From Nocardioides soli (GTDB lineage Bacteria; Actinomycetota; Actinomycetes; Propionibacteriales; Nocardioidaceae): DNA of 64,000 bases. Made by a program: the position numbers and the translations under genes. Positions 1 through 64,000 of this stretch are shown here, piece by piece. The notes beneath the pieces were generated by a model, which was not told the DNA's origin, did not search any database, and worked only from the letters and a program-made list of their open reading frames with translations. The DNA is taken from assembly GCF_014191495.1 (NCBI RefSeq), contig NZ_JACHWR010000001.1, positions 930,001 through 994,000 of the forward strand, given 5' to 3'. Each line of letters begins with the position of its first letter. The first letter of the stretch is position 1.

Positions 1-1
1 G

Positions 2-1903
2 AGCAGCCAGACGTTCCACACCCTCGACGTGCTCCGCCTCGAGGTCGAGCAGCCACCCGCCACCGGCCTGCGGAACCGGATCAAGAACCCCGACGGCGTC
101 GGCGGCGGCTGGGGCTGGATCACCCCCCAGACGAACCAGAACATCGGCGGCCTGGTCGACGGCTCCGGCCCCTACCTGTCGTTCGCCTCGATGGACACGT
201 TCATGCCCGGGGAGTTCGGGTCCGAGCCCATCCCCGCCCGGCCCGGCCAGTGGGTCAACTGGCGCGCCGAGGTCCGGTCCACCAACCGCAGCTACCAGAT
301 CGGCCTCCAGCACCTCAACGCCGACGGGACCGTCGTCGGTGGGTTCATGCTGCTGGCCTCTACCGCCACCGGCGTCCGGTCCGGGTCCGCACACCAGATC
401 ACCGACCCCACCGTCGTCGCCGTCCGCCTCCGCGCCTACCAGGTCGGCGGAGGCGCGCCGCCCTGGGGCTTCTCCTGGCGCAAGGCGATGGTCGCGGTCG
501 AGGACACCAACACCGGCATGACCGGCATGGCCTACACCGAGACCCAGTGGGTCAACATCCTCGGCAAGTCCCACAGCGTCCAGATCGAGCGGTCAGAGCT
601 CAACCTCGGCATCCTCGCCGCGGTCGTCTACGACGCCGACCTCGACCCCGCCCAGGCCGGCGTCCACCTCGGCCAGGGCATCCGCGCCCACGCCCTCGTC
701 GCAGGCTCCTGGGAGCCCCTGCACGTCGGGTCGCTGACCAACGCCCGCGCCGAGTACAACCCCCTGGCCACCGACGTCGACAAGCGCGCCAAGATCACCC
801 TCACCGCCACCGACGCCGCCGGCACCCTGGGCCGGGTCCCGCGCCCCGACGGCGTGGCCACCATCCCCGACCTCATCGGCGTCCTGGAGGGCGCCGGAGT
901 CCCGTGGAACATCAACGGCTCCACCAGCCAGCGGTTCCCCGGACCCACCGTCTCGACCAACCCCGACGCCCGCGCGATCGACCAGGTCGCGATCACCCGC
1001 GACACCGTCCACGGCTACGCCTGGATCTCCCGGGCCGGGGTGCTCACCGCCTGGGACGCCGACCAGCTCCCCACCGGCGTGGCCGCGGTCCTCGACGAGG
1101 ACGACATGACCGCCCTCTCGATCGACTACGACACCGACCGGTGTATCAACATCGTCACGGTCAAGTACCTCCGGCCGGGCGGCGAGGAGGTCACCTACGG
1201 CCCCTACGTCGACCAGGCCAGCCGCGAGCAGTGGGGCGAGCACACCGCCGAGTTCACCGTCCACGGCATCCCCGAGACCGAAGCCAACATGGCCGCGTTC
1301 GCCAACGCCGTGTTCGCCGCCAACGCCACACCCCAGCGGCGCGTCAACACCGTCACCCTCCCGGTCCGCACCCCGGCCGAGCTGCCCAAGACGCTGCTCG
1401 ACCTCTACGACCTCGTCACCGTCCAGAACGCCGACCTCGACCTCGACCAGTCGATGCGGATCACCGGCGTGCGGCACCAGATCGCCACCGACCGATGGTC
1501 GGTCACCCTCGAGTTCGCCGCCCAGGGCGGGGTCGCACCGCCCCAGCAGACCCCATCAGCGGGCCCGACGGTGGCTGCCGGAGCGGGTGAGTGGGTCGCC
1601 GCGGCTCCGACGAACGGGTGGACCGGCGCGGTCTACTACAACGTCGCGGACGGCATGTGCACGGCGATCCTCGACCTGTTCAAGACGGCGTGGGGTGCCG
1701 AGGTCATGGCCCAGCTCCCACCAGGCGCCATCCCCAAACCGGCGTTGCCCGCGGGCATGTACTTCTACGGGCTGTCGCGGGACACCGGCGCGCAGGCGCC
1801 GTTCTGGGTGGGCGTCGGCGGTGACATCGGCTGTGTCTTCGGGTCCGCCGTCACTGGTGGCGGCGGGATCACCGGAACCATCACCTACCCCGTGCGCCGA
1901 TAA
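2..1903 (+). CDS. Phage minor tail (tail-tip/Tal-like) protein, 5' end cut by window edge
   Basis: The reading frame is open from base 2 with no start of its own, so this is the C-terminal 633 residues of a larger protein. Size, position before small distal genes, and the mixture of carbohydrate-binding-like N-terminal part (around TGLRNRIKNPDGVGGGW) with a base-plate-like part match tail-tip proteins that follow the tape measure gene in actinobacterial siphophages. It belongs to prophage 1. It is not closely similar by eye to the tail-tip gene of prophage 2 at 47851. The product would sit at the tail tip and take part in host contact; that role is inferred from family and place. Confidence 0.6.
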   Translation, partial: SSQTFHTLDVLRLEVEQPPATGLRNRIKNPDGVGGGWGWITPQTNQNIGGLVDGSGPYLSFASMDTFMPGEFGSEPIPARPGQWVNWRAEVRSTNRSYQIGLQHLNADGTVVGGFMLLASTATGVRSGSAHQITDPTVVAVRLRAYQVGGGAPPWGFSWRKAMVAVEDTNTGMTGMAYTETQWVNILGKSHSVQIERSELNLGILAAVVYDADLDPAQAGVHLGQGIRAHALVAGSWEPLHVGSLTNARAEYNPLATDVDKRAKITLTATDAAGTLGRVPRPDGVATIPDLIGVLEGAGVPWNINGSTSQRFPGPTVSTNPDARAIDQVAITRDTVHGYAWISRAGVLTAWDADQLPTGVAAVLDEDDMTALSIDYDTDRCINIVTVKYLRPGGEEVTYGPYVDQASREQWGEHTAEFTVHGIPETEANMAAFANAVFAANATPQRRVNTVTLPVRTPAELPKTLLDLYDLVTVQNADLDLDQSMRITGVRHQIATDRWSVTLEFAAQGGVAPPQQTPSAGPTVAAGAGEWVAAAPTNGWTGAVYYNVADGMCTAILDLFKTAWGAEVMAQLPPGAIPKPALPAGMYFYGLSRDTGAQAPFWVGVGGDIGCVFGSAVTGGGGITGTITYPVRR

Positions 1904-1940
1904 GTGCTGCTCACCCCGTCCCCCCGAGAGAGGAACCCGC

Positions 1941-2192
1941 ATGACCTGGTACACCCGCCGCAGCTGGCGAGCCCGATCCGGGTCCGCGTGTTCATCGACG
2001 GCATCCAGATGGGCGACGCGGTCATCATCCCGGCCAGCACCGGTCAGCACCGGTCAGCACTACGCGGTGATCCCGCTCACCGGCCGAGTCCAGGTCTCTG
2101 CCGGGACCCACTACGTGCAGTTCGTCTCCGCCGGTGGGTTCTCCAACGGCGACGACTTCGGGTCCTTCTACGGCGTCGTCACCCCCACCTGA
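1941..2192 (+). CDS. Small phage tail-region protein with two compensating frameshifts
   Basis: ATG at 1941 follows a clear ribosome binding site (gagagagg). Read straight through, the 83-residue product begins MTWYT and ends in a sensible C-terminus from YAVIPLTGRV onward, but its middle is Arg/Ser-rich nonsense. The middle is sensible in the next frame (PPQLASPIRVRVFIDGIQ, then MGDAVIIPASTGQH). The change of frame back is caused by a 10-bp tandem duplication (cggtcagcac twice, about 2040-2060), and the change out needs one missing base near 1956. Net +9 keeps the frame, so a full-length but altered protein is made. Function unknown. Confidence 0.55.
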   Translation: MTWYTRRSWRARSGSACSSTASRWATRSSSRPAPVSTGQHYAVIPLTGRVQVSAGTHYVQFVSAGGFSNGDDFGSFYGVVTPT

Positions 2193-2194
2193 CC

Positions 2195-2914
2195 ATGACC
2201 GCCACCGTCGCCGAGACCGCCACCCTCGCCTGGGGCTACACCATGGCCGACGTGGACAGGCTCGCCCGCTTTACGGCACGCATCCGCAACACCTCGCTCG
2301 TCGGCTTCGATGAGCGCTACGAGACGGCCTGGCTCGCAATCATCGAGCGCCTGTACGACGGCCCGGAGATGCCCACCAGCGAAGACCTCATCCAGGTCGG
2401 CAAGGGCGCCATCCGCGACGAGGTCAACGCGCTGCTCCATCACCGCGGCATCAACAACTACACCTACCAGGACACGCCGAACTCCTGGAAGTACTGGAGC
2501 GTCATCTCAGCCGCCGACGAAGACTTCACAGGCCGACTCGTCGAGCGCCTCGCGCTCCCACAGGTGCTCGCCCTGCTCACCCCTGGCGAGTACGAGGCCA
2601 TCGCCGCCCTAGCCGCCAACGGCACCCAGGCTGCTGCTGCCGCTGCGGTCGGGATCAAGCCGTCGGCGTTCACCGCCCGTATCGCTCGGGCGCGCCAGCG
2701 GATCATTGAGGCGTGGTTCGAGCACGAGACCCCGCGAAAGTCGACCACGAAGGGCAACGACATCGCGTGTAGCGCCGGACACCCGCGGGCCACTCACAGC
2801 ACGAAAGACAGCCTCGGCCACTGGGATTGCCGCACCTGCCGTCGGAGACGAGACCTAGCGGGCTACCACCGCCGCAAGCCGCTGGCCAAGACGTCTGCCG
2901 CCGCCCTGGACTAG
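2195..2914 (+). CDS. Sigma-70-like/HTH phage regulator with C-terminal Cys motif
   Basis: The 239-residue protein has a helical N-terminal part (GFDERYETAWLAIIERL, like sigma region 2) and a region-4-like helix-turn-helix around residues 135-175 (LTPGEYEAIAALAANGTQ followed by AAVGIKPSAFTARIARAR). The C-terminus carries a CxxC pair (WDCRTCRRRRD) that could bind zinc. This arrangement resembles small sigma-like regulators at the right ends of actinobacterial prophages. ATG at 2195 is 3 bp after the previous stop; MADVDR at about 2243 is an alternative start. It probably drives phage or host promoters; no target can be read from the sequence. Confidence 0.5.
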   Translation: MTATVAETATLAWGYTMADVDRLARFTARIRNTSLVGFDERYETAWLAIIERLYDGPEMPTSEDLIQVGKGAIRDEVNALLHHRGINNYTYQDTPNSWKYWSVISAADEDFTGRLVERLALPQVLALLTPGEYEAIAALAANGTQAAAAAAVGIKPSAFTARIARARQRIIEAWFEHETPRKSTTKGNDIACSAGHPRATHSTKDSLGHWDCRTCRRRRDLAGYHRRKPLAKTSAAALD

Positions 2915-3022
2915 CCGGCCCGCGCCACTGGTCGGCGTTTCATGGGATCCCATGAGGTGCTGGTCGGCGTACAGCCCACGCTCAGCGCACGCGTTTGCGC
3001 AGGTCAGAACCGGCGTACACCA

Positions 3023-3054
3023 AGAACGCCCCCGGCCGAAGCCAGGGGCGTTCT
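3023..3054. terminator. Hairpin between convergent genes
   Basis: AGAACGCCCC (3023-3032) and GGGGCGTTCT (3045-3054) form a perfect 10-bp stem with a 12-nt loop. It sits in the 186-bp gap between the end of the plus-strand regulator (2914) and the end of the minus-strand gene (3101), where a bidirectional terminator is expected. There is no U-run. The rest of the gap shows no gene. Confidence 0.6.
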
Positions 3055-3100
3055 GGTGAGGTGACCAAGGGGTGTACACACTGCGTACCCCCTCTCTCGG

Positions 3101-3664
3101 TCAGCGCGTCGCGTAGGCCAGCCCGAGCTTGCCCTCCACCGCTGTGCCACACGTCAGGTCCCGCCACAGCTGCTCCAGCGGGCCATGCAGCCTGTCCAAC
3201 GGCTGGCGCTCGTCAAGCTCGACCACCCAGCGGTCGCCCTCGTCGAATCGCCTGAGCAGCCCGGCGTGACGTGCCCCCGGCGGCGGACACTGCCCCACGC
3301 AGGTGCACTCCGGCAGCGGGGCATCGGGGTTCTGGAAGCGCCACCCCAGCGAGACGCAGGACTCCTCGCGCGGGTCCAAGCACCACGGCATCACCGACCA
3401 CCGCACGTCCACGTCACCCCGGTCCTCCAGCAGCCGCAGGTAGCGCTGCGTCTCGGCACACGCGGCCCGGAGCGCGTCCTCCCTGACCCCATAGTGTCCG
3501 TCGACGCCGGCCTGCACGTGCCGGTACGTCTGACCGCACCCGGCGCAACGCAAGGCGTCCCGATACAGCCAGACGTACCCGCGCCCATGATCTCGCGCCT
3601 TCGCACTTCGGGCCGTCCCGCACGCCAGGCACATCGCCACCACCTCGACGATCTGCACGCTCAT
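3101..3664 (-). CDS. Cys-rich hypothetical phage protein
   Basis: 187 residues with an N-terminal zinc-ribbon-like pattern (CLACG near residue 12 and CAGCGQ near residue 40), followed by further cysteines (PECTCVGQC). The start overlaps the upstream gene's stop by 4 bp, so the two minus-strand genes form one unit. No family recognised; metal binding is inferred from cysteine spacing. Confidence 0.55.
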   Translation of the reverse strand: MSVQIVEVVAMCLACGTARSAKARDHGRGYVWLYRDALRCAGCGQTYRHVQAGVDGHYGVREDALRAACAETQRYLRLLEDRGDVDVRWSVMPWCLDPREESCVSLGWRFQNPDAPLPECTCVGQCPPPGARHAGLLRRFDEGDRWVVELDERQPLDRLHGPLEQLWRDLTCGTAVEGKLGLAYATR

Positions 3665-3954
3665 GCCTGGGCCTCCAGACGCGCGATGACGCTAGGACGG
3701 CAGTTCGGGCAGACGTCAGCGGTGTCTGCCGCCGTCCGGATGCGAATCACTGCCCTCGGCTTCGGCCAGGCCCAGCGCCCGCAGAATGCGAGGTACTGCA
3801 CCCCCATTTCACGGGCAACCGTGATACGTCCCACCGGCGCAGAGTGCAGCCAGGCGTCCGGCTCGACCATGTTGTCGGCGCCGGCAATATGGTCGGTGGT
3901 CTGCGGCTGCGCGGGCTTCCCCACCCGCGAGCCGCCCTGAGATGATTCGGTCAC
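3661..3954 (-). CDS. Hypothetical phage protein, operon partner of the Cys-rich gene
   Basis: GTG at 3954 is chosen because AAGGAGG lies 7 nt upstream; the reading frame is open further 5' to 4071 but without a binding site. The 97-residue product has a CPNC motif near its end (DVCPNCRPSVI), possibly half of a metal site. It is read away from the excisionase-like gene, with about 130 bp of regulatory DNA between them. Function unknown. Confidence 0.5.
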   Translation of the reverse strand: MTESSQGGSRVGKPAQPQTTDHIAGADNMVEPDAWLHSAPVGRITVAREMGVQYLAFCGRWAWPKPRAVIRIRTAADTADVCPNCRPSVIARLEAQA

Positions 3955-4021
3955 GATGTTGCCTCCTTGGAAGGCGATGTCGAGGCCCTCGGCTGGTGTT
4001 CCCGCACCACCGGGGGCCGCT

Positions 4022-4071
4022 CTTGCATGTTGACAAATCGAGACGCTACTACCGCCCTTGCAGTTTGACAA
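4022..4071. promoter_or_regulatory. Direct repeats CTTGCAnnTTGACAA upstream of the excisionase-like gene
   Basis: Two 15-bp copies lie at 4022-4036 (cttgcatgttgacaa) and 4057-4071 (cttgcagtttgacaa), differing at two central bases and spaced 35 bp start to start. The second copy abuts a -10-like TAGGAT (4073-4078). Repeated sites next to an excisionase-like gene and near an attachment site are typical of Xis binding and autoregulation. The sites also face the divergent minus-strand gene at 3954. Confidence 0.5.
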
Positions 4072-4085
4072 GTAGGATGGCGCTC

Positions 4086-4268
4086 ATGCCTGAACACCTG
4101 ATGGGCGCGACCGAGATCGCGGAGTTGCTGGGCGTCACCAGACAGCGCGTGCAGCAGCTCGCCAAGACCGCCGGCTTCCCGGCGCCCTACGACGTCCTCA
4201 CAATGGGAGCCGTCTGGCTCAAGGCCGACATCGAGCGCTGGGCGCGGGAGACGGGTCGGATCGAGTAG
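4086..4268 (+). CDS. Excisionase-like HTH protein (MerR/AlpA type)
   Basis: The 60-residue protein is a single winged-helix unit: MGATEIAELLGVTRQRVQQL, then FPAP and a WLKADIERWAR wing/helix, the standard AlpA/Xis layout. ATG at 4086 lies 7 nt after TAGGAT, so it is probably translated from a leaderless transcript. Position about 120 bp from the tadA junction suggests it controls excision of prophage 1. A general transcription regulator is the alternative. Confidence 0.65.
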   Translation: MPEHLMGATEIAELLGVTRQRVQQLAKTAGFPAPYDVLTMGAVWLKADIERWARETGRIE

Positions 4269-4339
4269 GGCGGTCCGCAGACAGTCCGCAGGACACTCAC
4301 CAACTGCCGTCAACCACAGTCACTCCCCATGCACCATCG

Positions 4340-5152
4340 ATGCAGGTCAGAGCGGCGTTTGTGGCCAGATCACGCTGGACGGAGCCCCTGCGTGCGGTCA
4401 ACATCCGCAAGTTCGTGGTCCGCGCCGGCCGGCTCGGCGAGCTGGTCGAGCTGGGCAGCCTGACCCCCACCGCGGCGACGTTCCTCGAGGCGTCGGTGCG
4501 CGCCGGCCTCAACATCATCACCACCGGAGGAACGCAGGCCGGCAAGACGACCATGCTCAACTGCCTGGCGGCCGCGATCCCCGGCGGCGACCGGGTGGTG
4601 TCGGCCGAGGAGGTGTTCGAGCTGCGCTTCCCCCACCCCGACTGGGTCGCCCTGCAGACCCGGCAGTCCGGCCTGGAGGGCACCGGGGAGATCCGGCTGC
4701 GCGACCTGGTCAAGGAGAGCCTGCGGATGCGGCCGAGCCGGATCATCGTCGGCGAGGTCCGGGCCGAGGAGTGCCTCGACCTGCTGCTCGCGCTCAACGC
4801 CGGGCTGCCGGGCATGTGCACGATCCACGCCAACAGCGCCCGCGAGGCGCTGGTCAAGATGTGCACCTTGCCGCTGCTGGCCGGCGAGAACATCTCGGCC
4901 CGGTTCGTGGTGCCCACCGTCGCCGCGTCCGTCGACCTGGTCGTGCACCTGGGCGTCGACGAGCGCGGCGTACGCCGGGTCGACGAGATCGTCGGGGTGC
5001 CGGGCCGGGTGGAGCAGCACGTGATCGAGACCGAGACGGTCTTCGAGCGCCGCGGCGGCGAGCTGCGGCGTACCGGCGGGCTGCCTCCCCATCTGGAGCG
5101 GTACGAGCGGGCCGGCATCGACCTGCACCGGATCCTGGCCGGCGCGTCCTGA
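4340..5152 (+). pseudogene. tadA: TadA/CpaF secretion ATPase, C-terminal part cut off by prophage 1
   Basis: The visible 270 residues hold the ATPase core of the Flp/Tad pilus motor: Walker A GGTQAGKTT (63-71), Walker B RIIVGEVR (134-141) and the GLPGMCTIHAN motif. Full-length CpaF/TadA proteins have roughly 150 or more further N-terminal residues. Residues before about 20 are not TadA-like, so the ATG at 4340 is phage or junction sequence. It overlaps tadB by one base, showing the ancestral operon. As it stands the protein lacks its N-terminal domain and is probably inactive unless prophage 1 excises. Confidence 0.85.
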
Positions 5153-6003
5153 TGGGCGCGCTCGTCGGCCTCGGGGTGGGCATCGGCCTGCTGCTGGTCT
5201 GGAGTGCATTCTTCCTGCCGCGGCGCGGCCCCACCGCGCCCCGCGCCCGGCGGACCACCGACCTGCTGGCGCGCGCCGGGCTCGGCCAGGTGTCGGCGAC
5301 CGGGTTCGTGCTGCTCTGCGCCGCGTGCGGGGTGGGCACGACCCTGGTGATGCAGGTCGTCTCCGGCACGCCGCCGGTGGCGCTCGCCTTCGGCGCGATG
5401 GGCGGCTGCCTGCCGGTCGCCGTGGTGTCCGGCCGCGCCCGGCGGCGCCAGCGCGAGCTCGCCGAGGTCTGGCCGGAGGCCGTCGACAACCTGACGTCGG
5501 CCGTGCGCGCGGGCATGTCGCTGCCCGACGCCCTGGCCGGGCTGGCGGTGCGCGGCCCGGTGCCGCTGCGGGCCGCCTTCGACCAGTTCGCGCTCGACTA
5601 CCAGGTGACCGGCCGGTTCGGGGAGTCGCTCGACCGGCTCAAGGAGCGGCTCGCCGATCCCGTCGGCGACCGTGTCGTCGAGGGCCTCCGGGTCGCGCGC
5701 GAGGTCGGCGGCGGCGAGCTCGGCCGACTGCTGCGCAACCTCTCGACGTACCTGCGCGAGGACCTGCGCACCCGCTCCGAGATGGAGTCGCGCCAGGCCT
5801 GGACGGTCAACGGCGCCCGGCTGGCCGTCGCGTCGCCGTGGCTGGTGCTGCTGCTGATGTCGCTCCAGCACGACGTGATCCGGCGCTACGCGTCGCCGGT
5901 CGGCGTGGTGGTCCTCGTGGTGGGCGCCGGCATCTGCCTGGTGGCCTACCGGCTGATGATGCGGATCGGCCGACTGCCCGTCGAGCGACGGATCCTGTCG
6001 TGA
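5152..6003 (+). CDS. tadB: Tad pilus inner-membrane platform protein TadB
   Basis: 283 residues with a T2SSF domain: N-terminal membrane segment (LVGLGVGIGLLLVWSAFFL), a second pair of segments near 45-85, a soluble helical part (ELAEVWPEAVDNLTSAVRAG), and C-terminal membrane segments after 220. TadB forms the platform on which the TadA ATPase works. ATG overlaps the tadA stop, and its own end overlaps tadC by 4 bp. Intact. Confidence 0.85.
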   Translation: MGALVGLGVGIGLLLVWSAFFLPRRGPTAPRARRTTDLLARAGLGQVSATGFVLLCAACGVGTTLVMQVVSGTPPVALAFGAMGGCLPVAVVSGRARRRQRELAEVWPEAVDNLTSAVRAGMSLPDALAGLAVRGPVPLRAAFDQFALDYQVTGRFGESLDRLKERLADPVGDRVVEGLRVAREVGGGELGRLLRNLSTYLREDLRTRSEMESRQAWTVNGARLAVASPWLVLLLMSLQHDVIRRYASPVGVVVLVVGAGICLVAYRLMMRIGRLPVERRILS

Positions 6004-6935
6004 CACCGGCCTGGTGGGGAGCCCTGCTCGGCGCGACCGCCGCCGGCGGGCTGCTGCTCGTCGCGGTCCGGGTCCGCGCCATCCGGCGCCCGCAGCTCGC
6101 GCACCGGGTGCTGCCCTACCTCCGCGACCTGCCCTCGCTCGACGGCGCCGGCGACCGGCCCGGACCCACGCCCGTGCCGGCCGCGGTCGGCGTCTTCGGC
6201 CCGCCCCTGCGCTCGGCGGCCGACGCGGTCGAGCGGGTACTCGGCGGTGCCACCGCCGTCGAACGCCGGCTGGCCCGGGCCGGCATCGACCGGTCGGTGC
6301 ACGAGTTCCGGGTCGAGCAGGTCGTGTGGGGGCTGGTCGCCTTCGCGGCGACGGCGGCCCTCGCGCTGCTGCGCACCCTCACCGACCCCGGCAGCCTGCT
6401 GCTGTGGGTGGTCGCGTGCGCGATCGCGTTCGTGGCGGGGGTGCTCGCCCGCGACAGCCACCTGACTGGCCAGGTGCGCAGCCGCGAGCGGCGAATGCTC
6501 GCCGAGTTCCCGGCCGTCGCCGAGCTGTTGGCCCTCGCGGTCGCCGCCGGCGAGAGCCCGGTGATGGCGCTCGACCGCGTCGTACGACGCAGCGGCGGCG
6601 AGCTGTCCCGCGAGCTGGGCCGGGTGCTGGCCGCCGTGCGCACCGGCGAGCCGGTCGCGGCGGCCTTCGACGGGCTCGCCGCGCGCAGCGGGCTGCCGGT
6701 CGTCTCGCGCTTCGCCCAGGGTGTCGCGGTCGCCGTCGAGCGCGGCACCCCACTCGCCGATGTGCTGCACGCCCAGGCCGCCGACGTCCGCGAGGCCGGC
6801 CGCCGCGAGCTGATCGAGTCGGCCGCCCGGCGCGAGGTACTGATGATGACGCCCGTCGTCTTCCTGGTGCTGCCGGTGACCGTGATCTTCGCGTTCTGGC
6901 CCGGGGTGGTCGGGCTGTCGCTGACCACCCCCTGA
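6000..6935 (+). CDS. tadC: Tad pilus inner-membrane platform protein TadC
   Basis: 311 residues. N-terminal hydrophobic segment, central membrane pair (LVAFAATAALALL and LLLWVVACAIAFVAGVLA), a T2SSF cytoplasmic domain (EFPAVAELLALAVAAGES) and a C-terminal segment (VVFLVLPVTVIFAFWPGVVGL). GTG at 6000 gives a 4-bp overlap with tadB; the longer open frame upstream is a shadow of tadB. It would pair with TadB in the pilus platform. Intact. Confidence 0.85.
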   Translation: MTPAWWGALLGATAAGGLLLVAVRVRAIRRPQLAHRVLPYLRDLPSLDGAGDRPGPTPVPAAVGVFGPPLRSAADAVERVLGGATAVERRLARAGIDRSVHEFRVEQVVWGLVAFAATAALALLRTLTDPGSLLLWVVACAIAFVAGVLARDSHLTGQVRSRERRMLAEFPAVAELLALAVAAGESPVMALDRVVRRSGGELSRELGRVLAAVRTGEPVAAAFDGLAARSGLPVVSRFAQGVAVAVERGTPLADVLHAQAADVREAGRRELIESAARREVLMMTPVVFLVLPVTVIFAFWPGVVGLSLTTP

Positions 6936-6956
6936 CGTCCCACAAGGAGGAACCCG

Positions 6957-7064
6957 ATGAACGACCTGGTCCTGGCCCTGATGGCCCGGCTCTCCCCACG
7001 CGAGCGCGACGAGCGCGGCGACGTGCCGGGGTGGGTGATGATTTGTGTCGTGAACGGGCCCTGA
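6957..7064 (+). pseudogene. Flp/TadE-like pilin gene, 5' part, interrupted by prophage 2
   Basis: ATG at 6957 follows AAGGAGG. The first 28 codons read as a short basic leader ending ERGDVPGWVM, the cleavage-region style of actinobacterial pilin-like proteins. After codon 28 the frame runs into attL and stops at 7064. Joining bases 6957-7041 to 58910-58995 gives an uninterrupted 56-codon gene with a hydrophobic segment (TAGLVVGITAIAGPA). This is the insertion target of prophage 2. Confidence 0.8.
7034..7041. repeat. attL core of prophage 2 (GGTGATGA)
   Basis: GGTGATGA occurs here and at 58902-58909, and the two flanks diverge on both sides. Short cores like this are normal for large serine integrases. 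Bases 7050-7057 (GTGAACGG) are the inverted complement of 58894-58901 (CCGTTCAC), so the rejoined phage attP carries an 8-bp dyad around the core. Confidence 0.75.
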
Positions 7065-7067
7065 TGC

Positions 7068-8567
7068 CTACCGCTCCCAGACGCCCTTCACCACAACGTC
7101 CGCGCGCGGCCGCCCCGTCCACACCCGCACCGGCCGGATCAAGTCACGCAGCACCTCCCGCCGGTGCTCCACCGGCCGGTCATCCCACGACCCCAGCAGA
7201 TCCTGCGCGATCCCCACCGGATCCGACGGCCCCCGCCGCGCCGACACCGCAGCGTCCTCATGCGCGGCCTGCAACTGATCCCGCTTCTCCACCAGGCCCG
7301 CCACCGTCTTGGCGTAGACCTCCGGCGGCAGCGGCGCCGACGCGTTCGACAGGGCCAGCTGCTGCAGCTCGGCATCGACGCGCGCGACAGCCCGGGCGAG
7401 TCGGTCCGCCTCCGACCTCGAGGCGGTGACGCGGGCCTCGGCAGCCAGGGCGACGTTGCGCCGCTCGTCGACCTCGCCGGCGAGGTCGACGAGCCAGGCG
7501 TAGACCTTGTCCTCGACGTGCGACGCCATCACGTACCCGCCCTTGCACACGGCTGGGCCGATCTCCTTGCCGTTCTGGCACCGGTACTTGGGGACCCGAT
7601 AGGCGCCGAACTGGCCGGCGACCATCGATCCTCCGCACCGACCGCAGCGGATCAACCCGGAGAGCAGGTACTGCGACCGGATCGTCCGGGCCGGCCTCGC
7701 AGCCCTGAGTCGCCGGGCGTCGAGGTATGCCTGCCACAGCTCTTGGTCGATGACGGGCTCGTGGACGCCAGGATGCAGGGTCGGCTCGATCTTCCGGGCC
7801 CGGTCGCCGCCGGCGAGGAAGGACCCGGTCGCGAAGCCGGAGTCGAGGACGCGGCGCAGCGTACGGTCCGACCACGGCCCGGGGTCCTTCTTCCCGTACC
7901 CACCGACGGTCAGGTGGCCATGAGCGTTGAGCCACCGCACCAGCTGGTAGACGGACTCGCCGGCGACGTAGCGGCGGTACATGTCCGCGAGGACGGGGGC
8001 GGTGACCGGATTAGGAACGTGGAGCTTCTTCTCGCGGTCGTAGACGTAGCCGAACCGATCTTTCCCGGTCGGCGGCCGGCCGGCGCGAACCCGTGAAGCG
8101 TGGACCTCCTTCCACACCTCCCCGATGCGCTCGGCCTCGAACGCCTGGAGCTCGGCGAGCATCCCGCGGGCGAGCCGGCCGCTCGAGGTGGTGGTGTCGA
8201 ACTGCTCAGTGGCGGACTCGAGCCGGCCGCCGGCCTCTTCGACGCGGTCGATCGCGACGGCCCACCGGAGCCGGTGGCGTGCCGCGCGGGAGTACTTCCA
8301 GACGACGAGGACGTCGTACTCCCCCGCTTCGATGGCGGCGACGGCCTGGTCGAGGCGGGGCCACCAGGCGGAGCGGGCGCGGGATCCGGACTCGTCGATG
8401 CCTTCGAGCCAGCCGGCGATCTCGTAGCCGCGGGTGGCGGCATAGTCGATGATCGCGGTGCGCTGGACCTCCGGGGAGATCATCCCTTCACGTTCCTGGG
8501 AGACCCGCACGAGCCCGAGCGCCCTCGGTGGGGCTTCGGGGACGACGCGCAGCTGACGCCCGGTCAT
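7068..8567 (-). CDS. int: Large serine integrase
   Basis: 499 residues. N-terminal resolvase domain with the catalytic serine in LVRVS (Ser23), followed by the recombinase domain (GYVYDREKKL onward), a zinc ribbon (CGRCGGSM, then C and C at KYRCQ and AVCKG) and a long coiled coil (SRSEADRLARAVARVDAEL). ATG at 8567 places the resolvase motif at the usual distance; the open frame extends 5' as a shadow. It catalyses attP x attB recombination into the pilin-like gene. The stop is 27 bp from the attL core, the usual phage position. Confidence 0.95.
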   Translation of the reverse strand: MTGRQLRVVPEAPPRALGLVRVSQEREGMISPEVQRTAIIDYAATRGYEIAGWLEGIDESGSRARSAWWPRLDQAVAAIEAGEYDVLVVWKYSRAARHRLRWAVAIDRVEEAGGRLESATEQFDTTTSSGRLARGMLAELQAFEAERIGEVWKEVHASRVRAGRPPTGKDRFGYVYDREKKLHVPNPVTAPVLADMYRRYVAGESVYQLVRWLNAHGHLTVGGYGKKDPGPWSDRTLRRVLDSGFATGSFLAGGDRARKIEPTLHPGVHEPVIDQELWQAYLDARRLRAARPARTIRSQYLLSGLIRCGRCGGSMVAGQFGAYRVPKYRCQNGKEIGPAVCKGGYVMASHVEDKVYAWLVDLAGEVDERRNVALAAEARVTASRSEADRLARAVARVDAELQQLALSNASAPLPPEVYAKTVAGLVEKRDQLQAAHEDAAVSARRGPSDPVGIAQDLLGSWDDRPVEHRREVLRDLIRPVRVWTGRPRADVVVKGVWER

Positions 8568-8625
8568 TGCAGCGACGACGACCCGGCTACGGCGGATCGG
8601 TCCGCCACCCAACCCCGCGACCGAC

Positions 8626-8889
8626 TCATGCCGTCTCGTCCTCGTCGGCGGACTCGAACAGCCGATGGAGGTACTCCTCGTGGTTGGCATACCGCATGCC
8701 GACGACCACGCCCTGCCCGATGATCCCGATGCCCCCGACGATGCTCGCGAGCACCAAGATGACGGTGCCGATCGCTTGACCGTCCTCGGCTGCTGCGATG
8801 AGCCCACCGAGGATAGTCAGACCCACGCCAACGTAGATGTACGTCATCGGCGTCCCCGGCCTCGGCCGCAGGTCACCTGCTTCTCTCAT
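8626..8889 (-). CDS. Small membrane protein of the immunity region
   Basis: 87 residues with two membrane segments (YIYVGVGLTILGGLIAA and TVILVLASIVGGIGIIG) and an acidic cytoplasmic tail. Start at 8889 has AGGAG 8 nt upstream. It lies between the metalloprotease gene and the integrase on the same strand. Could act in superinfection exclusion; that is inferred from place only. Confidence 0.6.
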   Translation of the reverse strand: MREAGDLRPRPGTPMTYIYVGVGLTILGGLIAAAEDGQAIGTVILVLASIVGGIGIIGQGVVVGMRYANHEEYLHRLFESADEDETA

Positions 8890-8898
8890 TCCAGGCTC

Positions 8899-9363
8899 CT
8901 AGATGGTGATGGTCGCGAGCTGCTCGTCGAGGTACGCCCGCTCGCGGGGCGTGAGGGAGCTGAGCCGGACGGCGAGCGTGTCGTCGTCGACCCAGAGCTC
9001 CCAGGCTGCCTTCTCGTGGTCGGCCTGATGCCAGGCCAGCGCGTGCCCGATCCACCGGATGCTCGGCGCCAGGAGCCGGCCGACCTTGCGGTCGATGATC
9101 AGCTCCTCCCTCATCCGCCGATCCGGAGCGCACGGGCCCCGAACGATGTGCTGGGTCTCGTGGGCGATGGTGCACCGGCGCTCGGCCTCGTCGAGGCCGT
9201 TTGCGAGATACACCCGCCGCTCGTCGAAGCTGGTCAGCCCCCACTGCCCGTCCGGAAGGTCGTCGGTCCAGACCAGCCGCCAGTCGCGGTAGGTCCCGAA
9301 GACGCGCCACGGATGGTGCCGGTGGCGGCGGGGATCGCGGAAGACGTGGATGGGGTCGACCAT
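8899..9363 (-). CDS. ImmA/IrrE-type metallopeptidase
   Basis: 154 residues with the zinc-protease signature HETQH at residues 68-72 in IAHETQHIVRG, and an N-terminal region rich in aromatic residues as in phage ImmA-like proteins. Members of this family cleave or inactivate the neighbouring phage repressor. The repressor gene lies 46 bp upstream on the same strand, which supports that partner. A third zinc ligand is expected downstream (around residues 80-100) but cannot be assigned with certainty. Confidence 0.75.
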   Translation of the reverse strand: MVDPIHVFRDPRRHRHHPWRVFGTYRDWRLVWTDDLPDGQWGLTSFDERRVYLANGLDEAERRCTIAHETQHIVRGPCAPDRRMREELIIDRKVGRLLAPSIRWIGHALAWHQADHEKAAWELWVDDDTLAVRLSSLTPRERAYLDEQLATITI

Positions 9364-9409
9364 GACCCGGGACCGTAGAGCCGACCGCCGACACTCGCTG
9401 TCCGGATGT

Positions 9410-9880
9410 CTAGCGGGGCTCCATGTCGTCGGGGTCGTCCGGTTCGGGCTCCCCCGCGCGTTCGGCGTTTCGCTGGCGCTGCTGGTTTTTCGAGACCTTC
9501 CCGGTCGTACGCGCGGCTGACCGTAGTCCGGTCAGTGCAGGCGCGCTGGTGGCGGCGGTGTCTCCACCGTGCTCACCCCTCTCCTCTGCTCGTCGGAGGA
9601 TCTCCTTGATGAGCTCCACCTCGTCGAGTGAGCTGAGGGACGGCACCGCCGTCGGCCGCACCCGGGCCTCTTCCTCGGTCAGGAAGTCCGCCGCCACGAA
9701 TGCCTCAAGGATCGGGCGGCCGTAGGCACGAGCGAACGCTGCCACCTGCTTGGCGTCCGGCGACTTGATGCCGCCGTTCTTCCATCGCGCGATCGACGGC
9801 TCAGTGACGCCGACCTTCTGCGCGATGACGCGGTTGACCTCGCCGCTGCTCCAGCGTGCGACGTACTCGCTCCAGCTCAC
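9410..9880 (-). CDS. Prophage repressor, HTH type
   Basis: 156 residues with an Xre-like HTH at the N-terminus (VNRVIAQKVGVTEPSIARWK) and a charged, low-complexity C-terminus with no peptidase domain. It is divergent from the Cro-like gene at 10135 across 254 bp containing palindromes, the usual position of the lysogeny repressor. Absence of an autocleavage domain fits control by the ImmA-like protease next door. Confidence 0.75.
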   Translation of the reverse strand: MSWSEYVARWSSGEVNRVIAQKVGVTEPSIARWKNGGIKSPDAKQVAAFARAYGRPILEAFVAADFLTEEEARVRPTAVPSLSSLDEVELIKEILRRAEERGEHGGDTAATSAPALTGLRSAARTTGKVSKNQQRQRNAERAGEPEPDDPDDMEPR

Positions 9881-9929
9881 GGCATGACCGTATTGCGGGT
9901 TCGGGGCGCATCCACGTCCCCAATCATGC

Positions 9930-10045
9930 CTTGCGTTGACGCAAGTGCGCAGGTGGCGGCATTACACGCGTGTCTTTCTGCACGTCAGGAGCCATTCGGG
10001 CTTGCGCAAGTGCCGCGTTGCCAAACCGTGACCTTCGTGTATTGC
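9930..10045. promoter_or_regulatory. Immunity operator/promoter region with CTTGCG palindromes
   Basis: CTTGCGTTGACGCAAG (9930-9945) is a perfect 7+2+7 palindrome; CTTGCGCAAG (10001-10010) is a shorter palindrome with the same half-site. ACACGCGTGT at 9964-9973 is a third. A rightward promoter is likely at TTGCCA (10018-10023) and TATTGC (10040-10045), 16-bp spacing. The rest of the 9881-10134 gap holds no gene. These are probably repressor and Cro sites. Confidence 0.55.
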
Positions 10046-10134
10046 GTTCGCGCCAGTCTCGTGCGTATTGTTCACGCATTGCCGCAAGACAGCAGGTCAG
10101 CGGCCCAGACACGCAGAAGGAAGGAGGCGAGGTG

Positions 10135-10371
10135 ATGACCGCCGTTCTCCGTCTCAAGCTCGACCAGCTCGGCAAGATCCGAGGCTGGACCGGGCTCAAG
10201 ACGGACGCCGCGCTCGCCGCGGCCATGGGCATCGACGCGGGGAACCTCTCCCGCGTCCTCAAGGGCAAGCAGCAGCCCGGCCCCAAGTTCATCGCTGCCC
10301 TGTGCACGGCGCTCAAGGCCGACCTCGAGGACCTCTTCGAGATCGTCGACGACGCCGAGGACGTGGCGTGA
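10135..10371 (+). CDS. Cro-like HTH protein, first gene of the early operon
   Basis: 78 residues with one HTH (TDAALAAAMGIDAGNLSRVLKG), preceded by AAGGAGG. It is the first rightward gene after the operator region, the standard Cro position. GTG 3 bp earlier is an alternative start. The stop overlaps the next gene by one base. Confidence 0.7.
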   Translation: MTAVLRLKLDQLGKIRGWTGLKTDAALAAAMGIDAGNLSRVLKGKQQPGPKFIAALCTALKADLEDLFEIVDDAEDVA

Positions 10372-10565
10372 TGCCGTCGCGTGAGGAGGCGATCGCGTCG
10401 GCCGGGGCGAAGCTCGCGGCCTCCGACATCGCCTGCGCGCAGATGACGCCGCGCGAGCAGGCCGAGGCCGCCTGGACCCCGACGTCGCCGTACTCGGTGG
10501 ACGAGATCGAGGACCGCATTCGTGCCCGCCGCGGGATGGCGCCGGTCCACCGGAAGGCGTCCTGA
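10371..10565 (+). CDS. Hypothetical early protein
   Basis: 64 residues, start overlapping the Cro-like stop (tgATG). Helical, no recognised domain. Same transcription unit as the Cro-like gene. Confidence 0.5.
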   Translation: MPSREEAIASAGAKLAASDIACAQMTPREQAEAAWTPTSPYSVDEIEDRIRARRGMAPVHRKAS

Positions 10566-10641
10566 CCCACCCCTAGAAAGCCGCAGGGCCCCGTCGCTGC
10601 CGAGCGAAGACCGGGACCCCACGAACGAGAGGAATCCTCGC

Positions 10642-11103
10642 ATGAGCGAGACCAGCACCACCATCACCCAGGCCGCGGCGTTGCGCGCCGCCGCCGACTT
10701 CATCGACACCCACCCCGGGCTCCCCCTGCCCTTCGCCACGTCGTACTCCACCGGTCGCGTGAAGCTCAACTACTTCCTGCACATCAACGACTTCGGCGGC
10801 CTCGCCGAGCAGAAGGCCACGGCCGCCGCGATCGTGCGAGCAGTCGGCGGGGACTGGGACAAGCAGCCCTGGGGCGACGAGTTCCGCTTCACCGCCAGCC
10901 TCGACGCCCTCACCTTCGAGGTGCAGGTGAAGCGCGAGGCCGTCTGCGAGCGGGTCGTCACCGGGACCGAGACGGTCACCGTCCCGGCCGTCGAGGCCCA
11001 GGAGGCGCAGCCGGAGCGGACCGAGGTCGTGGAGGTCGTGGAGTGGCACTGCCAGCCGCTGCTCGCCGACGAGCCGGTCGACGCTGAGGCGGTGTCGTCG
11101 TGA
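10642..11103 (+). CDS. Hypothetical early protein
   Basis: 153 residues. The N-terminal two-thirds looks folded (ALRAAADFIDTHPGLPLPFA, then LNYFLHIND and DEFRFTASLDALTFEVQV), a pattern common in actinophage early genes of unknown role. The C-terminus is a repeat of Val/Glu. ATG follows AGAGGAAT. Stop overlaps the next GTG by 4 bp. Confidence 0.55.
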   Translation: MSETSTTITQAAALRAAADFIDTHPGLPLPFATSYSTGRVKLNYFLHINDFGGLAEQKATAAAIVRAVGGDWDKQPWGDEFRFTASLDALTFEVQVKREAVCERVVTGTETVTVPAVEAQEAQPERTEVVEVVEWHCQPLLADEPVDAEAVSS

Positions 11104-11444
11104 GCGCGCGTCGTACGCCGGTGCCCACGATCGCGTTCCTCGCGGTCGCCCAGCACGCCGCCGACCACGCACTGCCCTTCCACGGCATCGACACCCCCAT
11201 CACCCCGGGCGGCCCGTTCGTGGTCAAGGTCGCCGCCGACGACATGGAGGCCTGGCTCGACACCCTCACCGACCTCTCCCCCGGCGTGACCAAGCCGGTC
11301 GGCGACGGCCCGGCTGCGGTGCTGCGTCACCGCGGTGTCGTCCCTGGCGCGATCGGCGGCGTGCCGGTCGAGGTCCTCTGCATCCTCCGCCGTCCCGCTC
11401 CCCAGGCGGCTGGGCTGCGGCTGCTGGTCGGGAGCGCGTCGTGA
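11100..11444 (+). CDS. Hypothetical early protein
   Basis: 114 residues beginning with GTG in a 4-bp overlap. Contains AADDMEAWLDTLTDLSPG, a fold-like segment, but no family could be named. Confidence 0.5.
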   Translation: MSARRTPVPTIAFLAVAQHAADHALPFHGIDTPITPGGPFVVKVAADDMEAWLDTLTDLSPGVTKPVGDGPAAVLRHRGVVPGAIGGVPVEVLCILRRPAPQAAGLRLLVGSAS

Positions 11445-11815
11445 CCGCCCCGGAGATCGGGGGGACGTACGTCGACCCGTGCACCGGCCGCTCGTACCGC
11501 GTCGTCGACGTCACGGCCCTCCACGCGGTCGTGGTCCGTGTCGACGTCCACGAGCCCGGCGTCTCCTACGTCGCCGCGCGCGAGCGGTTCGGCGACCACT
11601 TCGTGCCGGCCGACGACCTGACCGAGCTGGCCGAGGCAGTGGGTGTGCTCGTGGACGCGCTGCGTCGGCCGGGTGACCCGCTGGCGGTGGAGTTCTCGAC
11701 GGGCCCGTCGTCGTACGGGCCGTTCTGGTCGGACGCCCGGCTGGGGCAGTTGGTCGAGGTGTGGGCGCGTGAGGTTGCGGCTGCGGATGGTGCTGACGGC
11801 GGTGACCCCTCATGA
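11441..11815 (+). CDS. Hypothetical early protein
   Basis: 124 residues, translationally coupled on both sides. The N-terminus (GGTYVDPCTGRSYRVVDV) looks like a small beta-barrel; the rest is helical. Function unknown. Confidence 0.5.
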   Translation: MTAPEIGGTYVDPCTGRSYRVVDVTALHAVVVRVDVHEPGVSYVAARERFGDHFVPADDLTELAEAVGVLVDALRRPGDPLAVEFSTGPSSYGPFWSDARLGQLVEVWAREVAAADGADGGDPS

Positions 11816-12186
11816 CCACCACCGAGACCTGTGCCCACGGCTGCAACCACGTGGAGCCCTACGGCTGGGCGGTCACCGTCGGTTGTCCCGCCCACGATCC
11901 TGACGCCCGGGTCCGCGCGCTGGTCGCGCAGATCGACCCCGCCGACGTTCTCCCCGTCCTGATGCGGCTCGCCGCCGACCCGGCGATTGACGAGTACCAC
12001 TCGTGTGTCGTGTGCGGATCGCACGCGGTGATCGAGCGTGGGGTCTCGATCGTCTCGTCAGTGAAGCCCGAGGGCCAGCTAGTCGGAGTCGCCTGGTGCG
12101 CGAGCGAGCGGTGCCAGACGGACCGGCGCTCCACACGTGCTCTCGTCGAGAAGGTCGGACGCGTCACGGCTGGTGGTGACGCGTGA
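11812..12186 (+). CDS. Cys-rich hypothetical early protein
   Basis: 124 residues with cysteine pairs (ETCAHGCNH, SCVVCGSH, WCASERC) spaced as in zinc-binding folds. Coupled to its neighbours by 4-bp overlaps. Function unknown. Confidence 0.5.
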   Translation: MTTTETCAHGCNHVEPYGWAVTVGCPAHDPDARVRALVAQIDPADVLPVLMRLAADPAIDEYHSCVVCGSHAVIERGVSIVSSVKPEGQLVGVAWCASERCQTDRRSTRALVEKVGRVTAGGDA

Positions 12187-12446
12187 TGACCGCCACCGAG
12201 ACCCTCCGCCTCCCCGGCCACCCCACCACCACCCGACCGGCCCCGGCCGAGCCCACCAAGGTCCTCGAGCCGCCGCCGGCGTACGACCCGTGCGACCACC
12301 TCGACACCACCCGCCCCCACGACCTCGACACCTGCCCCTCCTGCCAGGGCCAGTGCCTCGTCGAGGTCCGCGACTGGATGACCGGCCTCGACGTGTGGAT
12401 CACCTGCCCGGCCTGCGCCGGCACCGGAGAGCGAGGCACAGCATGA
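12183..12446 (+). CDS. Small zinc-finger protein (DnaJ-type CxxCxG motifs)
   Basis: 87 residues; Pro/Thr-rich N-terminus and a C-terminal CPSCQG ... CPACAGTG pair that matches half of the DnaJ zinc-finger unit. It precedes the RecB-like nuclease by a 4-bp overlap. Probably a zinc-stabilised accessory protein. Confidence 0.5.
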   Translation: MMTATETLRLPGHPTTTRPAPAEPTKVLEPPPAYDPCDHLDTTRPHDLDTCPSCQGQCLVEVRDWMTGLDVWITCPACAGTGERGTA

Positions 12447-13477
12447 GCGACCCGTACGAGGCCGAGCAGACCGGCCCGCTGCACGTACAGAGCGACGACG
12501 CACCCGCCATCCCCGACCGGCGGCCGATGGACCACAAGCTGCAGAAGAAACAGCAGACCCGCGGCCCCATCCCCGCCCGCCAGACCAACGGCTACTACGC
12601 CGACCACGCCACCGGCGACCGGCTCCGCTCCGTCACCACAATCCTCGGCGGCGGCGTCCCCAAGCCGGCGCTCGTGCACTGGGCCGGGAACACCTGCACC
12701 GACGCCGCGATCGAGGCCGTGCCGCTGCTGGTCGCCGCGCTGCGGCGGCCCGAGCAGCTCGCCGAGCTGCGGTCGTGGATCACCCGCGCGCACACCAGGA
12801 AGAAGGACGAGCGCGCCGAGGTCGGCAAGGCCGTCCACGCCATCATCGAGTCCCGCCTCCTCGGCACCCCGCCGCCCGCGAGCGTGCGCGTCGGCGACCA
12901 GGAGTGGGCGCTCAACGGGCCCGAGCTCGCGCCGTTCATCGAGCACTTCCACCAGTTCGAGACCGACTGGCAGCCGGTCTGGAAGGCCTCGGAGATGGTC
13001 GTCGCGAACCCCGTCCACGGGTACGCCGGGACGCTCGACTACATCATCGACGGCGCCGGCCTGATCGGCGACATGCTCCGCGGCCGGGGCTACGCCGTGG
13101 ACCCGGGCGTCGACGTCATGGGCGACACCAAGACCGGCGGCGAGTGGAACCGGGTCACGTCCGCCGGTCACGTTCACGGCGTCTACCCGGAGGCGGGCCT
13201 GCAGATGTCGGCCTACCGGAACGCCGAGGTGTGCTGGCTCCGCTCCGGTGAGCGGGTCCCGATGCCGGCGACCGCGGAGGTCGGCGTGATCCTGCACCTG
13301 CGCCCGGAGGGCTACCGGGTCTACCCGGCGCGGTGCGGGGACCTGGAGTACTCCTACTTCCGTCACGCACAGATGGTCGATGAGTGGTCCTCGCGGATCG
13401 CGTCGGCGAAGGCCGACGAGTCGGTGATCGGGAAGGCGCTCGTCGCGCCGGCCGAGGCCCGCGGGGCGGTGGCCTGA
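12443..13477 (+). CDS. RecB/Cas4-like PD-(D/E)XK exonuclease
   Basis: 344 residues. Conserved nuclease features are visible in order: GKAVHAIIE (first helix, His), GYAGTLDYII (metal-binding Asp) and GDTKTGGEW (D-x-K core), then a QMSAY element as in phage RecB-family nucleases. Such enzymes resect DNA during phage recombination. ATG at 12443 overlaps the previous stop; the open frame 5' of it is a shadow. Confidence 0.75.
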   Translation: MSDPYEAEQTGPLHVQSDDAPAIPDRRPMDHKLQKKQQTRGPIPARQTNGYYADHATGDRLRSVTTILGGGVPKPALVHWAGNTCTDAAIEAVPLLVAALRRPEQLAELRSWITRAHTRKKDERAEVGKAVHAIIESRLLGTPPPASVRVGDQEWALNGPELAPFIEHFHQFETDWQPVWKASEMVVANPVHGYAGTLDYIIDGAGLIGDMLRGRGYAVDPGVDVMGDTKTGGEWNRVTSAGHVHGVYPEAGLQMSAYRNAEVCWLRSGERVPMPATAEVGVILHLRPEGYRVYPARCGDLEYSYFRHAQMVDEWSSRIASAKADESVIGKALVAPAEARGAVA

Positions 13478-13779
13478 TGTACGACCACACCGACCTGGGC
13501 GTCGACCTGATCCGCGCCGAGCGCGAGCGCCAGATCGTCGACGAGGGCTACACACCGGACCACGACCGCGCGCACTCGCACAGCGACTTACTCGACGCCG
13601 CCCTCGCCTACATCAAGGTCCAGCCGCACCTGTGGCCCTGGCACCTCTCCACGTTCAAGCCGGCGCACGACGAGCCGCACGACGACTGCGACGACCGGTG
13701 CATCCGCGACCTCGTCAAGGCCGGCGCGCTCATCGCGGCCGCCATCGACCGACTCCTCGACGACCAGAAGGACTCCTGA
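13477..13779 (+). CDS. Widespread phage protein of unknown function
   Basis: 100 residues with the pattern IRAERERQIVDEGYTPDHD, a central WPW, and RDLVKAGALIAAAIDRLLD near the end. This layout recurs in many phage genomes without a known activity; an NTP-pyrophosphatase-like helical fold has been suggested for similar proteins but I cannot support it here. Coupled start. Confidence 0.55.
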   Translation: MYDHTDLGVDLIRAERERQIVDEGYTPDHDRAHSHSDLLDAALAYIKVQPHLWPWHLSTFKPAHDEPHDDCDDRCIRDLVKAGALIAAAIDRLLDDQKDS

Positions 13780-13781
13780 TC

Positions 13782-14894
13782 ATGCCCATCCTCGACCTCC
13801 AGAAGCGCTCCCGCACCCTCGGCCGAATCCGCCTCGGCCAGAAGGGCGACCGCGGCCAGCCCCAGAAGCTCGACCGCTTCCGCCTCACCTCCGCCAGCGA
13901 GCCACTCCTCAACAAGGTCGCCGAGCTCTACGGCGGCGAGGTCCACCCCTGGACCCCTGCCGGCGGCTCCCCCGCCTTCGAGGTCATCACCGACTCCCGC
14001 CGCCTCCCGATCATGGTCCCGCCCCAGCCCGTCACCCAGTGGTTCGAGGCCTGGCGCAAGTCCGGGTGCGTCCACCGCTGCGACGGCCGCACGAACGTCT
14101 TGACCGACGAGCCGTGCGACCCCGAGGACGCGCTCCACCAGGAGGCCACCGAGAAGCCCACCACCCGCCTCAACGTCGTCCTCCGCGACGTCGAGGGCGT
14201 CGGGGTCTGGCGCGTCGAAACAAAGGGCTGGAACGCCGCCGCCGAGCTGCCCGACGTCGCTGAGTTCCTCGCCCAGGCCGGCGGCTACGTCGACGGCTGG
14301 CTGGCGCTGGAGCAGCGCACCAGCGTGGACAACTCCGGCTCCAAGGCGGTCACGCGGCACTTCATGGTGCCGATCATCGAGATCGACGTGACCCCCGCGC
14401 AGCTGATGGCCGGCCGCGGTCGGGTGGCGGCGCCGGTGCTGACGGGTGGTCCGGTCGGGGACCGGCCGGCGCTCGCTGCCGCGGGTCCGGACTACGTCGC
14501 GCTCGCCGCCGACGCCACGACGGTCGAGGAGGTCCGGGGGCTGTGGACTCGCGCGAACGATGCGGGGCACCTCACCCAGGGCCTGGACGAGCACCTCAAG
14601 CGCCGTGCGCACGAGATCACGGCCTCCGGCGCTCCTCAGGCCGGCGCGGCCGCGCGCGTCGAGGAGCCGCAGCCGGACGCCGAGGGTGTCGCGGACGCGG
14701 TGGTCGTCGACGAGGATGCGGACGCGGTGTGGCAGCAGATCGTGCTCGAGGCCGGCCGGCAGGGCATGACCGCCAGCCAGCTGCAGGACGACTTCCCTGC
14801 CCGGATGGGCGGGCTGATCCCGGACGACGCGTCGGCGGGCGAGCTGCGGCACTACCTGGGGCTGCTGCAGGGCGGGACGGGGGCCGCAGCATGA
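13782..14894 (+). CDS. Candidate recombination directionality factor, phiC31 gp3-like
   Basis: 370 residues. The first 230 or so follow the gp3-like pattern I know from Streptomyces phages: MPILDLQKRSRTLGRIRLG, KLDRFRLTS, AELYGGEVHPW, a cysteine pair (GCVHRCDG ... EPCDPED), TTRLNVVL and GVWRVETKGWNAA. In phiC31, gp3 turns the serine integrase towards excision. The phage uses a serine integrase and shows no closer RDF candidate. The C-terminal 130 residues are extra. Assignment rests on remembered family pattern. Confidence 0.6.
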   Translation: MPILDLQKRSRTLGRIRLGQKGDRGQPQKLDRFRLTSASEPLLNKVAELYGGEVHPWTPAGGSPAFEVITDSRRLPIMVPPQPVTQWFEAWRKSGCVHRCDGRTNVLTDEPCDPEDALHQEATEKPTTRLNVVLRDVEGVGVWRVETKGWNAAAELPDVAEFLAQAGGYVDGWLALEQRTSVDNSGSKAVTRHFMVPIIEIDVTPAQLMAGRGRVAAPVLTGGPVGDRPALAAAGPDYVALAADATTVEEVRGLWTRANDAGHLTQGLDEHLKRRAHEITASGAPQAGAAARVEEPQPDAEGVADAVVVDEDADAVWQQIVLEAGRQGMTASQLQDDFPARMGGLIPDDASAGELRHYLGLLQGGTGAAA

Positions 14895-15205
14895 CGCGGC
14901 CGTCGTACGTCGCAACCCCGCTCGAGCGGGTGCTCTGGGACTCCCGCAACCGGGACCGGCAGGCGATCCTCGCCATGCAACGACGCCAAGACGTCTGGTG
15001 GCGAGGCTGGGGCATCCTGCGGCGCAAGCCCTGGCGGGCGAGCCATGGCCCCCAGATCCGTGGCCGATCACCCCGCGTCGCGCTGTCCAACCTCCGACGC
15101 TGGCTCCGAGCCGCCCACGACTGCCAAGACCCCGCCGTCGCGTGCACCTGCGCAGGCAGCTTCCGCTTCCCCACTCCGGACCTGCGGCGGGGGGTGCAGT
15201 CCTGA
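14891..15205 (+). CDS. Basic hypothetical protein
   Basis: 104 residues, Arg/Trp-rich (VWWRGWGILRRKPWR), with CxC near the end (VACTCAGSF). ATG at 14891 overlaps the previous stop. No recognised domain; nucleic-acid binding is possible from charge only. Confidence 0.45.
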   Translation: MTRPSYVATPLERVLWDSRNRDRQAILAMQRRQDVWWRGWGILRRKPWRASHGPQIRGRSPRVALSNLRRWLRAAHDCQDPAVACTCAGSFRFPTPDLRRGVQS

Positions 15206-16128
15206 TGGCCGCCACGAAGTGGTGGGAGCAGCCGTTCGCCGCGCTCGACACCGAGACCACCAGCCCCGACCCCACCCAAGCCCGCATCGTCACCGCCGCC
15301 GTCGTCCACCGCATCCCCGGCCAGAGGCCCAAGCCGATCCGCTGGCTCATCGACCCCGGCGTCGACATCCCGGACGAGGCTGCCGCCGTCCACGGCTACA
15401 CCAACGACCGCATCCACGCCACCCTCGCCCAGCACGGCGCGAAGCCCGGATGGGCACTCCAGGCCGCCCCCACCGGCGCCGTCCGAGCCATGCCCGCTGA
15501 GGCCGCCATCTTCAACCTGTGCATGCAGACCGCCGGGTGCATCCTGCGCGAGCAGGCGCTGGTCGTGCACAACGCCGCGTACGACCTCACCCTCCTCGAG
15601 CACGAGGCGGCCCGGTACGACGTCGACCCGCTGTCGGTGCGGCCGGCCGGGCTGCGGGGCGTGGTGGACCCGATGGTGATCGAGAAGGCCTTCGACCAGT
15701 ACCGCAAGACCTGCTACCGCAAGAGCCCGGACGGTGCGGAGTGTGACCGGGAGACCCCGGTGCACGTGTGCGGCGGCTGCCGTGGCGGCAAGTGGAAGTG
15801 TGGCGGCTGCGGGACCACCGACCGCACCCTGACCAGCCTCTGCGCGCACTACGGCGTCGTGTTCCCCGCCGACGCCGCGCACGACGCCGCCGCCGACGCG
15901 ATCGCCTGCGTCCGGCTGCTGTTCAAGCTGCTCGGCGCGTGGCCGGAGATGGCGCGGTGGCGGCTCCCCACGCTGCACGCGCATCAGGAGACGTGGCGCC
16001 GGCAGCAGCAGAAGGGGCTGCGGGAGTTCTTCGACAAGGTCGGGAAGGACCACGACGGCTGCTGCGGGGCGTGGCCGGTGCACACCGACGCGTGCGCGGG
16101 CGCGCACCGAGAGGTGGTGGCGGCATGA
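15205..16128 (+). CDS. DnaQ-like 3'-5' exonuclease
   Basis: 307 residues. Exonuclease motif I is FAALDTETT (residues about 11-19); motif II appears as VVHNAAYDLTLL, motif III as DAAADAIACVRLL. A cysteine-rich insert with a CGGC-type zinc motif (CGGCRGGKWKCGGCG) lies between motifs II and III. Probably a proofreading-type or repair exonuclease for phage DNA. ATG at 15205 overlaps the preceding stop. Confidence 0.8.
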   Translation: MAATKWWEQPFAALDTETTSPDPTQARIVTAAVVHRIPGQRPKPIRWLIDPGVDIPDEAAAVHGYTNDRIHATLAQHGAKPGWALQAAPTGAVRAMPAEAAIFNLCMQTAGCILREQALVVHNAAYDLTLLEHEAARYDVDPLSVRPAGLRGVVDPMVIEKAFDQYRKTCYRKSPDGAECDRETPVHVCGGCRGGKWKCGGCGTTDRTLTSLCAHYGVVFPADAAHDAAADAIACVRLLFKLLGAWPEMARWRLPTLHAHQETWRRQQQKGLREFFDKVGKDHDGCCGAWPVHTDACAGAHREVVAA

Positions 16129-16349
16129 GCGCCCTCGCCGTCCCCCTGCACTGCCAGGAGACCGCCGCCGCGGTGGCCACCCGTGACCGGGCCGCGACCG
16201 CCGACCAGCTCATCGACGTCGCCTGCAAGGACGCCATCCGCCTCCTCCGCGGCGGCCGCGCCGGGATGGCGGAGTACCGGCTCGCCCGGGCCGGCACCGC
16301 CGCCGACCGGATCCTCGGCACCACGACCACGAAGGACGGCGCCCGATGA
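16125..16349 (+). CDS. Hypothetical early protein
   Basis: 74 residues, helical (ADQLIDVACKDAIRLL, AGMAEYRLARAGTAADRIL). Coupled at both ends by 4-bp overlaps. Function unknown. Confidence 0.5.
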   Translation: MSALAVPLHCQETAAAVATRDRAATADQLIDVACKDAIRLLRGGRAGMAEYRLARAGTAADRILGTTTTKDGAR

Positions 16350-17020
16350 GGTACACCACCCGCCCCCTCTCGGACCGCACCTGGTTCAACACGTCCCGGC
16401 GCTCCAGGTCCCAGTTCACCTCCACTTGGGCCGACACCCTCACTCTCCTCGAGCGCGAGATCGAGCACCTCAAGGGCCGCGAGCTCGTCATCGAGGTCGA
16501 CGTCCGTGAGCAGGACATCCGTCTCGACGGGATGCTCCGCGCATCCGCGGTCGCCTCGGACCCCGCCGTCGTGCTCGCCATGGAGTCCAAGCACGGGCCG
16601 CTGCTCTACCGGTGCGACCGGTACAACGCGCTTCCCTACCGACGGTCCACCGAGCGCGGCGAGGTCGCCCCGAAGGTCTGGATGCACAACGTCCGCGCGA
16701 TCGCGCTCACCCTCGAAGCGCTCCGCGCTGTCGACCGGTACGGCGCGACCGAGACCGGCCAGCAGTACGCCGGGTTCAAGGCACTCCCGGCCGGCCGCGC
16801 GATACCCGCCTCCCACATGACCTCCGACGAGGCGTGGTCGATCATCGGCTCCTACCAGCTGGAGCCGGTTGCGAAGTTCCGCGCGGAGGCGTGCACGGAC
16901 GAGGTCCGCGCGGCCTACCGCCGAGCGCGCGCCGCCGCCCACCCCGACCGCCACCGCGGCGACCGCACGCTGTGGGACCAGGTCGAGCAGGCCGCCGCCG
17001 TCCTGGGGGTGGCCCGGTGA
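16346..17020 (+). CDS. J-domain-like phage protein
   Basis: 224 residues. The C-terminal 35 residues (EVRAAYRRARAAAHPDRHRG, then WDQVEQAAAVLG) match helix II, the HPD signature and helix III of DnaJ, the part that stimulates Hsp70 ATPase. The N-terminal 150 residues are a separate unrecognised domain. It may recruit host DnaK to phage replication; that is inferred. Start coupled to the previous gene. Confidence 0.6.
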   Translation: MRYTTRPLSDRTWFNTSRRSRSQFTSTWADTLTLLEREIEHLKGRELVIEVDVREQDIRLDGMLRASAVASDPAVVLAMESKHGPLLYRCDRYNALPYRRSTERGEVAPKVWMHNVRAIALTLEALRAVDRYGATETGQQYAGFKALPAGRAIPASHMTSDEAWSIIGSYQLEPVAKFRAEACTDEVRAAYRRARAAAHPDRHRGDRTLWDQVEQAAAVLGVAR

Positions 17021-17274
17021 AGAACCCCGAGAACTGCGGCTACTCCGAGGGCGTCATCCACTCCCACACCGAGCACTGCCACCAGGCCGGCATCCAGCTC
17101 GGCCGCGAGCAGGAGCGCGGGCGCATCCTCGCCTGGCTCCACGACCAGGCCGCCCTCCACCACCACGCCCACGGCGACGCCGCGCGCCGCGGCGCCCTCA
17201 ACCACGCCGCCGACCGGCTCCGCGACGGCCGTGCGCCGGGCCGGGCCGAAGGAACGGAGACGACCGATGGCTGA
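17017..17274 (+). CDS. His-rich hypothetical protein
   Basis: 85 residues starting at GTG 17017 in a 4-bp overlap. Many histidines (HSHTEHCHQ and LHHHAHGD) suggest metal binding. No family recognised. Confidence 0.45.
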   Translation: MKNPENCGYSEGVIHSHTEHCHQAGIQLGREQERGRILAWLHDQAALHHHAHGDAARRGALNHAADRLRDGRAPGRAEGTETTDG

Positions 17275-17701
17275 CCTCAACTCGGCCGAGACTGCCCACG
17301 TCGGCAAGACGGGTGGAGGGGGCGGCAAGTGGGTCGCCTACGACAGCCCGAAGCCGCCCGCGGTCGCGGACCACTACGCGTTCTGGGGTGACGCCCCGCC
17401 GACCCGCTCCGAGCGGTGTGCGTGGTGGGTTCGGCAGATCGAGCGCGGGTGGCGACCCAACCGGCGGATCGCCGGAGAGTGCTACGACTGCTCCGCCGAG
17501 TGGTACGGCGTCTACATCTGGGAGTACCTGAACGTCATCGCCCCTGCGCTGTCCAGTCCGACCGCACCCGAGTTGAGCGCCGACCACGCTCGCTGTCGGC
17601 GCTGCGGCGCGGTGGTTCACCTGCTGCTGATCGCGCACCACGACCGTGACTGCCCTGTCGCCACACCGACCGGTGCGTCGACGGGCGGCAACCCGACATG
17701 A
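17267..17701 (+). CDS. Hypothetical protein with zinc-ribbon-like C-terminus
   Basis: 144 residues. Aromatic-rich middle (WYGVYIWEYL) with CYDC upstream and CRRCG plus a late Cys-Pro downstream, spaced like a zinc ribbon. ATG at 17267 overlaps the previous gene by 8 bp. Confidence 0.45.
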   Translation: MADLNSAETAHVGKTGGGGGKWVAYDSPKPPAVADHYAFWGDAPPTRSERCAWWVRQIERGWRPNRRIAGECYDCSAEWYGVYIWEYLNVIAPALSSPTAPELSADHARCRRCGAVVHLLLIAHHDRDCPVATPTGASTGGNPT

Positions 17702-17799
17702 ACCCCTACCTCGGCCTCGCCATCATCCTCACCGCCATCGCCATCTCCTGGTGGGCCGCCGGCGGCTTCCGCAACCCACCAGGAGGAGACCCACGATGA
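17698..17799 (+). CDS. Small single-pass membrane protein
   Basis: 33 residues: one membrane segment (LGLAIILTAIAISWWAAGG) and a short Pro-rich tail. It overlaps the preceding stop by 4 bp and the RuvC start by 4 bp, so it is very probably translated. AGGAGG inside its 3' end serves the RuvC gene. Confidence 0.5.
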   Translation: MNPYLGLAIILTAIAISWWAAGGFRNPPGGDPR

Positions 17800-18311
17800 A
17801 CATCCTCGCCATCGACCCCGGCAACACCGAGTCCGCCTACGCCCTCATCCACGCCACCACCCACCGACCCATCCACGCCGCGAAGCTCCCCAACGAGCAG
17901 CTCCGCATCGGACTCCAACGCAACGCACTCGGCCAGGCCGCCGAGCACGTCGCGATCGAGATGATCGCCTCCTACGGCATGTCCGTCGGCGCCGACGTCT
18001 TCGAGACCTGCGTCTGGATCGGCCGGTTCGCCGAGTCCAGCCGACTCCGCACCGGCCACGAGCCCGACCTCGTGAAGCGCCACCCGATCAAGCTCCACCA
18101 CTGCCACTCCTCGAAGGCCAAGGACTCCAACATCATCCAGGCCCTCGTCGACCGGTTCGCGCCTGGCGAGCCCAACCGCGGGAAGGGCACCAAGGCCAAC
18201 CCGGGCTGGTTCCACGGCTTCGCCGCCGACATGTGGCAGGCCTACGCCCTCGCCGTCTACGTCGCCGACCAGCTCGAGGCGAGCCCAGCCGGCCATGCAG
18301 CGGGGTTCTGA
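17796..18311 (+). CDS. RuvC-like Holliday junction resolvase
   Basis: 171 residues with the RNase H-fold signature AIDPGNTESAY (Asp7), a second acidic strand VAIEMI (Glu55) and a late DMWQAYALAVY helix with the final Asp. Phage resolvases of this type trim branched DNA before packaging. Start has AGGAGG 7 nt upstream. Confidence 0.75.
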   Translation: MNILAIDPGNTESAYALIHATTHRPIHAAKLPNEQLRIGLQRNALGQAAEHVAIEMIASYGMSVGADVFETCVWIGRFAESSRLRTGHEPDLVKRHPIKLHHCHSSKAKDSNIIQALVDRFAPGEPNRGKGTKANPGWFHGFAADMWQAYALAVYVADQLEASPAGHAAGF

Positions 18312-19945
18312 TGGTCACCAACCTCGGCAACGCCACCGCCTACGTCGCCGGTACCGGCCACCGACCCCTCCCCAAGGCCGACGAGCACGGCTACCGCCGC
18401 GCCCACCAGCCACGCGCGAAGAAGCCCAGCGGCCTCGACTGGGACGCCCTCACCCCCCACTGCAAGACATGCGGGCAGAAGTCCGGCCAGCTCGACAACA
18501 ACGACACCTGCCCCACCTGCCGCGGCGACGCCCCGAAGACCACGCCGAAGACCGCCCGCCGACACGGCCCCTACCAGCAGCTCCCCGACGACGAGATCGA
18601 ACGCCGCTTCACCGCACCCGCCTCCGCACCCGACAACACCCGCCTCGGCGCCGACCTCGCCGACCTCGAAGCCACCGACCCGAAGGTCACCGCAGCCGCC
18701 GCAGCACTCGATGACGCCACCGACCGCATCACCCGCCCCGACGACCACGTCCACGCCGATGCTCTCCGCGTCGACGACACCCCAGAACTGCCCACGGAGG
18801 GTAAGCAGGGCCAGCCCACGACGCGGATTAGCGCACCGCGCGTAGCGACCAGCGCGGATCCAGCCGAGGCGGCTGGCGCTGGTTCCTCCACCGCCGAGAT
18901 GAAGGACCCGGCGGTCGCCCAGGAGACGCGCCCTGCGGCGACCGCCGGCCCGACCAACACCAGCCCGGCCTACACCCCCGAGGGCAACCTCGACGCCCAG
19001 ATCCAGCACGCCGCACGCGTCCTACGCGACACCGCCACCCACCACCACCCCGCCATCAAGCTGCTCCGCCTCAACGCAATCGCCGCGATCGAGGCCCTCC
19101 ACCTGTTCGTCGAGATGAACCACCCACAGACCCCCGCGCCGGCGCCCGCCCTCCCCCGTGACGGCGCCGGCGCGGGCCCCGACCGGCCGGCCGCCGACCC
19201 GGAAGGGGAAGCCGGACGGCGGCCGGCCGCCCGCCGCGCCCCACGCTCGCGCCGATCGAGCGCTGTCACCGTCGACGAGCAAGCCATCATCCGCGAGTAC
19301 AAGGCCGGCGACACCGCGCCCACGATCGCCCGCCGCCACGGCATCGGCCCGAAGCGGGTCCGCGACATCCTCGACCGCCACGGCATCGCACGCCGCGACG
19401 ACCGAGCCACCCACTCAGGCGGCCGCAACAAGCTCCACCTCACCGACCAGCACCGCGAAACCATCGTGCGCCGCTACGTCGTCGACCAGGCCGCCATCGG
19501 CAAGATCTCCCGCGACACCGGTCACGGACGCCACACCATCACGGCCATCCTCAAGGACGCCGGCGTCACCATCCGCCCAGCCGCGCACCTCGCCCGAGCA
19601 ACCGTCCTCACCGACACCCAGCGCGCCGAGATCGTCACCGCGTACATCGACGGCGGCGAGTCCAGCCACGTCCTCGGCACCCGGTACCGGATCCGCGCCG
19701 AGACCGTGCGCCAGATCGTCGTCGACGCCGGCTACCAGGTCCGGCCCAGAGGCGGCGAACCGGGCACCGACCGCCTGACGGCGCTCGGCGTGACCGCGGC
19801 CCAGGTCAAGGCATGGGCACTCGCCCAGGGGCTCATCGACCAGATCCGCACTGGTCGCGTCCCGGGCCGGCTCATCGACGCCTACGAGCAAGCACACCCC
19901 ACCACCACCGCAACACCCGACCAGTCAGGAGACACCGCAGCATGA
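18311..19945 (+). CDS. Multi-HTH DNA-binding protein with Lsr2-like C-terminus
   Basis: 544 residues. N-terminal zinc ribbon (CKTCGQ ... CPTCRG, residues about 54-77), long disordered linker, then three tandem HTH units (IIREYKAGDTAPTIARRHGI; VRRYVVDQAAIGKISRDTG; VTAYIDGGESSHVLGTRYRI). The last 40 residues (VKAWALAQGLIDQIRTGRVP, then LIDAYEQAH) resemble the Lsr2 C-terminal AT-hook-like DNA-binding domain. No Lsr2 oligomerisation domain is seen. Possibly a nucleoid-type silencer or replication initiator. Confidence 0.6.
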   Translation: MVTNLGNATAYVAGTGHRPLPKADEHGYRRAHQPRAKKPSGLDWDALTPHCKTCGQKSGQLDNNDTCPTCRGDAPKTTPKTARRHGPYQQLPDDEIERRFTAPASAPDNTRLGADLADLEATDPKVTAAAAALDDATDRITRPDDHVHADALRVDDTPELPTEGKQGQPTTRISAPRVATSADPAEAAGAGSSTAEMKDPAVAQETRPAATAGPTNTSPAYTPEGNLDAQIQHAARVLRDTATHHHPAIKLLRLNAIAAIEALHLFVEMNHPQTPAPAPALPRDGAGAGPDRPAADPEGEAGRRPAARRAPRSRRSSAVTVDEQAIIREYKAGDTAPTIARRHGIGPKRVRDILDRHGIARRDDRATHSGGRNKLHLTDQHRETIVRRYVVDQAAIGKISRDTGHGRHTITAILKDAGVTIRPAAHLARATVLTDTQRAEIVTAYIDGGESSHVLGTRYRIRAETVRQIVVDAGYQVRPRGGEPGTDRLTALGVTAAQVKAWALAQGLIDQIRTGRVPGRLIDAYEQAHPTTTATPDQSGDTAA

Positions 19946-20577
19946 CCGACACCCACGGCAGCATCGGCACCAAGGGCCTCGACGGCACCGGCTTCACCGA
20001 AGACCTCATCGGCGACCACTTCCACGGCGTCGGCACCCACATCATGGCCATCGTCGACCTCCAGGTCGTCGACAAGGCAGGCCCCAACCTCAAGGGCAAG
20101 CGGAAGGTCACCTACGTCATCGACGGCATCGAACCAGCCACCGACGACAACCTCGCCGAGCACCTCCGCGAGCTCCAGCGCACCGTCTACCTCAACCGGC
20201 AGAAGACCGGCGCCCAGGCCACCATCGACCAGGAGCTCGACGGCACCGGCGCCGAGCCGACCGTCGCCGGCGTGGTCGCCGCCGGCGCCGCCCACCGGCC
20301 GCACCCGTTCCTGCCCGTCGACGCCTCCCAGGACAACCCGATCTGCGACGTCTGCGGGCTCCTCGAAGCCGCACCCCGACACAGCGTCCAGGACCAGCTC
20401 CCCGACGGCGAAGGCGAGGAGCACGACCCGGACGGCGAGGAGCACGAGGACGACCTGGAGGGAGACGAGCCGCACGACGACGCGGAGCCCTGGGAGTACG
20501 AGGCCCCGGAGGGCCAGCTCCCCGCCACCGCGATCCCCGACCCCTTCACCACCCCCGAGCCCGACCCGGCCGCCTGA
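19942..20577 (+). CDS. Hypothetical early protein with acidic tail
   Basis: 211 residues. A folded N-terminal domain (HGVGTHIMAIVDLQVVDKAG, KRKVTYVIDGI) is followed by CDVCG and a strongly acidic tail, a layout seen in proteins that compete for DNA-binding partners. It is coupled to the multi-HTH gene and precedes the helicase. The following 213 bp (20578-20790) are C-rich with no gene seen. Confidence 0.5.
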   Translation: MTDTHGSIGTKGLDGTGFTEDLIGDHFHGVGTHIMAIVDLQVVDKAGPNLKGKRKVTYVIDGIEPATDDNLAEHLRELQRTVYLNRQKTGAQATIDQELDGTGAEPTVAGVVAAGAAHRPHPFLPVDASQDNPICDVCGLLEAAPRHSVQDQLPDGEGEEHDPDGEEHEDDLEGDEPHDDAEPWEYEAPEGQLPATAIPDPFTTPEPDPAA

Positions 20578-20790
20578 GACCAGCGCCCGGGGAGTCAAAC
20601 CCAGCCGGCCCGGCCCGCGACACCCGGAACCCGGCAGGCAAGGACGCCCACCAAGCCCGCGACCCCTTTCCCGCGGGCGGCGCACCTGCTCCCCGGGCGC
20701 ACCCCAGCACCACCCCGCAACACCGAGCACCACCCGCCGGACTCCCCCACCGCCGGCCGGGACACATCACGCCAGGCACGGAGGCACCGC

Positions 20791-22383
20791 GTGACCCACG
20801 ACGGACCACCACCCCGTCACCTCCACCCAGTGGACCCACCGTTCGACCCCGACTACGACGGCCGCCGCGCCCCCCAAGACCTCGGAGCCGAACGCGCCAT
20901 CCTCGCTGCCCTCCTCGCCCCCACCCGCGACCACGAAACCCACCCCGGCGAGCTCCTCGCCACCGAACTCGACCCCGACGACTTCTACCTCCCCGAACAC
21001 CAGCTCATCTGGGAGACCTGGCACCAACTCCACACCCGCGACGGCGTCCCACCCGACTCCGTCCTCCTCAACGAAGCCATCGTCCGCACCCGCGACGTCA
21101 AAGCCATCCGCGCCCTCACCGACATCGTCGCCGACCGCGCACGCGACCTCCCCAACGACACCCTCGCGCCCCAGCACGCCCGCATCGTCCGCGACACCGC
21201 ACGCCTCCGCGACGTCGACGAACTCGCCACCGGCCTCCGCCAGATCGTCAACAACGCCCGCATCGACCAGATCGACGCCTACCTCGGCGAAGCACTCCAA
21301 CGCCTCGACCAGACCGTCATGCGGTTCGGCGCCACCACCACCAGCGCCGCCTCCGGCTACAAAGACCTCTCCTGGGTCCTCACCGGCCAAGCACCCGAGA
21401 TCGAACCACCCCGCTGGGTCCGACACGACGCCGGCCACGCCCTCTTCTACGCCGGCAAGGTCAACGGCGTCTTCGGCGACCCCGAGACCGCCAAGACCTG
21501 GCTCGCACAGTGCGCCATCGTCGAAGCCCTCAACACCGGCGGCACCGCCGCCATGGTCGACGTCGACCACAACGGCGAGAACCACACCGCCGCACGCCTC
21601 CTCCTCCTCGGCGCCCACCCCGAAGCCATCGCAGACGGCACCCGCTTCCGCTACTACGACCCCGAAGACGGCGACCAGCTCCGCAACGCCATCACCGAGA
21701 TCACCACCAACGCCCCCGACGTGTTCCTCCTCGACTCCCTCGGCGAGGTATTCCCCATGCTCGGCCTCAACTCCAACGACGGCGACGAACTCACCGGCGG
21801 CCTCCGCCTCATCTCCCGCCCCGCCGACGCCGGCACCTGCGTCATCTTCATCGACCACCTCCCCAAGTCCACCGAAGCCCGCGCCACCGGCTTCGCCATC
21901 GGCTCAATCGCCAAGAAGCGCGCCGTCCGCGGCTCCTACATCCGCGCCGAAGAACGCATCAAGCCCGCCCCCGGCCAGGTCGGCAAGATCAGCCTCTTCG
22001 TCGAGAAGGACACCGCCGGCGAGCTCCGCAAGCAGATCCCCGGCGGGAAGTACCTCGGCACCTTCGTCCTCGACTCCCGCGAACCCCACGTCAGCCGCTG
22101 GGCCGTCGTACGCGAAGACGCCCCCACCGACGCCGACGGCCACAAGCGCTACACCCGCGTCATGGAGCGCATCTCGCGCTACGTCGAGGACAACGACCAG
22201 TGCACCGGCAACGAGATCAAGGACGCGATCGGCGGCAAGCCGACCATCGTCGCCGAAGCCATCAAGACCCTCGTCTCAGAGGGCTTCGTCTCCGTCATGA
22301 AGGGCCGCAACCGCAGCCACCTCCACCACTCCATCGCCCACTACCGAGAGGCCGAGGACGACCATGTCCAGCACCACGACTGA
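20791..22383 (+). CDS. Replicative helicase, DnaB/RepA-like
   Basis: 530 residues. DnaB-type N-terminal helical domain (APQDLGAERAILAALL), then a RecA-fold motor with Walker A GDPETAKTW (after GVFGD), Walker B DVFLLDSLGEV and FIDHLPKS. The C-terminal 90 residues form a separate winged-helix-like part. It probably unwinds phage DNA. GTG at 20791 starts just upstream of the conserved domain. Repeats that may be the origin follow directly. Confidence 0.75.
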   Translation: MTHDGPPPRHLHPVDPPFDPDYDGRRAPQDLGAERAILAALLAPTRDHETHPGELLATELDPDDFYLPEHQLIWETWHQLHTRDGVPPDSVLLNEAIVRTRDVKAIRALTDIVADRARDLPNDTLAPQHARIVRDTARLRDVDELATGLRQIVNNARIDQIDAYLGEALQRLDQTVMRFGATTTSAASGYKDLSWVLTGQAPEIEPPRWVRHDAGHALFYAGKVNGVFGDPETAKTWLAQCAIVEALNTGGTAAMVDVDHNGENHTAARLLLLGAHPEAIADGTRFRYYDPEDGDQLRNAITEITTNAPDVFLLDSLGEVFPMLGLNSNDGDELTGGLRLISRPADAGTCVIFIDHLPKSTEARATGFAIGSIAKKRAVRGSYIRAEERIKPAPGQVGKISLFVEKDTAGELRKQIPGGKYLGTFVLDSREPHVSRWAVVREDAPTDADGHKRYTRVMERISRYVEDNDQCTGNEIKDAIGGKPTIVAEAIKTLVSEGFVSVMKGRNRSHLHHSIAHYREAEDDHVQHHD

Positions 22384-22603
22384 CCACCTCGACGCCACCC
22401 TCTCAGGTGGTTCCCTCAGTGGTTCCCCAAGTGGTTCCCTAACCGGTCCCAGGGCATCCAGCGAGCAAGTGGTTCCCCGGTTCCCCTCTCCTCCGGAGGG
22501 GAACCACTTGCGAGCCCTCCGCGCGAGTGGTTCCCGTCGGCACGGGAACCGCCGGGACTCACTGCTCCGTGAGGGCGCGATCGGCCGCAAGGACGGTGCG
22601 TGA
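22364..22603 (+). CDS. Doubtful small ORF across the repeat cluster
   Basis: 79 residues, overlapping the helicase end and the next gene's start. The product is a low-complexity Ser/Gly run produced by the DNA repeats. Start and stop couplings are compatible with translation, but composition suggests the DNA, not the protein, is what is conserved here. Confidence 0.25.
   Translation: MSSTTTDHLDATLSGGSLSGSPSGSLTGPRASSEQVVPRFPSPPEGNHLRALRASGSRRHGNRRDSLLREGAIGRKDGA
22404..22550. repeat. Iteron-like GGTTCCC repeat cluster, candidate replication origin
   Basis: Direct copies of a 12-bp unit (A/C)AGTGGTTCCC(C/T) lie at 22404, 22417, 22429 and 22467, with a further copy near 22526. AAGTGGTTCCCC (22467-22478) has a perfect inverted copy at 22498-22509, and GGTTCCCCTC/GAGGGGAACC (22479-22505) and GGTTCCCG/CGGGAACC (22529-22550) form hairpins. 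Position right after the helicase gene suggests an origin or a regulatory site. Confidence 0.55.
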
Positions 22604-23298
22604 TGGTCGGCGCCCTCAAGGACGGGCCGTGCTCGTCGCGTGCTCATGGTCAGGCCGCGCCCGGCGGCGGGCCGTGCCCGCTGTGTGGCCGGCCTCGGTG
22701 CTCGGCGGCGGCGAAGACTCGGGCTGGTGAGCGGTGTCGGAAGAACCCGCACCCGGGCGCGTCGATCTGCACGAACCATGGGCTGACTGCTGCTGGTCGG
22801 GCGAAGGCGGCGGAGCGGCGGACGGAGGCGGCTGCGGAGGAGCTGCGGTCGCGGCTGATCTGGAACACCAGCGCGGCGCCAGTCAGCGACCCGATCGGGG
22901 AGTTGCAGCTGCTGGCCGGGCAGATGCGTCAGGCGGTGGATCTGCTCGGCGCGATGCTCGGTCCGGGTGACCCGTGCGAGTCGTGTGGGCGTGGGCCGTT
23001 GCCGTTGGACTCGCCGGCGGGTGTCGCGTGGTTGAAGCAGCAGCGTGAGCTGCGTGGGGTGTTGGAGGCGATGGGTCGTTTGGGGATCGCCAGCCGTGCT
23101 GTGGAGGTGCAGCAGGGTCAGGCGGATCTGGTGTTGGGGTGGTTGCGGGATGCGCTCGAGGCGGGCCGCGGCATGCCGGCCGGGAGCACGCCGGCGCAGG
23201 TGGTGGAGGTGGTGCTGGCTGCGTTCGTCGACGCAATGCGCCGCGGCCGCGGCGGGTCGGTCATCGCGGGCGAGCTCGACCAAGGGACCGCGTCGTGA
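22603..23298 (+). CDS. Phage protein with N-terminal Cys/His motif, unknown function
   Basis: 231 residues. N-terminus CGRPRCSAAAKTRAGERCRK then CTNHGLTAAGRAKAAERR, a Cys/His motif seen in many actinophage proteins, followed by DPIGELQLLAGQMRQAV and a long helical region. A small-terminase-like or DNA-binding role is possible but not shown. GTG one codon earlier is an alternative start. Confidence 0.5.
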   Translation: MVGALKDGPCSSRAHGQAAPGGGPCPLCGRPRCSAAAKTRAGERCRKNPHPGASICTNHGLTAAGRAKAAERRTEAAAEELRSRLIWNTSAAPVSDPIGELQLLAGQMRQAVDLLGAMLGPGDPCESCGRGPLPLDSPAGVAWLKQQRELRGVLEAMGRLGIASRAVEVQQGQADLVLGWLRDALEAGRGMPAGSTPAQVVEVVLAAFVDAMRRGRGGSVIAGELDQGTAS

Positions 23299-23459
23299 CC
23301 CGGCCGTTGACCGCGCGCCGGGTCCGCCGGGCTCGGCGGCTCATCGCCCGCGAGGCATGCCCAGCCCGCTGGGGCATCCGCCACCGCTGGGGTGGCATGT
23401 CCGGCCTCTCGGGTGCCGGGCTGTTCGTCAGGTGCCGGAACTGCGGGGAGGTCGAGTAG
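23295..23459 (+). CDS. Small Arg-rich protein
   Basis: 54 residues from GTG 23295, with RCRNCG near the end. Overlaps its neighbours by 4 and 1 bp. Function unknown. Confidence 0.4.
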   Translation: MTRPLTARRVRRARRLIAREACPARWGIRHRWGGMSGLSGAGLFVRCRNCGEVE

Positions 23460-24043
23460 TGGCGCTCTCCGGCTTCCGCGCCCAGGCGCATCCGCAGCAG
23501 ACCTCGCGACGCTGGCCGGCCGACGTCGACGAAGTGGACGACCGCGCGACGCACCCGCTCGACTTCGCCGACTTCAGCGACCGGTACGGGCCGTTCACGG
23601 TCGACGTCGCCGCCGCGGCCCACAACACGAAGTGCGACCGCTACTGGACCCGCAAGGACGACGGCACCGCTCAGGACTGGTCCGGAGAGCGCGTCTGGTG
23701 CAACCCGCCCTACTCCGACATCGCGCCGTGGATCCGGAAGGCATGGGCGTGCTGGGCGTCGACGTCGGGGATCACGATGCTGCTGCCGGCGAACCGGACC
23801 GAGCAGTCGTGGTGGCAGCTGATGGTCGAGCCGTACCGCGACCGGCCCGGGTCTCCGCTGCGGTGCGAGTTCCTGCCCGGCCGGATGAGGTTCCTCAAGC
23901 CCGGGCAGACCGCCGTCGGGCCGAACCAGCGGCCGCCGTTCGGGTGCGTGCTCCTGGTCTGGGACGCCGGCGTCAACGCCACGCTCACGTACTCGGCCGA
24001 CCGGATCCCGGCCGGCGGCCTGTTCGAGGAGGCCACGTCATGA
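23459..24043 (+). CDS. Phage DNA N6-adenine methyltransferase (Dam type)
   Basis: 194 residues, typical of the phage Dam family: TPxxF-like start replaced by THPLDFADFSDRYG, FTVDVAAAAHNTKCDRYW, the catalytic NPPYSDIAPWI motif and GMRF-like PGRMRFLKPG. It would methylate adenine in phage DNA, usually to evade restriction. GTG at 23459 overlaps the previous stop by one base. Confidence 0.85.
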   Translation: MALSGFRAQAHPQQTSRRWPADVDEVDDRATHPLDFADFSDRYGPFTVDVAAAAHNTKCDRYWTRKDDGTAQDWSGERVWCNPPYSDIAPWIRKAWACWASTSGITMLLPANRTEQSWWQLMVEPYRDRPGSPLRCEFLPGRMRFLKPGQTAVGPNQRPPFGCVLLVWDAGVNATLTYSADRIPAGGLFEEATS

Positions 24044-24339
24044 GCCGCCCCCTGCCGGTGTGCCCGGCGTACGACGTCTGGGGCGGCTACCGGCTCCGGT
24101 GCGTTCTTCCGGTCGGCCACGACGGCGACCACCTGGCGTCCGAGCTCGAGCCCGTCCTTAGTGGGGCCAGCGCTGACACTGGCCCTACCGAGACGGCTGC
24201 GGGGCCGGACGTCCGCACAGAGGCTTCGGTAGGGCCGCGCACTTCTCTCTCCTCCGGTGTCAGCGCCGAAGGTCCGTCGATGTTACCGGGCGCGAGACAG
24301 TCGCGGCTCGGACAGGTCCGCGACGGGAGTGGCGTCTGA
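24040..24339 (+). CDS. Small hypothetical protein with CPAYDVWGGYRLRC motif
   Basis: 99 residues. N-terminus has a Cys ... Cys/His cluster (CPAYDVW, LRCVLPVGHDGDH), the shape of a short zinc-binding unit common in actinophages. The C-terminal half is low complexity. Coupled to both neighbours. Confidence 0.45.
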   Translation: MSRPLPVCPAYDVWGGYRLRCVLPVGHDGDHLASELEPVLSGASADTGPTETAAGPDVRTEASVGPRTSLSSGVSAEGPSMLPGARQSRLGQVRDGSGV

Positions 24340-24719
24340 TGCCGATCCGTCCTGAGAACCGCGGCCGCTACCCCGCCGACTGGCCCGCGATCAGCCAGGC
24401 GATCAAGGACCGCGCCGGCTGGCGGTGCGAGTGCACCGGCGAGTGCGGCCGCCCCTACCTGCACCTCGACACCGACGACCGCTGCCGGAACCGGCACGGC
24501 GAGCCGGCGTACGGCACCGGCTCCCGCGTGGTGCTCACCACGGCGCACCTCGACCACACGCCGGAGAACTGCGACCCCGGCAACCTGCGGGCGATGTGCC
24601 AGGGGTGCCACCTGCACTACGACCGCGCTCACCACGCCCAGACCCGCGCGGCGACACGTCGCGCCGAGGCCGCCGCGCTGGCCGGCCTGTTCGACCTCGA
24701 CGTCCAGGAGACCCCGTGA
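24339..24719 (+). CDS. HNH endonuclease
   Basis: 126 residues with cysteine pair CECTGECG, the HNH core LTTAHLDHTPENCDPGNLRA and the distal CQGCHLHYD. Such enzymes nick DNA and often assist packaging, though here the gene is 5 kb from the terminase. Start overlaps the preceding gene by one base. Confidence 0.8.
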   Translation: MPIRPENRGRYPADWPAISQAIKDRAGWRCECTGECGRPYLHLDTDDRCRNRHGEPAYGTGSRVVLTTAHLDHTPENCDPGNLRAMCQGCHLHYDRAHHAQTRAATRRAEAAALAGLFDLDVQETP

Positions 24720-24720
24720 C

Positions 24721-24900
24721 TCACCCCAGGCCCAGCAGCCGCAGCAGGGCTGCGACGACACTCCCAGCGAACTCCGCTCGGTCTATCCACCGCTCGAGCT
24801 TCCTCACGGTCCGGGGGCTCTCCGGGCTGTTGTGCGGGATCCACTCCGCTACTCGGGTGGCGAACAGGTACAGGTCGGCGCGTGCACGTCGTATGGTCAC
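24721..24900 (-). CDS. Possible small minus-strand protein
   Basis: From GTG at 24900 a 59-residue product reads like a protein (DLYLFATRVAEWIPHNSPES, RKLERWIDRAEF, then a leucine-rich helix). The plus-strand frame over the same DNA is Ser/Arg-rich and looks like a shadow. No ribosome binding site is evident. Confidence 0.35.
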   Translation of the reverse strand: MTIRRARADLYLFATRVAEWIPHNSPESPRTVRKLERWIDRAEFAGSVVAALLRLLGLG

Positions 24901-24981
24901 GCATCTCGGGTGTGCGGCGTGGACCCGGTGGGCTGACGACGAGGCTCAGTGGACTAGTCCGGTTCGCGCGGCGGTGACCCG

Positions 24982-25510
24982 ATGAAGGCGTTGACGGTGC
25001 AGCAGCCGTGGGCGTGGGCGATCGTGCACGGCGGGAAGGACGTCGAGAACCGGACTCAAGCGTGGTCGTATCGGGGCCTGCTCGCCATCCACGCCGGTGC
25101 GCGCTGGTCCGATCGAGGCGGACGCTCAGGGCTCGTGTGGGACGCGCTGCGGGACCCGCTACGGCTGGCCGACCGGGGCGGTCACTGCGCGTGACGACCG
25201 GCGGCCCGGGTTCGACGTGATCCGCCCACTTGGCGCGATCATCGGCGTGGTCGACTTGGTCGGCGTGCACGCAGCGCAGTCGGTCGCCCGCTGGCCTGAA
25301 CAGCCCGCCTGCTGTGACTCGCGGTGGGCCGAGACGTCGTACGCCGAGCACGGCGGCCGCACCCGCCGCGACGTCGTGCACCTGGTGCTGGAGAACCCGC
25401 GGCCGCTCCCCGAGCCGATCCCGTGCAAGGGCCGGCTCGGGCTGTGGACGCCGCCGGCCGATGTGCTGGCGCAGCTGCTCGCTGACGCCGGATGGGAGCG
25501 CACCGAATGA
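24982..25510 (+). pseudogene. ASCH-domain protein with one frameshift
   Basis: The first 55 or so residues (MKALTVQQPWAWAIVHGGKD, ENRT, YRGLLAIHAG) are a textbook ASCH N-terminus. The rest of the domain (PLGAIIGVVDLVGVH, HLVLENPRPL, GRLGLW) continues in the next frame, so one base change in length is needed near 25155-25165. ASCH proteins bind RNA or modified nucleosides. The intact frame's stop overlaps the next gene's ATG, as expected for the original gene. Real damage or a sequencing error are both possible. Confidence 0.7.
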
Positions 25511-26403
25511 GCGGCACCGCCGACCCGCACGAGCCTCCCCCGCTGCCCGCTTTCCAGTGGCGGGTGACCCGCACACCGTCGGTCGTCAGGTCGGGTGGGC
25601 CGGAACGGATCTACGACCAGGCGGCCGCGGATCCCGCCTACGAGACGCCGCGGGTCCGGGGGTTCTCGGTCGCCGACGTCGACCCAAGCATGACCCTGCT
25701 TAGACGAGGTGTCCTCTGCCCTCGATGTGCCCCGAGCACTTTGGGTTGGTGCACACACGCTGCTCACCGAACGACTGCTCACGCTCAGCCATCTTCCGTG
25801 GCCGGGCGACCTGGTCGATCCGCACGGGTTTGCCGCAGAGCCCGCACGGCCTGTCGTCGCTCATCGCTGACCGGCTTCGATGTCGGCCTGCATCTGAGCC
25901 TGGGGGACGAATCTCCGTTGCTCGGAAACCCAGATGCACAGCCTGTTGCTGTCGACCGTCAGGTCTCCGCCACGTACGAACGACTCAAGGGATCCGTCCT
26001 CGTGCACGACCTTGGAGTGCTCAACCAGCGAGCCGACCGCAACGGCAAAGGTTCCCATGTCGTCCAACTGGGAGAACGCGACCCCGGTTACGCCCGCCAC
26101 CATGATGACGCCGTCGTTGGAGACGTCTCCAGGCTCGAAGGCCCCGTTGACGCTGAGCACGGCGTCATCCTCGACGACCAGGCGCCCTGCGAACGCGCCG
26201 TTCACGGTGAGGGCTGCTCCGCCGTGGATCGTCGCACCGCGCACACCGCCGTTGACCGTGACCGATCTGGTGACGTCCAGATTCTCGAACTCGCCGTAGA
26301 GATCGCCAGCGCTCATCTCGCCGCCCTTCCTCCTCGTGCGACCCGACTGCCGCATCCACCCGACCGTAGCCACGCTCGCCGACAGCCGCAGGAGAACCGA
26401 TGA
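25507..26403 (+). CDS. Hypothetical protein, C-terminus overrun by an antisense cassette
   Basis: The first 60 or so residues (PAFQWRVTRTPSVV, GGPERIYDQAAADPAYE) read like a real phage protein coupled to the ASCH gene. From about 25690 the frame is antisense to two better minus-strand genes, so the long tail is probably meaningless and the gene was cut by insertion of that cassette. Confidence 0.3.
   Translation: MSGTADPHEPPPLPAFQWRVTRTPSVVRSGGPERIYDQAAADPAYETPRVRGFSVADVDPSMTLLRRGVLCPRCAPSTLGWCTHAAHRTTAHAQPSSVAGRPGRSARVCRRARTACRRSSLTGFDVGLHLSLGDESPLLGNPDAQPVAVDRQVSATYERLKGSVLVHDLGVLNQRADRNGKGSHVVQLGERDPGYARHHDDAVVGDVSRLEGPVDAEHGVILDDQAPCERAVHGEGCSAVDRRTAHTAVDRDRSGDVQILELAVEIASAHLAALPPRATRLPHPPDRSHARRQPQENR
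25700..25864 (-). CDS. Small zinc-ribbon-like protein
   Basis: 54 residues from ATG 25864, with CGLCGKPV and CTNPKCSGH spaced as a zinc ribbon. It overlaps the stop of the bactofilin-like gene by 4 bp, so the two are one minus-strand unit within a plus-strand operon. Confidence 0.55.
   Translation of the reverse strand: MSDDRPCGLCGKPVRIDQVARPRKMAEREQSFGEQRVCTNPKCSGHIEGRGHLV
25861..26316 (-). CDS. Bactofilin-like/beta-helix repeat protein
   Basis: 151 residues beginning MSAGDLYGEFENLDVTRS. Short repeats (VTVNGGVRGATIHGGAALTV, NGAFAGRLVVEDDAVLSV, NGAFEPG) follow the bactofilin/polymer-forming beta-helix pattern. ATG at 26316 has GGAGGAAGG upstream; the very long open frame extending to 29109 is a shadow. 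Bactofilins polymerise at the membrane in cells; a phage copy on the opposite strand looks like a lysogen-expressed gene. Confidence 0.6.
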   Translation of the reverse strand: MSAGDLYGEFENLDVTRSVTVNGGVRGATIHGGAALTVNGAFAGRLVVEDDAVLSVNGAFEPGDVSNDGVIMVAGVTGVAFSQLDDMGTFAVAVGSLVEHSKVVHEDGSLESFVRGGDLTVDSNRLCIWVSEQRRFVPQAQMQADIEAGQR

Positions 26404-26642
26404 CCCTGCCCGCCACCTGCCGGCACGCCGACACCGTCCCGGTCGAGGTCCGTGACTCGCTCGACGCCGGCACCGTGCCCACCACCGTGCCCACCACCGT
26501 GGTCGCGCACATCTGCCGTGGCTGCCACGAGACCCTCCCCGCGGCGTGGGGCTGCACGGACTGCTCGTGGGTCGAGGAACGCGCGATGTGCGAACCGGTG
26601 CCGCGGCTGCTGCTCGCCCACCCCTGCCAGGAGCACGCATGA
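26400..26642 (+). CDS. Cys-rich hypothetical protein
   Basis: 80 residues with CRGCHETL and CTDCSW pairs (zinc-ribbon spacing). ATG at 26400 follows CAGGAGAACC and restarts the plus-strand operon after the antisense cassette. Confidence 0.45.
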   Translation: MTLPATCRHADTVPVEVRDSLDAGTVPTTVPTTVVAHICRGCHETLPAAWGCTDCSWVEERAMCEPVPRLLLAHPCQEHA

Positions 26643-26863
26643 CCGAGATGTCCGACGAGCTCCGCGCCGCCGTGCAGGCCGCGCTGCGGCGGCAGGCCGA
26701 CGACCTCGTCCGCCGAGCGTACGCAGCAGCACCGATCCGGCCCATGCCCGGCTGCGTCCTCCCCGAGCCGGACGCCGACGGCGTGTACCGCATCACCAAC
26801 CTGCCGCACCACCCACGCAAGCCCGAGACCGGCACCAGCTCGACCTTGGAGGGACCCGCGTGA
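26639..26863 (+). CDS. Hypothetical early protein
   Basis: 74 residues, helical N-terminus (ELRAAVQAALRRQADDLV). Coupled to both neighbours by 4-bp overlaps. Function unknown. Confidence 0.45.
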   Translation: MTEMSDELRAAVQAALRRQADDLVRRAYAAAPIRPMPGCVLPEPDADGVYRITNLPHHPRKPETGTSSTLEGPA

Positions 26864-28428
26864 CCACCCGCCACACCCCGGCAACCAGCACCGGCGACCG
26901 GACGACCCCGGCCTGCCACTACGACCGCGAGACGAAGACCCGCGTCATCCGCGTCCGCCGCCCCGACGACCAGGGCGCCGACCCCGACGAACTCATCCCC
27001 TGCGAACAGCCGCACTGCGTCATCTGCCAGCGCGAACACACCACCCACGCCCAACCCCTCACCTGCCCCACCTGCATCGGCGAGGTCAGGCGCGACCTCG
27101 AGGACATCCGCTGGCTCGCCCGCCACCTCCGCTGGCAGGCCGCACGCGGCGACGGGCTCGCGGTCCCCTCCGCTCGGATCCCCGGCGGCGACGCCATGGT
27201 CGTCATGGCCCGCGCCGGCGCCGACGGGCCCGACCTCATCTGGTCCCCCGACCTCAACGAGACCCACCGCCCCGACGACGTGGTCCCCCTGCTGCTCCCA
27301 CTGGTCAGCTGGGAGCACCAGTGGCGCGCCCACTTCGGCCACACCGCCAGGTCCACGGACCGGGCGCCGGTCACCGCGATCACCCACTACCTCGCCGACC
27401 ACCTCAACGACATGGCCCAAGCCGGCGCCCACGGCACCGCGGCGGGCCCGGACTGGCCCGGGTTCGCCGCCGACATCACCGCGCTGCGCCGCCAGCTCGA
27501 GGCGATCCTCCACGACGAGCACGAGCCCGACCGCGGCGTGCCGTGCTTCGAGTGCGACCGCCCCCTGGTCCGCCGCTTCGGCGACCCGCGGCCGTGCCGC
27601 CACACCACGCCCGCCCGGGCGCACCTGGTCGCAGTGGAGGCCCGGGCCGCGGCCGGCCGCGCCATCCTCGCGGCGATCGCGTCGTACCCCGAGCTCCGCG
27701 GCCGCGACTATCCCCACGGCTGGACCCCTCACGAGCTCGCCGCCGCTCGGCCGCCGTCCACCGCGGAGATCTCCGCGGCCCGCCGGCCGTGCGACGCCTG
27801 CGCTGGCCGCGGCCAGGGCGGCATCGAGGACCCCAGCGTGGGCCAGTCCTGGGAGTGCCTGGGGTGCCGGCGCCGGTACACGCCCGGCGAGTACGCCCAC
27901 GCGGTACGCCGCCACCTCCTCACCTCGGGCCCGAACGGCGACGGGTGGACCCACATCACGATGGCCGCGGAGGCGGCGTCGACGCAGACCGGTGCGGTGA
28001 TCGCGCCGGGCACGGTGCGGAAGTGGATGGACACCGGGAAGGTCCGGGCGTGCTGTCGCTGGTCGTCCACGGTGGACGGGAAGAGCACTGGGCGGGTGCC
28101 GGCGTACGACGAGCCCGCCGGCCGTGGCCATGCCGCGGTCGTGCGGGCGTTCGCCGGGCGGGTGCAGTCGGTCCGTGGTCTTGCGCTGGTCTACTGGCCC
28201 GACGTGGCCGACCGTGCAGCGGATCTCGTCGTACGGCAGGCCGAGGTCGAGCGGGCCCGGCGTGAGCGGGCGGAGCAGGCGCGGCGGTTCTACGCAGCGC
28301 TGGCCGCGAAGGGCATCACCAAGACCAAGCCGGCGCTCGCGCTGGGGAAGAGCATGGGCATCCACCCGAACCGCGTGCGAGCATTCCTCGACGAGCTCGA
28401 CGCGGCCCGCGAGAAGGAGACGGCATGA
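26860..28428 (+). CDS. Large Cys-rich phage protein with HTH segments
   Basis: 522 residues from GTG 26860. Four CxxC clusters (HCVICQ/CPTC, CFECDRPL, CDACAGRG, CLGCRRRYTPGEY) suggest several zinc sites; a MerR-like HTH follows (ITMAAEAASTQTGAVIAPGT, VRKWMDTGKV) and a second at the C-terminus (GKSMGIHPNRVRAFLDEL). Proteins of this shape occur in Streptomyces and Nocardioides phages without known activity. Probably DNA binding. Confidence 0.5.
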   Translation: MTTRHTPATSTGDRTTPACHYDRETKTRVIRVRRPDDQGADPDELIPCEQPHCVICQREHTTHAQPLTCPTCIGEVRRDLEDIRWLARHLRWQAARGDGLAVPSARIPGGDAMVVMARAGADGPDLIWSPDLNETHRPDDVVPLLLPLVSWEHQWRAHFGHTARSTDRAPVTAITHYLADHLNDMAQAGAHGTAAGPDWPGFAADITALRRQLEAILHDEHEPDRGVPCFECDRPLVRRFGDPRPCRHTTPARAHLVAVEARAAAGRAILAAIASYPELRGRDYPHGWTPHELAAARPPSTAEISAARRPCDACAGRGQGGIEDPSVGQSWECLGCRRRYTPGEYAHAVRRHLLTSGPNGDGWTHITMAAEAASTQTGAVIAPGTVRKWMDTGKVRACCRWSSTVDGKSTGRVPAYDEPAGRGHAAVVRAFAGRVQSVRGLALVYWPDVADRAADLVVRQAEVERARRERAEQARRFYAALAAKGITKTKPALALGKSMGIHPNRVRAFLDELDAAREKETA

Positions 28429-28625
28429 GCGCACCCACCCGACTGCCCCAACGGAAGCCGATCGGCACGTGCCCGGTGTGCGGCGACCCGGTGCTGTCGA
28501 TCGAGGGCGAGACGGTGAAGATCGACGTGCCGCCGATCTCGCCCGACTCGCCACCGAACACCACTGCGATCCCGGGCCCGTCCCACCGGGTGTACTGGCC
28601 GTGTGGTCACCGGGAGGACCTGTGA
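28425..28625 (+). CDS. Small zinc-binding-like protein
   Basis: 66 residues with CPVCGDPV and a terminal CGH, a possible Cys3His site. Coupled to the preceding gene. Function unknown. Confidence 0.45.
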   Translation: MSAPTRLPQRKPIGTCPVCGDPVLSIEGETVKIDVPPISPDSPPNTTAIPGPSHRVYWPCGHREDL

Positions 28626-28681
28626 CGATCGCGGATTCGTACGCCGACATCCTGCCTACTGACTGGAGCACCCGCCCATGA
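28622..28681 (+). CDS. Very short coupled ORF
   Basis: 19 codons from GTG 28622 with 4-bp overlaps at both ends. It may simply carry ribosomes between neighbours. Confidence 0.25.
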   Translation: MTIADSYADILPTDWSTRP

Positions 28682-28821
28682 GCGTCAACGTCATTCCCTG
28701 CGTCGTCAAGGACTGCCCCAACGAGACCGCTGGGTTCGAGGCCGGGGGTCGGTTCCTCGACCACGCCGGCACCCGTTGGCTCTGCGCCGAACATAAGGAC
28801 ACGCCCCCGTCCGAGCGCTGA
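28678..28821 (+). CDS. Small hypothetical protein
   Basis: 47 residues with Cys7, Cys13, Cys36 and His39 (CVVKDC, LCAEH), a compact possible metal site. ATG coupled to the short ORF. Last gene of the early operon. Confidence 0.4.
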   Translation: MSVNVIPCVVKDCPNETAGFEAGGRFLDHAGTRWLCAEHKDTPPSER

Positions 28822-28886
28822 CCCGGGGGGCTGCATCTCCGCTACTAGCAGTTGAGCTGGCGAGCGCCGCGACGCACCATGGAGGC

Positions 28887-29030
28887 GTGACCCAGTCGCA
28901 GCCAGAGCAGAGGCCCGACGTCGAGCCAGTCGGCGTCGACGACGTCGAGGCGTGGCGCGACCTCCAGGACGTCCTCGAGGAACGCGACCGCGAGTACTGG
29001 GCCCGGACGTACGCCGACGACGAGTCCTAG
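28887..29030 (+). CDS. Small acidic protein
   Basis: 47 residues from GTG 28887 with GGAGG 4 nt upstream of the codon; acidic helix (DDVEAWRDLQDVLEERDREY). Stands alone between the early operon and the membrane protein gene. Confidence 0.4.
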   Translation: MTQSQPEQRPDVEPVGVDDVEAWRDLQDVLEERDREYWARTYADDES

Positions 29031-29087
29031 CAGGACCGCGTTCCTGGAACGCCTGCGGCTGTCCGTGCTCACCGGCATCATGGCCGC

Positions 29088-29798
29088 GTGACCGGCGACA
29101 TGGCTCCATGGCCCAGTACTCCGCGTCCCCGCCGCTGGCGCGTAGCGCTGGGCCTCAGCCTGGCTGCAGTCGTCGCCACAGCCGCGCTCGCCGCACTCGG
29201 CTGGTGGTGGGCCGGCACGACCCGGACCGAAATGGCCCAGTGGTTCATGGCTGGCGCCTCGATGCTGACGCTCGTCGCAGCTGTGGTCGCGGGCGTCTAT
29301 GCGGCAGGTGCGTTCAGGCTGGAGAGCGATCGCGAGGAGCAGTGGTCCGTTGCTCAGCGCCGTGCACAAGCCAGGCTGATCGCGGCCTGGCCAGATAGCG
29401 TGCACCCGTATCACGAGTCGAACATCCATGACTCGGCGTCGAGTGAGCCTGCGCTGGTGTTCGTCGCATTCCGAAACGCTTCGGATCTGCCAGTCGTCCA
29501 GGTCAAGGCCGACGTCTACGTGAACGTCCGGCCCAAGTACGCCGGGCGCTACGAGGTGACGACCTACTCACTCGGCGGCGCGTCGATGCCGGTGCTCCCA
29601 CCCGACCTTGAGCCGAAGCTGGTTGGGGTTCGCACCGACCGGCCTGAGGGAATGCCTCAGCGACTCGGCCTTGCTGGGGAGGTCGAGTACGACGTGACGA
29701 TTGAGTTGACGTTCACCGATTCCGCCGGCGTTCGCTGGTCCCGGTCGACCGAGGGACTGCTGATCGACCTTGGCGACGCGTGGCGGGGCGTTGCTTGA
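29088..29798 (+). CDS. Membrane protein of unknown function
   Basis: 236 residues from GTG 29088: two membrane segments (ALGLSLAAVVATAALAALGW and MLTLVAAVVAGVYAAGAF), a helix, then a beta-sandwich-like extracytoplasmic or cytoplasmic domain. Base composition is a little lower in GC than its neighbours. Position between early and late modules is typical of a lysogen-expressed extra gene. Confidence 0.55.
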   Translation: MTGDMAPWPSTPRPRRWRVALGLSLAAVVATAALAALGWWWAGTTRTEMAQWFMAGASMLTLVAAVVAGVYAAGAFRLESDREEQWSVAQRRAQARLIAAWPDSVHPYHESNIHDSASSEPALVFVAFRNASDLPVVQVKADVYVNVRPKYAGRYEVTTYSLGGASMPVLPPDLEPKLVGVRTDRPEGMPQRLGLAGEVEYDVTIELTFTDSAGVRWSRSTEGLLIDLGDAWRGVA

Positions 29799-29829
29799 CA
29801 AGCGTGAACCTCTTGTTGTCTCATTCCCT

Positions 29830-29870
29830 CAAGAACCCGTATGCCCAGACACTGGCGCAGCGGGTTCTTG
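29830..29870. terminator. Hairpin upstream of the terminase gene
   Basis: CAAGAACCCG (29830-29839) and CGGGTTCTTG (29861-29870) form a perfect 10-bp stem with a 21-nt loop, between the membrane protein stop (29798) and the terminase GTG (29910). It may terminate the early transcript or be part of the packaging-site region. Confidence 0.45.
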
Positions 29871-29909
29871 TGCGTCAGGAGTAGATCACGCGAGGTAGGT
29901 GACCACCTC

Positions 29910-31511
29910 GTGTCCACCGCCGCCCGTGACGACCTCTGGATCGACTTCCTCGAAGACGGCCTCGTCGGCCTCCGCGGCCGCGACCCCGACCCCGCCGACA
30001 CCGGCGCCCCGGTCAAGACCTGGACCACGCCCGGCGAGCTCGCCCGCGACCTCGACCCCACCACCCGCCAGACCCCCGCACTCGACGCCATCGACTCCGC
30101 TCTGGTGGACGTCGACGCAGGCCGATGCGACCGGCTGATCATCACGATGCCCCCGCAGGAGGGGAAGACCACCCGCGTCAAGGCCGGCGTGCTGTGGATG
30201 ATGACCCGCAACAAGCGCCGCCGCGTCGTCGCCGTCTCCTACGGCAAGGACCTCGCGATCGAGTTCGGCCGCGACGTCCGGTCCTGGATCACCACCTCGA
30301 CCGGCGTCGACGGCGCCGCGAACCTCGGGATCCGCATCGCACGCGACAACGGGTCCGTCTCGAACTGGACCCTCGAAGGGCACCGCGGCGGCCTCCGCAG
30401 CGTCGGCATCGGCGGCGGCATCACCGGCCGGCCCGCCGACGTGATGGTCATCGACGACCCGATCAAGAACCGCGAGGAAGCGGACTCCGAGGTCTACCGC
30501 GCGAAGGTCCAGCGGTACTGGACCAGCACGCTGTCCACCCGCCTGGCCCCCGGCGCGCCGGTGATCGTGATCCTCACCCGCTGGCACGAGGAAGACCTCG
30601 CCGGGTGGCTGCTGAAGCGGCCCGACGGGCACCGGTGGCGGGTCGTGAACATCCCGGCCCAGGCCGACCACGACCCGAACGCCGGCGAGACCGACATCCT
30701 GGGGCGCGAGCCGGGCGAGTACATGGTCTCGGCGCGGATCGACGAGCGCACCGGACAGCCCCGCACCGCGAAGGACTGGGAGCAGATCAAGGTCCAGGCC
30801 GGGTCGGCGGACTGGGAGTCGCTGTACCAGGGCAACCCGTCCCCGCCGTCGGGCAACATCGTGCACCGCGACTGGTGGAAGTACTACGCGAGCCCGTTGT
30901 GGATCGTCCGCGATGACGGTGCGCACATCGTGACCGAGTACGACGTGATGCTGATGTCGTGGGATATGGCGTTCAAGGACACCGACGCCTCCGACTACGT
31001 CGTCGGGCAGGTCTGGATGCGCCGGGGCGCCCGGGCGTACCTGCTCGACCAGGTCCGCGGCCGGATGTCGTTCGTCGAGACCCGGCGCCGGTTCAAGTCG
31101 TTCGCCGCGAAGTGGCCCCAGGCGATCGCGAAGCTGGTCGAGGACAAGGCCAACGGCACGGCGGTCATCAACAGCCTCGAGATGACGGTCGGCGGGATCA
31201 TCCCCGAGGACCCCGGGAACAAGGGGAAGTCGGCGCGGCTGCAGGCGGTCTCGCCGTTCATCGAGGCCGGGAACGTGTGGCTCCCGGATCCGGCGCTGCT
31301 CAACCCCTCGACCGGTGAGCCGTGGGCGCCGTGGGTGGACGGGTTCGTCGAGGAGCACGCCGCGTTCCCGTCCGGGTCGAACGATGACCAGGTCGACGCG
31401 GACTCGCAGGCGCTGAACCGGCTGCTGCTGCAGCCGCTGCTAACCGGCGAGACGTACGACGAGGACGACCTCGACGACGAGCTGGCGGACTACGCGATCA
31501 GCCACTGGTGA
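29910..31511 (+). CDS. Terminase large subunit
   Basis: 533 residues. ATPase with Walker-A-like PPQEGKTT (81-88), Walker B VMVIDDP and coupling motif around LTRWHEEDLAGWLL; C-terminal nuclease with MSWDMAFKDTDASDYVV, VEDKANG and NDDQVDADS acidic sites. It pumps and cuts DNA during head filling. GTG at 29910 (VSTAARDD) is preferred; the open frame begins 69 bp earlier. No small subunit was recognised nearby. Confidence 0.9.
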   Translation: MSTAARDDLWIDFLEDGLVGLRGRDPDPADTGAPVKTWTTPGELARDLDPTTRQTPALDAIDSALVDVDAGRCDRLIITMPPQEGKTTRVKAGVLWMMTRNKRRRVVAVSYGKDLAIEFGRDVRSWITTSTGVDGAANLGIRIARDNGSVSNWTLEGHRGGLRSVGIGGGITGRPADVMVIDDPIKNREEADSEVYRAKVQRYWTSTLSTRLAPGAPVIVILTRWHEEDLAGWLLKRPDGHRWRVVNIPAQADHDPNAGETDILGREPGEYMVSARIDERTGQPRTAKDWEQIKVQAGSADWESLYQGNPSPPSGNIVHRDWWKYYASPLWIVRDDGAHIVTEYDVMLMSWDMAFKDTDASDYVVGQVWMRRGARAYLLDQVRGRMSFVETRRRFKSFAAKWPQAIAKLVEDKANGTAVINSLEMTVGGIIPEDPGNKGKSARLQAVSPFIEAGNVWLPDPALLNPSTGEPWAPWVDGFVEEHAAFPSGSNDDQVDADSQALNRLLLQPLLTGETYDEDDLDDELADYAISHW

Positions 31512-31568
31512 CCTGCTGAAGATCCCCCACTCTCAGCCCAGATCCTCCGAAGTTGCGCACGAGAGGCG

Positions 31569-33224
31569 GTGACTGCGGTGACGCTCGTCGAGACCACCCC
31601 CGAACCGTCGTACGACGACCTCGTCGTCGAGCTCGGCGCCGTGCGCGAGTGGAACGGCGTCCTCGAAGAGGCAATCTCCGACCTCGAGCTCGCCGCCGAC
31701 GAACGCGGCTGGCGGCTCGCCTCGATGCAGCTCGAGCAGGAGTTCTCCCGCCAGGGCCTCGAGCGGATCGTGGAGAACTGCCGCGTCGCCGCTATCGCCT
31801 CGCCGCTGATCAAGCGCGGCATGAAGCTCCGCGTCGGCTACGTGTGGTCCCAGGGCGTGTCCGTGCAGGCGCGGGCCGGCGAGGCGGAGGCCGCGAAGGG
31901 CGGCCAGGACGTCAACGCGGTCGTGCAGGCTTTCTGGGATGACCAGTCCAACCAGGTCTCCCTGACCTCGTCCGAGGCGGCCGAGACCAACGAGTGGGGG
32001 CTCGGCACCGACGGCCAGATCGTGTTCGCGTTCTTCACCGACCCACTCACCGGCCGCGTGCAGGTCCGCACCACGCCGTTCCAGGAGATCACCGACAAGA
32101 TCTCCAACCCGAACGACCGCGACGAGGTGTGGTTCTACGCCCGCTCCTACACGGTCCGCGTGATCGAGCCCGGCTACTCCGGCCTGACCCGGTCCAGGGT
32201 GGAGACCCGCCGGGTGCTGCACCCCGACCTGCGGTTCTGGCCGGCGCAGCGGCCGAAGAGCATCGACGGGATCCCGGTGCTGTGGGACCAGCCGCTGCTG
32301 CACGTGACGGTGAACCGGCCGGCGCACTGGAAGTGGGGCATCCCGGACGTCTACGCGGCGCTGCCGTGGGCGCGGGCGTACGAGGGGATCCTGACCGACT
32401 GGGCGAAGCTGGTGAAGGCCCTGTCGAAGTTCGCGTGGCGGCTCACCGGCGACCGGTCCAGCAAGGCGCGGCGGGCGGCGGAGAAGCTCGCGCACGCGCT
32501 CCCCACGCGCATCGACGCCGACGCGGCGCTGCTCGGCGCCGGCACCGTCGGCGACGTCGCCGCGATGGGCCCGGGCGTGAACCTCGAGGCCATCCCGAAG
32601 TCCGGGGCGACCATCGACGCCGACGCCGGGAAGCCGCTCGCCAGCCTCGTGGCCGCGGCGCTCGGGGTCTCGGTGGTCGACCTGCTCGCCGACCCGGGCG
32701 TCACCGGGGCGCGCGCGGTCGCCGAGACGATGGACAAGGGCATCGTCGGGGAGATGAACCTGCGCCGCGCGACGTGGCGGTCGGTCATCCAGACCATCAC
32801 GACCTACGTGATCGAGCAGGCCGTCCGGGCGCCGCGCGGGCCACTGTCCGGGACGGTGGTGCGGGACCCGCGGACCGGGGTGGAGACCATCACCCTGGCC
32901 GGCGGCACCGAGTCGACGGTCGAGGTCGTGTTCCCCGACCTCAACGAGCTGGACCCGGTGAAGCTCGTCGGGGCGATCGTCGAGGCCGACTCCACCGGGA
33001 AGCTCGGCACGCCGCGGCTGGTCGCGCAGCTGCTGATGCGGGCGCTGCAGGTCGACGACGTCGACGAGCTGCTCGACGCGATGTTCGACGAGGACGGCCA
33101 GTGGCTGCCGGGGATGGACCCCGCGCCCCGCTCCCGCACCGCGGGCGAGGAGCTGCTGCGGCGTCACGACCGCGGCGAGGACCCGCTCGACGACCCCGAC
33201 GGCGGGCCCGAGGACGAGCAGTAG
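31569..33224 (+). CDS. Portal protein
   Basis: 551 residues, right size and place (between terminase and MuF). Typical segments: helical start, PLIKRGMKLRVGYVWSQGV, the wing region, a stretch LLADPGVTGARAVAETMDKG and an acidic C-terminus. Forms the DNA entry ring. GTG at 31569 has GAGAGGCG upstream. Confidence 0.8.
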   Translation: MTAVTLVETTPEPSYDDLVVELGAVREWNGVLEEAISDLELAADERGWRLASMQLEQEFSRQGLERIVENCRVAAIASPLIKRGMKLRVGYVWSQGVSVQARAGEAEAAKGGQDVNAVVQAFWDDQSNQVSLTSSEAAETNEWGLGTDGQIVFAFFTDPLTGRVQVRTTPFQEITDKISNPNDRDEVWFYARSYTVRVIEPGYSGLTRSRVETRRVLHPDLRFWPAQRPKSIDGIPVLWDQPLLHVTVNRPAHWKWGIPDVYAALPWARAYEGILTDWAKLVKALSKFAWRLTGDRSSKARRAAEKLAHALPTRIDADAALLGAGTVGDVAAMGPGVNLEAIPKSGATIDADAGKPLASLVAAALGVSVVDLLADPGVTGARAVAETMDKGIVGEMNLRRATWRSVIQTITTYVIEQAVRAPRGPLSGTVVRDPRTGVETITLAGGTESTVEVVFPDLNELDPVKLVGAIVEADSTGKLGTPRLVAQLLMRALQVDDVDELLDAMFDEDGQWLPGMDPAPRSRTAGEELLRRHDRGEDPLDDPDGGPEDEQ

Positions 33225-33233
33225 CCGCCGGCG

Positions 33234-34886
33234 ATGGCGAGCAGGCGTGAGACCCGGCGCCTGCAGCGTCAGCTCGACGCGCAGCTGCGGAGGCTGACCG
33301 ATCAGGTCGAGCGGGACCTGATCCGTGCGTGGGCGATGGCGTGGGACGAGACGTCGACGGACCTGACGGCGCTGCTGGTCGACCTGCTGACCGCCGGCGA
33401 GCAGGTCACCGTGGCCCAGCTGCTGATGGCGACCCGGCTGCGGCGGGCGCTGGCCGAGGTCGCCGACCGGCTGGAGCGGCTCACGGCGTACGCCGGCGTC
33501 CGGGTCACCCAGGATCTGCGGCGCGTGGTCGACATGGCCGGCGGCGCGCAGGCCTCGATCATCGACTCCCAGCTCCCCTCGGGCAGCGGCTTGGTCGACC
33601 TGGAGTCGTGGGCGCGTGTCGACCCGCGGCAGGTCGAGGCGATCGTGGCCAGGTCGACGCAGCAGATCACCTCGCGGATGCGGCCGGTGTCGGCGTCGGC
33701 GTACGACGTGATGCGGCGCGAGCTGATCCGTGGCGTGGTCTCCGGGTCGAACCCGAGGGTCGTTGCGCGGCGGATGGTGGCCCGGGCGCGGGAGCCGTTC
33801 GCTGGCGGGCTGACGCGGGCGCTGACGATCGCGCGGACCGAGATGCTCGACGCGCACCGGGCCGGCGCCCGGGCCGGGCAGGCGCGGCACGCCGAGGTCC
33901 TGCGGGGCTGGATGTGGCTCGCGTCGCTGTCCACGCGGACCTGCCCGGCGTGCCTGGGCATGCACGGGCAGGTGTTCGACCTCGACGTGCCGGGCCCGGA
34001 CGGTCACCAGAACTGCCGGTGCGCGCGGATGCCCGTTGTGCGGCCGTGGACCGAGCTCGGGTTCGACGGGATCGAGGAGCCGGGCCCGTTGGCGCCGGAC
34101 GCGGACGGGTTCTTCGCCGGGCTGACCCCGCGGGAGCAACAGGCGATCCTCGGGCCGCGTGGCTACCAGGCGTGGCTGGCGGGCCGGTGGCCGCGGTCGA
34201 AGTGGGGCGTACGTCGCTCGAACGACGGGTGGCGGGACTCGGTGGTGCCCGGGAAGCCGCCGCGGCTGCCGGGCGGGACCGCTGGGCGGCCGCCGCTTCC
34301 GCCGGCTCGCGCGCCGCGCGGGCTCGACGACGATCCGGCCCAGCGCGCGGCGGACGCGATCATCGCGCGGGCGACGAACGCCGAGCCCGCGGTGACGAAG
34401 CTCGTTCAGGAGGTCGCAGCCACCGCGGGCGGGCGGCTGGAGCGGCTGGAGTTCCGGCTGAAGAGTCGGGCGTCGATCGTCGACAAGCTCACCCGCCCCG
34501 GCGTCGACCTCGCGGAGGCCGCCGAGAAGATCAAGGACTCGCTGCGCTACACGATCGTGATCCCGCGGCGGAAGTACGCGCGCGGCGGGCAGAGCGCCCG
34601 CGACGCGCTGGCCGAGGCCGGGTACGTGCTCGTCAAGTCACCGGCCGGCTGGCCCGGGGCGGGCTACCGCGGCGTCAACCTCGCTGTGCGGGCGCCCGAC
34701 GGGACCGTGTTCGAGGTGCAGCTCCACACCGCCGCGAGCCTGCGCGCCGCCGAGGCCGCACACCTGATCTACGAGGAGCAGCGGCGTCTGCCAGTCGGAT
34801 CGAAGCGGTGGCTGGAGCTGGAGGCGGAGATGGCGAAGATCTTCAACTCGGTGCCCTGGCCGCCCGGCCTGCCGCGGATAGACTGA
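33234..34886 (+). CDS. MuF-type head protein fused to a RelA/SpoT-like synthetase domain
   Basis: 550 residues. The MuF minor head domain covers about 160-270, with IARTEMLDAHRAG and the Cys motif TCPACLGMHG ... HQNCRC. After a Pro-rich linker (330-365), residues 400-525 match the RSH synthetase fold: FRLKSRASIVDKL (R408, K410, S411, K418), KDSLRY (D435, R438), GYRGVN (Y478), FEVQLHT (E494, Q496), then a helix with H510. All these correspond to catalytic positions of (p)ppGpp synthetases and toxSAS enzymes. MuF-fused toxins are known in temperate phages; activity here is inferred. Confidence 0.75.
   Translation: MASRRETRRLQRQLDAQLRRLTDQVERDLIRAWAMAWDETSTDLTALLVDLLTAGEQVTVAQLLMATRLRRALAEVADRLERLTAYAGVRVTQDLRRVVDMAGGAQASIIDSQLPSGSGLVDLESWARVDPRQVEAIVARSTQQITSRMRPVSASAYDVMRRELIRGVVSGSNPRVVARRMVARAREPFAGGLTRALTIARTEMLDAHRAGARAGQARHAEVLRGWMWLASLSTRTCPACLGMHGQVFDLDVPGPDGHQNCRCARMPVVRPWTELGFDGIEEPGPLAPDADGFFAGLTPREQQAILGPRGYQAWLAGRWPRSKWGVRRSNDGWRDSVVPGKPPRLPGGTAGRPPLPPARAPRGLDDDPAQRAADAIIARATNAEPAVTKLVQEVAATAGGRLERLEFRLKSRASIVDKLTRPGVDLAEAAEKIKDSLRYTIVIPRRKYARGGQSARDALAEAGYVLVKSPAGWPGAGYRGVNLAVRAPDGTVFEVQLHTAASLRAAEAAHLIYEEQRRLPVGSKRWLELEAEMAKIFNSVPWPPGLPRID
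34879..34884 (+). promoter_or_regulatory. -10 box of a leaderless promoter inside the late operon
   Basis: TAGACT overlaps the last codons of the MuF-RSH gene and lies 6 nt before ATG 34891. The same TAnnnT-6/7-nt-start arrangement precedes the lysogen-type genes at the right end of the prophage. No clear -35 is seen, which is common in actinobacteria. Confidence 0.5.
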
Positions 34887-34890
34887 GACC

Positions 34891-35103
34891 ATGCGGTACT
34901 GGCGGACCCCCCTCGTGAGCGGTGGCCATCTGTACGCGCGCACGTATCCCAGCGGCTACCGGGCCGATCGGAAGTCCCCAGGCGGCGACTGGGTCCGCGA
35001 CGACTACCTGTGGTCGGAGATCCGGAACACCGGCGAGTGGGAGCCCGCCGCGGCCGCTGAGGTCGCGGCGTTCGAGGCTGCCCGGCTCGCGGCTGCGTCC
35101 TGA
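34891..35103 (+). CDS. Small protein directly after the MuF-RSH gene; candidate immunity gene
   Basis: 70 residues (YWRTPLVSGGHLYARTYPSG ... DDYLWSEIRNTGEWEPA), mostly beta then one helix; no family recognised. It starts 5 bp after the synthetase-domain gene and has its own leaderless -10, so it could be expressed in the lysogen when late genes are silent. That is the pattern expected of an antitoxin, but it may equally be a structural accessory protein. Confidence 0.5.
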   Translation: MRYWRTPLVSGGHLYARTYPSGYRADRKSPGGDWVRDDYLWSEIRNTGEWEPAAAAEVAAFEAARLAAAS

Positions 35104-35122
35104 CCGGGGTCTGACCCGGGTT

Positions 35123-35317
35123 CTAGAGCGGCGGCCGGCGGGGGTCGTCGCCGGCTGACGGCATGTAGGCCGTCGCGTCGCACCACTCACACTTCTCGAC
35201 CATCGCGAGCCCGCCACGCCCGCCGGGCGCGAGCTCGGCGAGCACGAAGTTGTGCGCGCCCGTCGGCGACGTGCACTCGCCGTCGTCGTATCCCACCCGC
35301 CGCACGCTACCCGCCAT
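35123..35317 (-). CDS. Small antisense zinc-motif protein between MuF and protease genes
   Basis: 64 residues from ATG 35317, with YDDGECTSPTGAHNFVLAEL and CEWCDATAYMPSAG: Cys/His spacing suits one zinc site. It is convergent with the small gene at 34891 and divergent from the protease gene at 35342. A minus-strand gene inside the head operon is unusual. Confidence 0.55.
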   Translation of the reverse strand: MAGSVRRVGYDDGECTSPTGAHNFVLAELAPGGRGGLAMVEKCEWCDATAYMPSAGDDPRRPPL

Positions 35318-35341
35318 GCCCTCGACAAGGGAGGTCCCGTC

Positions 35342-36640
35342 ATGCCCAAGCTCGTCCAGGAGACCGGCCGCATCACCGAGGCCGCCGTCGCCGCGGCGAA
35401 GAAGACCGGCCGCCTCCCCGTCCAGCTCGTCTCCCCCGGGATGGGCTCGTCCGGCTACTACTCCGCCGAGGTCCTCGAGCAGGCCGTCACCGACGGCCTG
35501 TTCCCCGCCGGGATGCAGATGTTCGCCGACCACCCCACCGCTGAGGAGGCCAAGGCCCGCCCCGTGCGGTCGATCAAGGACCTCGTCTCGGTCAGCGTCA
35601 CCGAGGCCCGGATCGCGACCGACGACGACGTCGCATCGTGGGGCGCCGACCCGGGCGCCGTGGTCACCGAGGCCGACATCGCTCCGGCCTGGCGCGACCT
35701 GGTCGAGAACTTCTCGACCGCGATCGGGCTCTCGATCCGCGGCGACGGCGAGCTGGCCGAGGGCGTCATCGACGGGAAGCAGACCAAGATCGTCGAGTCC
35801 CTGGTGCACATCCAGTCCACCGACTGGGTCACCCGGGCCGGCCGCGGCGGGAAGGTCCTCTCCCTCGTCGAGTCCGCTCGCGCGAACGCCCGCGCGATCG
35901 AGCACGGCATCGACGAGGCCACCGTCAACGACACCCGCGAGGCCCTGCAGACCGCGCTCCGCGACGCATACGCGGCCGCCGACCGCGTCTGGGTGTACGT
36001 CCGCGACTTCGACGAGTCGACCGTCTGGTTCGAGATCGAAGGCGCGGGCGCCGGCGACAACGCCGGCACCTACGGCCAGGCGTACGCCACCGCGAGCAAC
36101 GGCGCGATCGCGCTGTCCGGGACGCGCACCGAGGTGCGGGTCCAGACCCAGTTCGTCCCGGTCACCCGGCCGGGCAGCACCACACCCACCACCGAGGAGT
36201 CCGAGGAGGACACCATGGGCAAGATCCAGCTCGAGGAGGCGGAGCACTCCGCGCTCACCGAGAAGGCCGGCCGGGTGGACGCTCTCCTGGAGGAGAACGC
36301 GACCCTGAAGGCCGAGAACACCTCCCTCAAGGAGGCCGACGCCACGCGCACGCGGAACGCGCGCGCCGGCGAGATCGTCGAAGCGCGCGCCAAGGAGGCT
36401 GGCGTCTCCTACTCGCCGCTCGAGGTCAAGGGCCTGTGCGTCGACCTCCCGGTGACGGAGGACGGCGCGCTCGACGAGGCGGCGTTCACGAAGGCCGTCG
36501 ACGAGGACGCCGCGGGCCGGAAGGCCGCTGGCGGCGCCGGCAAGGTCATCGGGCACGGCGGGGCACCGTCCGGCGGCGGCACCGTCACGTGGGCGGAGAT
36601 CGACGAGGCCGCAGGCCTCAGTGAGAAGAAGGGGGCCTGA
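35342..36640 (+). CDS. Capsid maturation protease fused to scaffold
   Basis: 432 residues. The N-terminal 200 residues (AGMQMFADHPTAEEAKARPV, DLVSVSVTEAR, AIGLSIRGDGEL) follow the phage head protease pattern with a His in the FADHPT motif and Ser in GLSI. The C-terminal part (292-432) is a coiled coil (VDALLEENATLKAENTSLKE) typical of scaffolds. Sits just before decoration and capsid genes. ATG at 35342 follows GGGAGG. Confidence 0.7.
   Translation: MPKLVQETGRITEAAVAAAKKTGRLPVQLVSPGMGSSGYYSAEVLEQAVTDGLFPAGMQMFADHPTAEEAKARPVRSIKDLVSVSVTEARIATDDDVASWGADPGAVVTEADIAPAWRDLVENFSTAIGLSIRGDGELAEGVIDGKQTKIVESLVHIQSTDWVTRAGRGGKVLSLVESARANARAIEHGIDEATVNDTREALQTALRDAYAAADRVWVYVRDFDESTVWFEIEGAGAGDNAGTYGQAYATASNGAIALSGTRTEVRVQTQFVPVTRPGSTTPTTEESEEDTMGKIQLEEAEHSALTEKAGRVDALLEENATLKAENTSLKEADATRTRNARAGEIVEARAKEAGVSYSPLEVKGLCVDLPVTEDGALDEAAFTKAVDEDAAGRKAAGGAGKVIGHGGAPSGGGTVTWAEIDEAAGLSEKKGA
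36215..36640 (+). CDS. Nested scaffold protein (internal start in the protease gene)
   Basis: An in-frame ATG at 36215 (codon 292) has GAGGAGG 5 nt upstream and begins MGKIQLEEAEH, giving a 141-residue, mostly coiled-coil product. It matches the lambda C/Nu3 type of nested scaffold gene. Confidence 0.55.
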   Translation: MGKIQLEEAEHSALTEKAGRVDALLEENATLKAENTSLKEADATRTRNARAGEIVEARAKEAGVSYSPLEVKGLCVDLPVTEDGALDEAAFTKAVDEDAAGRKAAGGAGKVIGHGGAPSGGGTVTWAEIDEAAGLSEKKGA

Positions 36641-36642
36641 TC

Positions 36643-37047
36643 ATGGCCAAGAACTGCATCCTCGCCCCGACCGAGCCGGCCCGGGTCCTCCCGGTCCCCG
36701 CCGGCACGGTCTCCGGGGCACCGGTGAAGGTCGGCGGGTTCGTCGGCGTCGCCGCGGCCGACCGCGCCGACGCCGCCACGAAGAAGGGCGCCGTGGGCTG
36801 CCCCGACGGGTACGCCCCGGTCGAGGTCACCGGCCTGTGGGAGGTCAAGGTCCCCGAGGTCGTCGCCGCGGCCGGCACCGCGATCTACATCAAGGCCGAC
36901 CAAACCCTCACCACCACCGCGACCGACAACACCCTGTTCGGTCACACCGAGCCCATCATCCAGCGCGGCGTCCCCATCGGCGCGACCAAGGTCGTCGACT
37001 CCGGCGGCGTACAGGGCACCGTCTACGTCCGTCCCGTGAAGGTCTGA
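36643..37047 (+). CDS. Capsid decoration protein (DUF2190-like)
   Basis: 134 residues: GAPVKVGGFVGVAAADRADA, VEVTGLWEVKVPEVVAAAG, AIYIKADQTLTTT, a beta-tulip-like pattern of small head decoration proteins. Located between protease and capsid genes as usual. Confidence 0.65.
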   Translation: MAKNCILAPTEPARVLPVPAGTVSGAPVKVGGFVGVAAADRADAATKKGAVGCPDGYAPVEVTGLWEVKVPEVVAAAGTAIYIKADQTLTTTATDNTLFGHTEPIIQRGVPIGATKVVDSGGVQGTVYVRPVKV

Positions 37048-37059
37048 GGAGGCCCCGCG

Positions 37060-38190
37060 ATGAACATGTCCCTTCTCGAGATCGCCGAGTCGATCTCCCA
37101 GGAGACCTCCGGCACCACGCCGGCGTCCTACCGGCGCCGCCTCGAGGCCCGCCCGGGCCTGATGGAGACCGCGCTCGGCATGGCCAAGCTCATCGGCCAC
37201 TACCGCGAGGGCTCCTCGCGGGCCGCGCTGGAGATCAACGAGGCCCTCACCACCAGCGACCTGGCGCAGTACGCGTCCGGGATGCTGATCGACCGGGAGA
37301 TCCAGCAGAACTACCCGGCGCTGCCCACGCAGTGGCCGAAGTTCCTGACCCCGACCACGGTGAAGGACTTCAAGCCGAAGTACATGAGCGAGCTCGTGCT
37401 CGGCGCGCAGGTCTTCAAGGATGTCCCGGAGCGGACCGGCTATCCGATGGCGAAGGGCCCGCGGCTCGCGGAGTACCCGATCAGCGCGAAGAAGACCGGT
37501 CTGATGTACGGCTGGTCGTTCGAGGCGCGGATCAACGACGACCTCGACCAGTTGCTGATGGTGCCGAACGCGTTCCCGCAGATGGCGGTGGACACCGAGG
37601 ACGACCGTGGCCTGCGGCTGCTGATCAACCTGGAGACCGGTGCGCTGAACACCGGCTTCTTCAACGCCGGGAACGGCAACGTCGGCACCCTGAAGCTGAA
37701 CCCGACGAACCTGCAGACGGTCGTGACGTCGCTGCGGACGAAGCGGGATCCCGACACCGGCACGATCATCCCGTCGGGTCGGCTGCAGCTGGTGGTCGGC
37801 TACGCCCTGGAGGCGGAGGCCGAGCGGATCCTCGCGGCGGAGAAGCTGCTGGTCTCCGACGGGAACGGCGGCTACCGCGAGGAGCCGAACCCGCTGCGCG
37901 GCAAGGTCGACCTGGTCGTGAACGAGAAGCAGCTCGGTGAGTCGTGGATCGTGATGCCGAAGCCGGGCACCGCGATCCGGGCGCCGTTCTGGTTCGCGAA
38001 GCTCCGCGGCTACGAGTCGCCGGACTTCCGCTACAAGGCGGACGGCGGCCGGTCGATGGGCGGCGGGGACGTCGTGGCCACGGAGGGGTCGTTCGACGAC
38101 GACACCGTGTGGTTCCGCGGCCGGCACATCATGGGCGCCGCGCACGGCGACCCGACGCTGACCTACGGGTCCGACAACAGCGGCGTCTGA
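37060..38190 (+). CDS. Major capsid protein
   Basis: 376 residues. Long N-terminal arm, then LMYGWSFEARINDDLDQLLM (spine-helix region), LRLLINLETGALN, and a C-terminal P-domain part ending in FRGRHIMGAAHGDP. Size and order identify it as the HK97-fold capsid subunit. ATG at 37060 follows GAGGCCCC. Confidence 0.8.
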   Translation: MNMSLLEIAESISQETSGTTPASYRRRLEARPGLMETALGMAKLIGHYREGSSRAALEINEALTTSDLAQYASGMLIDREIQQNYPALPTQWPKFLTPTTVKDFKPKYMSELVLGAQVFKDVPERTGYPMAKGPRLAEYPISAKKTGLMYGWSFEARINDDLDQLLMVPNAFPQMAVDTEDDRGLRLLINLETGALNTGFFNAGNGNVGTLKLNPTNLQTVVTSLRTKRDPDTGTIIPSGRLQLVVGYALEAEAERILAAEKLLVSDGNGGYREEPNPLRGKVDLVVNEKQLGESWIVMPKPGTAIRAPFWFAKLRGYESPDFRYKADGGRSMGGGDVVATEGSFDDDTVWFRGRHIMGAAHGDPTLTYGSDNSGV

Positions 38191-38200
38191 GGAGGACGGC

Positions 38201-38488
38201 ATGGCTGAGAAGAAGATCGAGGGTCGGCACCTGCTGACGGAGAAGGACTTCCGTGAGGTCGTCGGCCCGGACGGCGAGGAGCTGCCGTCGGTGCCGAAGC
38301 ACTGGGGCGAGGACCAGCTCGCGCCGGGCGCGAAGTTCAAGGCGAGGTCCGGGCGGTCCAGCGGCTCCGGCTCGTCGGGCTCGGGCGGCAGCGGCAGCAC
38401 GGGCGCCACCGGGGCGACCGGCGCCACCGGCGCGACCGGGGCGACCGGCGCCACCGGCTCGTCGGGCTCGGGCGGCAGCGGCAGCTGA
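38201..38488 (+). CDS. Head-region protein with collagen-like Gly-Ala-Thr repeats
   Basis: 95 residues. A normal N-terminal 50 residues (GRHLLTEKDFREVVGPDGEE) is followed by Ser/Gly runs around six GAT triplets, a collagen-like Gly-X-Y array, ending GSSGSGGSGS. May form a fibre-like extension on the head or a flexible linker. Confidence 0.55.
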   Translation: MAEKKIEGRHLLTEKDFREVVGPDGEELPSVPKHWGEDQLAPGAKFKARSGRSSGSGSSGSGGSGSTGATGATGATGATGATGATGSSGSGGSGS

Positions 38489-38567
38489 CCGCACCCCCCT
38501 TTGGTGGGCGGAGTGGTGACCCGCCCCGCCCACCAGCACCACCCACGACTCTCGAGAGGAGGCCGCC

Positions 38568-38963
38568 GTGGCCGAGTCGACCTACACCTACGTGCTGACC
38601 GAGCCGGCCGGCCAGGTCCGTCTCCTCCTCAACGACATCCCGGTCGGCGACCCCGCCACCGCGGTGTTCTCTGACGCCGAGATCGACGCGTTCCTCGCCC
38701 TCGAAGGCGACAGCGTGAAGCGCGCGGCCGCGCAGGCGATCGACACAAACGCCACCAACGAGGCGCTCGCCTCGAAGGTGCTCCGCACCCAGGACCTGCA
38801 GACTGACGGCGCGAAGCTCGCCGACGCCATGCGCAAGCACGCCGCCGCGCTGCGCGCCCAGGCCGACGACGAGGACGAGAACGACGGGTTCTTCTTCGAG
38901 GTCCTCCCCCTCACCGGCGCCCCGTGCCGCACCGAGCGCACCCAGTACCCCTACGGCTGCTGA
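38568..38963 (+). CDS. Head-tail connector (adaptor)
   Basis: 131 residues: GQVRLLLNDIPVGDPATAVF, SDAEIDAFLALEGDSVKRAA and a long helix, the head-completion adaptor pattern (gp6-like). GTG at 38568 follows GAGAGGAGG. Confidence 0.65.
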   Translation: MAESTYTYVLTEPAGQVRLLLNDIPVGDPATAVFSDAEIDAFLALEGDSVKRAAAQAIDTNATNEALASKVLRTQDLQTDGAKLADAMRKHAAALRAQADDEDENDGFFFEVLPLTGAPCRTERTQYPYGC

Positions 38964-39400
38964 TGCCCCGCCCGACGCGCGCCCACGGCCGTCCCGACAC
39001 CGAGGTCATCCCCACCGACTGGGCTGCGTCGCATCGGCCGGTCGCGGAGAAGACGATGCGCGCCGCGACCGTCGAGCTGCGCCACCCCGGCACCACTCAG
39101 GCATGGGACCCGGGCGCCGAGCAGATGGTCGATGTCCCGCGGGCGCCGTACTGGACCGGCACGGCGCGGGTGCAGATGCTCGCGACCCGAGACCAGGTGA
39201 ACGTCGTCGTCGGCGACGTCGAGTACGTCGCCCAGTACCGGATCGTCGTCCCGGCCGCCGTGGCGCCGACGCCGGCGGATCTGTGCACGGTCACGGTCGT
39301 CGACGACGCCGTGCTGGCCGGCCGGACGCTCACCGTCGGGCTGGTCGCGACGGGGTCTCTGATCTGGGAGCGCGACGTGTACGCCGCGCTCGTCTCCTGA
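38963..39400 (+). CDS. Head closure/stopper-like protein
   Basis: 145 residues, beta-rich (ARVQMLATRDQVNVVVGDVE, YRIVVPA, CTVTVVDDAVLAGRTL). Position and fold suit the stopper between connector and tail. The start overlaps the connector stop by one base. Confidence 0.55.
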   Translation: MPRPTRAHGRPDTEVIPTDWAASHRPVAEKTMRAATVELRHPGTTQAWDPGAEQMVDVPRAPYWTGTARVQMLATRDQVNVVVGDVEYVAQYRIVVPAAVAPTPADLCTVTVVDDAVLAGRTLTVGLVATGSLIWERDVYAALVS

Positions 39401-39414
39401 CCTCCTTCCGTCCA

Positions 39415-39459
39415 CGGCTCCCCCGGCTCCCCCGGCTCCCGCGGCTCCCGCGGCTCCCG
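39415..39459. repeat. Five tandem 9-bp repeats (CGGCTCCC C/G)
   Basis: Copies start at 39415, 39424, 39433, 39442 and 39451, the last three ending in G. They lie in the 106-bp noncoding gap between the stopper-like and gp10-like genes. Function unknown. Confidence 0.7.
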
Positions 39460-39506
39460 TGCGGGCCGGGTTGCACGCGTCCCGACCAGTCCTGAGGAGG
39501 GCCGTG

Positions 39507-39854
39507 ATGGGTGCACACCTCGACGTCTCGCAGCTCGCCGCGCTAGGCGTCCGCATCGCCGGCGCCGGCCCCGCCGTGCAGGCCGGCGCCCGGACGGCGC
39601 TCACGCGGACCGCGTACGCCATCGAAGGCGACGCGAAGGTCCTCTGCCCGGTCGACACCGGCAACCTCATGGGCTCCATCTCCACCGACGTCGACGGCAC
39701 CACGGCCGAGATCGGCCCGACCTCGGACTACGGGATCTACGTCGAGCTCGGGACCTCGCGGATGGCCGGGCAGCCGTTCATGGCGCCCGCGTTCGAGCGC
39801 CGTGTCCCGGAGTACGTCGACGCGCTGGCCACGATCGCGACGGCGGCGTTCTGA
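39507..39854 (+). CDS. HK97 gp10-like tail-completion protein
   Basis: 115 residues with the family pattern: basic helix, AKVLCPVDTGNLMGSI, then YGIYVELGTSRMAGQPFMAPAF. Start at 39507 with GAGGAGG upstream. It joins head and tail. Confidence 0.8.
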   Translation: MGAHLDVSQLAALGVRIAGAGPAVQAGARTALTRTAYAIEGDAKVLCPVDTGNLMGSISTDVDGTTAEIGPTSDYGIYVELGTSRMAGQPFMAPAFERRVPEYVDALATIATAAF

Positions 39855-39856
39855 CG

Positions 39857-40348
39857 ATGGCGATCAGCAGGCGGCTCGTCCTCGACGCGGTCGCCGGCCG
39901 GCTCGCGGCCGTGACGAACGCGACCGGCTACCGCGGGCAGATCGGCGCGCGGTACGGCCTGCCTGGCGTGGTCGGCACGCCGGACGAGCCGCCGACGAAG
40001 ACGGGCACGGACCTGCGAGTGCAGCCGTACTTCATCCTCGAGCCCGGCGTCGGCCGGCCCCTGCCCGGCGAGGGCTCACTCGGCGGGCCTACTGATCCTT
40101 TCCGTGACGTCGACGCGCCGTACGTCGTGCGCGCGGCCGCCGGCGACCACGACGACCTCCTGGCGCTCGTCGACCGCATCGACGCCGTCCTCCGACCGCC
40201 CGGCGGCTGGGCACCGACCGTGGCCGGCGCGGTATGCGGGCCGCTGGTACCGCAGCCGGGCTACGAGCCGCCGCTGCTCACCGACAACGGCGTCACGCCG
40301 CCGCGGCTCTACGTGCCGCTGCAGTACCGGCTCATCGCCCACACCTAA
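39857..40348 (+). CDS. Tail terminator-like protein
   Basis: 163 residues; VVRAAAGDHDDLLALVDRID and PLQYRLIAHT resemble phage tail terminators, and the gene lies between gp10-like and tail-tube genes. It probably caps the tail tube. Assignment from order and shape. Confidence 0.55.
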   Translation: MAISRRLVLDAVAGRLAAVTNATGYRGQIGARYGLPGVVGTPDEPPTKTGTDLRVQPYFILEPGVGRPLPGEGSLGGPTDPFRDVDAPYVVRAAAGDHDDLLALVDRIDAVLRPPGGWAPTVAGAVCGPLVPQPGYEPPLLTDNGVTPPRLYVPLQYRLIAHT

Positions 40349-40349
40349 G

Positions 40350-40376
40350 CCCCCGGAAGGCACTGCCTCCCGGGGG
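40350..40376 (+). terminator. Hairpin after the tail terminator gene
   Basis: CCCCCGGAAGGC and GCCTCCCGGGGG pair over 12 positions with one mismatch and a 3-nt loop (act). It starts just after the stop at 40348. Likely reduces or processes the late transcript before the next gene. Confidence 0.5.
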
Positions 40377-40414
40377 TTCGTCATGCCCTCACCCAGACCC
40401 ATCAGGAGGCACCC

Positions 40415-40675
40415 ATGTCCGTCGACGGACTCACCTCGGCCTACCGGGTCGACACCGGCGAGAAGGTCCGCATCCCGCCGCACTGGCTCGACCACCCGAC
40501 CCTCGGGAAGCCGTTCCGGCGGACCCCGAAGTCCCGCGCCGCCGACCAGGCCCACGCGGGCTCCACCAGCAGCGACCCCGACAGCGGCACGCCGGCGGGG
40601 TCGGACCTCGACACCCCCACCAGCGGAGACGGCGACCCGGCCGCTCCCACCGAGACCCCGGCCGCCGGGGACTGA
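40415..40675 (+). CDS. Small hypothetical protein before the tail tube gene
   Basis: 86 residues; ordered N-terminus (RVDTGEKVRIPPHWLDHPTL) and a disordered Ser/Asp/Thr tail. ATG follows AGGAGGCACCC. Short proteins with this start are usual before the tail tube in such phages; role unknown. Confidence 0.5.
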   Translation: MSVDGLTSAYRVDTGEKVRIPPHWLDHPTLGKPFRRTPKSRAADQAHAGSTSSDPDSGTPAGSDLDTPTSGDGDPAAPTETPAAGD

Positions 40676-40684
40676 GGAGACACC

Positions 40685-41200
40685 ATGCCCAAGAGCCTGG
40701 CCGACGGCCACTCCAAGCTCACCCTGCTCACCGCCAAGCCCGTCGACCCGTTCAACCCGACGGTGACCGAGCTCAACGCCGGCGTCGACGTGTCATGCGC
40801 GGTCCTCGCGTCCGACTTCACGTGGTCGGCGACCGACTCCGACAAGGTCAACGAGAAGGCGCTGTGCACCACGAACAACGCCAACGCGATCGGCGCCAGC
40901 AACTTCCAGGCCGGCCTCACCATCTTCCGCGAGTTCGATGAGGCCGACGGCGCCGTCGACCCAATCGCGGACGTCGCCTACCAGACGGTGAAGGAGAAGG
41001 GCACCACCGTCTACGGCTACCTCCGTGAGGACGGGAAGCTCGCCACGCAGCCCTGGGTCGCCGGTGACGAGGCGCTGTACCTCGAGGTGCTGACGGACAA
41101 CCCGCAGCGGCCGCAGAACGCGGGTGGCTACATCAAGCGGCGGGTGCCGATGGAGCCGCAGAACGGTGGCGACGTGACCGTCGCGGCCGCGACGCCCTGA
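40685..41200 (+). CDS. Major tail tube protein
   Basis: 171 residues, beta-rich: PTVTELNAGVDVSCAVLASD, FTWSATDSDKV, FREFDEADGAVDPIADVAYQ, TTVYGYLRE. Order (after terminator, before chaperones) and size identify the tube subunit. Confidence 0.75.
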   Translation: MPKSLADGHSKLTLLTAKPVDPFNPTVTELNAGVDVSCAVLASDFTWSATDSDKVNEKALCTTNNANAIGASNFQAGLTIFREFDEADGAVDPIADVAYQTVKEKGTTVYGYLREDGKLATQPWVAGDEALYLEVLTDNPQRPQNAGGYIKRRVPMEPQNGGDVTVAAATP

Positions 41201-41222
41201 TCGGCGGCTGCCCCACGAACGG

Positions 41223-41256
41223 GGTGGCGGGCGCTACGTCGAGGTCGCCCGCCACC
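41223..41256 (+). terminator. Strong hairpin after the tail tube gene
   Basis: GGTGGCGGGCG (41223-41233) and CGCCCGCCACC (41246-41256) form a perfect 11-bp stem, 12-nt loop, in the 131-bp gap before the chaperone gene. Such hairpins after the abundant tube gene can adjust expression. No other feature seen in the gap. Confidence 0.6.
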
Positions 41257-41331
41257 CTCCCCTCGCTTCACCTATCTCGATGACCTCACCTCGACGACCA
41301 GCTGCACACCAACCTCGACAGGAGCACGACC

Positions 41332-42012
41332 ATGAACGACCACACCGACCAGGCCCTCGGCGACACCACCCCCGACCAGCCGACCCCCTCGAGCACCATG
41401 ACTCCGTTCGGTGACCCCGCCGGCGCGCCCATCCAGCCCGAACGGCCCGCCCCCGACGCGACCGTGCGGCAGTGGACCCTCGAGCAGATCCTCGACACCG
41501 CGAAGCGGCCCCGCCGCCGCGCCAAGATCTGCCTGCGCGCCGACCTCCAGGCCGAGTACGACCAGTGCATCTACGAGCTCTCCGGACTCATCGACGCCCA
41601 GGGCCGCGTGATCGTCGACGACGAGCGGCCGGTCGGGGAGCAGTCGGCGAGGGCCCGCGCGAGCGAGCTGGCCGACCGGATGGTCGCCCTGCGCCGCGAG
41701 ATGGCCGCGTTCATGTGGTACCCGCTGTTCGAGGGGCTCGACTCCGACGCGCTGCAGGCGTTCAACTCCAAGCACCGGCCGAAGCCGAAGAGCAACGGCG
41801 AGGGCCCGGACATGACGGAGTACAACACGCTGCTGATCGCGGAGTGCTCGGTCGAGCCGCGCCTGTCCGTGGATGACGTGCGGGCGCTGCGGAAGAAGCT
41901 CGGGGCCGCGGCGATGGGCGAGCTGTCGGCGACCGCGAACGAGGTCTGCGCGAAGGGCGGCGTGGATTTTCCTCAGCTGCCGAGCGGCTTGGCTCGGCTG
42001 CAGGAGCGGTAG
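41332..42012 (+). CDS. Tail assembly chaperone (short form)
   Basis: 226 residues, located between tail tube and tape measure genes as gpG-type chaperones are. Helical middle (RAKICLRADLQAEYDQCIYE, LADRMVALRREMAAFM). Near its end a GGATTTT at 41964-41970 allows a -1 shift into the frame of the following 3' ORF. Confidence 0.7.
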   Translation: MNDHTDQALGDTTPDQPTPSSTMTPFGDPAGAPIQPERPAPDATVRQWTLEQILDTAKRPRRRAKICLRADLQAEYDQCIYELSGLIDAQGRVIVDDERPVGEQSARARASELADRMVALRREMAAFMWYPLFEGLDSDALQAFNSKHRPKPKSNGEGPDMTEYNTLLIAECSVEPRLSVDDVRALRKKLGAAAMGELSATANEVCAKGGVDFPQLPSGLARLQER

Positions 42013-42428
42013 CCCGCCGGATCGTCGCGACCGCCCGCGGCCTGGGTGTCGCGCCGACGGTGTTCGCGGGCCTGCGGCAGGTGACGACGACGTACCTGTA
42101 CGAGGACCCGGAGCACCCCGACCGGGCCACGGGGTCGTTCGAGTCGGTGGCGTACACGCCGGAGGACCAGGCGCTGCTGCTGGGTCTGGCGGCGTACGAG
42201 CACCAGCAGCAGCACGGGGGCATGGGTTCGTGCTCGTGTGGGTGGCCGATCGAGGTGGCGTGGCACTCGGAGATGGACGGCTGGTTCGGGACGCTCGACG
42301 TCGTTTGTCACGTGTGCACGGCGCGTGCTGGGAAGACGGTCACGCACACGATCGTGCGTGACACCCGGCCGGCTGGGCATCCGGCGTTGCCGCCGTTCGT
42401 GCTCGGTGTGACCACCACCGAAGCCTGA
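41970..42428 (+). CDS. Tail assembly chaperone, 3' part made by -1 frameshift
   Basis: After TTT (41968-41970) a one-base slip gives FSSAAERLGSAAGAVARRIV and continues through TVFAGLRQVTTTYLYEDPEH to the stop at 42428, with no stop in between. The segment upstream of the first ATG/GTG is already protein-like, which supports frameshifting and not independent initiation. The end has CxC and CHVC pairs. Equivalent to lambda gpGT. Confidence 0.65.
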   Translation, partial: SSAAERLGSAAGAVARRIVATARGLGVAPTVFAGLRQVTTTYLYEDPEHPDRATGSFESVAYTPEDQALLLGLAAYEHQQQHGGMGSCSCGWPIEVAWHSEMDGWFGTLDVVCHVCTARAGKTVTHTIVRDTRPAGHPALPPFVLGVTTTEA

Positions 42429-42506
42429 CTTCTCCCCGTCCCCGTCTCCGTTCTGGCCCCGCCGTTGTGCGGGGCCCTTCGTCGTTCATGAGAGGCGGTG
42501 GGCCCG

Positions 42507-45500
42507 ATGGGTGCTGAAGCACGCTCTGTTGTCGTCAGGCTCACCGCCGAGACCGCGCAGTACATCGCGCAGATGCAGGCCTCGGGCCGCATGACGGTCA
42601 ACGCGATGAAGCCGGCCGAGGCCGCGGTCATGCGGCAGTCCGCGGCGATCGACGACCTCGGCGGGAAGGCCGGAAAGCTCGGTCTCGCCGCAGCGGCTGG
42701 CGTCGCGGCGATGGGCAAGGCCGCGATGGACTGGGAGTCCCAGTGGGCCGGCGTCGAGAAGACCGTCGACGGCACGGCATCGCAGCTCAACGGGCTCGAG
42801 GACGACCTCCGCGGGCTCGCCCGCACGATGCCCGCGACGCACCAGGAGATCGCCGCCACCGCCGAGGCCGCCGGCCAGCTCGGCGTCGCCACCGAGGACA
42901 TCACCGACTTCACCGAGGTCATGGTGAAGATGGGCGAGACGACGAACCTGACCTCCGACGAGGCGGCCACGTCGATCGCGCAGTTCATGAACGTGATGCA
43001 GACCGCGGCCGGTGACGTCGACGAGATCGGCAACACGATCGTCGACCTCGGCAACAAGGGCGCGTCGACCGAGGCCCAGATCGTGAACATGGCGCAGCGG
43101 GTCTCCGGCGCCGGCACGACCATCGGCGCGACCGAGCAGGACGTCCTAGGCCTGTCGGCGGCGATGGCGAACCTCGGTATCCAGTCGGAGCTTGGCGGCG
43201 GGGCGATCCAGCGCGTGCTTCTGGGCATCAACACGCAGGTCGCCTCGTCCGGGGACAAGCTCGAGCGGTACGCCGAGGTCTCGGGGATGTCGGCCGAGGC
43301 GTTCGCGCAGGCGTGGCGTACGTCGCCGGTGGAGGCGTTCGATCAGCTGGTTCAGGGGCTCGGTCGGATCCAGGCCGAGGGTGGCGACGTCGCCAGTGTC
43401 CTGGACTCGATGGGCATCAAGGGGACCCAGAACCTGCAGGTCATGCTACGGCTCGCCGGGTCTGGGGACATGCTCACTCGGTCCCTGAACCAGGCGAACG
43501 ATGCGTGGGACCAGAACTCGGCCCTCACGGAGGAGTTCGCCAAGCGGCTGGGCACCACGGCCGCTGAGGTCCAGATCGCGTGGAACAACATCAAGGACGC
43601 CGGGATCGAGGGTGGCCAGGTCCTCCTCCCGATCATCTCCGAGATCGCAGCACACGTTGCCGACATGGGGGCAGCGTTCGGCGAACTTCCGGACCCCGTC
43701 AAAGACATCACCACCGCGGGTCTCGCGCTCACCGCGGTGCTCGGCGGGGGCCTGTGGTTCGGCGCGAAGGTCATCGGGGGCATCACGTCGACCAGAGCGT
43801 CTCTGGCGGCGCTGCGGCCCGAGATCGCCCGAGTCGGAACCGACCTCGCGACCCGCTCCGGCGTCCGACAGTTCACCAGCGACCTGGCCATCATGGCGAC
43901 CACCTCGCGGACCGCCGGCGCCACGAGCGCGCGCGAGCTCGAGCGGACCGCGGCCGCCTCGCAGCGACTCCGGGGCCAGCTGGGCACCGCGGCGCTGCGC
44001 GGCGGGGCGCTCCTCGCGGGCCTCACCCTCGCGACAACCGACCTCGCCGACGGCATGGGTCTGGCCAACACCGCGTCGTACGCCCTGATGGGCAGCATCG
44101 CCGGCCCCTGGGGTGCCGCGATCGGCGGTGGCATCGGCCTCATGTCCGACTTCCACGCCGAGTCGCGCTCCGCGAGCAAGGCCATCGACGGCTTCAACGA
44201 CAGCCTCGACGACACCGACGTCGCCAAGATGCTCGCCGGGTTCCAGGCGCTCCAGTCGAAGACGACCGACCTGAACGCGGACCTCGAGGACACCCACTTC
44301 ATCCTCAGCCGAGGATTCCTTGACGGCATCTCCGACACCTGGTCCGGGATCGTCGACGTGTTCGGCGACGGCGCGACCGAGCTGAACCAGGCCAGCGGCG
44401 AGGCGACCGACCAGCTGGTCAACCTCACCGGCGTCCTCCAGGGCGTCGCCCAGGCGAACGGGGACTTCATCGCCTCGGCCTCCAACGGGCTGCAGAACCT
44501 CCCCTACGGTGACCTCGAGGACCTCGCCCGCGTCGGGGAGAAGGTCCAGCCGATCCTCGACGACCTCGGGTACTCCCTCGACGACCTGATGTCGATGAAG
44601 CCCGGATCGCCAGAGGCGGTCAAGGCGATCCAGGAGATCACCGACGCGCTCGCGCACGCCGACAGCCCGGCCGGTCGAGTCGAGGCGCTCGGGGACGCGA
44701 TCGATGGTCTCGGGAACGACATGGAGACCACGGCCGACAAGGCCGAAGGCCTCGCCGACGCGCTCGACGCGCTGCTCGACCCCGGGATGAACCTCTCGGA
44801 GGCCACCGACCAGTGGACGACCGCGCTGAGGCACCTGTCCGACGACCTCGACAAGAACAACCGGACGCTCCGGGGGAACAGCGACGCGGCGATCAAGAAC
44901 CGCGACGCGGTCCGCGAGCGGGTCGGGCAGATCAAGGACCTGCTCGTCGCCGAGGCTGACGCCGGCGCGTCGTCGGCGCGGCTGTCGAAGGTGCTGGGCA
45001 GTCAGCGGAAGGCGCTGATCGACGCCGGGGCGGCCGCAGGCATCAGTCGCGACGAGATGCGGGCATACCTCAAGGAGCTGGGGCTCACTCCGAAGCTGAT
45101 CCGTACGGTCATCGACGCCGACACGCGGCAGGCGTTGAGCGCGATGGACCAGGTCAAGCGGATGCTCGACCAGCTCGACGGGAAGCGCGCCCAGACCGTC
45201 GTCGAGACCGTCTACCTCCAGACGAACAAGCCCAAGGCGACCCCCGGCAGCCCCGATGGGCTCAACAGGGCCAGCGGTGGCCCGATCTACGGGCCCGGGA
45301 CGAAGACCTCGGACTCGATCCCGGTGATGGCCTCCAACGGCGAGTTCATGATGTCGGCCGCGGCGGTCGACCACTACGGCCTCGACACCATGTTCGCGAT
45401 GAACGCCCGTCACCTCGCATCCGGCGGCGATGTCGCCGGACGCGTCGCCCCGCAGGGAACCCTGGACGACCGACTCGCGATCGCGCAGGCCATGCAGTCG

Positions 45501-46424
45501 ATCCGTGACCTCACCCGCGACCTCAACGAGCGGGTGCAGAAGGGCAAGCACAAGGGCGACCTGGTCACCACCGGTATCGACCGGGAACTCCTCGAGCTCC
45601 AGCTGAAGGCTGCCCGAAAGGAGCTTGAGAACGCCGAGAGCCGTGAGAAGCGGGAGAAGCGGGAGGCGGCCCGCGAGGCCCGCCGGGAGGCGCGGGAGGC
45701 CAAGCAGGCCATCAGGGACGCGAAGGCGGGGCTGGGTATCGCTGCCGGCCTGTCGACGCCGTCCGCAGGTGAGGCCGCCGGCATGGCGACGTGGGACGCG
45801 ATCGCGGGGTTCCGCGACCAGATCCGCGACGCCGGTGGGAAGGTCGGAGCGAACTTCGACATGCTCGCGCTCAAGAGCGCGATCCTGACTGCCCGCTACA
45901 CCACGAACGCGGAGAAGATCGACGACCTCAACAACCAGATCGACTCGATCCGGACCGCCGCCGCCGGCTCGTTCATGCACGACCCATTCCAGGGCGGCCT
46001 GGCTGACTTTGACCTTCAGGTCGCGGCCGACACCAACGACACCAACGCCATGACCGAGGCGCTCGCCGCGGCGGCCGCGAAGGGCCTCGACGGGCCGCTG
46101 GCAGCGGCGCTGGCGTCGAGCGGGAACCTGCTGCTGGCGCAGGCGTTCGCCGGCATGGACGCGGCCGGGATCGAGCGGCGGGAGCGGGCGTACGCGGCGC
46201 GCGATGTGGCGGGGAAGGCATTGGGGGACATGGCGGTGCAGGTGTCGGGGCTCGCGACGCAGGTCAGCAGTCTCGTTGCGGAGAACGCCAAGCTCATCGG
46301 GCAGATCAACCAGATGGAGGGCAAGATCAAGAACGGGGTGTACGCCGGCGCGTACGACGGGACTGCGCAGCGAGAGCGGGACAGGGACAAGAAGCTCAGG
46401 GGCCGTACAGGAGCTGGCCGATGA
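42507..46424 (+). CDS. Tape measure protein
   Basis: 1305 residues, the longest gene of the prophage. N-terminal PhageMin_Tail-like domain (LRGLARTMPATHQEIAATAE, AQFMNVMQTAAGDVDEIGNT, LGIQSELGGGAIQRVLLGIN), central hydrophobic segments (TAVLGGGLWFGAKVIGGIT), then long helices and coiled coil (ENAESREKREKREAAREARR). Its length sets tail length. ATG 42507 is preferred over GTG 42498, which touches the ribosome binding site. Confidence 0.9.
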   Translation: MGAEARSVVVRLTAETAQYIAQMQASGRMTVNAMKPAEAAVMRQSAAIDDLGGKAGKLGLAAAAGVAAMGKAAMDWESQWAGVEKTVDGTASQLNGLEDDLRGLARTMPATHQEIAATAEAAGQLGVATEDITDFTEVMVKMGETTNLTSDEAATSIAQFMNVMQTAAGDVDEIGNTIVDLGNKGASTEAQIVNMAQRVSGAGTTIGATEQDVLGLSAAMANLGIQSELGGGAIQRVLLGINTQVASSGDKLERYAEVSGMSAEAFAQAWRTSPVEAFDQLVQGLGRIQAEGGDVASVLDSMGIKGTQNLQVMLRLAGSGDMLTRSLNQANDAWDQNSALTEEFAKRLGTTAAEVQIAWNNIKDAGIEGGQVLLPIISEIAAHVADMGAAFGELPDPVKDITTAGLALTAVLGGGLWFGAKVIGGITSTRASLAALRPEIARVGTDLATRSGVRQFTSDLAIMATTSRTAGATSARELERTAAASQRLRGQLGTAALRGGALLAGLTLATTDLADGMGLANTASYALMGSIAGPWGAAIGGGIGLMSDFHAESRSASKAIDGFNDSLDDTDVAKMLAGFQALQSKTTDLNADLEDTHFILSRGFLDGISDTWSGIVDVFGDGATELNQASGEATDQLVNLTGVLQGVAQANGDFIASASNGLQNLPYGDLEDLARVGEKVQPILDDLGYSLDDLMSMKPGSPEAVKAIQEITDALAHADSPAGRVEALGDAIDGLGNDMETTADKAEGLADALDALLDPGMNLSEATDQWTTALRHLSDDLDKNNRTLRGNSDAAIKNRDAVRERVGQIKDLLVAEADAGASSARLSKVLGSQRKALIDAGAAAGISRDEMRAYLKELGLTPKLIRTVIDADTRQALSAMDQVKRMLDQLDGKRAQTVVETVYLQTNKPKATPGSPDGLNRASGGPIYGPGTKTSDSIPVMASNGEFMMSAAAVDHYGLDTMFAMNARHLASGGDVAGRVAPQGTLDDRLAIAQAMQSIRDLTRDLNERVQKGKHKGDLVTTGIDRELLELQLKAARKELENAESREKREKREAAREARREAREAKQAIRDAKAGLGIAAGLSTPSAGEAAGMATWDAIAGFRDQIRDAGGKVGANFDMLALKSAILTARYTTNAEKIDDLNNQIDSIRTAAAGSFMHDPFQGGLADFDLQVAADTNDTNAMTEALAAAAAKGLDGPLAAALASSGNLLLAQAFAGMDAAGIERRERAYAARDVAGKALGDMAVQVSGLATQVSSLVAENAKLIGQINQMEGKIKNGVYAGAYDGTAQRERDRDKKLRGRTGAGR

Positions 46425-47851
46425 GCCCGGAGCCCGGCCCGGTTCTGCAGTTCGTCGACGCTCCCGACGTGACCGCCACCGTCCGGCTCGATCTGTCCCA
46501 GCCGGGCGAGGTGTACGTCCTCGCCGACGGGTTCACGATCGGACACCCGTCGTTCACCGGCGGCCCGGAGTCGGTCGGCGTGGACTACGGCTACCGCAGC
46601 CTGGCGCTCACCATCACCGTCGCAGGAGACGAAGCGTTCGCTCTCGGCGTGATGCAGGCCCTGGCTCGTGAGCTGCTGCGGCCGTCGAACTGGTTGCTGT
46701 TCCGGCTCACCCCCACGACGGAGCCCGTGTGGTTCAAGACCTACGCGGGCGAGCCCGGCGACCTGTCGTTCGACCATGTTGGGTCCAAGCTGTGGCGCAT
46801 CACCGTGCCCCTCACCGCCGCCGCCTTCGCATACGGTGCGGCGGAGATCGTGGGCCCGTTCACGGTCAACAACAACCCAGCCGCCGGCTCTCACGCGTGC
46901 CGCTACGTGATCCCGACGCCGATCAAGGGAGACGCCCCCTCGCCGTGCTCGGTGCAGATCGCGCCATCCGTGATCTGGGTTGACCAAACCGCTCTCTTCG
47001 CCACCGTCAGCCACGATGGTCCAGCACCGGCCGCGCACGTGTGGCAGACCGGGTCGTTCACAGCCGGCGCCGATACGACTCACGACAACGCGGCCGGGTC
47101 CACCTTCTCCGGTGGATCCCGGTCGATCGTGACCTTCGCTGGCACCCCCGGACTTGCGACCCGTCTTTCCGGCGTCGCACCCACCAGTCCCGAGCCCGGC
47201 AGGTACCGCGTGTTCCTCCGCGCTGCGCGCTCCGACACCAGCACGCGGTTCACCGCCAGGATGACGCTGCGGTACATCGGCTCCACCGTCGACGTCGCCA
47301 CCAACGGCGTCGTGGCGGCCCTCGACCGGCCGCCGTTCTCTGCCAACGGGTACGCCTGCCTGCTCGACCTCGGGGACTTCTCCATCCCGCTCGGTGGCGC
47401 CGGCTGGGATGCCTCGGACCTACCGGCCGGCGGTACCCCACCCGACATTGCCGTCAAGCTCCAGCGCACCACCGGCACAGGCGCCGCCTGGCTTGACTAC
47501 CTGCTGCTCATCCCGATCGACACAGTCACCACCAGCCAGACGCGGATGATGCGGTCCTACTTCAAGAGCTGCGACATCCAGGCCAGCCGGTACGGGGTCT
47601 GGGACGCCGAGAGGGAGCTTTTTCGGGCGATGAACACCGGCGACGTGTTCGCCGGGATGATCACGCCTCAGCTCTCGGGAGGTTTCCCGATGCTCGAGCC
47701 CGGCAAGAGCAACGTCTTCCACCTTCACCACCAGGTTGGATGCACCACGAACCCCGTCGACCTGAACGCGCCGAACTTCGATGCGATCGCCTCGACTGCG
47801 GACGTGACGCTGACGTACCACCCGCGCTACCTATACCTGCGAGGAGACTGA
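46421..47851 (+). CDS. Distal tail (Dit-like) minor tail protein
   Basis: 476 residues directly after the tape measure with a 4-bp overlap. N-terminal belt part (YGYRSLALTITVAGDEAFAL, VWFKTYAGEPGDLSF) and an inserted beta-sandwich-like middle (about 190-360) that may bind carbohydrate. Forms the hub ring at the tail end. Confidence 0.7.
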   Translation: MSPEPGPVLQFVDAPDVTATVRLDLSQPGEVYVLADGFTIGHPSFTGGPESVGVDYGYRSLALTITVAGDEAFALGVMQALARELLRPSNWLLFRLTPTTEPVWFKTYAGEPGDLSFDHVGSKLWRITVPLTAAAFAYGAAEIVGPFTVNNNPAAGSHACRYVIPTPIKGDAPSPCSVQIAPSVIWVDQTALFATVSHDGPAPAAHVWQTGSFTAGADTTHDNAAGSTFSGGSRSIVTFAGTPGLATRLSGVAPTSPEPGRYRVFLRAARSDTSTRFTARMTLRYIGSTVDVATNGVVAALDRPPFSANGYACLLDLGDFSIPLGGAGWDASDLPAGGTPPDIAVKLQRTTGTGAAWLDYLLLIPIDTVTTSQTRMMRSYFKSCDIQASRYGVWDAERELFRAMNTGDVFAGMITPQLSGGFPMLEPGKSNVFHLHHQVGCTTNPVDLNAPNFDAIASTADVTLTYHPRYLYLRGD

Positions 47852-49500
47852 TGCGCGCCCCGCTGGCTGTTCGTCTTAGTGACGGCATGACCGACCAGCA
47901 TGTGACGAAACATCTCTCCCGGCTCCGGTTCCGCAAGACCGCTCCCGGTGGCCACGCGGACGCCTCGTGTCAGCTTGACGCCTCGTCGCGTTCCTTCCCT
48001 GACCTTGGCCCAACCGACCGCCTCTGGATCTACGACACCCGCACCGGTAGCACCACCTGGGAGGGGTACGTCAACAACCCCGGCACCCGAAGTGGCCAGG
48101 ACGGGCAGGGTTACGACATCACCGCCCTCGGCGGCCAGTCCCGCATGGCCGACCATGCCGACAGGTACGGCTACATTGACCGCGACCTCGGCAACTGGCG
48201 GCCAAGTAGCTACAACGTCCAGAAGCCCAACGCCACCCGCCAATCAGGCAACGTCCCCGGTGCCGGCTGGTACGGCGGCGAGCCCGCCCTCCAGCTGCAG
48301 TTCGTACCCGGCACCCCAGTTGGCGCCAGCGAAGAAACCTCGTTGATGTACACAGGGTTCCTTGGTGGCTCGATGACCCTCGGCGGATACATCGGCTGCT
48401 ACGACGCTGGAGCTGTCGATCCCAACTACGCGGTCTCCTGGTTCGGTGCGTTCTGGAACCCCGGCGATCCCAAGCACACCGTCTCTCTCGGCACTGGGAT
48501 GGGCGCCGTCGCCGTCCTCACCGGAAACCCCTCGCTCCTCGCTGGCCGCGGGTCCCTGGTCTTTCAGCTCTACCGCGCCACCTCTGCCGGCAACGTCGGT
48601 CAGGACAACGTCTGGGCGGTGTTCGGGCGCATCGCGGTCCTCGGACACCTCATGGACCGCTACGGCGCGCTGAAGAACATGCCCTCGGCTGCTCACCTCA
48701 TCGCCGGCACAAGCCCCGGAGTCCCTGGGGTGTCCCCTGGCGGCGGCTCCTACTACACCGCCTACGTCCTCGCCCACGAAGTCGTCGAAGACCTCCTCGG
48801 CCGCAGCCTCACCTTCTGCGACCCCGCCACCGCGCAGATCGACGGCACCACGTTCAAGATCGACCAGCTTGCCTACCCGGACTCGGTCAAGCCCGCGCGG
48901 CTCCTCGATGACCTCACCAGCTTCGAGCCCGACATGATCTGGGAGGTCCTCGAGACCACGCACAACTCCACTGGCCGACACCGCTTCAACTACCGAGGCT
49001 GGCCCACCACGCCGCGCTACATGATTCCCCCATCCATCCCTACCGAGCAGCTCGGCTCGGACCTCGACCTCTGCAACCGAATCGTCGTGAAGTGGACCGA
49101 CGAGCGAGGCATCGAGCAGTCCACGGTGATCACCTCCACCGTGCCCGCCCTCGACGCGGTCGGACGTATCCGAGACGCTGACCCAGTCACTCTCCGTGCT
49201 GGCCTGGGTTCCCTGGCCAACGCGGAACGGGTCGGCGGCCGGATCCTCGAAGCGAAGGCGTCGCCGCCGAGGGCTGCCCGGGTCGTCGTGGATCAGCCGA
49301 TCATGGACCTCCAGACTGGATGTCTGGTGCATCCCTGGGAGATCGAGCCTGGGTACCTGGCTCGGGTCGTTGCGACCGGGGACGACCTGCGAGTTACCGA
49401 GATGGAGTACGACGACGACTCGTGCGCGGCGCACCTGCAGCTGGGGACGCCGGCGTTGACGACCGAGCAGTGGATCGCTCAGGCGGTTGGTGCTGTATGA
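47851..49500 (+). CDS. Tail-tip (Tal-like) minor tail protein
   Basis: 549 residues. N-terminal hub-like domain (TDRLWIYDTRTGSTTWEGYV), a lectin-like insert (about 115-310), then YYTAYVLAHEVVEDLLGRS and FEPDMIWEVLETTHNSTGRH, the base-plate hub pattern. ATG follows GAGGAGACTG. It should contact the host surface. Confidence 0.65.
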   Translation: MRAPLAVRLSDGMTDQHVTKHLSRLRFRKTAPGGHADASCQLDASSRSFPDLGPTDRLWIYDTRTGSTTWEGYVNNPGTRSGQDGQGYDITALGGQSRMADHADRYGYIDRDLGNWRPSSYNVQKPNATRQSGNVPGAGWYGGEPALQLQFVPGTPVGASEETSLMYTGFLGGSMTLGGYIGCYDAGAVDPNYAVSWFGAFWNPGDPKHTVSLGTGMGAVAVLTGNPSLLAGRGSLVFQLYRATSAGNVGQDNVWAVFGRIAVLGHLMDRYGALKNMPSAAHLIAGTSPGVPGVSPGGGSYYTAYVLAHEVVEDLLGRSLTFCDPATAQIDGTTFKIDQLAYPDSVKPARLLDDLTSFEPDMIWEVLETTHNSTGRHRFNYRGWPTTPRYMIPPSIPTEQLGSDLDLCNRIVVKWTDERGIEQSTVITSTVPALDAVGRIRDADPVTLRAGLGSLANAERVGGRILEAKASPPRAARVVVDQPIMDLQTGCLVHPWEIEPGYLARVVATGDDLRVTEMEYDDDSCAAHLQLGTPALTTEQWIAQAVGAV

Positions 49501-49796
49501 CGGCGATCCGCGCGCAGCTCGGTTTCGGGCAGTCCATCGGTCCGGCGTCGTTCGTTGATCTCACCGATGCCGAGGTTGAGGTGCGGTTCGGTGATGGTGG
49601 TCTGCTCGAGGTGACCCTCACCCCGGACGTGTCGGGTGAGGTTGCGGCTGCGGTGCGGTGTCGGGTGATCTCGCAGGGGCCGGAGGACGAGGCGGTCCGC
49701 CGGGAGATCGCAGGGCTGCTGGCCGAGGAGCCGGGGCCGGGGCGGACGGCGGCGCTGGTGGAAGCGCTCGGCCGGCTCGCGGTGCTGGTGCCGTGA
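49497..49796 (+). CDS. Small protein after the tail-tip gene
   Basis: 99 residues, beta-strand N-terminus (LTDAEVEVRFGDGGLLEVTL) and helical C-terminus. Coupled to the tail-tip gene by 4 bp. Function unknown. Confidence 0.5.
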   Translation: MTAIRAQLGFGQSIGPASFVDLTDAEVEVRFGDGGLLEVTLTPDVSGEVAAAVRCRVISQGPEDEAVRREIAGLLAEEPGPGRTAALVEALGRLAVLVP

Positions 49797-49843
49797 CGAT
49801 CCACGACCCTTCGCGGGTCTGACCAGAGGGAGAGCACCGCGTG

Positions 49844-50185
49844 ATGGATGCCGGTACCCGCGAGGCGATCACCTGGACACTCGGCACGCTGATCGCAGGG
49901 TTCGCGATCCTCGGCGTGCTGGTGCGGCTCGTGCTGCTGCCCTACCTGCGCGAGCACCTGATCGCGCCGGTCAAGCAGGTCGAAAAGCAGGTCTCGGAGA
50001 ACCACCACTCCAACGAGCCACCCACCGTGCTCGACCGCCTCGACGACGTGCAGCAGGAGGTCAAGGTCCTCGGCCGGATGCTCGAGGGCCACATGGAGTG
50101 GTCAGAACGCTGGGTCAAGCTCATCGAGCGCGAGGTCGACGTCGCCCGCCGCGACCGCGGCACGCCACCGCCTGCCGGCTCCTGA
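49844..50185 (+). CDS. Holin-like/DUF2746-like membrane protein
   Basis: 113 residues: one strong membrane segment (LGTLIAGFAILGVLVRLVLL) then a charged coiled coil (VKQVEKQVSENHHSNE, DDVQQEVKVLGRML). This is the shape of proteins encoded next to endolysins in actinophages. GTG one codon earlier is an alternative start. Confidence 0.6.
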   Translation: MDAGTREAITWTLGTLIAGFAILGVLVRLVLLPYLREHLIAPVKQVEKQVSENHHSNEPPTVLDRLDDVQQEVKVLGRMLEGHMEWSERWVKLIEREVDVARRDRGTPPPAGS

Positions 50186-50262
50186 CCTGACCCACCTCGT
50201 CCCCTCTCCCCCGCGTCGCGCTGCTGCGTGGCGCCATCTCTGCCTGCCCGAAGGAGGCACCC

Positions 50263-50625
50263 ATGCAGGGACGACGCCTGCCGGACACCGTGCTCAGCGA
50301 GCTCCCGGTCGACTACGACGACCTGCAGCCCGGCGACTACTGGAAGGTCATGTCCCGCAAGGACCCCGCTGTGCCATTGACGCCCGACGTGCTCAAGCAC
50401 GGGACCAGTCCGGAGAACGGGAATCTGACCAACACCGTCTGGGGGATCGTCACGCCGTTGGGCCAGTACGCCATGCTCAGCATCCACACCGTGCGCGAGC
50501 ACGAGGACGGCACGATCAGCATCCGCCCGGGCGACGGCAGCTCCAACAGCGTTCTCGTTCGGGGCGGACCGCACGGGCTGTCCTGGCACGGCTACGTCGA
50601 CCACGGCGTCTGGGAGCCCTGCTGA
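50263..50625 (+). CDS. Hypothetical actinophage protein in the lysis region
   Basis: 120 residues with SIRPGDGSSNSVLV and SWHGYVDHGVWEPC near the end, a pattern repeated in actinophages, function unknown. ATG follows AAGGAGG and the stop overlaps the endolysin start by one base. Confidence 0.5.
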   Translation: MQGRRLPDTVLSELPVDYDDLQPGDYWKVMSRKDPAVPLTPDVLKHGTSPENGNLTNTVWGIVTPLGQYAMLSIHTVREHEDGTISIRPGDGSSNSVLVRGGPHGLSWHGYVDHGVWEPC

Positions 50626-51329
50626 TGGCCGCCCACACGGTTCGCCGTCGCGGCACCGACTCCAGTGGCCGCGGCATCTACGCCAGCGACTACATGTGGT
50701 CGTGGTGGCAGCAGGTCCTCGCCGACCCCGCCGTAGCTCCATTCGCGCACCTGATCGTCATCACCCAGGGCGCATGGATGACCGTCGCGGGCGGCGGCGC
50801 TCGGGCCAGCGCCGGCTACCACGACGGCGGCGGGTGCTTCGACCTTCGCGTCTGGAATCTGACCTCCCGCCAGGTGGTCACGCTGGTATGGGCGATCCGC
50901 CGACACGGCGGCGGCGCCTGGCTGCGGAACCTCGCTCACGGCGGGTTCACGGACCCGCACATCCATCTGGTGCTCGGCACCGACTACGACCTCGACTCCG
51001 GCGCCGCGTGGCAGTGGTCGGAGTACATCGCCGGCCGTAACGGCCTCGCGTCCAGCGGCCGCGACTACCACCGCCGCCCGAACCCGCTCATCACGACCCC
51101 ACCGGAGGACGACATGGCCAACGCCGACGAGGTACTCGCAGCCGTCGAGAAGCTGACGAAGCGCGTCGACCGGATGGGGAAGAACACCGCGGCCCGCGAC
51201 CGCCGCATCCGGGACATGCTCCTCAGCCGCATCGACCAGTACGGCGAGAAGGGCGCGACCGCCGCACAGCTGAAGCGCCTGCGCGCCGACGTCGCTCTGG
51301 CGCTCGCTGACGAGGACAACGAGGCCTGA
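50625..51329 (+). CDS. Endolysin, M15-type peptidase with coiled-coil tail
   Basis: 234 residues. Zinc peptidase ligands H66 and D73 (GYHDGGGCFDLR) and H114 in DPHIHL match the M15/VanY pattern. After residue 160 comes a coiled-coil region in place of a known wall-binding domain. It would cut peptidoglycan cross-links at lysis. No signal peptide, so release needs the holin. Confidence 0.7.
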   Translation: MAAHTVRRRGTDSSGRGIYASDYMWSWWQQVLADPAVAPFAHLIVITQGAWMTVAGGGARASAGYHDGGGCFDLRVWNLTSRQVVTLVWAIRRHGGGAWLRNLAHGGFTDPHIHLVLGTDYDLDSGAAWQWSEYIAGRNGLASSGRDYHRRPNPLITTPPEDDMANADEVLAAVEKLTKRVDRMGKNTAARDRRIRDMLLSRIDQYGEKGATAAQLKRLRADVALALADEDNEA

Positions 51330-51334
51330 CCGCC

Positions 51335-52120
51335 GTGCTCGTCGCGCCGCTCCGCAAGTCCCGCCGAGCGGCGCACCGGGCTGCCCACTGGGCCGACCTG
51401 CGCGCGGTCCACCTCTCCGGCCGCTACGACCGCTCCCCCGAGTCGTTGCGCGAGCAGCTCGAGGCCGCGGCACGGCGCGCGGACGTCATCACCGTCACCG
51501 AGGTCGACCGGCCCCAGCGCGGCGACGTGCTCCGGGGACTGGCCGGGTTCCGGCTGCTGCGCCGCGGCAACGGCCAGCGGGGCGAGTCCGCGATCCTGGT
51601 CCGCACCGCGGTGTGGGAGGTCGTCGCCTGGGACGCGGTCATGCTCGTCAAGGATCTCGACGGGCAGCGCGGTGGCCAGGTCGCGCCGATCGCGCTGCTG
51701 CGGCACCGCGCCACCGGCTGCACGCTGCTGGTCTCGACCACGCACACCTCCGCCGGCGTCGAGGCCGGTTGGGCCGCGTCCGCTCGGGCGCGGGAGCACC
51801 GCGATGCCGTCGCAGTGTGGCGGCACACCGTGCTGGCCTGGCGCCGCCGGTACCGGCCGGACGGCGAGCTGGTCGTCGCGGACTGGAACCTCGACGCGCT
51901 CCGGCCGTGGGTCCGCGCCTGGATCCGCTCGGCGTGGCCGGGCCTGACGCTCCCGAAGCGGCTCCCGAAGAAGGGGACGCACGGGCGCCGGCTCATCGAC
52001 TGGTGCCTCACCCGCCGCATCCACCGGCCCCGGATCCGGGTCATGGCCCTCACGCCCGCCTCGGACCACCGCGGCATCCACATCACCGGCACCATCCGAC
52101 CCCGCAAGGAGCACCGATGA
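51335..52120 (+). CDS. Endonuclease/exonuclease/phosphatase-family protein
   Basis: 261 residues. EEP catalytic elements in order: VITVTEVD (metal Glu), STTHTSAG (His), LVVADWNLDAL (Asp/Asn) and ASDHRGIHI (Asp-His). It lies between the endolysin and holin genes. Possible targets are DNA or membrane lipid head groups; the sequence does not decide. GTG at 51335. Confidence 0.7.
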   Translation: MLVAPLRKSRRAAHRAAHWADLRAVHLSGRYDRSPESLREQLEAAARRADVITVTEVDRPQRGDVLRGLAGFRLLRRGNGQRGESAILVRTAVWEVVAWDAVMLVKDLDGQRGGQVAPIALLRHRATGCTLLVSTTHTSAGVEAGWAASARAREHRDAVAVWRHTVLAWRRRYRPDGELVVADWNLDALRPWVRAWIRSAWPGLTLPKRLPKKGTHGRRLIDWCLTRRIHRPRIRVMALTPASDHRGIHITGTIRPRKEHR

Positions 52121-52317
52121 ACCTCTCCACCATCCGCAAGTCCCTCGTCGCCGCCGGCGGCTCCGCGTTGTTCGCTGGCGTGGCCGGCCTGGCCGCCGGC
52201 ATGTCCGACGGCACCCTCACCGGCGCCGAGACCGTGATCGCCGGCGGGCTCGCGCTCGGCGCGTTCGCCGCCGTGGGCCGGGCGACCTGGCGCGTCTCCA
52301 ACGCCGACGCCGAGTAG
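52117..52317 (+). CDS. Holin-like membrane protein
   Basis: 66 residues with two hydrophobic segments (SALFAGVAGLAAGM and TVIAGGLALGAFAAVG) and a basic N-terminus. Overlaps the EEP gene by 4 bp. Size and place are those of a holin. Confidence 0.6.
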   Translation: MNLSTIRKSLVAAGGSALFAGVAGLAAGMSDGTLTGAETVIAGGLALGAFAAVGRATWRVSNADAE

Positions 52318-52321
52318 CGCC

Positions 52322-52423
52322 GTGTCCCGCCGTCGTCGTCGTTGGCTGCTGGTCGCGGCGTACGCCGCCGCGGCCTGGCCGCTCGTCGACTACCTCCGCT
52401 GGCACCGCGCCCGCCGCCCCTGA
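52322..52423 (+). CDS. Very small membrane protein
   Basis: 33 residues from GTG 52322: Arg-rich start, one hydrophobic segment (WLLVAAYAAAAWPLV), basic tail. It follows the holin by 4 bp and may assist it. Confidence 0.45.
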   Translation: MSRRRRRWLLVAAYAAAAWPLVDYLRWHRARRP

Positions 52424-52453
52424 CCCCACCCCGCGCTCGTAGGAGGACCCATC

Positions 52454-52834
52454 GTGGCCGGATTCGACGACCTCATCGCCGCCGGACTGCCGTACCTGGC
52501 GACCGAGTACATCACCGCCACGGCCGGCACCAGCTGGACCATCGGTTACGACCTCGAGGACGACGCCGGCGCGCCGGTGGATCTGACGGCGGGGTTCACG
52601 GCGACGTGGAACGTCTACGACAAGGCGGGCGCGGCGAAGCTGTCGACGGGGTTGACGGTGTCGCGGACGGCGACGGGTGTGGTGGTCACGGCGACGGCTG
52701 CGGCGTCGGCAGGTCTCGCGGCTGGGGCCTACTTCCACGAGCTGCAGATCGTCCGCCCCAGCGACTTGGCGACGCTCGTGGTGGTGGGTGCCGGCGACTC
52801 CCAGTTCGTGGTGAAGCGGAAAGCGGCCGCGTGA
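52454..52834 (+). CDS. Minor tail/fibre-associated beta protein
   Basis: 126 residues, Ig-like beta pattern (GTSWTIGYDLEDDAGAPVDL, FTATWNVYDKAG, GVVVTATAAASAGL), similar to BppU-type proteins that hold fibres. AGGAGG lies 7 nt before GTG 52454. Coupled to the fibre gene. Confidence 0.55.
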   Translation: MAGFDDLIAAGLPYLATEYITATAGTSWTIGYDLEDDAGAPVDLTAGFTATWNVYDKAGAAKLSTGLTVSRTATGVVVTATAAASAGLAAGAYFHELQIVRPSDLATLVVVGAGDSQFVVKRKAAA

Positions 52835-53991
52835 TGGCTGGGTTGCGGGTGAATCGGTCGAGTGGTCGGCCGCATGTCGTACGCGGTGTGGAGGGGACGC
52901 GGGCGACGTTCAGGCCGGTGTCGTTGGCGACGGCGGAGGCGTTGAACGCGGCCGCGGAGGCGGCTCGGGCTGGTGCTGAGGACGCGCGCGACGAGGCGGA
53001 GGCGGCTCGGGATCAGAGTCTGGCGGTGCCGCAGCTGGTCGACGCGAAGGGGGACCTGCTGGTCGGCACAGCTCCCGACACGGCGGGTCGCCTCCCGGTC
53101 GGCGTGAACGGCGCATTCTTGAAGGCCGACTCCACGAAGACGTCTGGCCTGGCATGGGTGGAGGGCGAGACGACTCTGGCCACCTATCGGCCCGCTCAGG
53201 ATCTCAACACTCTCGTCACGCCGGGGTTCTGGACCGTCGACTCCACATCGGCCAACCGTCCCGCTTCGGGGCTATCAGGCAACGTGCATGTGATGTTCCA
53301 GGCGACCTACGTCAGCCAACGATTCGTCGCGGGGCAGCGGTCGTTCTTCCGGTCGAGTGGCGATGGCGGGGCAACGTGGACGCCATGGATCGAGGAGCGG
53401 ACATCTGCCGCCCTGCCGGGCAACACCATCACCGGCACTGGCTCCCCCGAGGGCGTCATCACGGCCCCAGTGGGATCGCGCTACATCGACACCAACGCGA
53501 CCAACGGCGCGGTCGAGTGGATCAAGGCCACCGGCTCGGGCGCCACTGGCTGGAAGGTCGTCTACGGGGACACGGGCTTCAGGTTCTTGTCTCGATGGGA
53601 CCCCGCCGGTGTGGTGACAGGCTGGCCCCTCTCTCAGTCGTGGGCGCCCGTCCTCGGCGCCACCGGATGGATCGCCGCTCAGCGCACCGGTCCCATGGTG
53701 CAGATCTGGGTTCGAGCGCTCCGCAAGTTGAACCACACGACGGACCGGGTCCACGCCGATGGCTACAACCTGCCTCCCGGCATGACGCCCTACCAAGCCA
53801 CCCCGGTGTTGGCGCAGATCGGCGTTGGCACGGTGATGACGATCAACGTGTCGACGGGAGGCTCGCTTACGCGGGGCTACGGGAACCAGGGCGCGCCAAC
53901 AACCGGAGACATCAACCAAGACGTGGCCTGGTCGTACCCGGCGTCGTCCACGGCACCGTGGCCGACCACCCTTCCCGGCACCGCCGCCTAG
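52834..53991 (+). CDS. Tail fibre protein
   Basis: 385 residues: N-terminal trimerising helix of Ala/Glu repeats (ALNAAAEAARAGAEDARDEA), then GDLLVGTAPDTAGRLPVG, the standard fibre segment, and a C-terminal pyocin-knob-like part (DLNTLVTPGFWTVDS; QRSFFRSSGDGGATWTPW). It is the likely receptor-binding fibre. Confidence 0.75.
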   Translation: MAGLRVNRSSGRPHVVRGVEGTRATFRPVSLATAEALNAAAEAARAGAEDARDEAEAARDQSLAVPQLVDAKGDLLVGTAPDTAGRLPVGVNGAFLKADSTKTSGLAWVEGETTLATYRPAQDLNTLVTPGFWTVDSTSANRPASGLSGNVHVMFQATYVSQRFVAGQRSFFRSSGDGGATWTPWIEERTSAALPGNTITGTGSPEGVITAPVGSRYIDTNATNGAVEWIKATGSGATGWKVVYGDTGFRFLSRWDPAGVVTGWPLSQSWAPVLGATGWIAAQRTGPMVQIWVRALRKLNHTTDRVHADGYNLPPGMTPYQATPVLAQIGVGTVMTINVSTGGSLTRGYGNQGAPTTGDINQDVAWSYPASSTAPWPTTLPGTAA

Positions 53992-54006
53992 ACAGGAGCA
54001 CCATCC

Positions 54007-54204
54007 ATGGACGACCTCACGACCCTCACCGACAACGACCTCGACCAGCTCCGCATCGACGTCACCAACGAGCTCGAACGCCGCCAGCGGCTTGCGTCCG
54101 CGCCTGCCCAGGTCGCGGACATCGCCCGCCGCTACACCGACGACGGCGGCGACCCCACCGACCTCGCCACCGCCCTCGAAGGGATCATCACCCCAGCGCC
54201 GTAG
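54007..54204 (+). CDS. Small protein after the fibre gene
   Basis: 65 residues, acidic helices (LTDNDLDQLRIDVTNELERR). ATG follows AGGAGCACC. Last gene of the late operon; function unknown. Confidence 0.5.
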   Translation: MDDLTTLTDNDLDQLRIDVTNELERRQRLASAPAQVADIARRYTDDGGDPTDLATALEGIITPAP

Positions 54205-54229
54205 CGACGTCACACGGACCCGGACAGAC

Positions 54230-54445
54230 CTACAGCGGGCCTCTCAGCGGGTAGACCCCGTCCAGCGCCCCCATCCACGTCGTATGCCGAAACACGCTCC
54301 GCCACAGCGCCAGAGCCGCAGCCGCCTCCTCACCGGTCTCGACCCCGAGCTCCTCGCAGAAGCGGGCGAACTCGGCCAGCGGGTTTCCCCTTGTCGGCCG
54401 CGGGCAGTCCGGAGATGGGCCGTCGAGAGTCGCCATGTCGCCCAT
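54230..54445 (-). CDS. Small helical protein
   Basis: 71 residues from ATG 54445; LAEFARFCEELGVETGEEAA and LALWRSVFRHTTW read as real protein. Convergent with the late operon. The hairpin at 54524 separates it from the upstream minus-strand genes. Confidence 0.5.
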   Translation of the reverse strand: MGDMATLDGPSPDCPRPTRGNPLAEFARFCEELGVETGEEAAAALALWRSVFRHTTWMGALDGVYPLRGPL

Positions 54446-54523
54446 CGTCGCCCCACAGCGATCCGGGCCAAACCGACCCGGCGAAACCCAACCCAGAACT
54501 TGTCACCCGCGTGAGCAACAACC

Positions 54524-54556
54524 CCGCCCCGCCACCCAACCCGGGTGGCGGGGCGG
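54524..54556 (-). terminator. Strong terminator after the MucR-domain gene
   Basis: A perfect 14-bp stem (54524-54537 with 54543-54556) and 5-nt loop, directly after the stop of the minus-strand gene ending at 54562. No U-run, as usual in high-GC genomes. Confidence 0.7.
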
Positions 54557-54561
54557 CTTCG

Positions 54562-55866
54562 TCATGCCCGGCCGAGGTCGGCGCGCCGCCGACGCACGGT
54601 CTGCGCTGAAACCCCGATCGCTCGCCCAGCCGCCGCGGCGTTCAGGTGCGTCGTCTGCTGGATCCCGTCATCGAGATCCCGGTACCCGGCCTGTCGGGCG
54701 GCCTCGTCGAGCTTCGCGACCCGCGCCGCGACCATCCGCCGCACCGCCCGCTCCTGCCCGGGGCGCCGGTTCGCACGGACGTGCTGCTCGTTGCGGCTGC
54801 CCGCGGACGCGTCGATCCCCGGGACGGCCATCTCCCGCAGCCGCTCCGGGCCCTGCCACGGCTTGAGGTGCCCCAGCTCTCCGGCCGCGTGGCGCTCCCG
54901 GCCGATCTCCTGCGACCGCAGCCGGGTCACATCGGCCGCGAGAGCGGCCGTCGCCGGCAGGCCGTGCGCCGCCCGGTACTCCGCGGCCGTGACGCCGTGG
55001 GCCCGGCTCAGGTGTGTCCCCAGGTGCCGGAACCGGCGACCGTCCCCGCACTCCAGGCACGGGATCAGCCCGTCGCCGTCCGAGACCGTCGACCCGGCCC
55101 CGATCCGCGTCGACCTCGCCTCGACGACGCCGGCCGCGGCACGCAGCTCGTCGAGGACCCACAGGTAGACCCGGCCGCGGCCGTTGCCGGCCGGCCGGTG
55201 CGCGACCGGCGTGGGCCACCGCTCGGGGTGTCGATTCATCAGCGTCGCCAGCGACGAGACCGAGTAGCCGAGCTCGGCCGCCGCCTCGGCACGGGTCACC
55301 AGCACCGGCCGCCCACCGGCAACGATCTGGGAGACCCGCGACCGGCTGATCCCGAACTCGCTGGCGATCTCGCCCCGAGGGACTCCCGCTTGTGCCCGGA
55401 CGATCACCCACGCAGCCCGCTCGAGGCTCGCCCGCCGCGGCCGCACGGTCGGGGCAGCGGGCGCCGCCGCGTCCTTCCTCCGCGCGCCCCGCACGCCCAG
55501 ACGCGACCGCAGGTTCCCCACCGCGCGCTCGCTGCGGCCTGGGAGCCGGAGCGCGACCTGCTCGACCGAGAGCCGCAGATCCCGCACCAGGCGCAGCTCC
55601 TCCTCGCTCCACCGCGGCCTCCGGTCCCGCGGCGGCCCCAGCACCTGGGCCGCCGCCGCGAGCAGCTCGGCGCGGTCGTAGAGGAACGAGGGCTTCTTCG
55701 CGCCGTCGACGCGCTGGCGGGTCACCGGCTTGGGCCATCGGTCCGGGTGCGCCCGCATCGAGACCCGGAACGCGCCATCGGTGTGGCCGGTCAACTCCGC
55801 GGCCTGACGCAACGAGACCAGCGCGGGGCGGTCTTGCTTGCTCTCCCCGTCCTCGGCCGCGCTCAC
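54562..55866 (-). CDS. Multi-HTH regulator with MucR/Ros-type zinc-finger domain
   Basis: 434 residues from GTG 55866. Repeated HTH-like units (SLRQAAELTGHTDGAFRVSM; SVEQVALRLPGRSERAVG; IASEFGISRSRVSQIVAGG; AAAELGYSVSSLATLMNRH), then IPCLECGDGRRFRHLGTHLS with RAHGVTAAEYRAAHGLP, the MucR/Ros zinc-finger pattern, and a last HTH (AAAGRAIGVSAQTVRRRR). It overlaps the HTH gene upstream by 4 bp. Confidence 0.65.
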   Translation of the reverse strand: MSAAEDGESKQDRPALVSLRQAAELTGHTDGAFRVSMRAHPDRWPKPVTRQRVDGAKKPSFLYDRAELLAAAAQVLGPPRDRRPRWSEEELRLVRDLRLSVEQVALRLPGRSERAVGNLRSRLGVRGARRKDAAAPAAPTVRPRRASLERAAWVIVRAQAGVPRGEIASEFGISRSRVSQIVAGGRPVLVTRAEAAAELGYSVSSLATLMNRHPERWPTPVAHRPAGNGRGRVYLWVLDELRAAAGVVEARSTRIGAGSTVSDGDGLIPCLECGDGRRFRHLGTHLSRAHGVTAAEYRAAHGLPATAALAADVTRLRSQEIGRERHAAGELGHLKPWQGPERLREMAVPGIDASAGSRNEQHVRANRRPGQERAVRRMVAARVAKLDEAARQAGYRDLDDGIQQTTHLNAAAAGRAIGVSAQTVRRRRADLGRA

Positions 55867-56279
55867 GACTCGTCGGCGTACACCACGCGCAGACCGTCGA
55901 CCCGCTCGACGATCCGGGCCGCGAGCGCGCGCCACCAGCTCGCCGGCCACCCGTCCCGCTCGCCCTCCCGGGGGATCACCAGCACCGGCTCCGCCACGTC
56001 GAGCAGCCGCGTCGCCCAGGCGTCGACCTGCGCGTCCGCCTGGTCGGTCAAGTCCCCGACCTGCTCGGCCACGCCGGCCGGGATCCGGCTCGTTCCCGCC
56101 TCCCACCGCCGCACGGTGCGCTCGGCGACACCGAGCCGGGCCGCGACGTGCTCCATCGTGAGCCCGAGGTCCTCCCGCGCGATCCGGAACTCCGCATCGG
56201 TCAGGGCCTCGCTCAACGAGCCGAAGCCCTCGCCCGTGACGGGCGAGGGCTCCCGGGTCACGCTCGGGTGCTCAGGCAC
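55863..56279 (-). CDS. HTH regulator (Xre type)
   Basis: 138 residues from GTG 56279, overlapping the upstream gene by 8 bp. HTH: MEHVAARLGVAERTVRRWEA. The C-terminal half (LLDVAEPVLVIPREGERDGW) is a separate fold. Middle gene of a three-gene minus-strand operon. Confidence 0.6.
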   Translation of the reverse strand: MPEHPSVTREPSPVTGEGFGSLSEALTDAEFRIAREDLGLTMEHVAARLGVAERTVRRWEAGTSRIPAGVAEQVGDLTDQADAQVDAWATRLLDVAEPVLVIPREGERDGWPASWWRALAARIVERVDGLRVVYADES

Positions 56280-56433
56280 CGAACGTCTCGCGGACGATGG
56301 CCTCGTCGTCGGCATCCAGGACGGTGTCCGGGGTGAGGGCGGGCAGGTGCCCCAGGAAACCACAGATGGCGTTCGCGGTGGCACCGGTGTCGTTGCTGTC
56401 CAGCTCGGCGGCCAGGTCGGCGATGGTGATCAT
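56272..56433 (-). CDS. Small acidic helical protein
   Basis: 53 residues from ATG 56433 with AGGGGAAC upstream; helical (IADLAAELDSNDTGATANAI) and acidic tail. First gene of the regulator operon, function unknown. Confidence 0.5.
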   Translation of the reverse strand: MITIADLAAELDSNDTGATANAICGFLGHLPALTPDTVLDADDEAIVRETFGA

Positions 56434-56493
56434 GATCGTTCCCCTACGGGTCTCGGTCTGGGCCTGTGCCCTGACCTCGTGACACACACTGTA

Positions 56494-56510
56494 TGTCCTA
56501 AAACCGGACA
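56494..56510. promoter_or_regulatory. Operator-like inverted repeat TGTCC-n7-GGACA
   Basis: TGTCC (56494-56498) and GGACA (56506-56510) flank an AT-rich centre in the divergent gap between the minus-strand regulator operon (start 56433) and the plus-strand gene at 56575. Probably a site for the local HTH proteins. The overlapping reverse-strand TACAGT could be the -10 of the operon. Confidence 0.45.
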
Positions 56511-56574
56511 CGGGAAGGGGAAGGTCTGAAGTCGCCACCTTCGTCTAGACCGCCCCGGACATAGGCTGCGACCC

Positions 56575-56736
56575 GTGAAGCTGCGTAGCATGATCCGGCC
56601 CAAGACCGACGTCGACGGCGAGCAGAAGCACACGATCGAGGTCGAGGGCAGCTCCTACGACGACTGCGTCGCGCAGGTCGACGCCCAGACCCCCGACGGC
56701 TGGATCAAGCTCTACGTCATGCCACTCGAGCGCTGA
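56575..56736 (+). CDS. Small protein, paralogue of the gene at 57030 (leaderless)
   Basis: 53 residues from GTG 56575: KLRSMIRPKTDVDGEQKHTI, DDCVAQVDAQTPDGWIKLYV. The -10 box TAGGCT (56562-56567) ends 7 nt before the start codon, with no ribosome binding site, so the message is probably leaderless. Product and start region resemble the gene at 57030. Confidence 0.55.
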   Translation: MKLRSMIRPKTDVDGEQKHTIEVEGSSYDDCVAQVDAQTPDGWIKLYVMPLER

Positions 56737-56784
56737 CGCCCGCCGAGCGGTTTCGTCACGCCCAATCGGGGGCATCCGATCCAC

Positions 56785-56994
56785 ATGCCCGACCGTCCAC
56801 CAGACGACACCACCGTCTGGCTCGACGCCACCACCACCGGCCTCGTGCTCGGCTGGACACCCCAGTACATCCGGCGCCTCGCCGCCCACGACCGACTCCC
56901 CGCCGTCCGCCACGGCCGCTCCTGGTGGCTCCGCCGCGCCGACGTCGAGCGCTACGCCGCCGCCCGCGCGTTCACCGCACGCCACCGCGCCTGA
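56785..56994 (+). CDS. Excisionase-family HTH protein
   Basis: 69 residues: TTTGLVLGWTPQYIRRLAAH, DRLPAVRHGRSWWLRRADVE, the helix-turn-helix plus wing of the excisionase/AlpA family. It lies near attR, but serine-integrase phages normally use another type of directionality factor, so it may be a regulator. Confidence 0.6.
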   Translation: MPDRPPDDTTVWLDATTTGLVLGWTPQYIRRLAAHDRLPAVRHGRSWWLRRADVERYAAARAFTARHRA

Positions 56995-57029
56995 TCGGCC
57001 GGTCGGCGTACCGCCGTAGGCTGCGCCGC

Positions 57030-57197
57030 GTGAGGCTGCACTCCACGATCCGGCCCGACCCGGACACCGGCGACCGCCGCGACATCTACACCGACGCACC
57101 CACCTGGGAGCAGGCTACCGCCCAGCTCGACGCCCAGCGGCCCGAGGGCTGGCTCGAGATCCACATCACCGTCATCCCCGGCGAGGCCACGGACTGA
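57030..57197 (+). CDS. Small protein, paralogue of the gene at 56575 (leaderless)
   Basis: 55 residues from GTG 57030: RLHSTIRPDPDTGDRRDIYT, ATAQLDAQRPEGWLEIHITV. TAGGCT at 57017-57022 ends 7 nt before the start. Shared start (RxxSxIRP) and DAQxPxGW motifs show common origin with the gene at 56575. Confidence 0.55.
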   Translation: MRLHSTIRPDPDTGDRRDIYTDAPTWEQATAQLDAQRPEGWLEIHITVIPGEATD

Positions 57198-57248
57198 TGC
57201 CTGCCTGCGCCCAGTGGATCGCTACGGCGATGGACTAGGCCGAATCGC

Positions 57249-57572
57249 TCAGACCGAACGCGGCCTCCGGCCGTCCCGGACCCCCCGATCGTAGTTCTCG
57301 ATCCCGCCCTCGAACCACGCGTGGGTCGCGAGCTGAACCATCGCGATACCGACGTCCATGCCGGCGTCGATCGACGCCTTCGCCTTGTGCAGCAGGAACC
57401 GCAGCATCGGATCGTCGGGTGCGGGCCACGGCTGCTCGGGCATCCGCGTCTCGCGGGGACTGGGCCAGTCGCCGCGCTCGGCATCCTGGGCCTGCATCTT
57501 CGCGACCGCTGGCTGGACGACCTCCTCCGGTATCGACAGGGAGTCCTCGATCTCGTCCGGCGTGCGGTCCAT
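57249..57572 (-). CDS. Hypothetical protein near the right end
   Basis: 107 residues from ATG 57572 (second ATG at 57581 possible): SLSIPEEVVQPAVAKMQAQD, DDPMLRFLLHKAKASIDAGM. CAGGAT 7 nt before 57572 suggests another leaderless start. Function unknown. Confidence 0.5.
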   Translation of the reverse strand: MDRTPDEIEDSLSIPEEVVQPAVAKMQAQDAERGDWPSPRETRMPEQPWPAPDDPMLRFLLHKAKASIDAGMDVGIAMVQLATHAWFEGGIENYDRGVRDGRRPRSV

Positions 57573-57632
57573 GGTCCCCATCCTGCACGACGGTCGGCGG
57601 TACGCCCAGGGCGTCACGGCTAGCCACCGACG

Positions 57633-57899
57633 CTACCCCCGGCCGCCGACCTTCGGCCGGTACTGCGAGTAGTCCCGCTCTGGTCGGGGCGAGTCTGCGG
57701 GCTTCACCAGATGAGCTGGCGTCCACCCCTGCGTCACGCTGACCTCCAGCCCGGTACCCGTGGAGTACGACGACGCGTACATTACCCACGCCTCCCAGCC
57801 GTGCTGGTCCGTCTGTCGCCACGCCAACAGCACCCCTGGCGACGGGACAGCCCACGAGTTGGTCGCATCGACCCACACATGGAACGGAGGCTGCCGCAT
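57633..57899 (-). CDS. Hypothetical Trp-rich protein (leaderless)
   Basis: 88 residues from ATG 57899 (TAGTCT ends 6 nt upstream): FHVWVDATNSWAVPSPGVLL, WRQTDQHGWEAWVMYASSY. Beta-rich and soluble. No family recognised. Confidence 0.5.
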   Translation of the reverse strand: MRQPPFHVWVDATNSWAVPSPGVLLAWRQTDQHGWEAWVMYASSYSTGTGLEVSVTQGWTPAHLVKPADSPRPERDYSQYRPKVGGRG

Positions 57900-58023
57900 C
57901 ACCCAAGACTAGAACGCCTGTTCGAACCTTGCTACTGGCCCCCCGCCCCACACCGGCCGCCACGCTGCCGCCGCGCCGCCCGAATCCACCCCGAACATCG
58001 ACGGCTCGATCTACCGTCAACCC

Positions 58024-58551
58024 ATGAACCTCCAGGTCCGGGTCTCCCACGCCATCGTCGTCGCCATCGCCGCCCTCGCCCTCATCGCAGGAGTCGGCGC
58101 CGCCGGCGCTGTCGCCGGCGCGAAGTGGATCGACGGCAAGCGCATCGAGCCGAACTCGATCCCCGCGAACCGCCTCCAGAAGGGCACCCTGACCGGCAAG
58201 CAGCTGAAGAAGGGCGCTATCAAGGGCAACGCGATCGCCAAGCGCTCCATCCGCGCCACCCAGATCGCACCCAGCACCATCACCACCAACGAGCTCGACG
58301 ACGGCACCGTCGACGAGCTGAAGCCCACGGTGGAGTACGTCGACAACGTCATCACCGGCAGCATCGACAACAGCGCGTACTACCCGGCTCCCTGCCCGGT
58401 CGGGACCCAGGCCGTCGCCGGATACGTCAAGCCGGGCGGCAGCGGCCTGGTGTCGTTCGTGAACTCCTACATCGACCCCGAGCAGAACGCGCTTATGGTC
58501 CAGTTCTCCATTTCCGGCACCGCCAACGTGCAGACCATCTGCCTCCGCTGA
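58024..58551 (+). CDS. Secreted or surface repeat protein (lysogenic conversion candidate)
   Basis: 175 residues. N-terminal signal or anchor (AIVVAIAALALIAGVGAAGA), then short repeats of the form K-x-N-S-I-xx-x-x-L-xx-G (IEPNSIPANRLQKGTLTGKQ, LKKGAIKGNAIAKRSIRATQ) as in many secreted Nocardioides proteins, and a C-terminal beta domain with two cysteines (PAPCPVGTQ, QTICLR). TACCGT lies 6 nt before the ATG: leaderless. Expected outside the cell. Confidence 0.6.
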   Translation: MNLQVRVSHAIVVAIAALALIAGVGAAGAVAGAKWIDGKRIEPNSIPANRLQKGTLTGKQLKKGAIKGNAIAKRSIRATQIAPSTITTNELDDGTVDELKPTVEYVDNVITGSIDNSAYYPAPCPVGTQAVAGYVKPGGSGLVSFVNSYIDPEQNALMVQFSISGTANVQTICLR

Positions 58552-58560
58552 ACCCGAGCA

Positions 58561-58578
58561 CGCCGACCGGTGTCGGCG
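58561..58578 (+). terminator. Small hairpin after the secreted protein gene
   Basis: CGCCGAC and GTCGGCG form a 7-bp stem with loop CGGT, 10 bp after the stop at 58551 and before the next -10 box. Confidence 0.45.
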
Positions 58579-58599
58579 ACCACGTCTAGCCTTCCGGCC

Positions 58600-58890
58600 A
58601 TGACCAGCACCGCCACGGCCAGCCCCAGCGAGCCGCTGACCGACGAGCACCTCGAGATCCTCACCTTCGAGCAGCAGTGGTGGCGCTACCCCGCCGCCAA
58701 GGAGACCGCCGTCCGCGATCTCTTCGGCATGTCGATGACCCGCTACTACCAGCTCCTCAACCGGCTCATCGACCACCCGGCCGCGCTCGCCCACGACCCG
58801 CTCCTCGTACGCCGCCTCCAGCGGCTCCGGGCCGCCCGTGCGCACCAGCGCTCCGCGCGCCGACTCGGCTTCGAGCGGACGAGTCATTAG
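58600..58890 (+). CDS. DUF3263 protein at the prophage end (leaderless)
   Basis: 96 residues with the DUF3263 pattern: LEILTFEQQWWRYPAAKETA, FGMSMTRYYQLLNRLIDHPA, LRAARAHQRSARRLGF. The family is a small HTH-like protein widely present on actinobacterial chromosomes. ATG at 58600 lies 7 nt after TAGCCT. The stop is 11 bp from the attR core, so this is the last phage gene. Confidence 0.75.
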   Translation: MTSTATASPSEPLTDEHLEILTFEQQWWRYPAAKETAVRDLFGMSMTRYYQLLNRLIDHPAALAHDPLLVRRLQRLRAARAHQRSARRLGFERTSH

Positions 58891-58901
58891 GCACCGTTCA
58901 C

Positions 58902-58909
58902 GGTGATGA
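58902..58909. repeat. attR core of prophage 2 (GGTGATGA)
   Basis: Identical to 7034-7041. To the left, CCGTTCAC (58894-58901) is phage sequence and the partner of GTGAACGG at 7050. To the right, the sequence continues the interrupted pilin gene in frame. Confidence 0.75.
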
Positions 58910-58995
58910 CCGCCGGGCTGGTTGTCGGCATCACGGCGATCGCCGGCCCGGCCCTGCAGGACATGGTCAGCTCGGCGCTCGCCAAGGTGCGGTAG
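58906..58995 (+). pseudogene. Flp/TadE-like pilin gene, 3' part
   Basis: Codes for TAGLVVGITAIAGPALQDMV and SSALAKVR, then TAG. It completes the 5' part at 6957 when the prophage is removed. An ATG in the core could start a 29-residue fragment, without a signal region. The stop overlaps the tadE start. Confidence 0.8.
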
Positions 58996-59384
58996 TGCCG
59001 GTCCGGCGGCGCGGCGAGCGCGGGTCGGCCGTCGTCGACTTCGTGCTCGTCCTGGTGGTGCTGGTGCCGATGTTCCTCGGCATCCTCCAGGTCGCGCTGG
59101 TGCTGCTGGTGCGCAACACGCTCGCGTCGGCGGCGTCCGAGGGCGCGCGGTACGCCGCGACGCTCGACCGCGGCCCGGCCGACGGCGCCGACCGGGCCCG
59201 CGACCGGATCGACGGGGCGATCTCGGGCCGGTTCGCCCGCGACGTGTCCGCGCGGCCGACGGCCGTCGACGGCGCGCCCGGCGTCGAGGTCACCATCCGG
59301 GCAGTGGTGCCCGCCCTCGGCATCGGCGGCCCCGGGGTCGCGCTGGAGGTGACCGGCCACGCGGTCGAGGAGCAGCCGCCGTGA
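58995..59384 (+). CDS. tadE: TadE-like pilus assembly protein
   Basis: 129 residues from GTG 58995: RRRGERGSAVVDFVLVLVVL, the basic leader plus Glu/Asp-containing hydrophobic segment of TadE, then a periplasmic part. It overlaps the pilin-like stop by one base and the next gene by 4 bp, so expression would normally be coupled to the genes now 52 kb away. Confidence 0.8.
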   Translation: MPVRRRGERGSAVVDFVLVLVVLVPMFLGILQVALVLLVRNTLASAASEGARYAATLDRGPADGADRARDRIDGAISGRFARDVSARPTAVDGAPGVEVTIRAVVPALGIGGPGVALEVTGHAVEEQPP

Positions 59385-59830
59385 GGCGCCGTGACGAACG
59401 CGGCAGCGCGCTGGTCGAGCTGAGCTGGCTCGGCCTCCTGCTGCTGGTCCCGATGCTCTGGATCGTGGTCTCGGTGTTCGAGGTGCAGCGCGGCGCCTTC
59501 GCCGTGTCCGGTGCGGCCCGGGCCGCCGGCCGCGCCTACGCCCTCGCGCCCGACGACGCCGTCGGCCGCGCCCGGGCCGAGGCCGCGGCCCGGCAGGCGC
59601 TGCGCGACCAGGGCATCGGCGGAGCGCCGCTCGAGGTGCACGTCTCCTGCACGCCGTACCCGCACGACTGCCACGCCGGCACGTCGGTCGTCACGGTCGT
59701 CGTCGAGTCGAGCGTCGACCTGCCGCTGCTGCCGGACCTGCTCGGCGGCGGCGCCCCGAGCTTCGCCCTCGACGCGACCCACGACCTGCCGATCGGGCAG
59801 TACCAGGAGGCCGCCGATGCCGCGCCGTGA
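59381..59830 (+). CDS. Second TadE-like pilus protein
   Basis: 149 residues from GTG 59381: RRRDERGSALVELSWLGLLL, again a TadE-type N-terminus, followed by a helical stretch and SCTPYPHDCH with two cysteines. A paralogue of tadE in the same operon; minor pilin role inferred. Confidence 0.75.
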   Translation: MRRRDERGSALVELSWLGLLLLVPMLWIVVSVFEVQRGAFAVSGAARAAGRAYALAPDDAVGRARAEAAARQALRDQGIGGAPLEVHVSCTPYPHDCHAGTSVVTVVVESSVDLPLLPDLLGGGAPSFALDATHDLPIGQYQEAADAAP

Positions 59831-60272
59831 CCGGCGCCCGGACGAGACCGGCCAGACGACGCTGCTGATCGTCGGGTTCGCGCTGGTGCTGGCGATGGCC
59901 GTGGCGACCGTGGTCGACGTGTCCGCGGCGTACCTGCGGCGGCAGGGCCTGAGCACGGTCGCCGACGGCGCGGCGCTGCGGGCCGCGGACCTCGCCGCGA
60001 CCGGCACCGAGGTCTACACCGGCGGCGTGCCGCAGGGCCGGCTCCGGCTGAGCGCGGAGCGGGTCCGGGGGTCGGTGCGCGACTTCCTGTCCCGGTCGGG
60101 GGCGTACGACGACTACCCGGGCCTGGCCTTCGAGGTCGACATCGACCCGGCCTCGTCGCACGTCACCGTGCACGTCACCGCCCCGCTCGAGCTGCCGCTC
60201 ACCGTCCCCGGCTCTCCGCAGGTCGCGACGATCGGCGCCACGGGATCCGCGGCCGTCGTGGCCGAGCGGTAG
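59817..60272 (+). CDS. TadG-like/Flp-region pilus protein
   Basis: 151 residues from ATG 59817: DETGQTTLLIVGFALVLAMA, DVSAAYLRRQGLSTVADGAA, the TadG N-terminal pattern; lacks the von Willebrand domain of long TadG proteins. Overlaps the previous gene by 14 bp. Last gene of the pilus operon. Confidence 0.75.
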   Translation: MPRRDRRPDETGQTTLLIVGFALVLAMAVATVVDVSAAYLRRQGLSTVADGAALRAADLAATGTEVYTGGVPQGRLRLSAERVRGSVRDFLSRSGAYDDYPGLAFEVDIDPASSHVTVHVTAPLELPLTVPGSPQVATIGATGSAAVVAER

Positions 60273-60293
60273 CGGCCGAGCGGTCCGGGCCCG

Positions 60294-60869
60294 TCAGGCC
60301 CGGAAGCGCAGCGTGCCCGCGAACCAGGAGTTGGTCCACACCGGGTCGGTGCGCACCCGCGTGCCGGAGTACGGCGCGTGCAGCACCATCCGGCGACCGT
60401 GGAACCAGCCCGCGAAGACGCCGACGTGGTAGACGCCACCGCCGCCGGTGAAGAAGATCAGGTCGCCGCGGCGCATCGCCGAGCGCGGGATGTGGCGGGC
60501 GAAGCCGGCCTGGGCGGACGAGGTGCGCGGGATGCCGCTGAAGCCGGCCCGGCGGAAGCTGTAGAAGGTCAGCCCCGAGCAGTCGAAGCGGTTGGGGCCG
60601 GCCGCGCCGTAGCCGTAGGGGTCGCCCTTCTGCGCGACGGCGGTGCGCATCGCGACCTCGATCCGGCTGGGCTTGGGCCGGTGCTTCTTCTTGCCGTGCT
60701 TGGTGCGCTGCTTCGGCTGGTCCTGCTGCACGCTCTTCTCGACCGTGGCCGAGTGTGCGTCGGAGACCGGCGCGGAGGTGAGCAGGCCGATGGCGAGGGC
60801 GCCGCTGGCGAGGACCCTGGCCCCGGTATGGGTGCAGGCGCGCAGGACGACGGACAGGGGTGTGGACAT
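60294..60869 (-). CDS. NlpC/P60 peptidoglycan hydrolase
   Basis: 191 residues. N-terminal signal (VLASGALAIGLLTSAPVSDA), basic linker, then the catalytic domain with Cys97 in FDCSGL, His148 in VYHVGVF and His164 in VLHAP. Cuts wall peptides outside the membrane. A c-di-AMP riboswitch precedes it on the same strand. Convergent with the pilus operon. Confidence 0.85.
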   Translation of the reverse strand: MSTPLSVVLRACTHTGARVLASGALAIGLLTSAPVSDAHSATVEKSVQQDQPKQRTKHGKKKHRPKPSRIEVAMRTAVAQKGDPYGYGAAGPNRFDCSGLTFYSFRRAGFSGIPRTSSAQAGFARHIPRSAMRRGDLIFFTGGGGVYHVGVFAGWFHGRRMVLHAPYSGTRVRTDPVWTNSWFAGTLRFRA

Positions 60870-60875
60870 GTGCGT

Positions 60876-61005
60876 GGTTCCTTCCCACGCCTGTGAGGTG
60901 AGCTGTCGGGTTCGGGCGAGGAAGGTGCCCGGCCGCCCTCAGGCGGCTTCACCCCAAGCGGCCGGCCGGCCGCGGAAAAAGTGGGTCCCCCACTCCTGCC
61001 CGTAC
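60876..61005 (-). ncRNA. ydaO-type c-di-AMP riboswitch
   Basis: Read on the minus strand, the leader contains the conserved blocks of the ydaO element in order: GTGGGGGACCC, CTTGGGGTGAAGCC, GGGCGGCCGGGCA, TCGCCCGAACCCGACAGC, TCACCTCACAGGCGT, then GGAAGGAA just before the ATG. In actinobacteria this riboswitch commonly controls wall hydrolases and turns expression off when c-di-AMP is high. The remainder of the 60870-61211 gap shows no gene. Confidence 0.8.
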
Positions 61006-61211
61006 TGCGTCACTCGTCGGTCGGGACGTGCCCCACCTGGTGGACCGGTGCCACGGACGGGCAGGACTCGGCGTGCCCGGGACCGGCTGTGCTTGGTGCA
61101 ATCCTCAACGACGCTACCCACCGATCGCCGCACTGCAACATCCCGTCGGCCACCGAACGAGTGGCGCTCGTCACACTCCCCGCGTGGAACCGCGGCTGAG
61201 TCGGACGCAGA

Positions 61212-62000
61212 TCACAGTCGGGCCGCGACCTCGTCGACGAGGTCGGCGATGGAGTCGACGACCCGGGTCGGCCGGTAGGGGAAGGTCTCGACCTGCTCGG
61301 GCCGTGTGGATCCGGTCGTCACCAGCACGGTGCGCAGCCCGGCCTCGAGGCCGCTGATGATGTCGGTGTCCATCCGGTCGCCGATCATCACCGTGGTCTC
61401 GGAGTGGGCGGCCAGCCGGTTGAGTGCGCTGCGCATCATCAGCGGGTTCGGCTTCCCGATGAAGTACGGCGTACGACCGGTCGCCGTGCTGATCAGCGCG
61501 GCGACCGAGCCGGTCGCGGGCAGCAGCCCGTGCTGGCTCGGCCCGCTCGGGTCGGGGTTGGTCGCGATGAACCGGGCGCCACCCGCCACCAGCCGGATCG
61601 CGCGGGTGATCGCCTCGAACGAGTAGGTCCGGGTCTCCCCCAGCACGACGTAGTCGGGGTCGCGGTCGGTCATCACGTAGCCGATGTCGTGCAGCGCCGT
61701 GGTCAGGCCCGCCTCCCCGACGACGTACGCCGTGCCGTGGGGGCGCTGCTCGTCGAGGAACTGCGCGGTCGCGAGCGCGGAGGTCCAGATCGCCGCCTCC
61801 GGCACGTCGATGCCGCTGCCGAGCAGCCGGGCGCGCAGGTCGCGCGGGGTGAAGATCGAGTTGTTGGTCAGCACCAGGAACGCGCTCCTCGAGGCCTTCA
61901 GCGCCTCGATGAACTCCTGCGCCCCGGGGATCGGCACGTCCTCGTGGACGAGCACGCCGTCCATGTCGGTCAGCCAGGTCTCCACCGGACGGGTGCTCAT
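61212..62000 (-). CDS. HAD-superfamily phosphatase, NagD/IIA type
   Basis: 262 residues: nucleophile motif WLTDMDGVLVHED (Asp12, Asp14), motif II LVLTNNS, and the late GKPNPLMM and IGDRMDTDIISGLEAG motifs with the IIA cap between. Probably hydrolyses a small phosphate ester. ATG 62000 gives the standard N-terminus. Confidence 0.85.
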   Translation of the reverse strand: MSTRPVETWLTDMDGVLVHEDVPIPGAQEFIEALKASRSAFLVLTNNSIFTPRDLRARLLGSGIDVPEAAIWTSALATAQFLDEQRPHGTAYVVGEAGLTTALHDIGYVMTDRDPDYVVLGETRTYSFEAITRAIRLVAGGARFIATNPDPSGPSQHGLLPATGSVAALISTATGRTPYFIGKPNPLMMRSALNRLAAHSETTVMIGDRMDTDIISGLEAGLRTVLVTTGSTRPEQVETFPYRPTRVVDSIADLVDEVAARL

Positions 62001-62050
62001 GGCGCCATTCTTGCGTCTCCGTCGAGCCGGGCCCCCACCGCGGTCCCCAC

Positions 62051-63274
62051 TCAACGACGAGGGAGCAGCACCTCGATGCCGTCGGCCGGGTGGTCGCCGG
62101 TGACCCGGCCGCCGAGCGCCTCCACGACGACCCGGACCTGGCTGACCCAGTCCACGGTCTCGCCGCCGAGGTCGACCTCGGGAGTCCTGCCGGCGCACAG
62201 CACGTGGATGCGCAGGTGTCCCCCGGGCTCGCCGTGGAACACGATCCGCACGGCGCCGGTGCCGCGGCGTACGACGTCGGCGAGCAGCAGGTCGGTGGCG
62301 TGCTCGACAGGCCCCGGCGTGTAGGTCAGGGCCAGGTCGCCCTCGACCGCGGCGGTCAGCGCCCGGCCGCGGGACGCGAGGCGGTCCGCCCAGCGCTGCG
62401 CGAGCTGCGTCGAGAGGTCGGACAGCGACACCTCGGCGCCCACCACGAGGCTGCCGCGGCGGGTGATCTCGACGAGCTCGCTCGCGACCGCCGAGACCTC
62501 CTCGACCCGGGCGAGGCAGCGGACCACGGAGTCGCGGGCGTCGTCGGGCAGGTCGCCGCGCAGCGAGAGGTCCTCGAGCTCGAGCCGGATGCCGGTGAGC
62601 GGGGTGCGCAGCACGTGCGAGGCGTGCTCGGCGAAGGCCCGCTCGCGGTGCACGCGGTCCTCCAGGGCCAGCGCGCTCGAGCGGAGCGCGTTGGCGATCG
62701 CCCGGGCCTCGGGGATCCGGGTCTTCGGCAGGTCGAGGTCGAAGCGGCCCCGGCCCAGCGCACCCGCCGCGACCGCCAGCTTCTGGAACGGCGCGGAGAG
62801 CACCCCGGCCACGATCAGGCCCGCCAGTCCGGCGGCGATCGCGATCAGCAGGAAGAGCGCCGCGACCGAGCCGACGTCGCGGCCGATGAGGTCGCGGGTC
62901 ACCGACGGCGACTCGCTGACGGTGACCTGGGCGCCGTGACCGCCGTCGACCTCGGCGGTCGCCGCGATGTCGTCGGCCGAGTCACGGTCGCCGCGGTAGT
63001 CGTCGCCGGTGACCACGATCTCCGAGCCGTCGCCGGAGGTGAGCACCAGCCGCGCCTCGGGGCCGACGAGGGTCTGGAGGAACGTCGCGTCGACGGGGTC
63101 GCCGGACGCCTCCCGGCCGGAGACGACCGTGGCGACGAGCTCCGCCTCCCGGTCGAGCTGGCCGGCGGTCTCCTCGCGGATCAGGTCGCGCAGCACATAG
63201 GTGCGGACCAGACCGGCGCCGATGAGCAGCGCGATCGTCAGGATGATGAACGCAGCTGTGAGGCGTTCACGCAT
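62051..63274 (-). CDS. Sensor histidine kinase with a degenerate ATP-binding domain
   Basis: 407 residues. Two membrane segments (AAFIILTIALLIGAGLV; SVAALFLLIAIAAGLAGLIV) flank an extracytoplasmic domain of about 110 residues; HAMP and the H-box EHASHVLRTPLTG (His220) follow. The usual N-box Asn is replaced (DLLLADVV) and no clear DxGxG is found, so ATP binding is doubtful. Overlaps the response regulator by 8 bp. Confidence 0.8.
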   Translation of the reverse strand: MRERLTAAFIILTIALLIGAGLVRTYVLRDLIREETAGQLDREAELVATVVSGREASGDPVDATFLQTLVGPEARLVLTSGDGSEIVVTGDDYRGDRDSADDIAATAEVDGGHGAQVTVSESPSVTRDLIGRDVGSVAALFLLIAIAAGLAGLIVAGVLSAPFQKLAVAAGALGRGRFDLDLPKTRIPEARAIANALRSSALALEDRVHRERAFAEHASHVLRTPLTGIRLELEDLSLRGDLPDDARDSVVRCLARVEEVSAVASELVEITRRGSLVVGAEVSLSDLSTQLAQRWADRLASRGRALTAAVEGDLALTYTPGPVEHATDLLLADVVRRGTGAVRIVFHGEPGGHLRIHVLCAGRTPEVDLGGETVDWVSQVRVVVEALGGRVTGDHPADGIEVLLPRR

Positions 63275-63956
63275 CGCCCGAGCCGCCCTCGAGGCGGAAA
63301 CCCACGCCCCGGACGGCCACGACCCGATCCGTCACCCCCACGCTCTCGAGCTTCTGGCGCAGCCGACCGATCGTGACGTCGAGCGTCTTGGTCGAGCCGT
63401 ACCAGTTCTCGTCCCACACGTCGGCCATCAGCTGACCGCGGGAGACGACCTTGTCCCGGTTCGCGGCGAGGATGCTCAGCACCTCGAACTCCTTGCCGGT
63501 GAGCGGGACCTCCTCGGTGCCGGCGTAGACCCGCCGGGCATCGATGTCGATGCGCAACCCGTCGGGGTCGCCGGCGTCGCTGCCGTTCGCGGAGGAGGTA
63601 CGGCGCAGCAGGGCGCGGACCCGCGCCTGCAGCTCGGCGAGCCCGAAGGGCTTGGCCAGGTAGTCGTCGGCCCCGTAGTCGAGGCCGACCACCCGGTCGA
63701 GCTCGCCCGCCCGGGCGGTGACGATGATGATCGCCCCCTGGTAGTCGGCCTCCCGGGCCCGGCGGCACACCTCGAGGCCGTCGATGTCCGGGAGGCCCAG
63801 GTCGAGGATCACGAGCTCAGGGGTCGTCGAGAGCGCGTCGAGGGCCTTCTGGCCGCTCTCCACCCACTCGACGTCGTATCCCTCGCGTTCCAGTGTGCGG
63901 ACGAGCGGGAACGCGATGTCCTCCTCATCCTCCACGACCAGGACCCGGTGCGCCAT
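63267..63956 (-). CDS. OmpR/PhoB-type response regulator
   Basis: 229 residues from ATG 63956 (AHRVLVVEDEEDIAF). Receiver with phospho-acceptor Asp52 (LVILDLGLPDIDG) and Lys in DYLAKPFG; winged-helix output (GKEFEVLSILAANRDKVVSR, TKTLDVTIGRLRQKL, VRGVGFRLE). Acts as partner of the kinase; targets unknown. Confidence 0.9.
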   Translation of the reverse strand: MAHRVLVVEDEEDIAFPLVRTLEREGYDVEWVESGQKALDALSTTPELVILDLGLPDIDGLEVCRRAREADYQGAIIIVTARAGELDRVVGLDYGADDYLAKPFGLAELQARVRALLRRTSSANGSDAGDPDGLRIDIDARRVYAGTEEVPLTGKEFEVLSILAANRDKVVSRGQLMADVWDENWYGSTKTLDVTIGRLRQKLESVGVTDRVVAVRGVGFRLEGGSGDA

Positions 63957-64000
63957 GGGAGCGAGCATAGGGCCACGGTGGTCCCAGCCGACCTCGCTAC

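Follow-up and report, generated by a model that had tools for sequence, protein, structure and literature searches.

The window considered here, i.e. the entire 64-kb stretch of DNA analysed, contains a prophage with terminase, portal, Mu-F-like and tape-measure genes; a serine integrase gene lies at 7068-8807 on the minus strand. The C-terminal part of the Mu-F-like head protein (33234-34886, plus strand) weakly matches RelA_SpoT (4.3e-4, below the cut-off). A helicase gene at 20791-22383 (plus strand) encodes a protein with a DnaB N-terminal domain, a RecA-like core and a C-terminal winged helix (wHTH), which we propose to be an initiator, and a 147-bp array of short repeats, or iterons (22404-22550), starts 22 nt past its stop codon. 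About 0.9 kb past the array there is a gene for a Dam-type DNA N-6-adenine methyltransferase (23459-24043, plus strand; Pfam Dam, 2.1e-23), followed by an HNH endonuclease gene (24339-24719; PHROG 1571).

With its DnaB N-terminal domain and RecA-like core, the helicase is of the DnaB/RecA type. Its Pfam matches are to DnaB (2.1e-11) and, below the curated cut-offs, to RecA (2.4e-4) and AAA_25 (8.3e-4), and its PHROG match is to PHROG 19, DnaB-like helicase (3.5e-12); Pfam gave no match to a primase domain, nor to the DUF927 or Primase_Cterm/D5-type families. In an AlphaFold2 model (pLDDT 80), the C-terminal end forms a confident winged helix spanning residues 455-514 (codons 22153-22332, plus strand), with pLDDT above 90 in six of seven ten-residue blocks, helices at residues 455-467, 473-480 and 484-496, and strands at 500-504 and 510-514. 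In the model, helix 2 contains residue 477 and the recognition helix contains residues 484 and 488; these three residues correspond to alignment columns 601, 608 and 612, respectively. The best PDB matches to the model are DnaB proteins with TM scores of about 0.3, so the likeness to DnaB is one of domains and not of the whole fold; among the 50 PDB matches listed, the telling titles are those of DnaB/DnaC helicases and one RecA (rank 45), and entries titled only 'Crystal Form' are presumably DnaB. A profile search against the sequences of solved structures returned 0 matches at 0.01.

An earlier note on this DNA, made from the sequence alone, had reported a cluster of direct repeats, a perfect 12-bp inverted pair and two hairpins, and all three are borne out. 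Within 130 bp, the array contains five exact copies of AGTGGTTCCC and one near copy; five of the six copies are direct (four of them exact) and one is inverted. The first, GGTGGTTCCC (22406-22415, plus strand), has one mismatch, and the next two, both exact, follow on the plus strand at 22418-22427 and 22430-22439, the first three being spaced 12 bp apart, a spacing that corresponds to the 12-bp unit of the earlier note. The fourth (22468-22477, plus strand, exact) forms part of the left arm of a central hairpin, the fifth is an exact inverted copy (22499-22508, minus strand) and the sixth is exact (22526-22535, plus strand). The perfect 12-nt inverted pair is found at 22428-22439/22499-22510, and there is also a longer perfect pair of 14 nt at 22465-22478/22498-22511. 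The latter encloses a C-rich loop to give the central hairpin (22465-22511), for which alternative inner arms are available at 22479-22488/22496-22505; the arrays of relatives have hairpins too. The second hairpin (22529-22550) pairs GGTTCCCGT with ACGGGAACC around a 4-nt loop. When 22460-22550 is folded as single-stranded DNA both hairpins form, with a z of -5.0 versus dinucleotide shuffles.

Elsewhere in the 64 kb there are no exact copies of AGTGGTTCCC and six scattered copies with one mismatch, and the array accounts for five of the 11 exact copies counted across the 5.8-Mb genome. The array maximum, five copies of one 10-mer per 150 nt (very low-complexity 10-mers being excluded), compares with a maximum of three in the real window outside the array; when the window was dinucleotide-shuffled 100 times, the maximum was two (93 times) or three (seven times).

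Position and layout of the array in related loci

Helicase relatives were found on four IMG/VR contigs, one of which (L009) carries the window gene itself, identical in sequence, two of which (L010 and L011, 63% identical) have a AGTGGTTCCC array at the same place as in the window, and one of which (L012, 54% identical) keeps the window layout with AGTGCGTCCC as its unit. Wider searches supplied 16 loci on genome contigs and, of 297 on viral contigs, the best 80, giving, with these four and a plasmid locus (L069), 101 loci; at E <= 1e-20, relatives are present in 18 of 394 genomes of the class, the window genome included. The 96 loci with at least 500 nt of 3' DNA, among which are L009 and many near-identical sequences, were scored for copies of an 8-mer in 250-nt segments. 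By the end of the helicase match, i.e. the wHTH end, at least four copies are present in 92/96 and at least five in 57/96. The remainder of these longer loci reaches the two levels in 19 and 10 cases, respectively, several of which come from segments at the edge of the array itself; fewer than four copies by the helicase end were found in L077, L079, L080 and L166. When non-redundant loci (<93% mutual identity) were recounted, 54/57 had at least four copies and 41/57 at least five, versus 7/57 and 1/57 far from the array in the same loci. In a second non-redundant set, the array was found in 35/45 loci versus 10/45 elsewhere, with fewer than four copies in 10/45. The earlier note had made its reading dependent on close relatives keeping the repeats, and the first of these non-redundant counts favours that reading.

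The module recurs in small plasmids and in dozens of phages. Among named phages, the array lies at the 3' end of the gene in Microcystis phage MinS1, Streptomyces phage Dagobah and Verrucomicrobia phage P8625, and no array was seen at the helicase gene of Dulem virus 38 or Microbacterium phage Hendrix. The MinS1 locus (L167) looks GC-rich by eye and combines an Lsr2-family gene with a helicase/array module that resembles the modules in actinobacterial elements; MinS1 is on record as a Microcystis phage, and its host assignment may merit a second look. In three loci (L047, L054 and L059) a Prim-Pol is fused to the same helicase core and the array is of the same kind. Two close copies of AGTGGTTCCC occur in 24 viral contigs, with an inverted unit within 480 nt in 14 and none in 10, some of the latter having, by eye, coding-like repeats unrelated to the helicase. 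A Klebsiella phage match (H15, E 0.7) proved to be a stretch without annotated genes and, by eye, with no such array.

By eye, the arrays listed typically show two to four direct iterons and, past a spacer, one further iteron, a C-rich hairpin and iterons in inverted orientation. A hairpin score of at least 10 was obtained for 32 of 47 array segments versus 5 of 141 control segments. Many arrays form strong hairpins around a C-rich loop, as might be expected of an element that acts, and is selected, at the RNA level, i.e. a terminator, an attenuator or a structured RNA. By contrast, an Rfam scan of 20000-25000 gave no match, there is no T-run terminator in 22200-22800, direct copies are kept outside the hairpin, and the orientation of the units relative to the gene varies (198 on the coding strand and 68 on the other across 48 loci), such that selection as RNA appears extremely improbable.

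The position of the units bears on another proposal, i.e. that the repeats reflect protein sequence, either as a low-complexity tail of the helicase or as part of an overlapping ORF. In 15 of 48 non-redundant loci all the units are inside the helicase ORF, which is in its favour, but in 32 they all lie past the stop codon (one locus is mixed), and in 14 of the 15 in-ORF loci the units occupy more than one frame or orientation. The proposal is contradicted by these counts, and we regard its probability as negligible. It is thus the DNA, and not the protein, that is conserved. In the window, the 79-aa ORF read from the sequence over the array (22364-22603, plus strand), which gave no Pfam or PHROG match at 0.001, is probably incidental. 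The earlier view that the DNA itself is the selected element, and not this ORF, is upheld by the relatives, which keep the place and layout of the array and respell its unit.

Unit spelling and the helicase winged helix

Most units have a frame in common, A[CG][CT]-NNNN-CC or near, around a variable 4-nt core. After 5 of 105 loci had been dropped for having <200 nt of 3' DNA, 25 unit spellings were assigned across 93 of the remaining 100, with seven left unlabelled. A set of 48 rows, which excludes the unlabelled loci, L170, L069 and rows at least 93% identical to a kept row, was used to build a maximum-likelihood tree from just the RecA part, on which the spelling changes at least 28 times. 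The unit labels and core numbering were set after inspection of the data, so that the 25 spellings, the pair and column comparisons, the initial counts of Glu and Arg residues given below (17 and 31 loci) and the tree results are exploratory.

Closely related pairs of loci illustrate how the changes are distributed. The helicases of L102 (unit ACCTCGTCC) and L105 (unit ACCCTTTCC) share 92% identity across the RecA part and 75% across the wHTH, the changes including helix 2 and the recognition helix, and in L123, L108 and L112 the differences are confined to the region from helix 2 through the end of the recognition helix. Restricting the comparison to RecA parts at least 55% identical gave 317 pairs, of which 260 differ in unit and 57 do not. 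Across these pairs, differences at columns 608 and 612 (residues 484 and 488) are those most associated with different units, and 13 of the top 20 unit-associated columns are in the wHTH and seven in the RecA part (61 and 194 columns examined, respectively, 255 in total).

The association is clearest for units with a CG core, i.e. with CG at core positions 2-3. By Fisher tests in which ancestry is ignored, Glu at column 601 (residue 477) is present in 15/17 CG-core loci versus 0/31 others, L086 and L127 being CG-core exceptions without Glu, and Arg at column 612 (residue 488) is present in 16/17 versus 4/31. A later set, labelled using a fixed unit pattern, comprised 48 non-redundant loci of 179 new ones (131 near-identical loci being dropped), 47 of which were fetched after the rule had been formed; L015 was obtained earlier, and the counts were therefore also made without it. 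The counts cover labelled loci (24/47 without L015, 25/48 with it), the 23 unlabelled loci being left out. Without L015, and again ignoring ancestry, Glu601 is present in 6/7 CG-core loci versus 0/17 others (p 5e-5) and Arg612 in 6/7 versus 6/17 (p 0.07); with L015, the values are 6/7 versus 0/18 (p 4e-5) and 6/7 versus 6/18 (p 0.03). The Glu rule, as a sequence association, is thus confirmed on new loci, while the Arg rule is not firmly confirmed. The later set includes an exception, L263, with a CG core (ACCGCGCCG) and Arg/Ser at the two columns.

Core bases 2 and 3 are treated separately in a more detailed rule; since it was formed after the result for the new loci, its figures on them are not an independent test. 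C at core position 2 occurs with Glu601 (15/19 versus 0/29; new loci 6/7 versus 0/18), T at core position 3 with Ala, Val, Leu, Ile, Met or Thr at column 612 (14/16 versus 1/32; new loci 4/11 versus 0/14), and G at core position 3 with Arg or Lys at column 612 (18/21 versus 11/27; new loci 9/10 versus 7/15). When ancestry is taken into account using five independent pairs on well-supported branches, Glu changes as predicted in an average of 4.7 pairs and never in the opposite sense (p 0.0625), and Arg in 4.4 as predicted and 0.1 opposite (p 0.125), on a tree whose bootstrap is unsettled and in which two long branches meet. In a scan of all columns for association with each core base, some in the RecA part equal or exceed those of the wHTH, the top column for core base 3 being in the RecA part, which is what shared ancestry would give. 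We propose that residues 477, 484 and 488 are specificity positions of the wHTH, and the covariation makes this domain of the adjacent helicase the likely binder of the array. The binder, the covariation and the recurrence of the module all go beyond what the earlier note had noticed.

Proposed origin function and rival explanations

The helicase gene and the array are also present in two small plasmids, pKRAD02 (12.9 kb) and p-XQ-29-C (7.9 kb), and Pfam scans of all of their annotated proteins (16 and 9, respectively) revealed no known initiator family besides the AAA_25 protein. The p-XQ-29-C units are ACCTGCCC, and the C terminus of its helicase aligns poorly with the wHTH. In pKRAD02 (L070), a terminase-small-subunit-like gene (901-1212; Terminase_7, 3.6e-7) hints that the element may be a phage-plasmid or a remnant of one.

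wHTH domains are often regulators, that of the window helicase matches a MarR-like PHROG (1.1e-5), and the array sits between two genes. It may thus be considered that the wHTH acts on the array as an autoregulatory operator, controlling the downstream genes or its own operon, with the origin elsewhere. Arguing against an operator are the position of the arrays, past the helicase gene or within its 3' end, the lack of a promoter-like site in 22200-22800 by a consensus scan of limited value for a GC-rich host, the confinement of the exact unit to the array in the window, and the occurrence of the module in small plasmids without another recognised initiator; overall, we consider regulation of this type unlikely. 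Repeat arrays can also serve partition, and pKRAD02 has a ParA-type gene beside a gene with a ribbon-helix-helix match that is below the cut-off, which would fit a centromere-like partition or incompatibility site on a phage-plasmid, with the helicase or some other protein as its binder. The ParA-region genes, however, are at 9104-10275, distant from the array at about 1.8-2.0 kb, and the unit covaries with the helicase wHTH; we therefore judge a role in partition to be very unlikely.

By contrast with these proposals, the array is probably a phage origin, a reading favoured by the replicative type of the helicase, the presence of iterons in cis at its gene, the Prim-Pol relatives with the same kind of array, and the plasmids that lack a match to another initiator. 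We think it likely, with good though incomplete confidence, that this 147-bp segment is the iteron array of a one-protein phage replicon and is read by the C-terminal wHTH of the helicase. The features established directly, i.e. the array, its place, its kept layout, the respelling of its unit and the association of the spelling with wHTH residues, are those on which this reading builds. The earlier note had preferred a phage replication origin or initiator-binding region, and this remains the best-supported reading, given, at the level of sequence, an array that is kept in place and respelled together with the wHTH.

When 4 kb is compared with 4 kb, GC skew in the 64 kb makes its largest upward step at 22401. 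Across 17501-22500, left of the array, GC skew is strongly negative (to -0.36 per 500 nt) and AT skew positive, both ending abruptly at the array. GC skew had been suggested as a check on origin location: the step coincides with the array in the window and recurs in close relatives, but it is not general, being upward in 24/43 relatives overall (p 0.18), and was rejected as a general sign of an origin. Near the array there is no AT-rich unwinding element, with at most 40% AT per 60 nt. As the skew sign is not general and an AT-rich element is absent, origin activity is something that we infer.

As to mechanism, the wHTH would bind the direct iterons and the inverted iterons flanking the C-rich hairpin, as the covariation suggests. 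Assembly of the helicase on the resulting nucleoprotein may then open or extrude the hairpin region and load the helicase, after which priming would start replication. In some relatives the fused Prim-Pol could prime; for the DnaB_N type of the window, the host primase or another phage protein would presumably do so. Specificity is proposed to be set by the 4-nt core of the unit, with residue 477 (helix 2) changing with core base 2 and residue 488 (recognition helix) with core base 3.

Comparison with known replication systems

The closest parallels for an initiator that reads repeats beside its own gene are SaPI Rep/ori and SCCmec Cch2, the latter with a putative origin, for which recognition by the helicase C-terminal domain of iterons directly downstream of its own gene is described (PMC7581432). 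The window shares with these systems short iterons directly downstream of a helicase gene, and 54/57 non-redundant relatives have an array at this place, which in 15 of 48 loci is inside the 3' end of the ORF; from the covariation, the C-terminal domain would be the iteron reader. By contrast, the SaPI Rep/Cch2 helicases are described as being of the DUF927 or Primase_Cterm/D5 type (PMC7581432), whereas those studied here are of the DnaB/RecA type; because Pfam gives DnaB, RecA and AAA_25 only, the window helicase is not classed as a SaPI Rep. A code linking unit and residues is not among the features described in the portion of that source considered (PMC7581432).

In the P4 alpha protein, a winged-helix domain binds the origin repeats and the same protein unwinds and primes (PMC4234260). 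A winged helix is the predicted reader of the repeats here too, but P4 alpha has a Toprim-type primase, where the proteins studied here have none (window) or a Prim-Pol (L047, L054 and L059), and its helicase class differs from the DnaB/RecA type. That source also describes pRN1 ORF904 and phage BIP-1 as having a Prim-Pol/helicase/wHTH protein and a required stem-loop just 3' of the gene, a proposed origin, and states that such a stem-loop origin is proposed for phages too, with the bound motif said to be unknown (PMC4234260). The architecture and the stem-loop 3' of the gene are shared, but the pRN1 type has an SF3 helicase and a single large stem-loop without iterons, in contrast with the iterons and DnaB/RecA-type helicase described here. 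At RSF1010 oriV, as outlined there, RepA, RepB' and RepC act, and RepC, not the helicase, reads the iterons (PMC4234260); the combination of iterons, hairpins, a helicase and priming at hairpins is similar, whereas the use of three proteins with RepC as a separate iteron reader is not.

Covariation of an initiator DNA-binding domain with its origin has a precedent in PLE RepA_N/ori of Vibrio satellites, where the two covary and are swapped together (PMC8263062, PMC7145576), and where the authors think that the origin-directed nuclease Odn is the likely selector of the swaps (PMC8263062). The PLE system differs in that the initiator is of the RepA_N type, binds DNA through an N-terminal domain and is not predicted to act as a helicase. 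AICE RepAM, a predicted rolling-circle initiator with DUF3631 (PMC3218068), was considered and set aside; DUF3631 was not found in the window helicase. The differences from the known systems lie in the helicase class, in the exchangeable N terminus, and in how extensive and how readable the covariation is. No description of the helicase/array family was found in the literature searched, which left most subscription papers outside its scope, where one may exist; the main text of the Dagobah paper contains no mention of a helicase, iteron or replication origin (PMC7650747).

It may be that the helicase gene and array of the window represent a widespread and apparently undescribed class of one-protein replicon, present in phages, prophages and small plasmids, actinobacterial and other. 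We see the arguments for this proposal as evenly balanced. Its members would combine a DnaB/RecA-type helicase, bearing an exchangeable N terminus (DnaB_N or Prim-Pol) and its own iteron reader, with an origin in cis, the iterons of which have been repeatedly respelled via a few recognition-helix changes, such that C at core position 2 goes with Glu477, and G or T at core position 3 with Arg/Lys488 or a small or aliphatic residue 488, respectively. If this is true, the origin sequence would be predictable from the protein, and the respelling may stem from incompatibility of coresident elements or from an Odn-like origin-directed attack. The analysis provides a probable origin and initiator for phages and plasmids in which the helicase gene bears no annotation beyond 'AAA family ATPase', 'RadB-like' or 'primase/helicase'. 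The loci also offer over 20 naturally occurring pairings of wHTH and iteron, some near-identical outside the likely contact residues, which makes it testable how an initiator changes its origin specificity and why mobile elements respell their origins so frequently.
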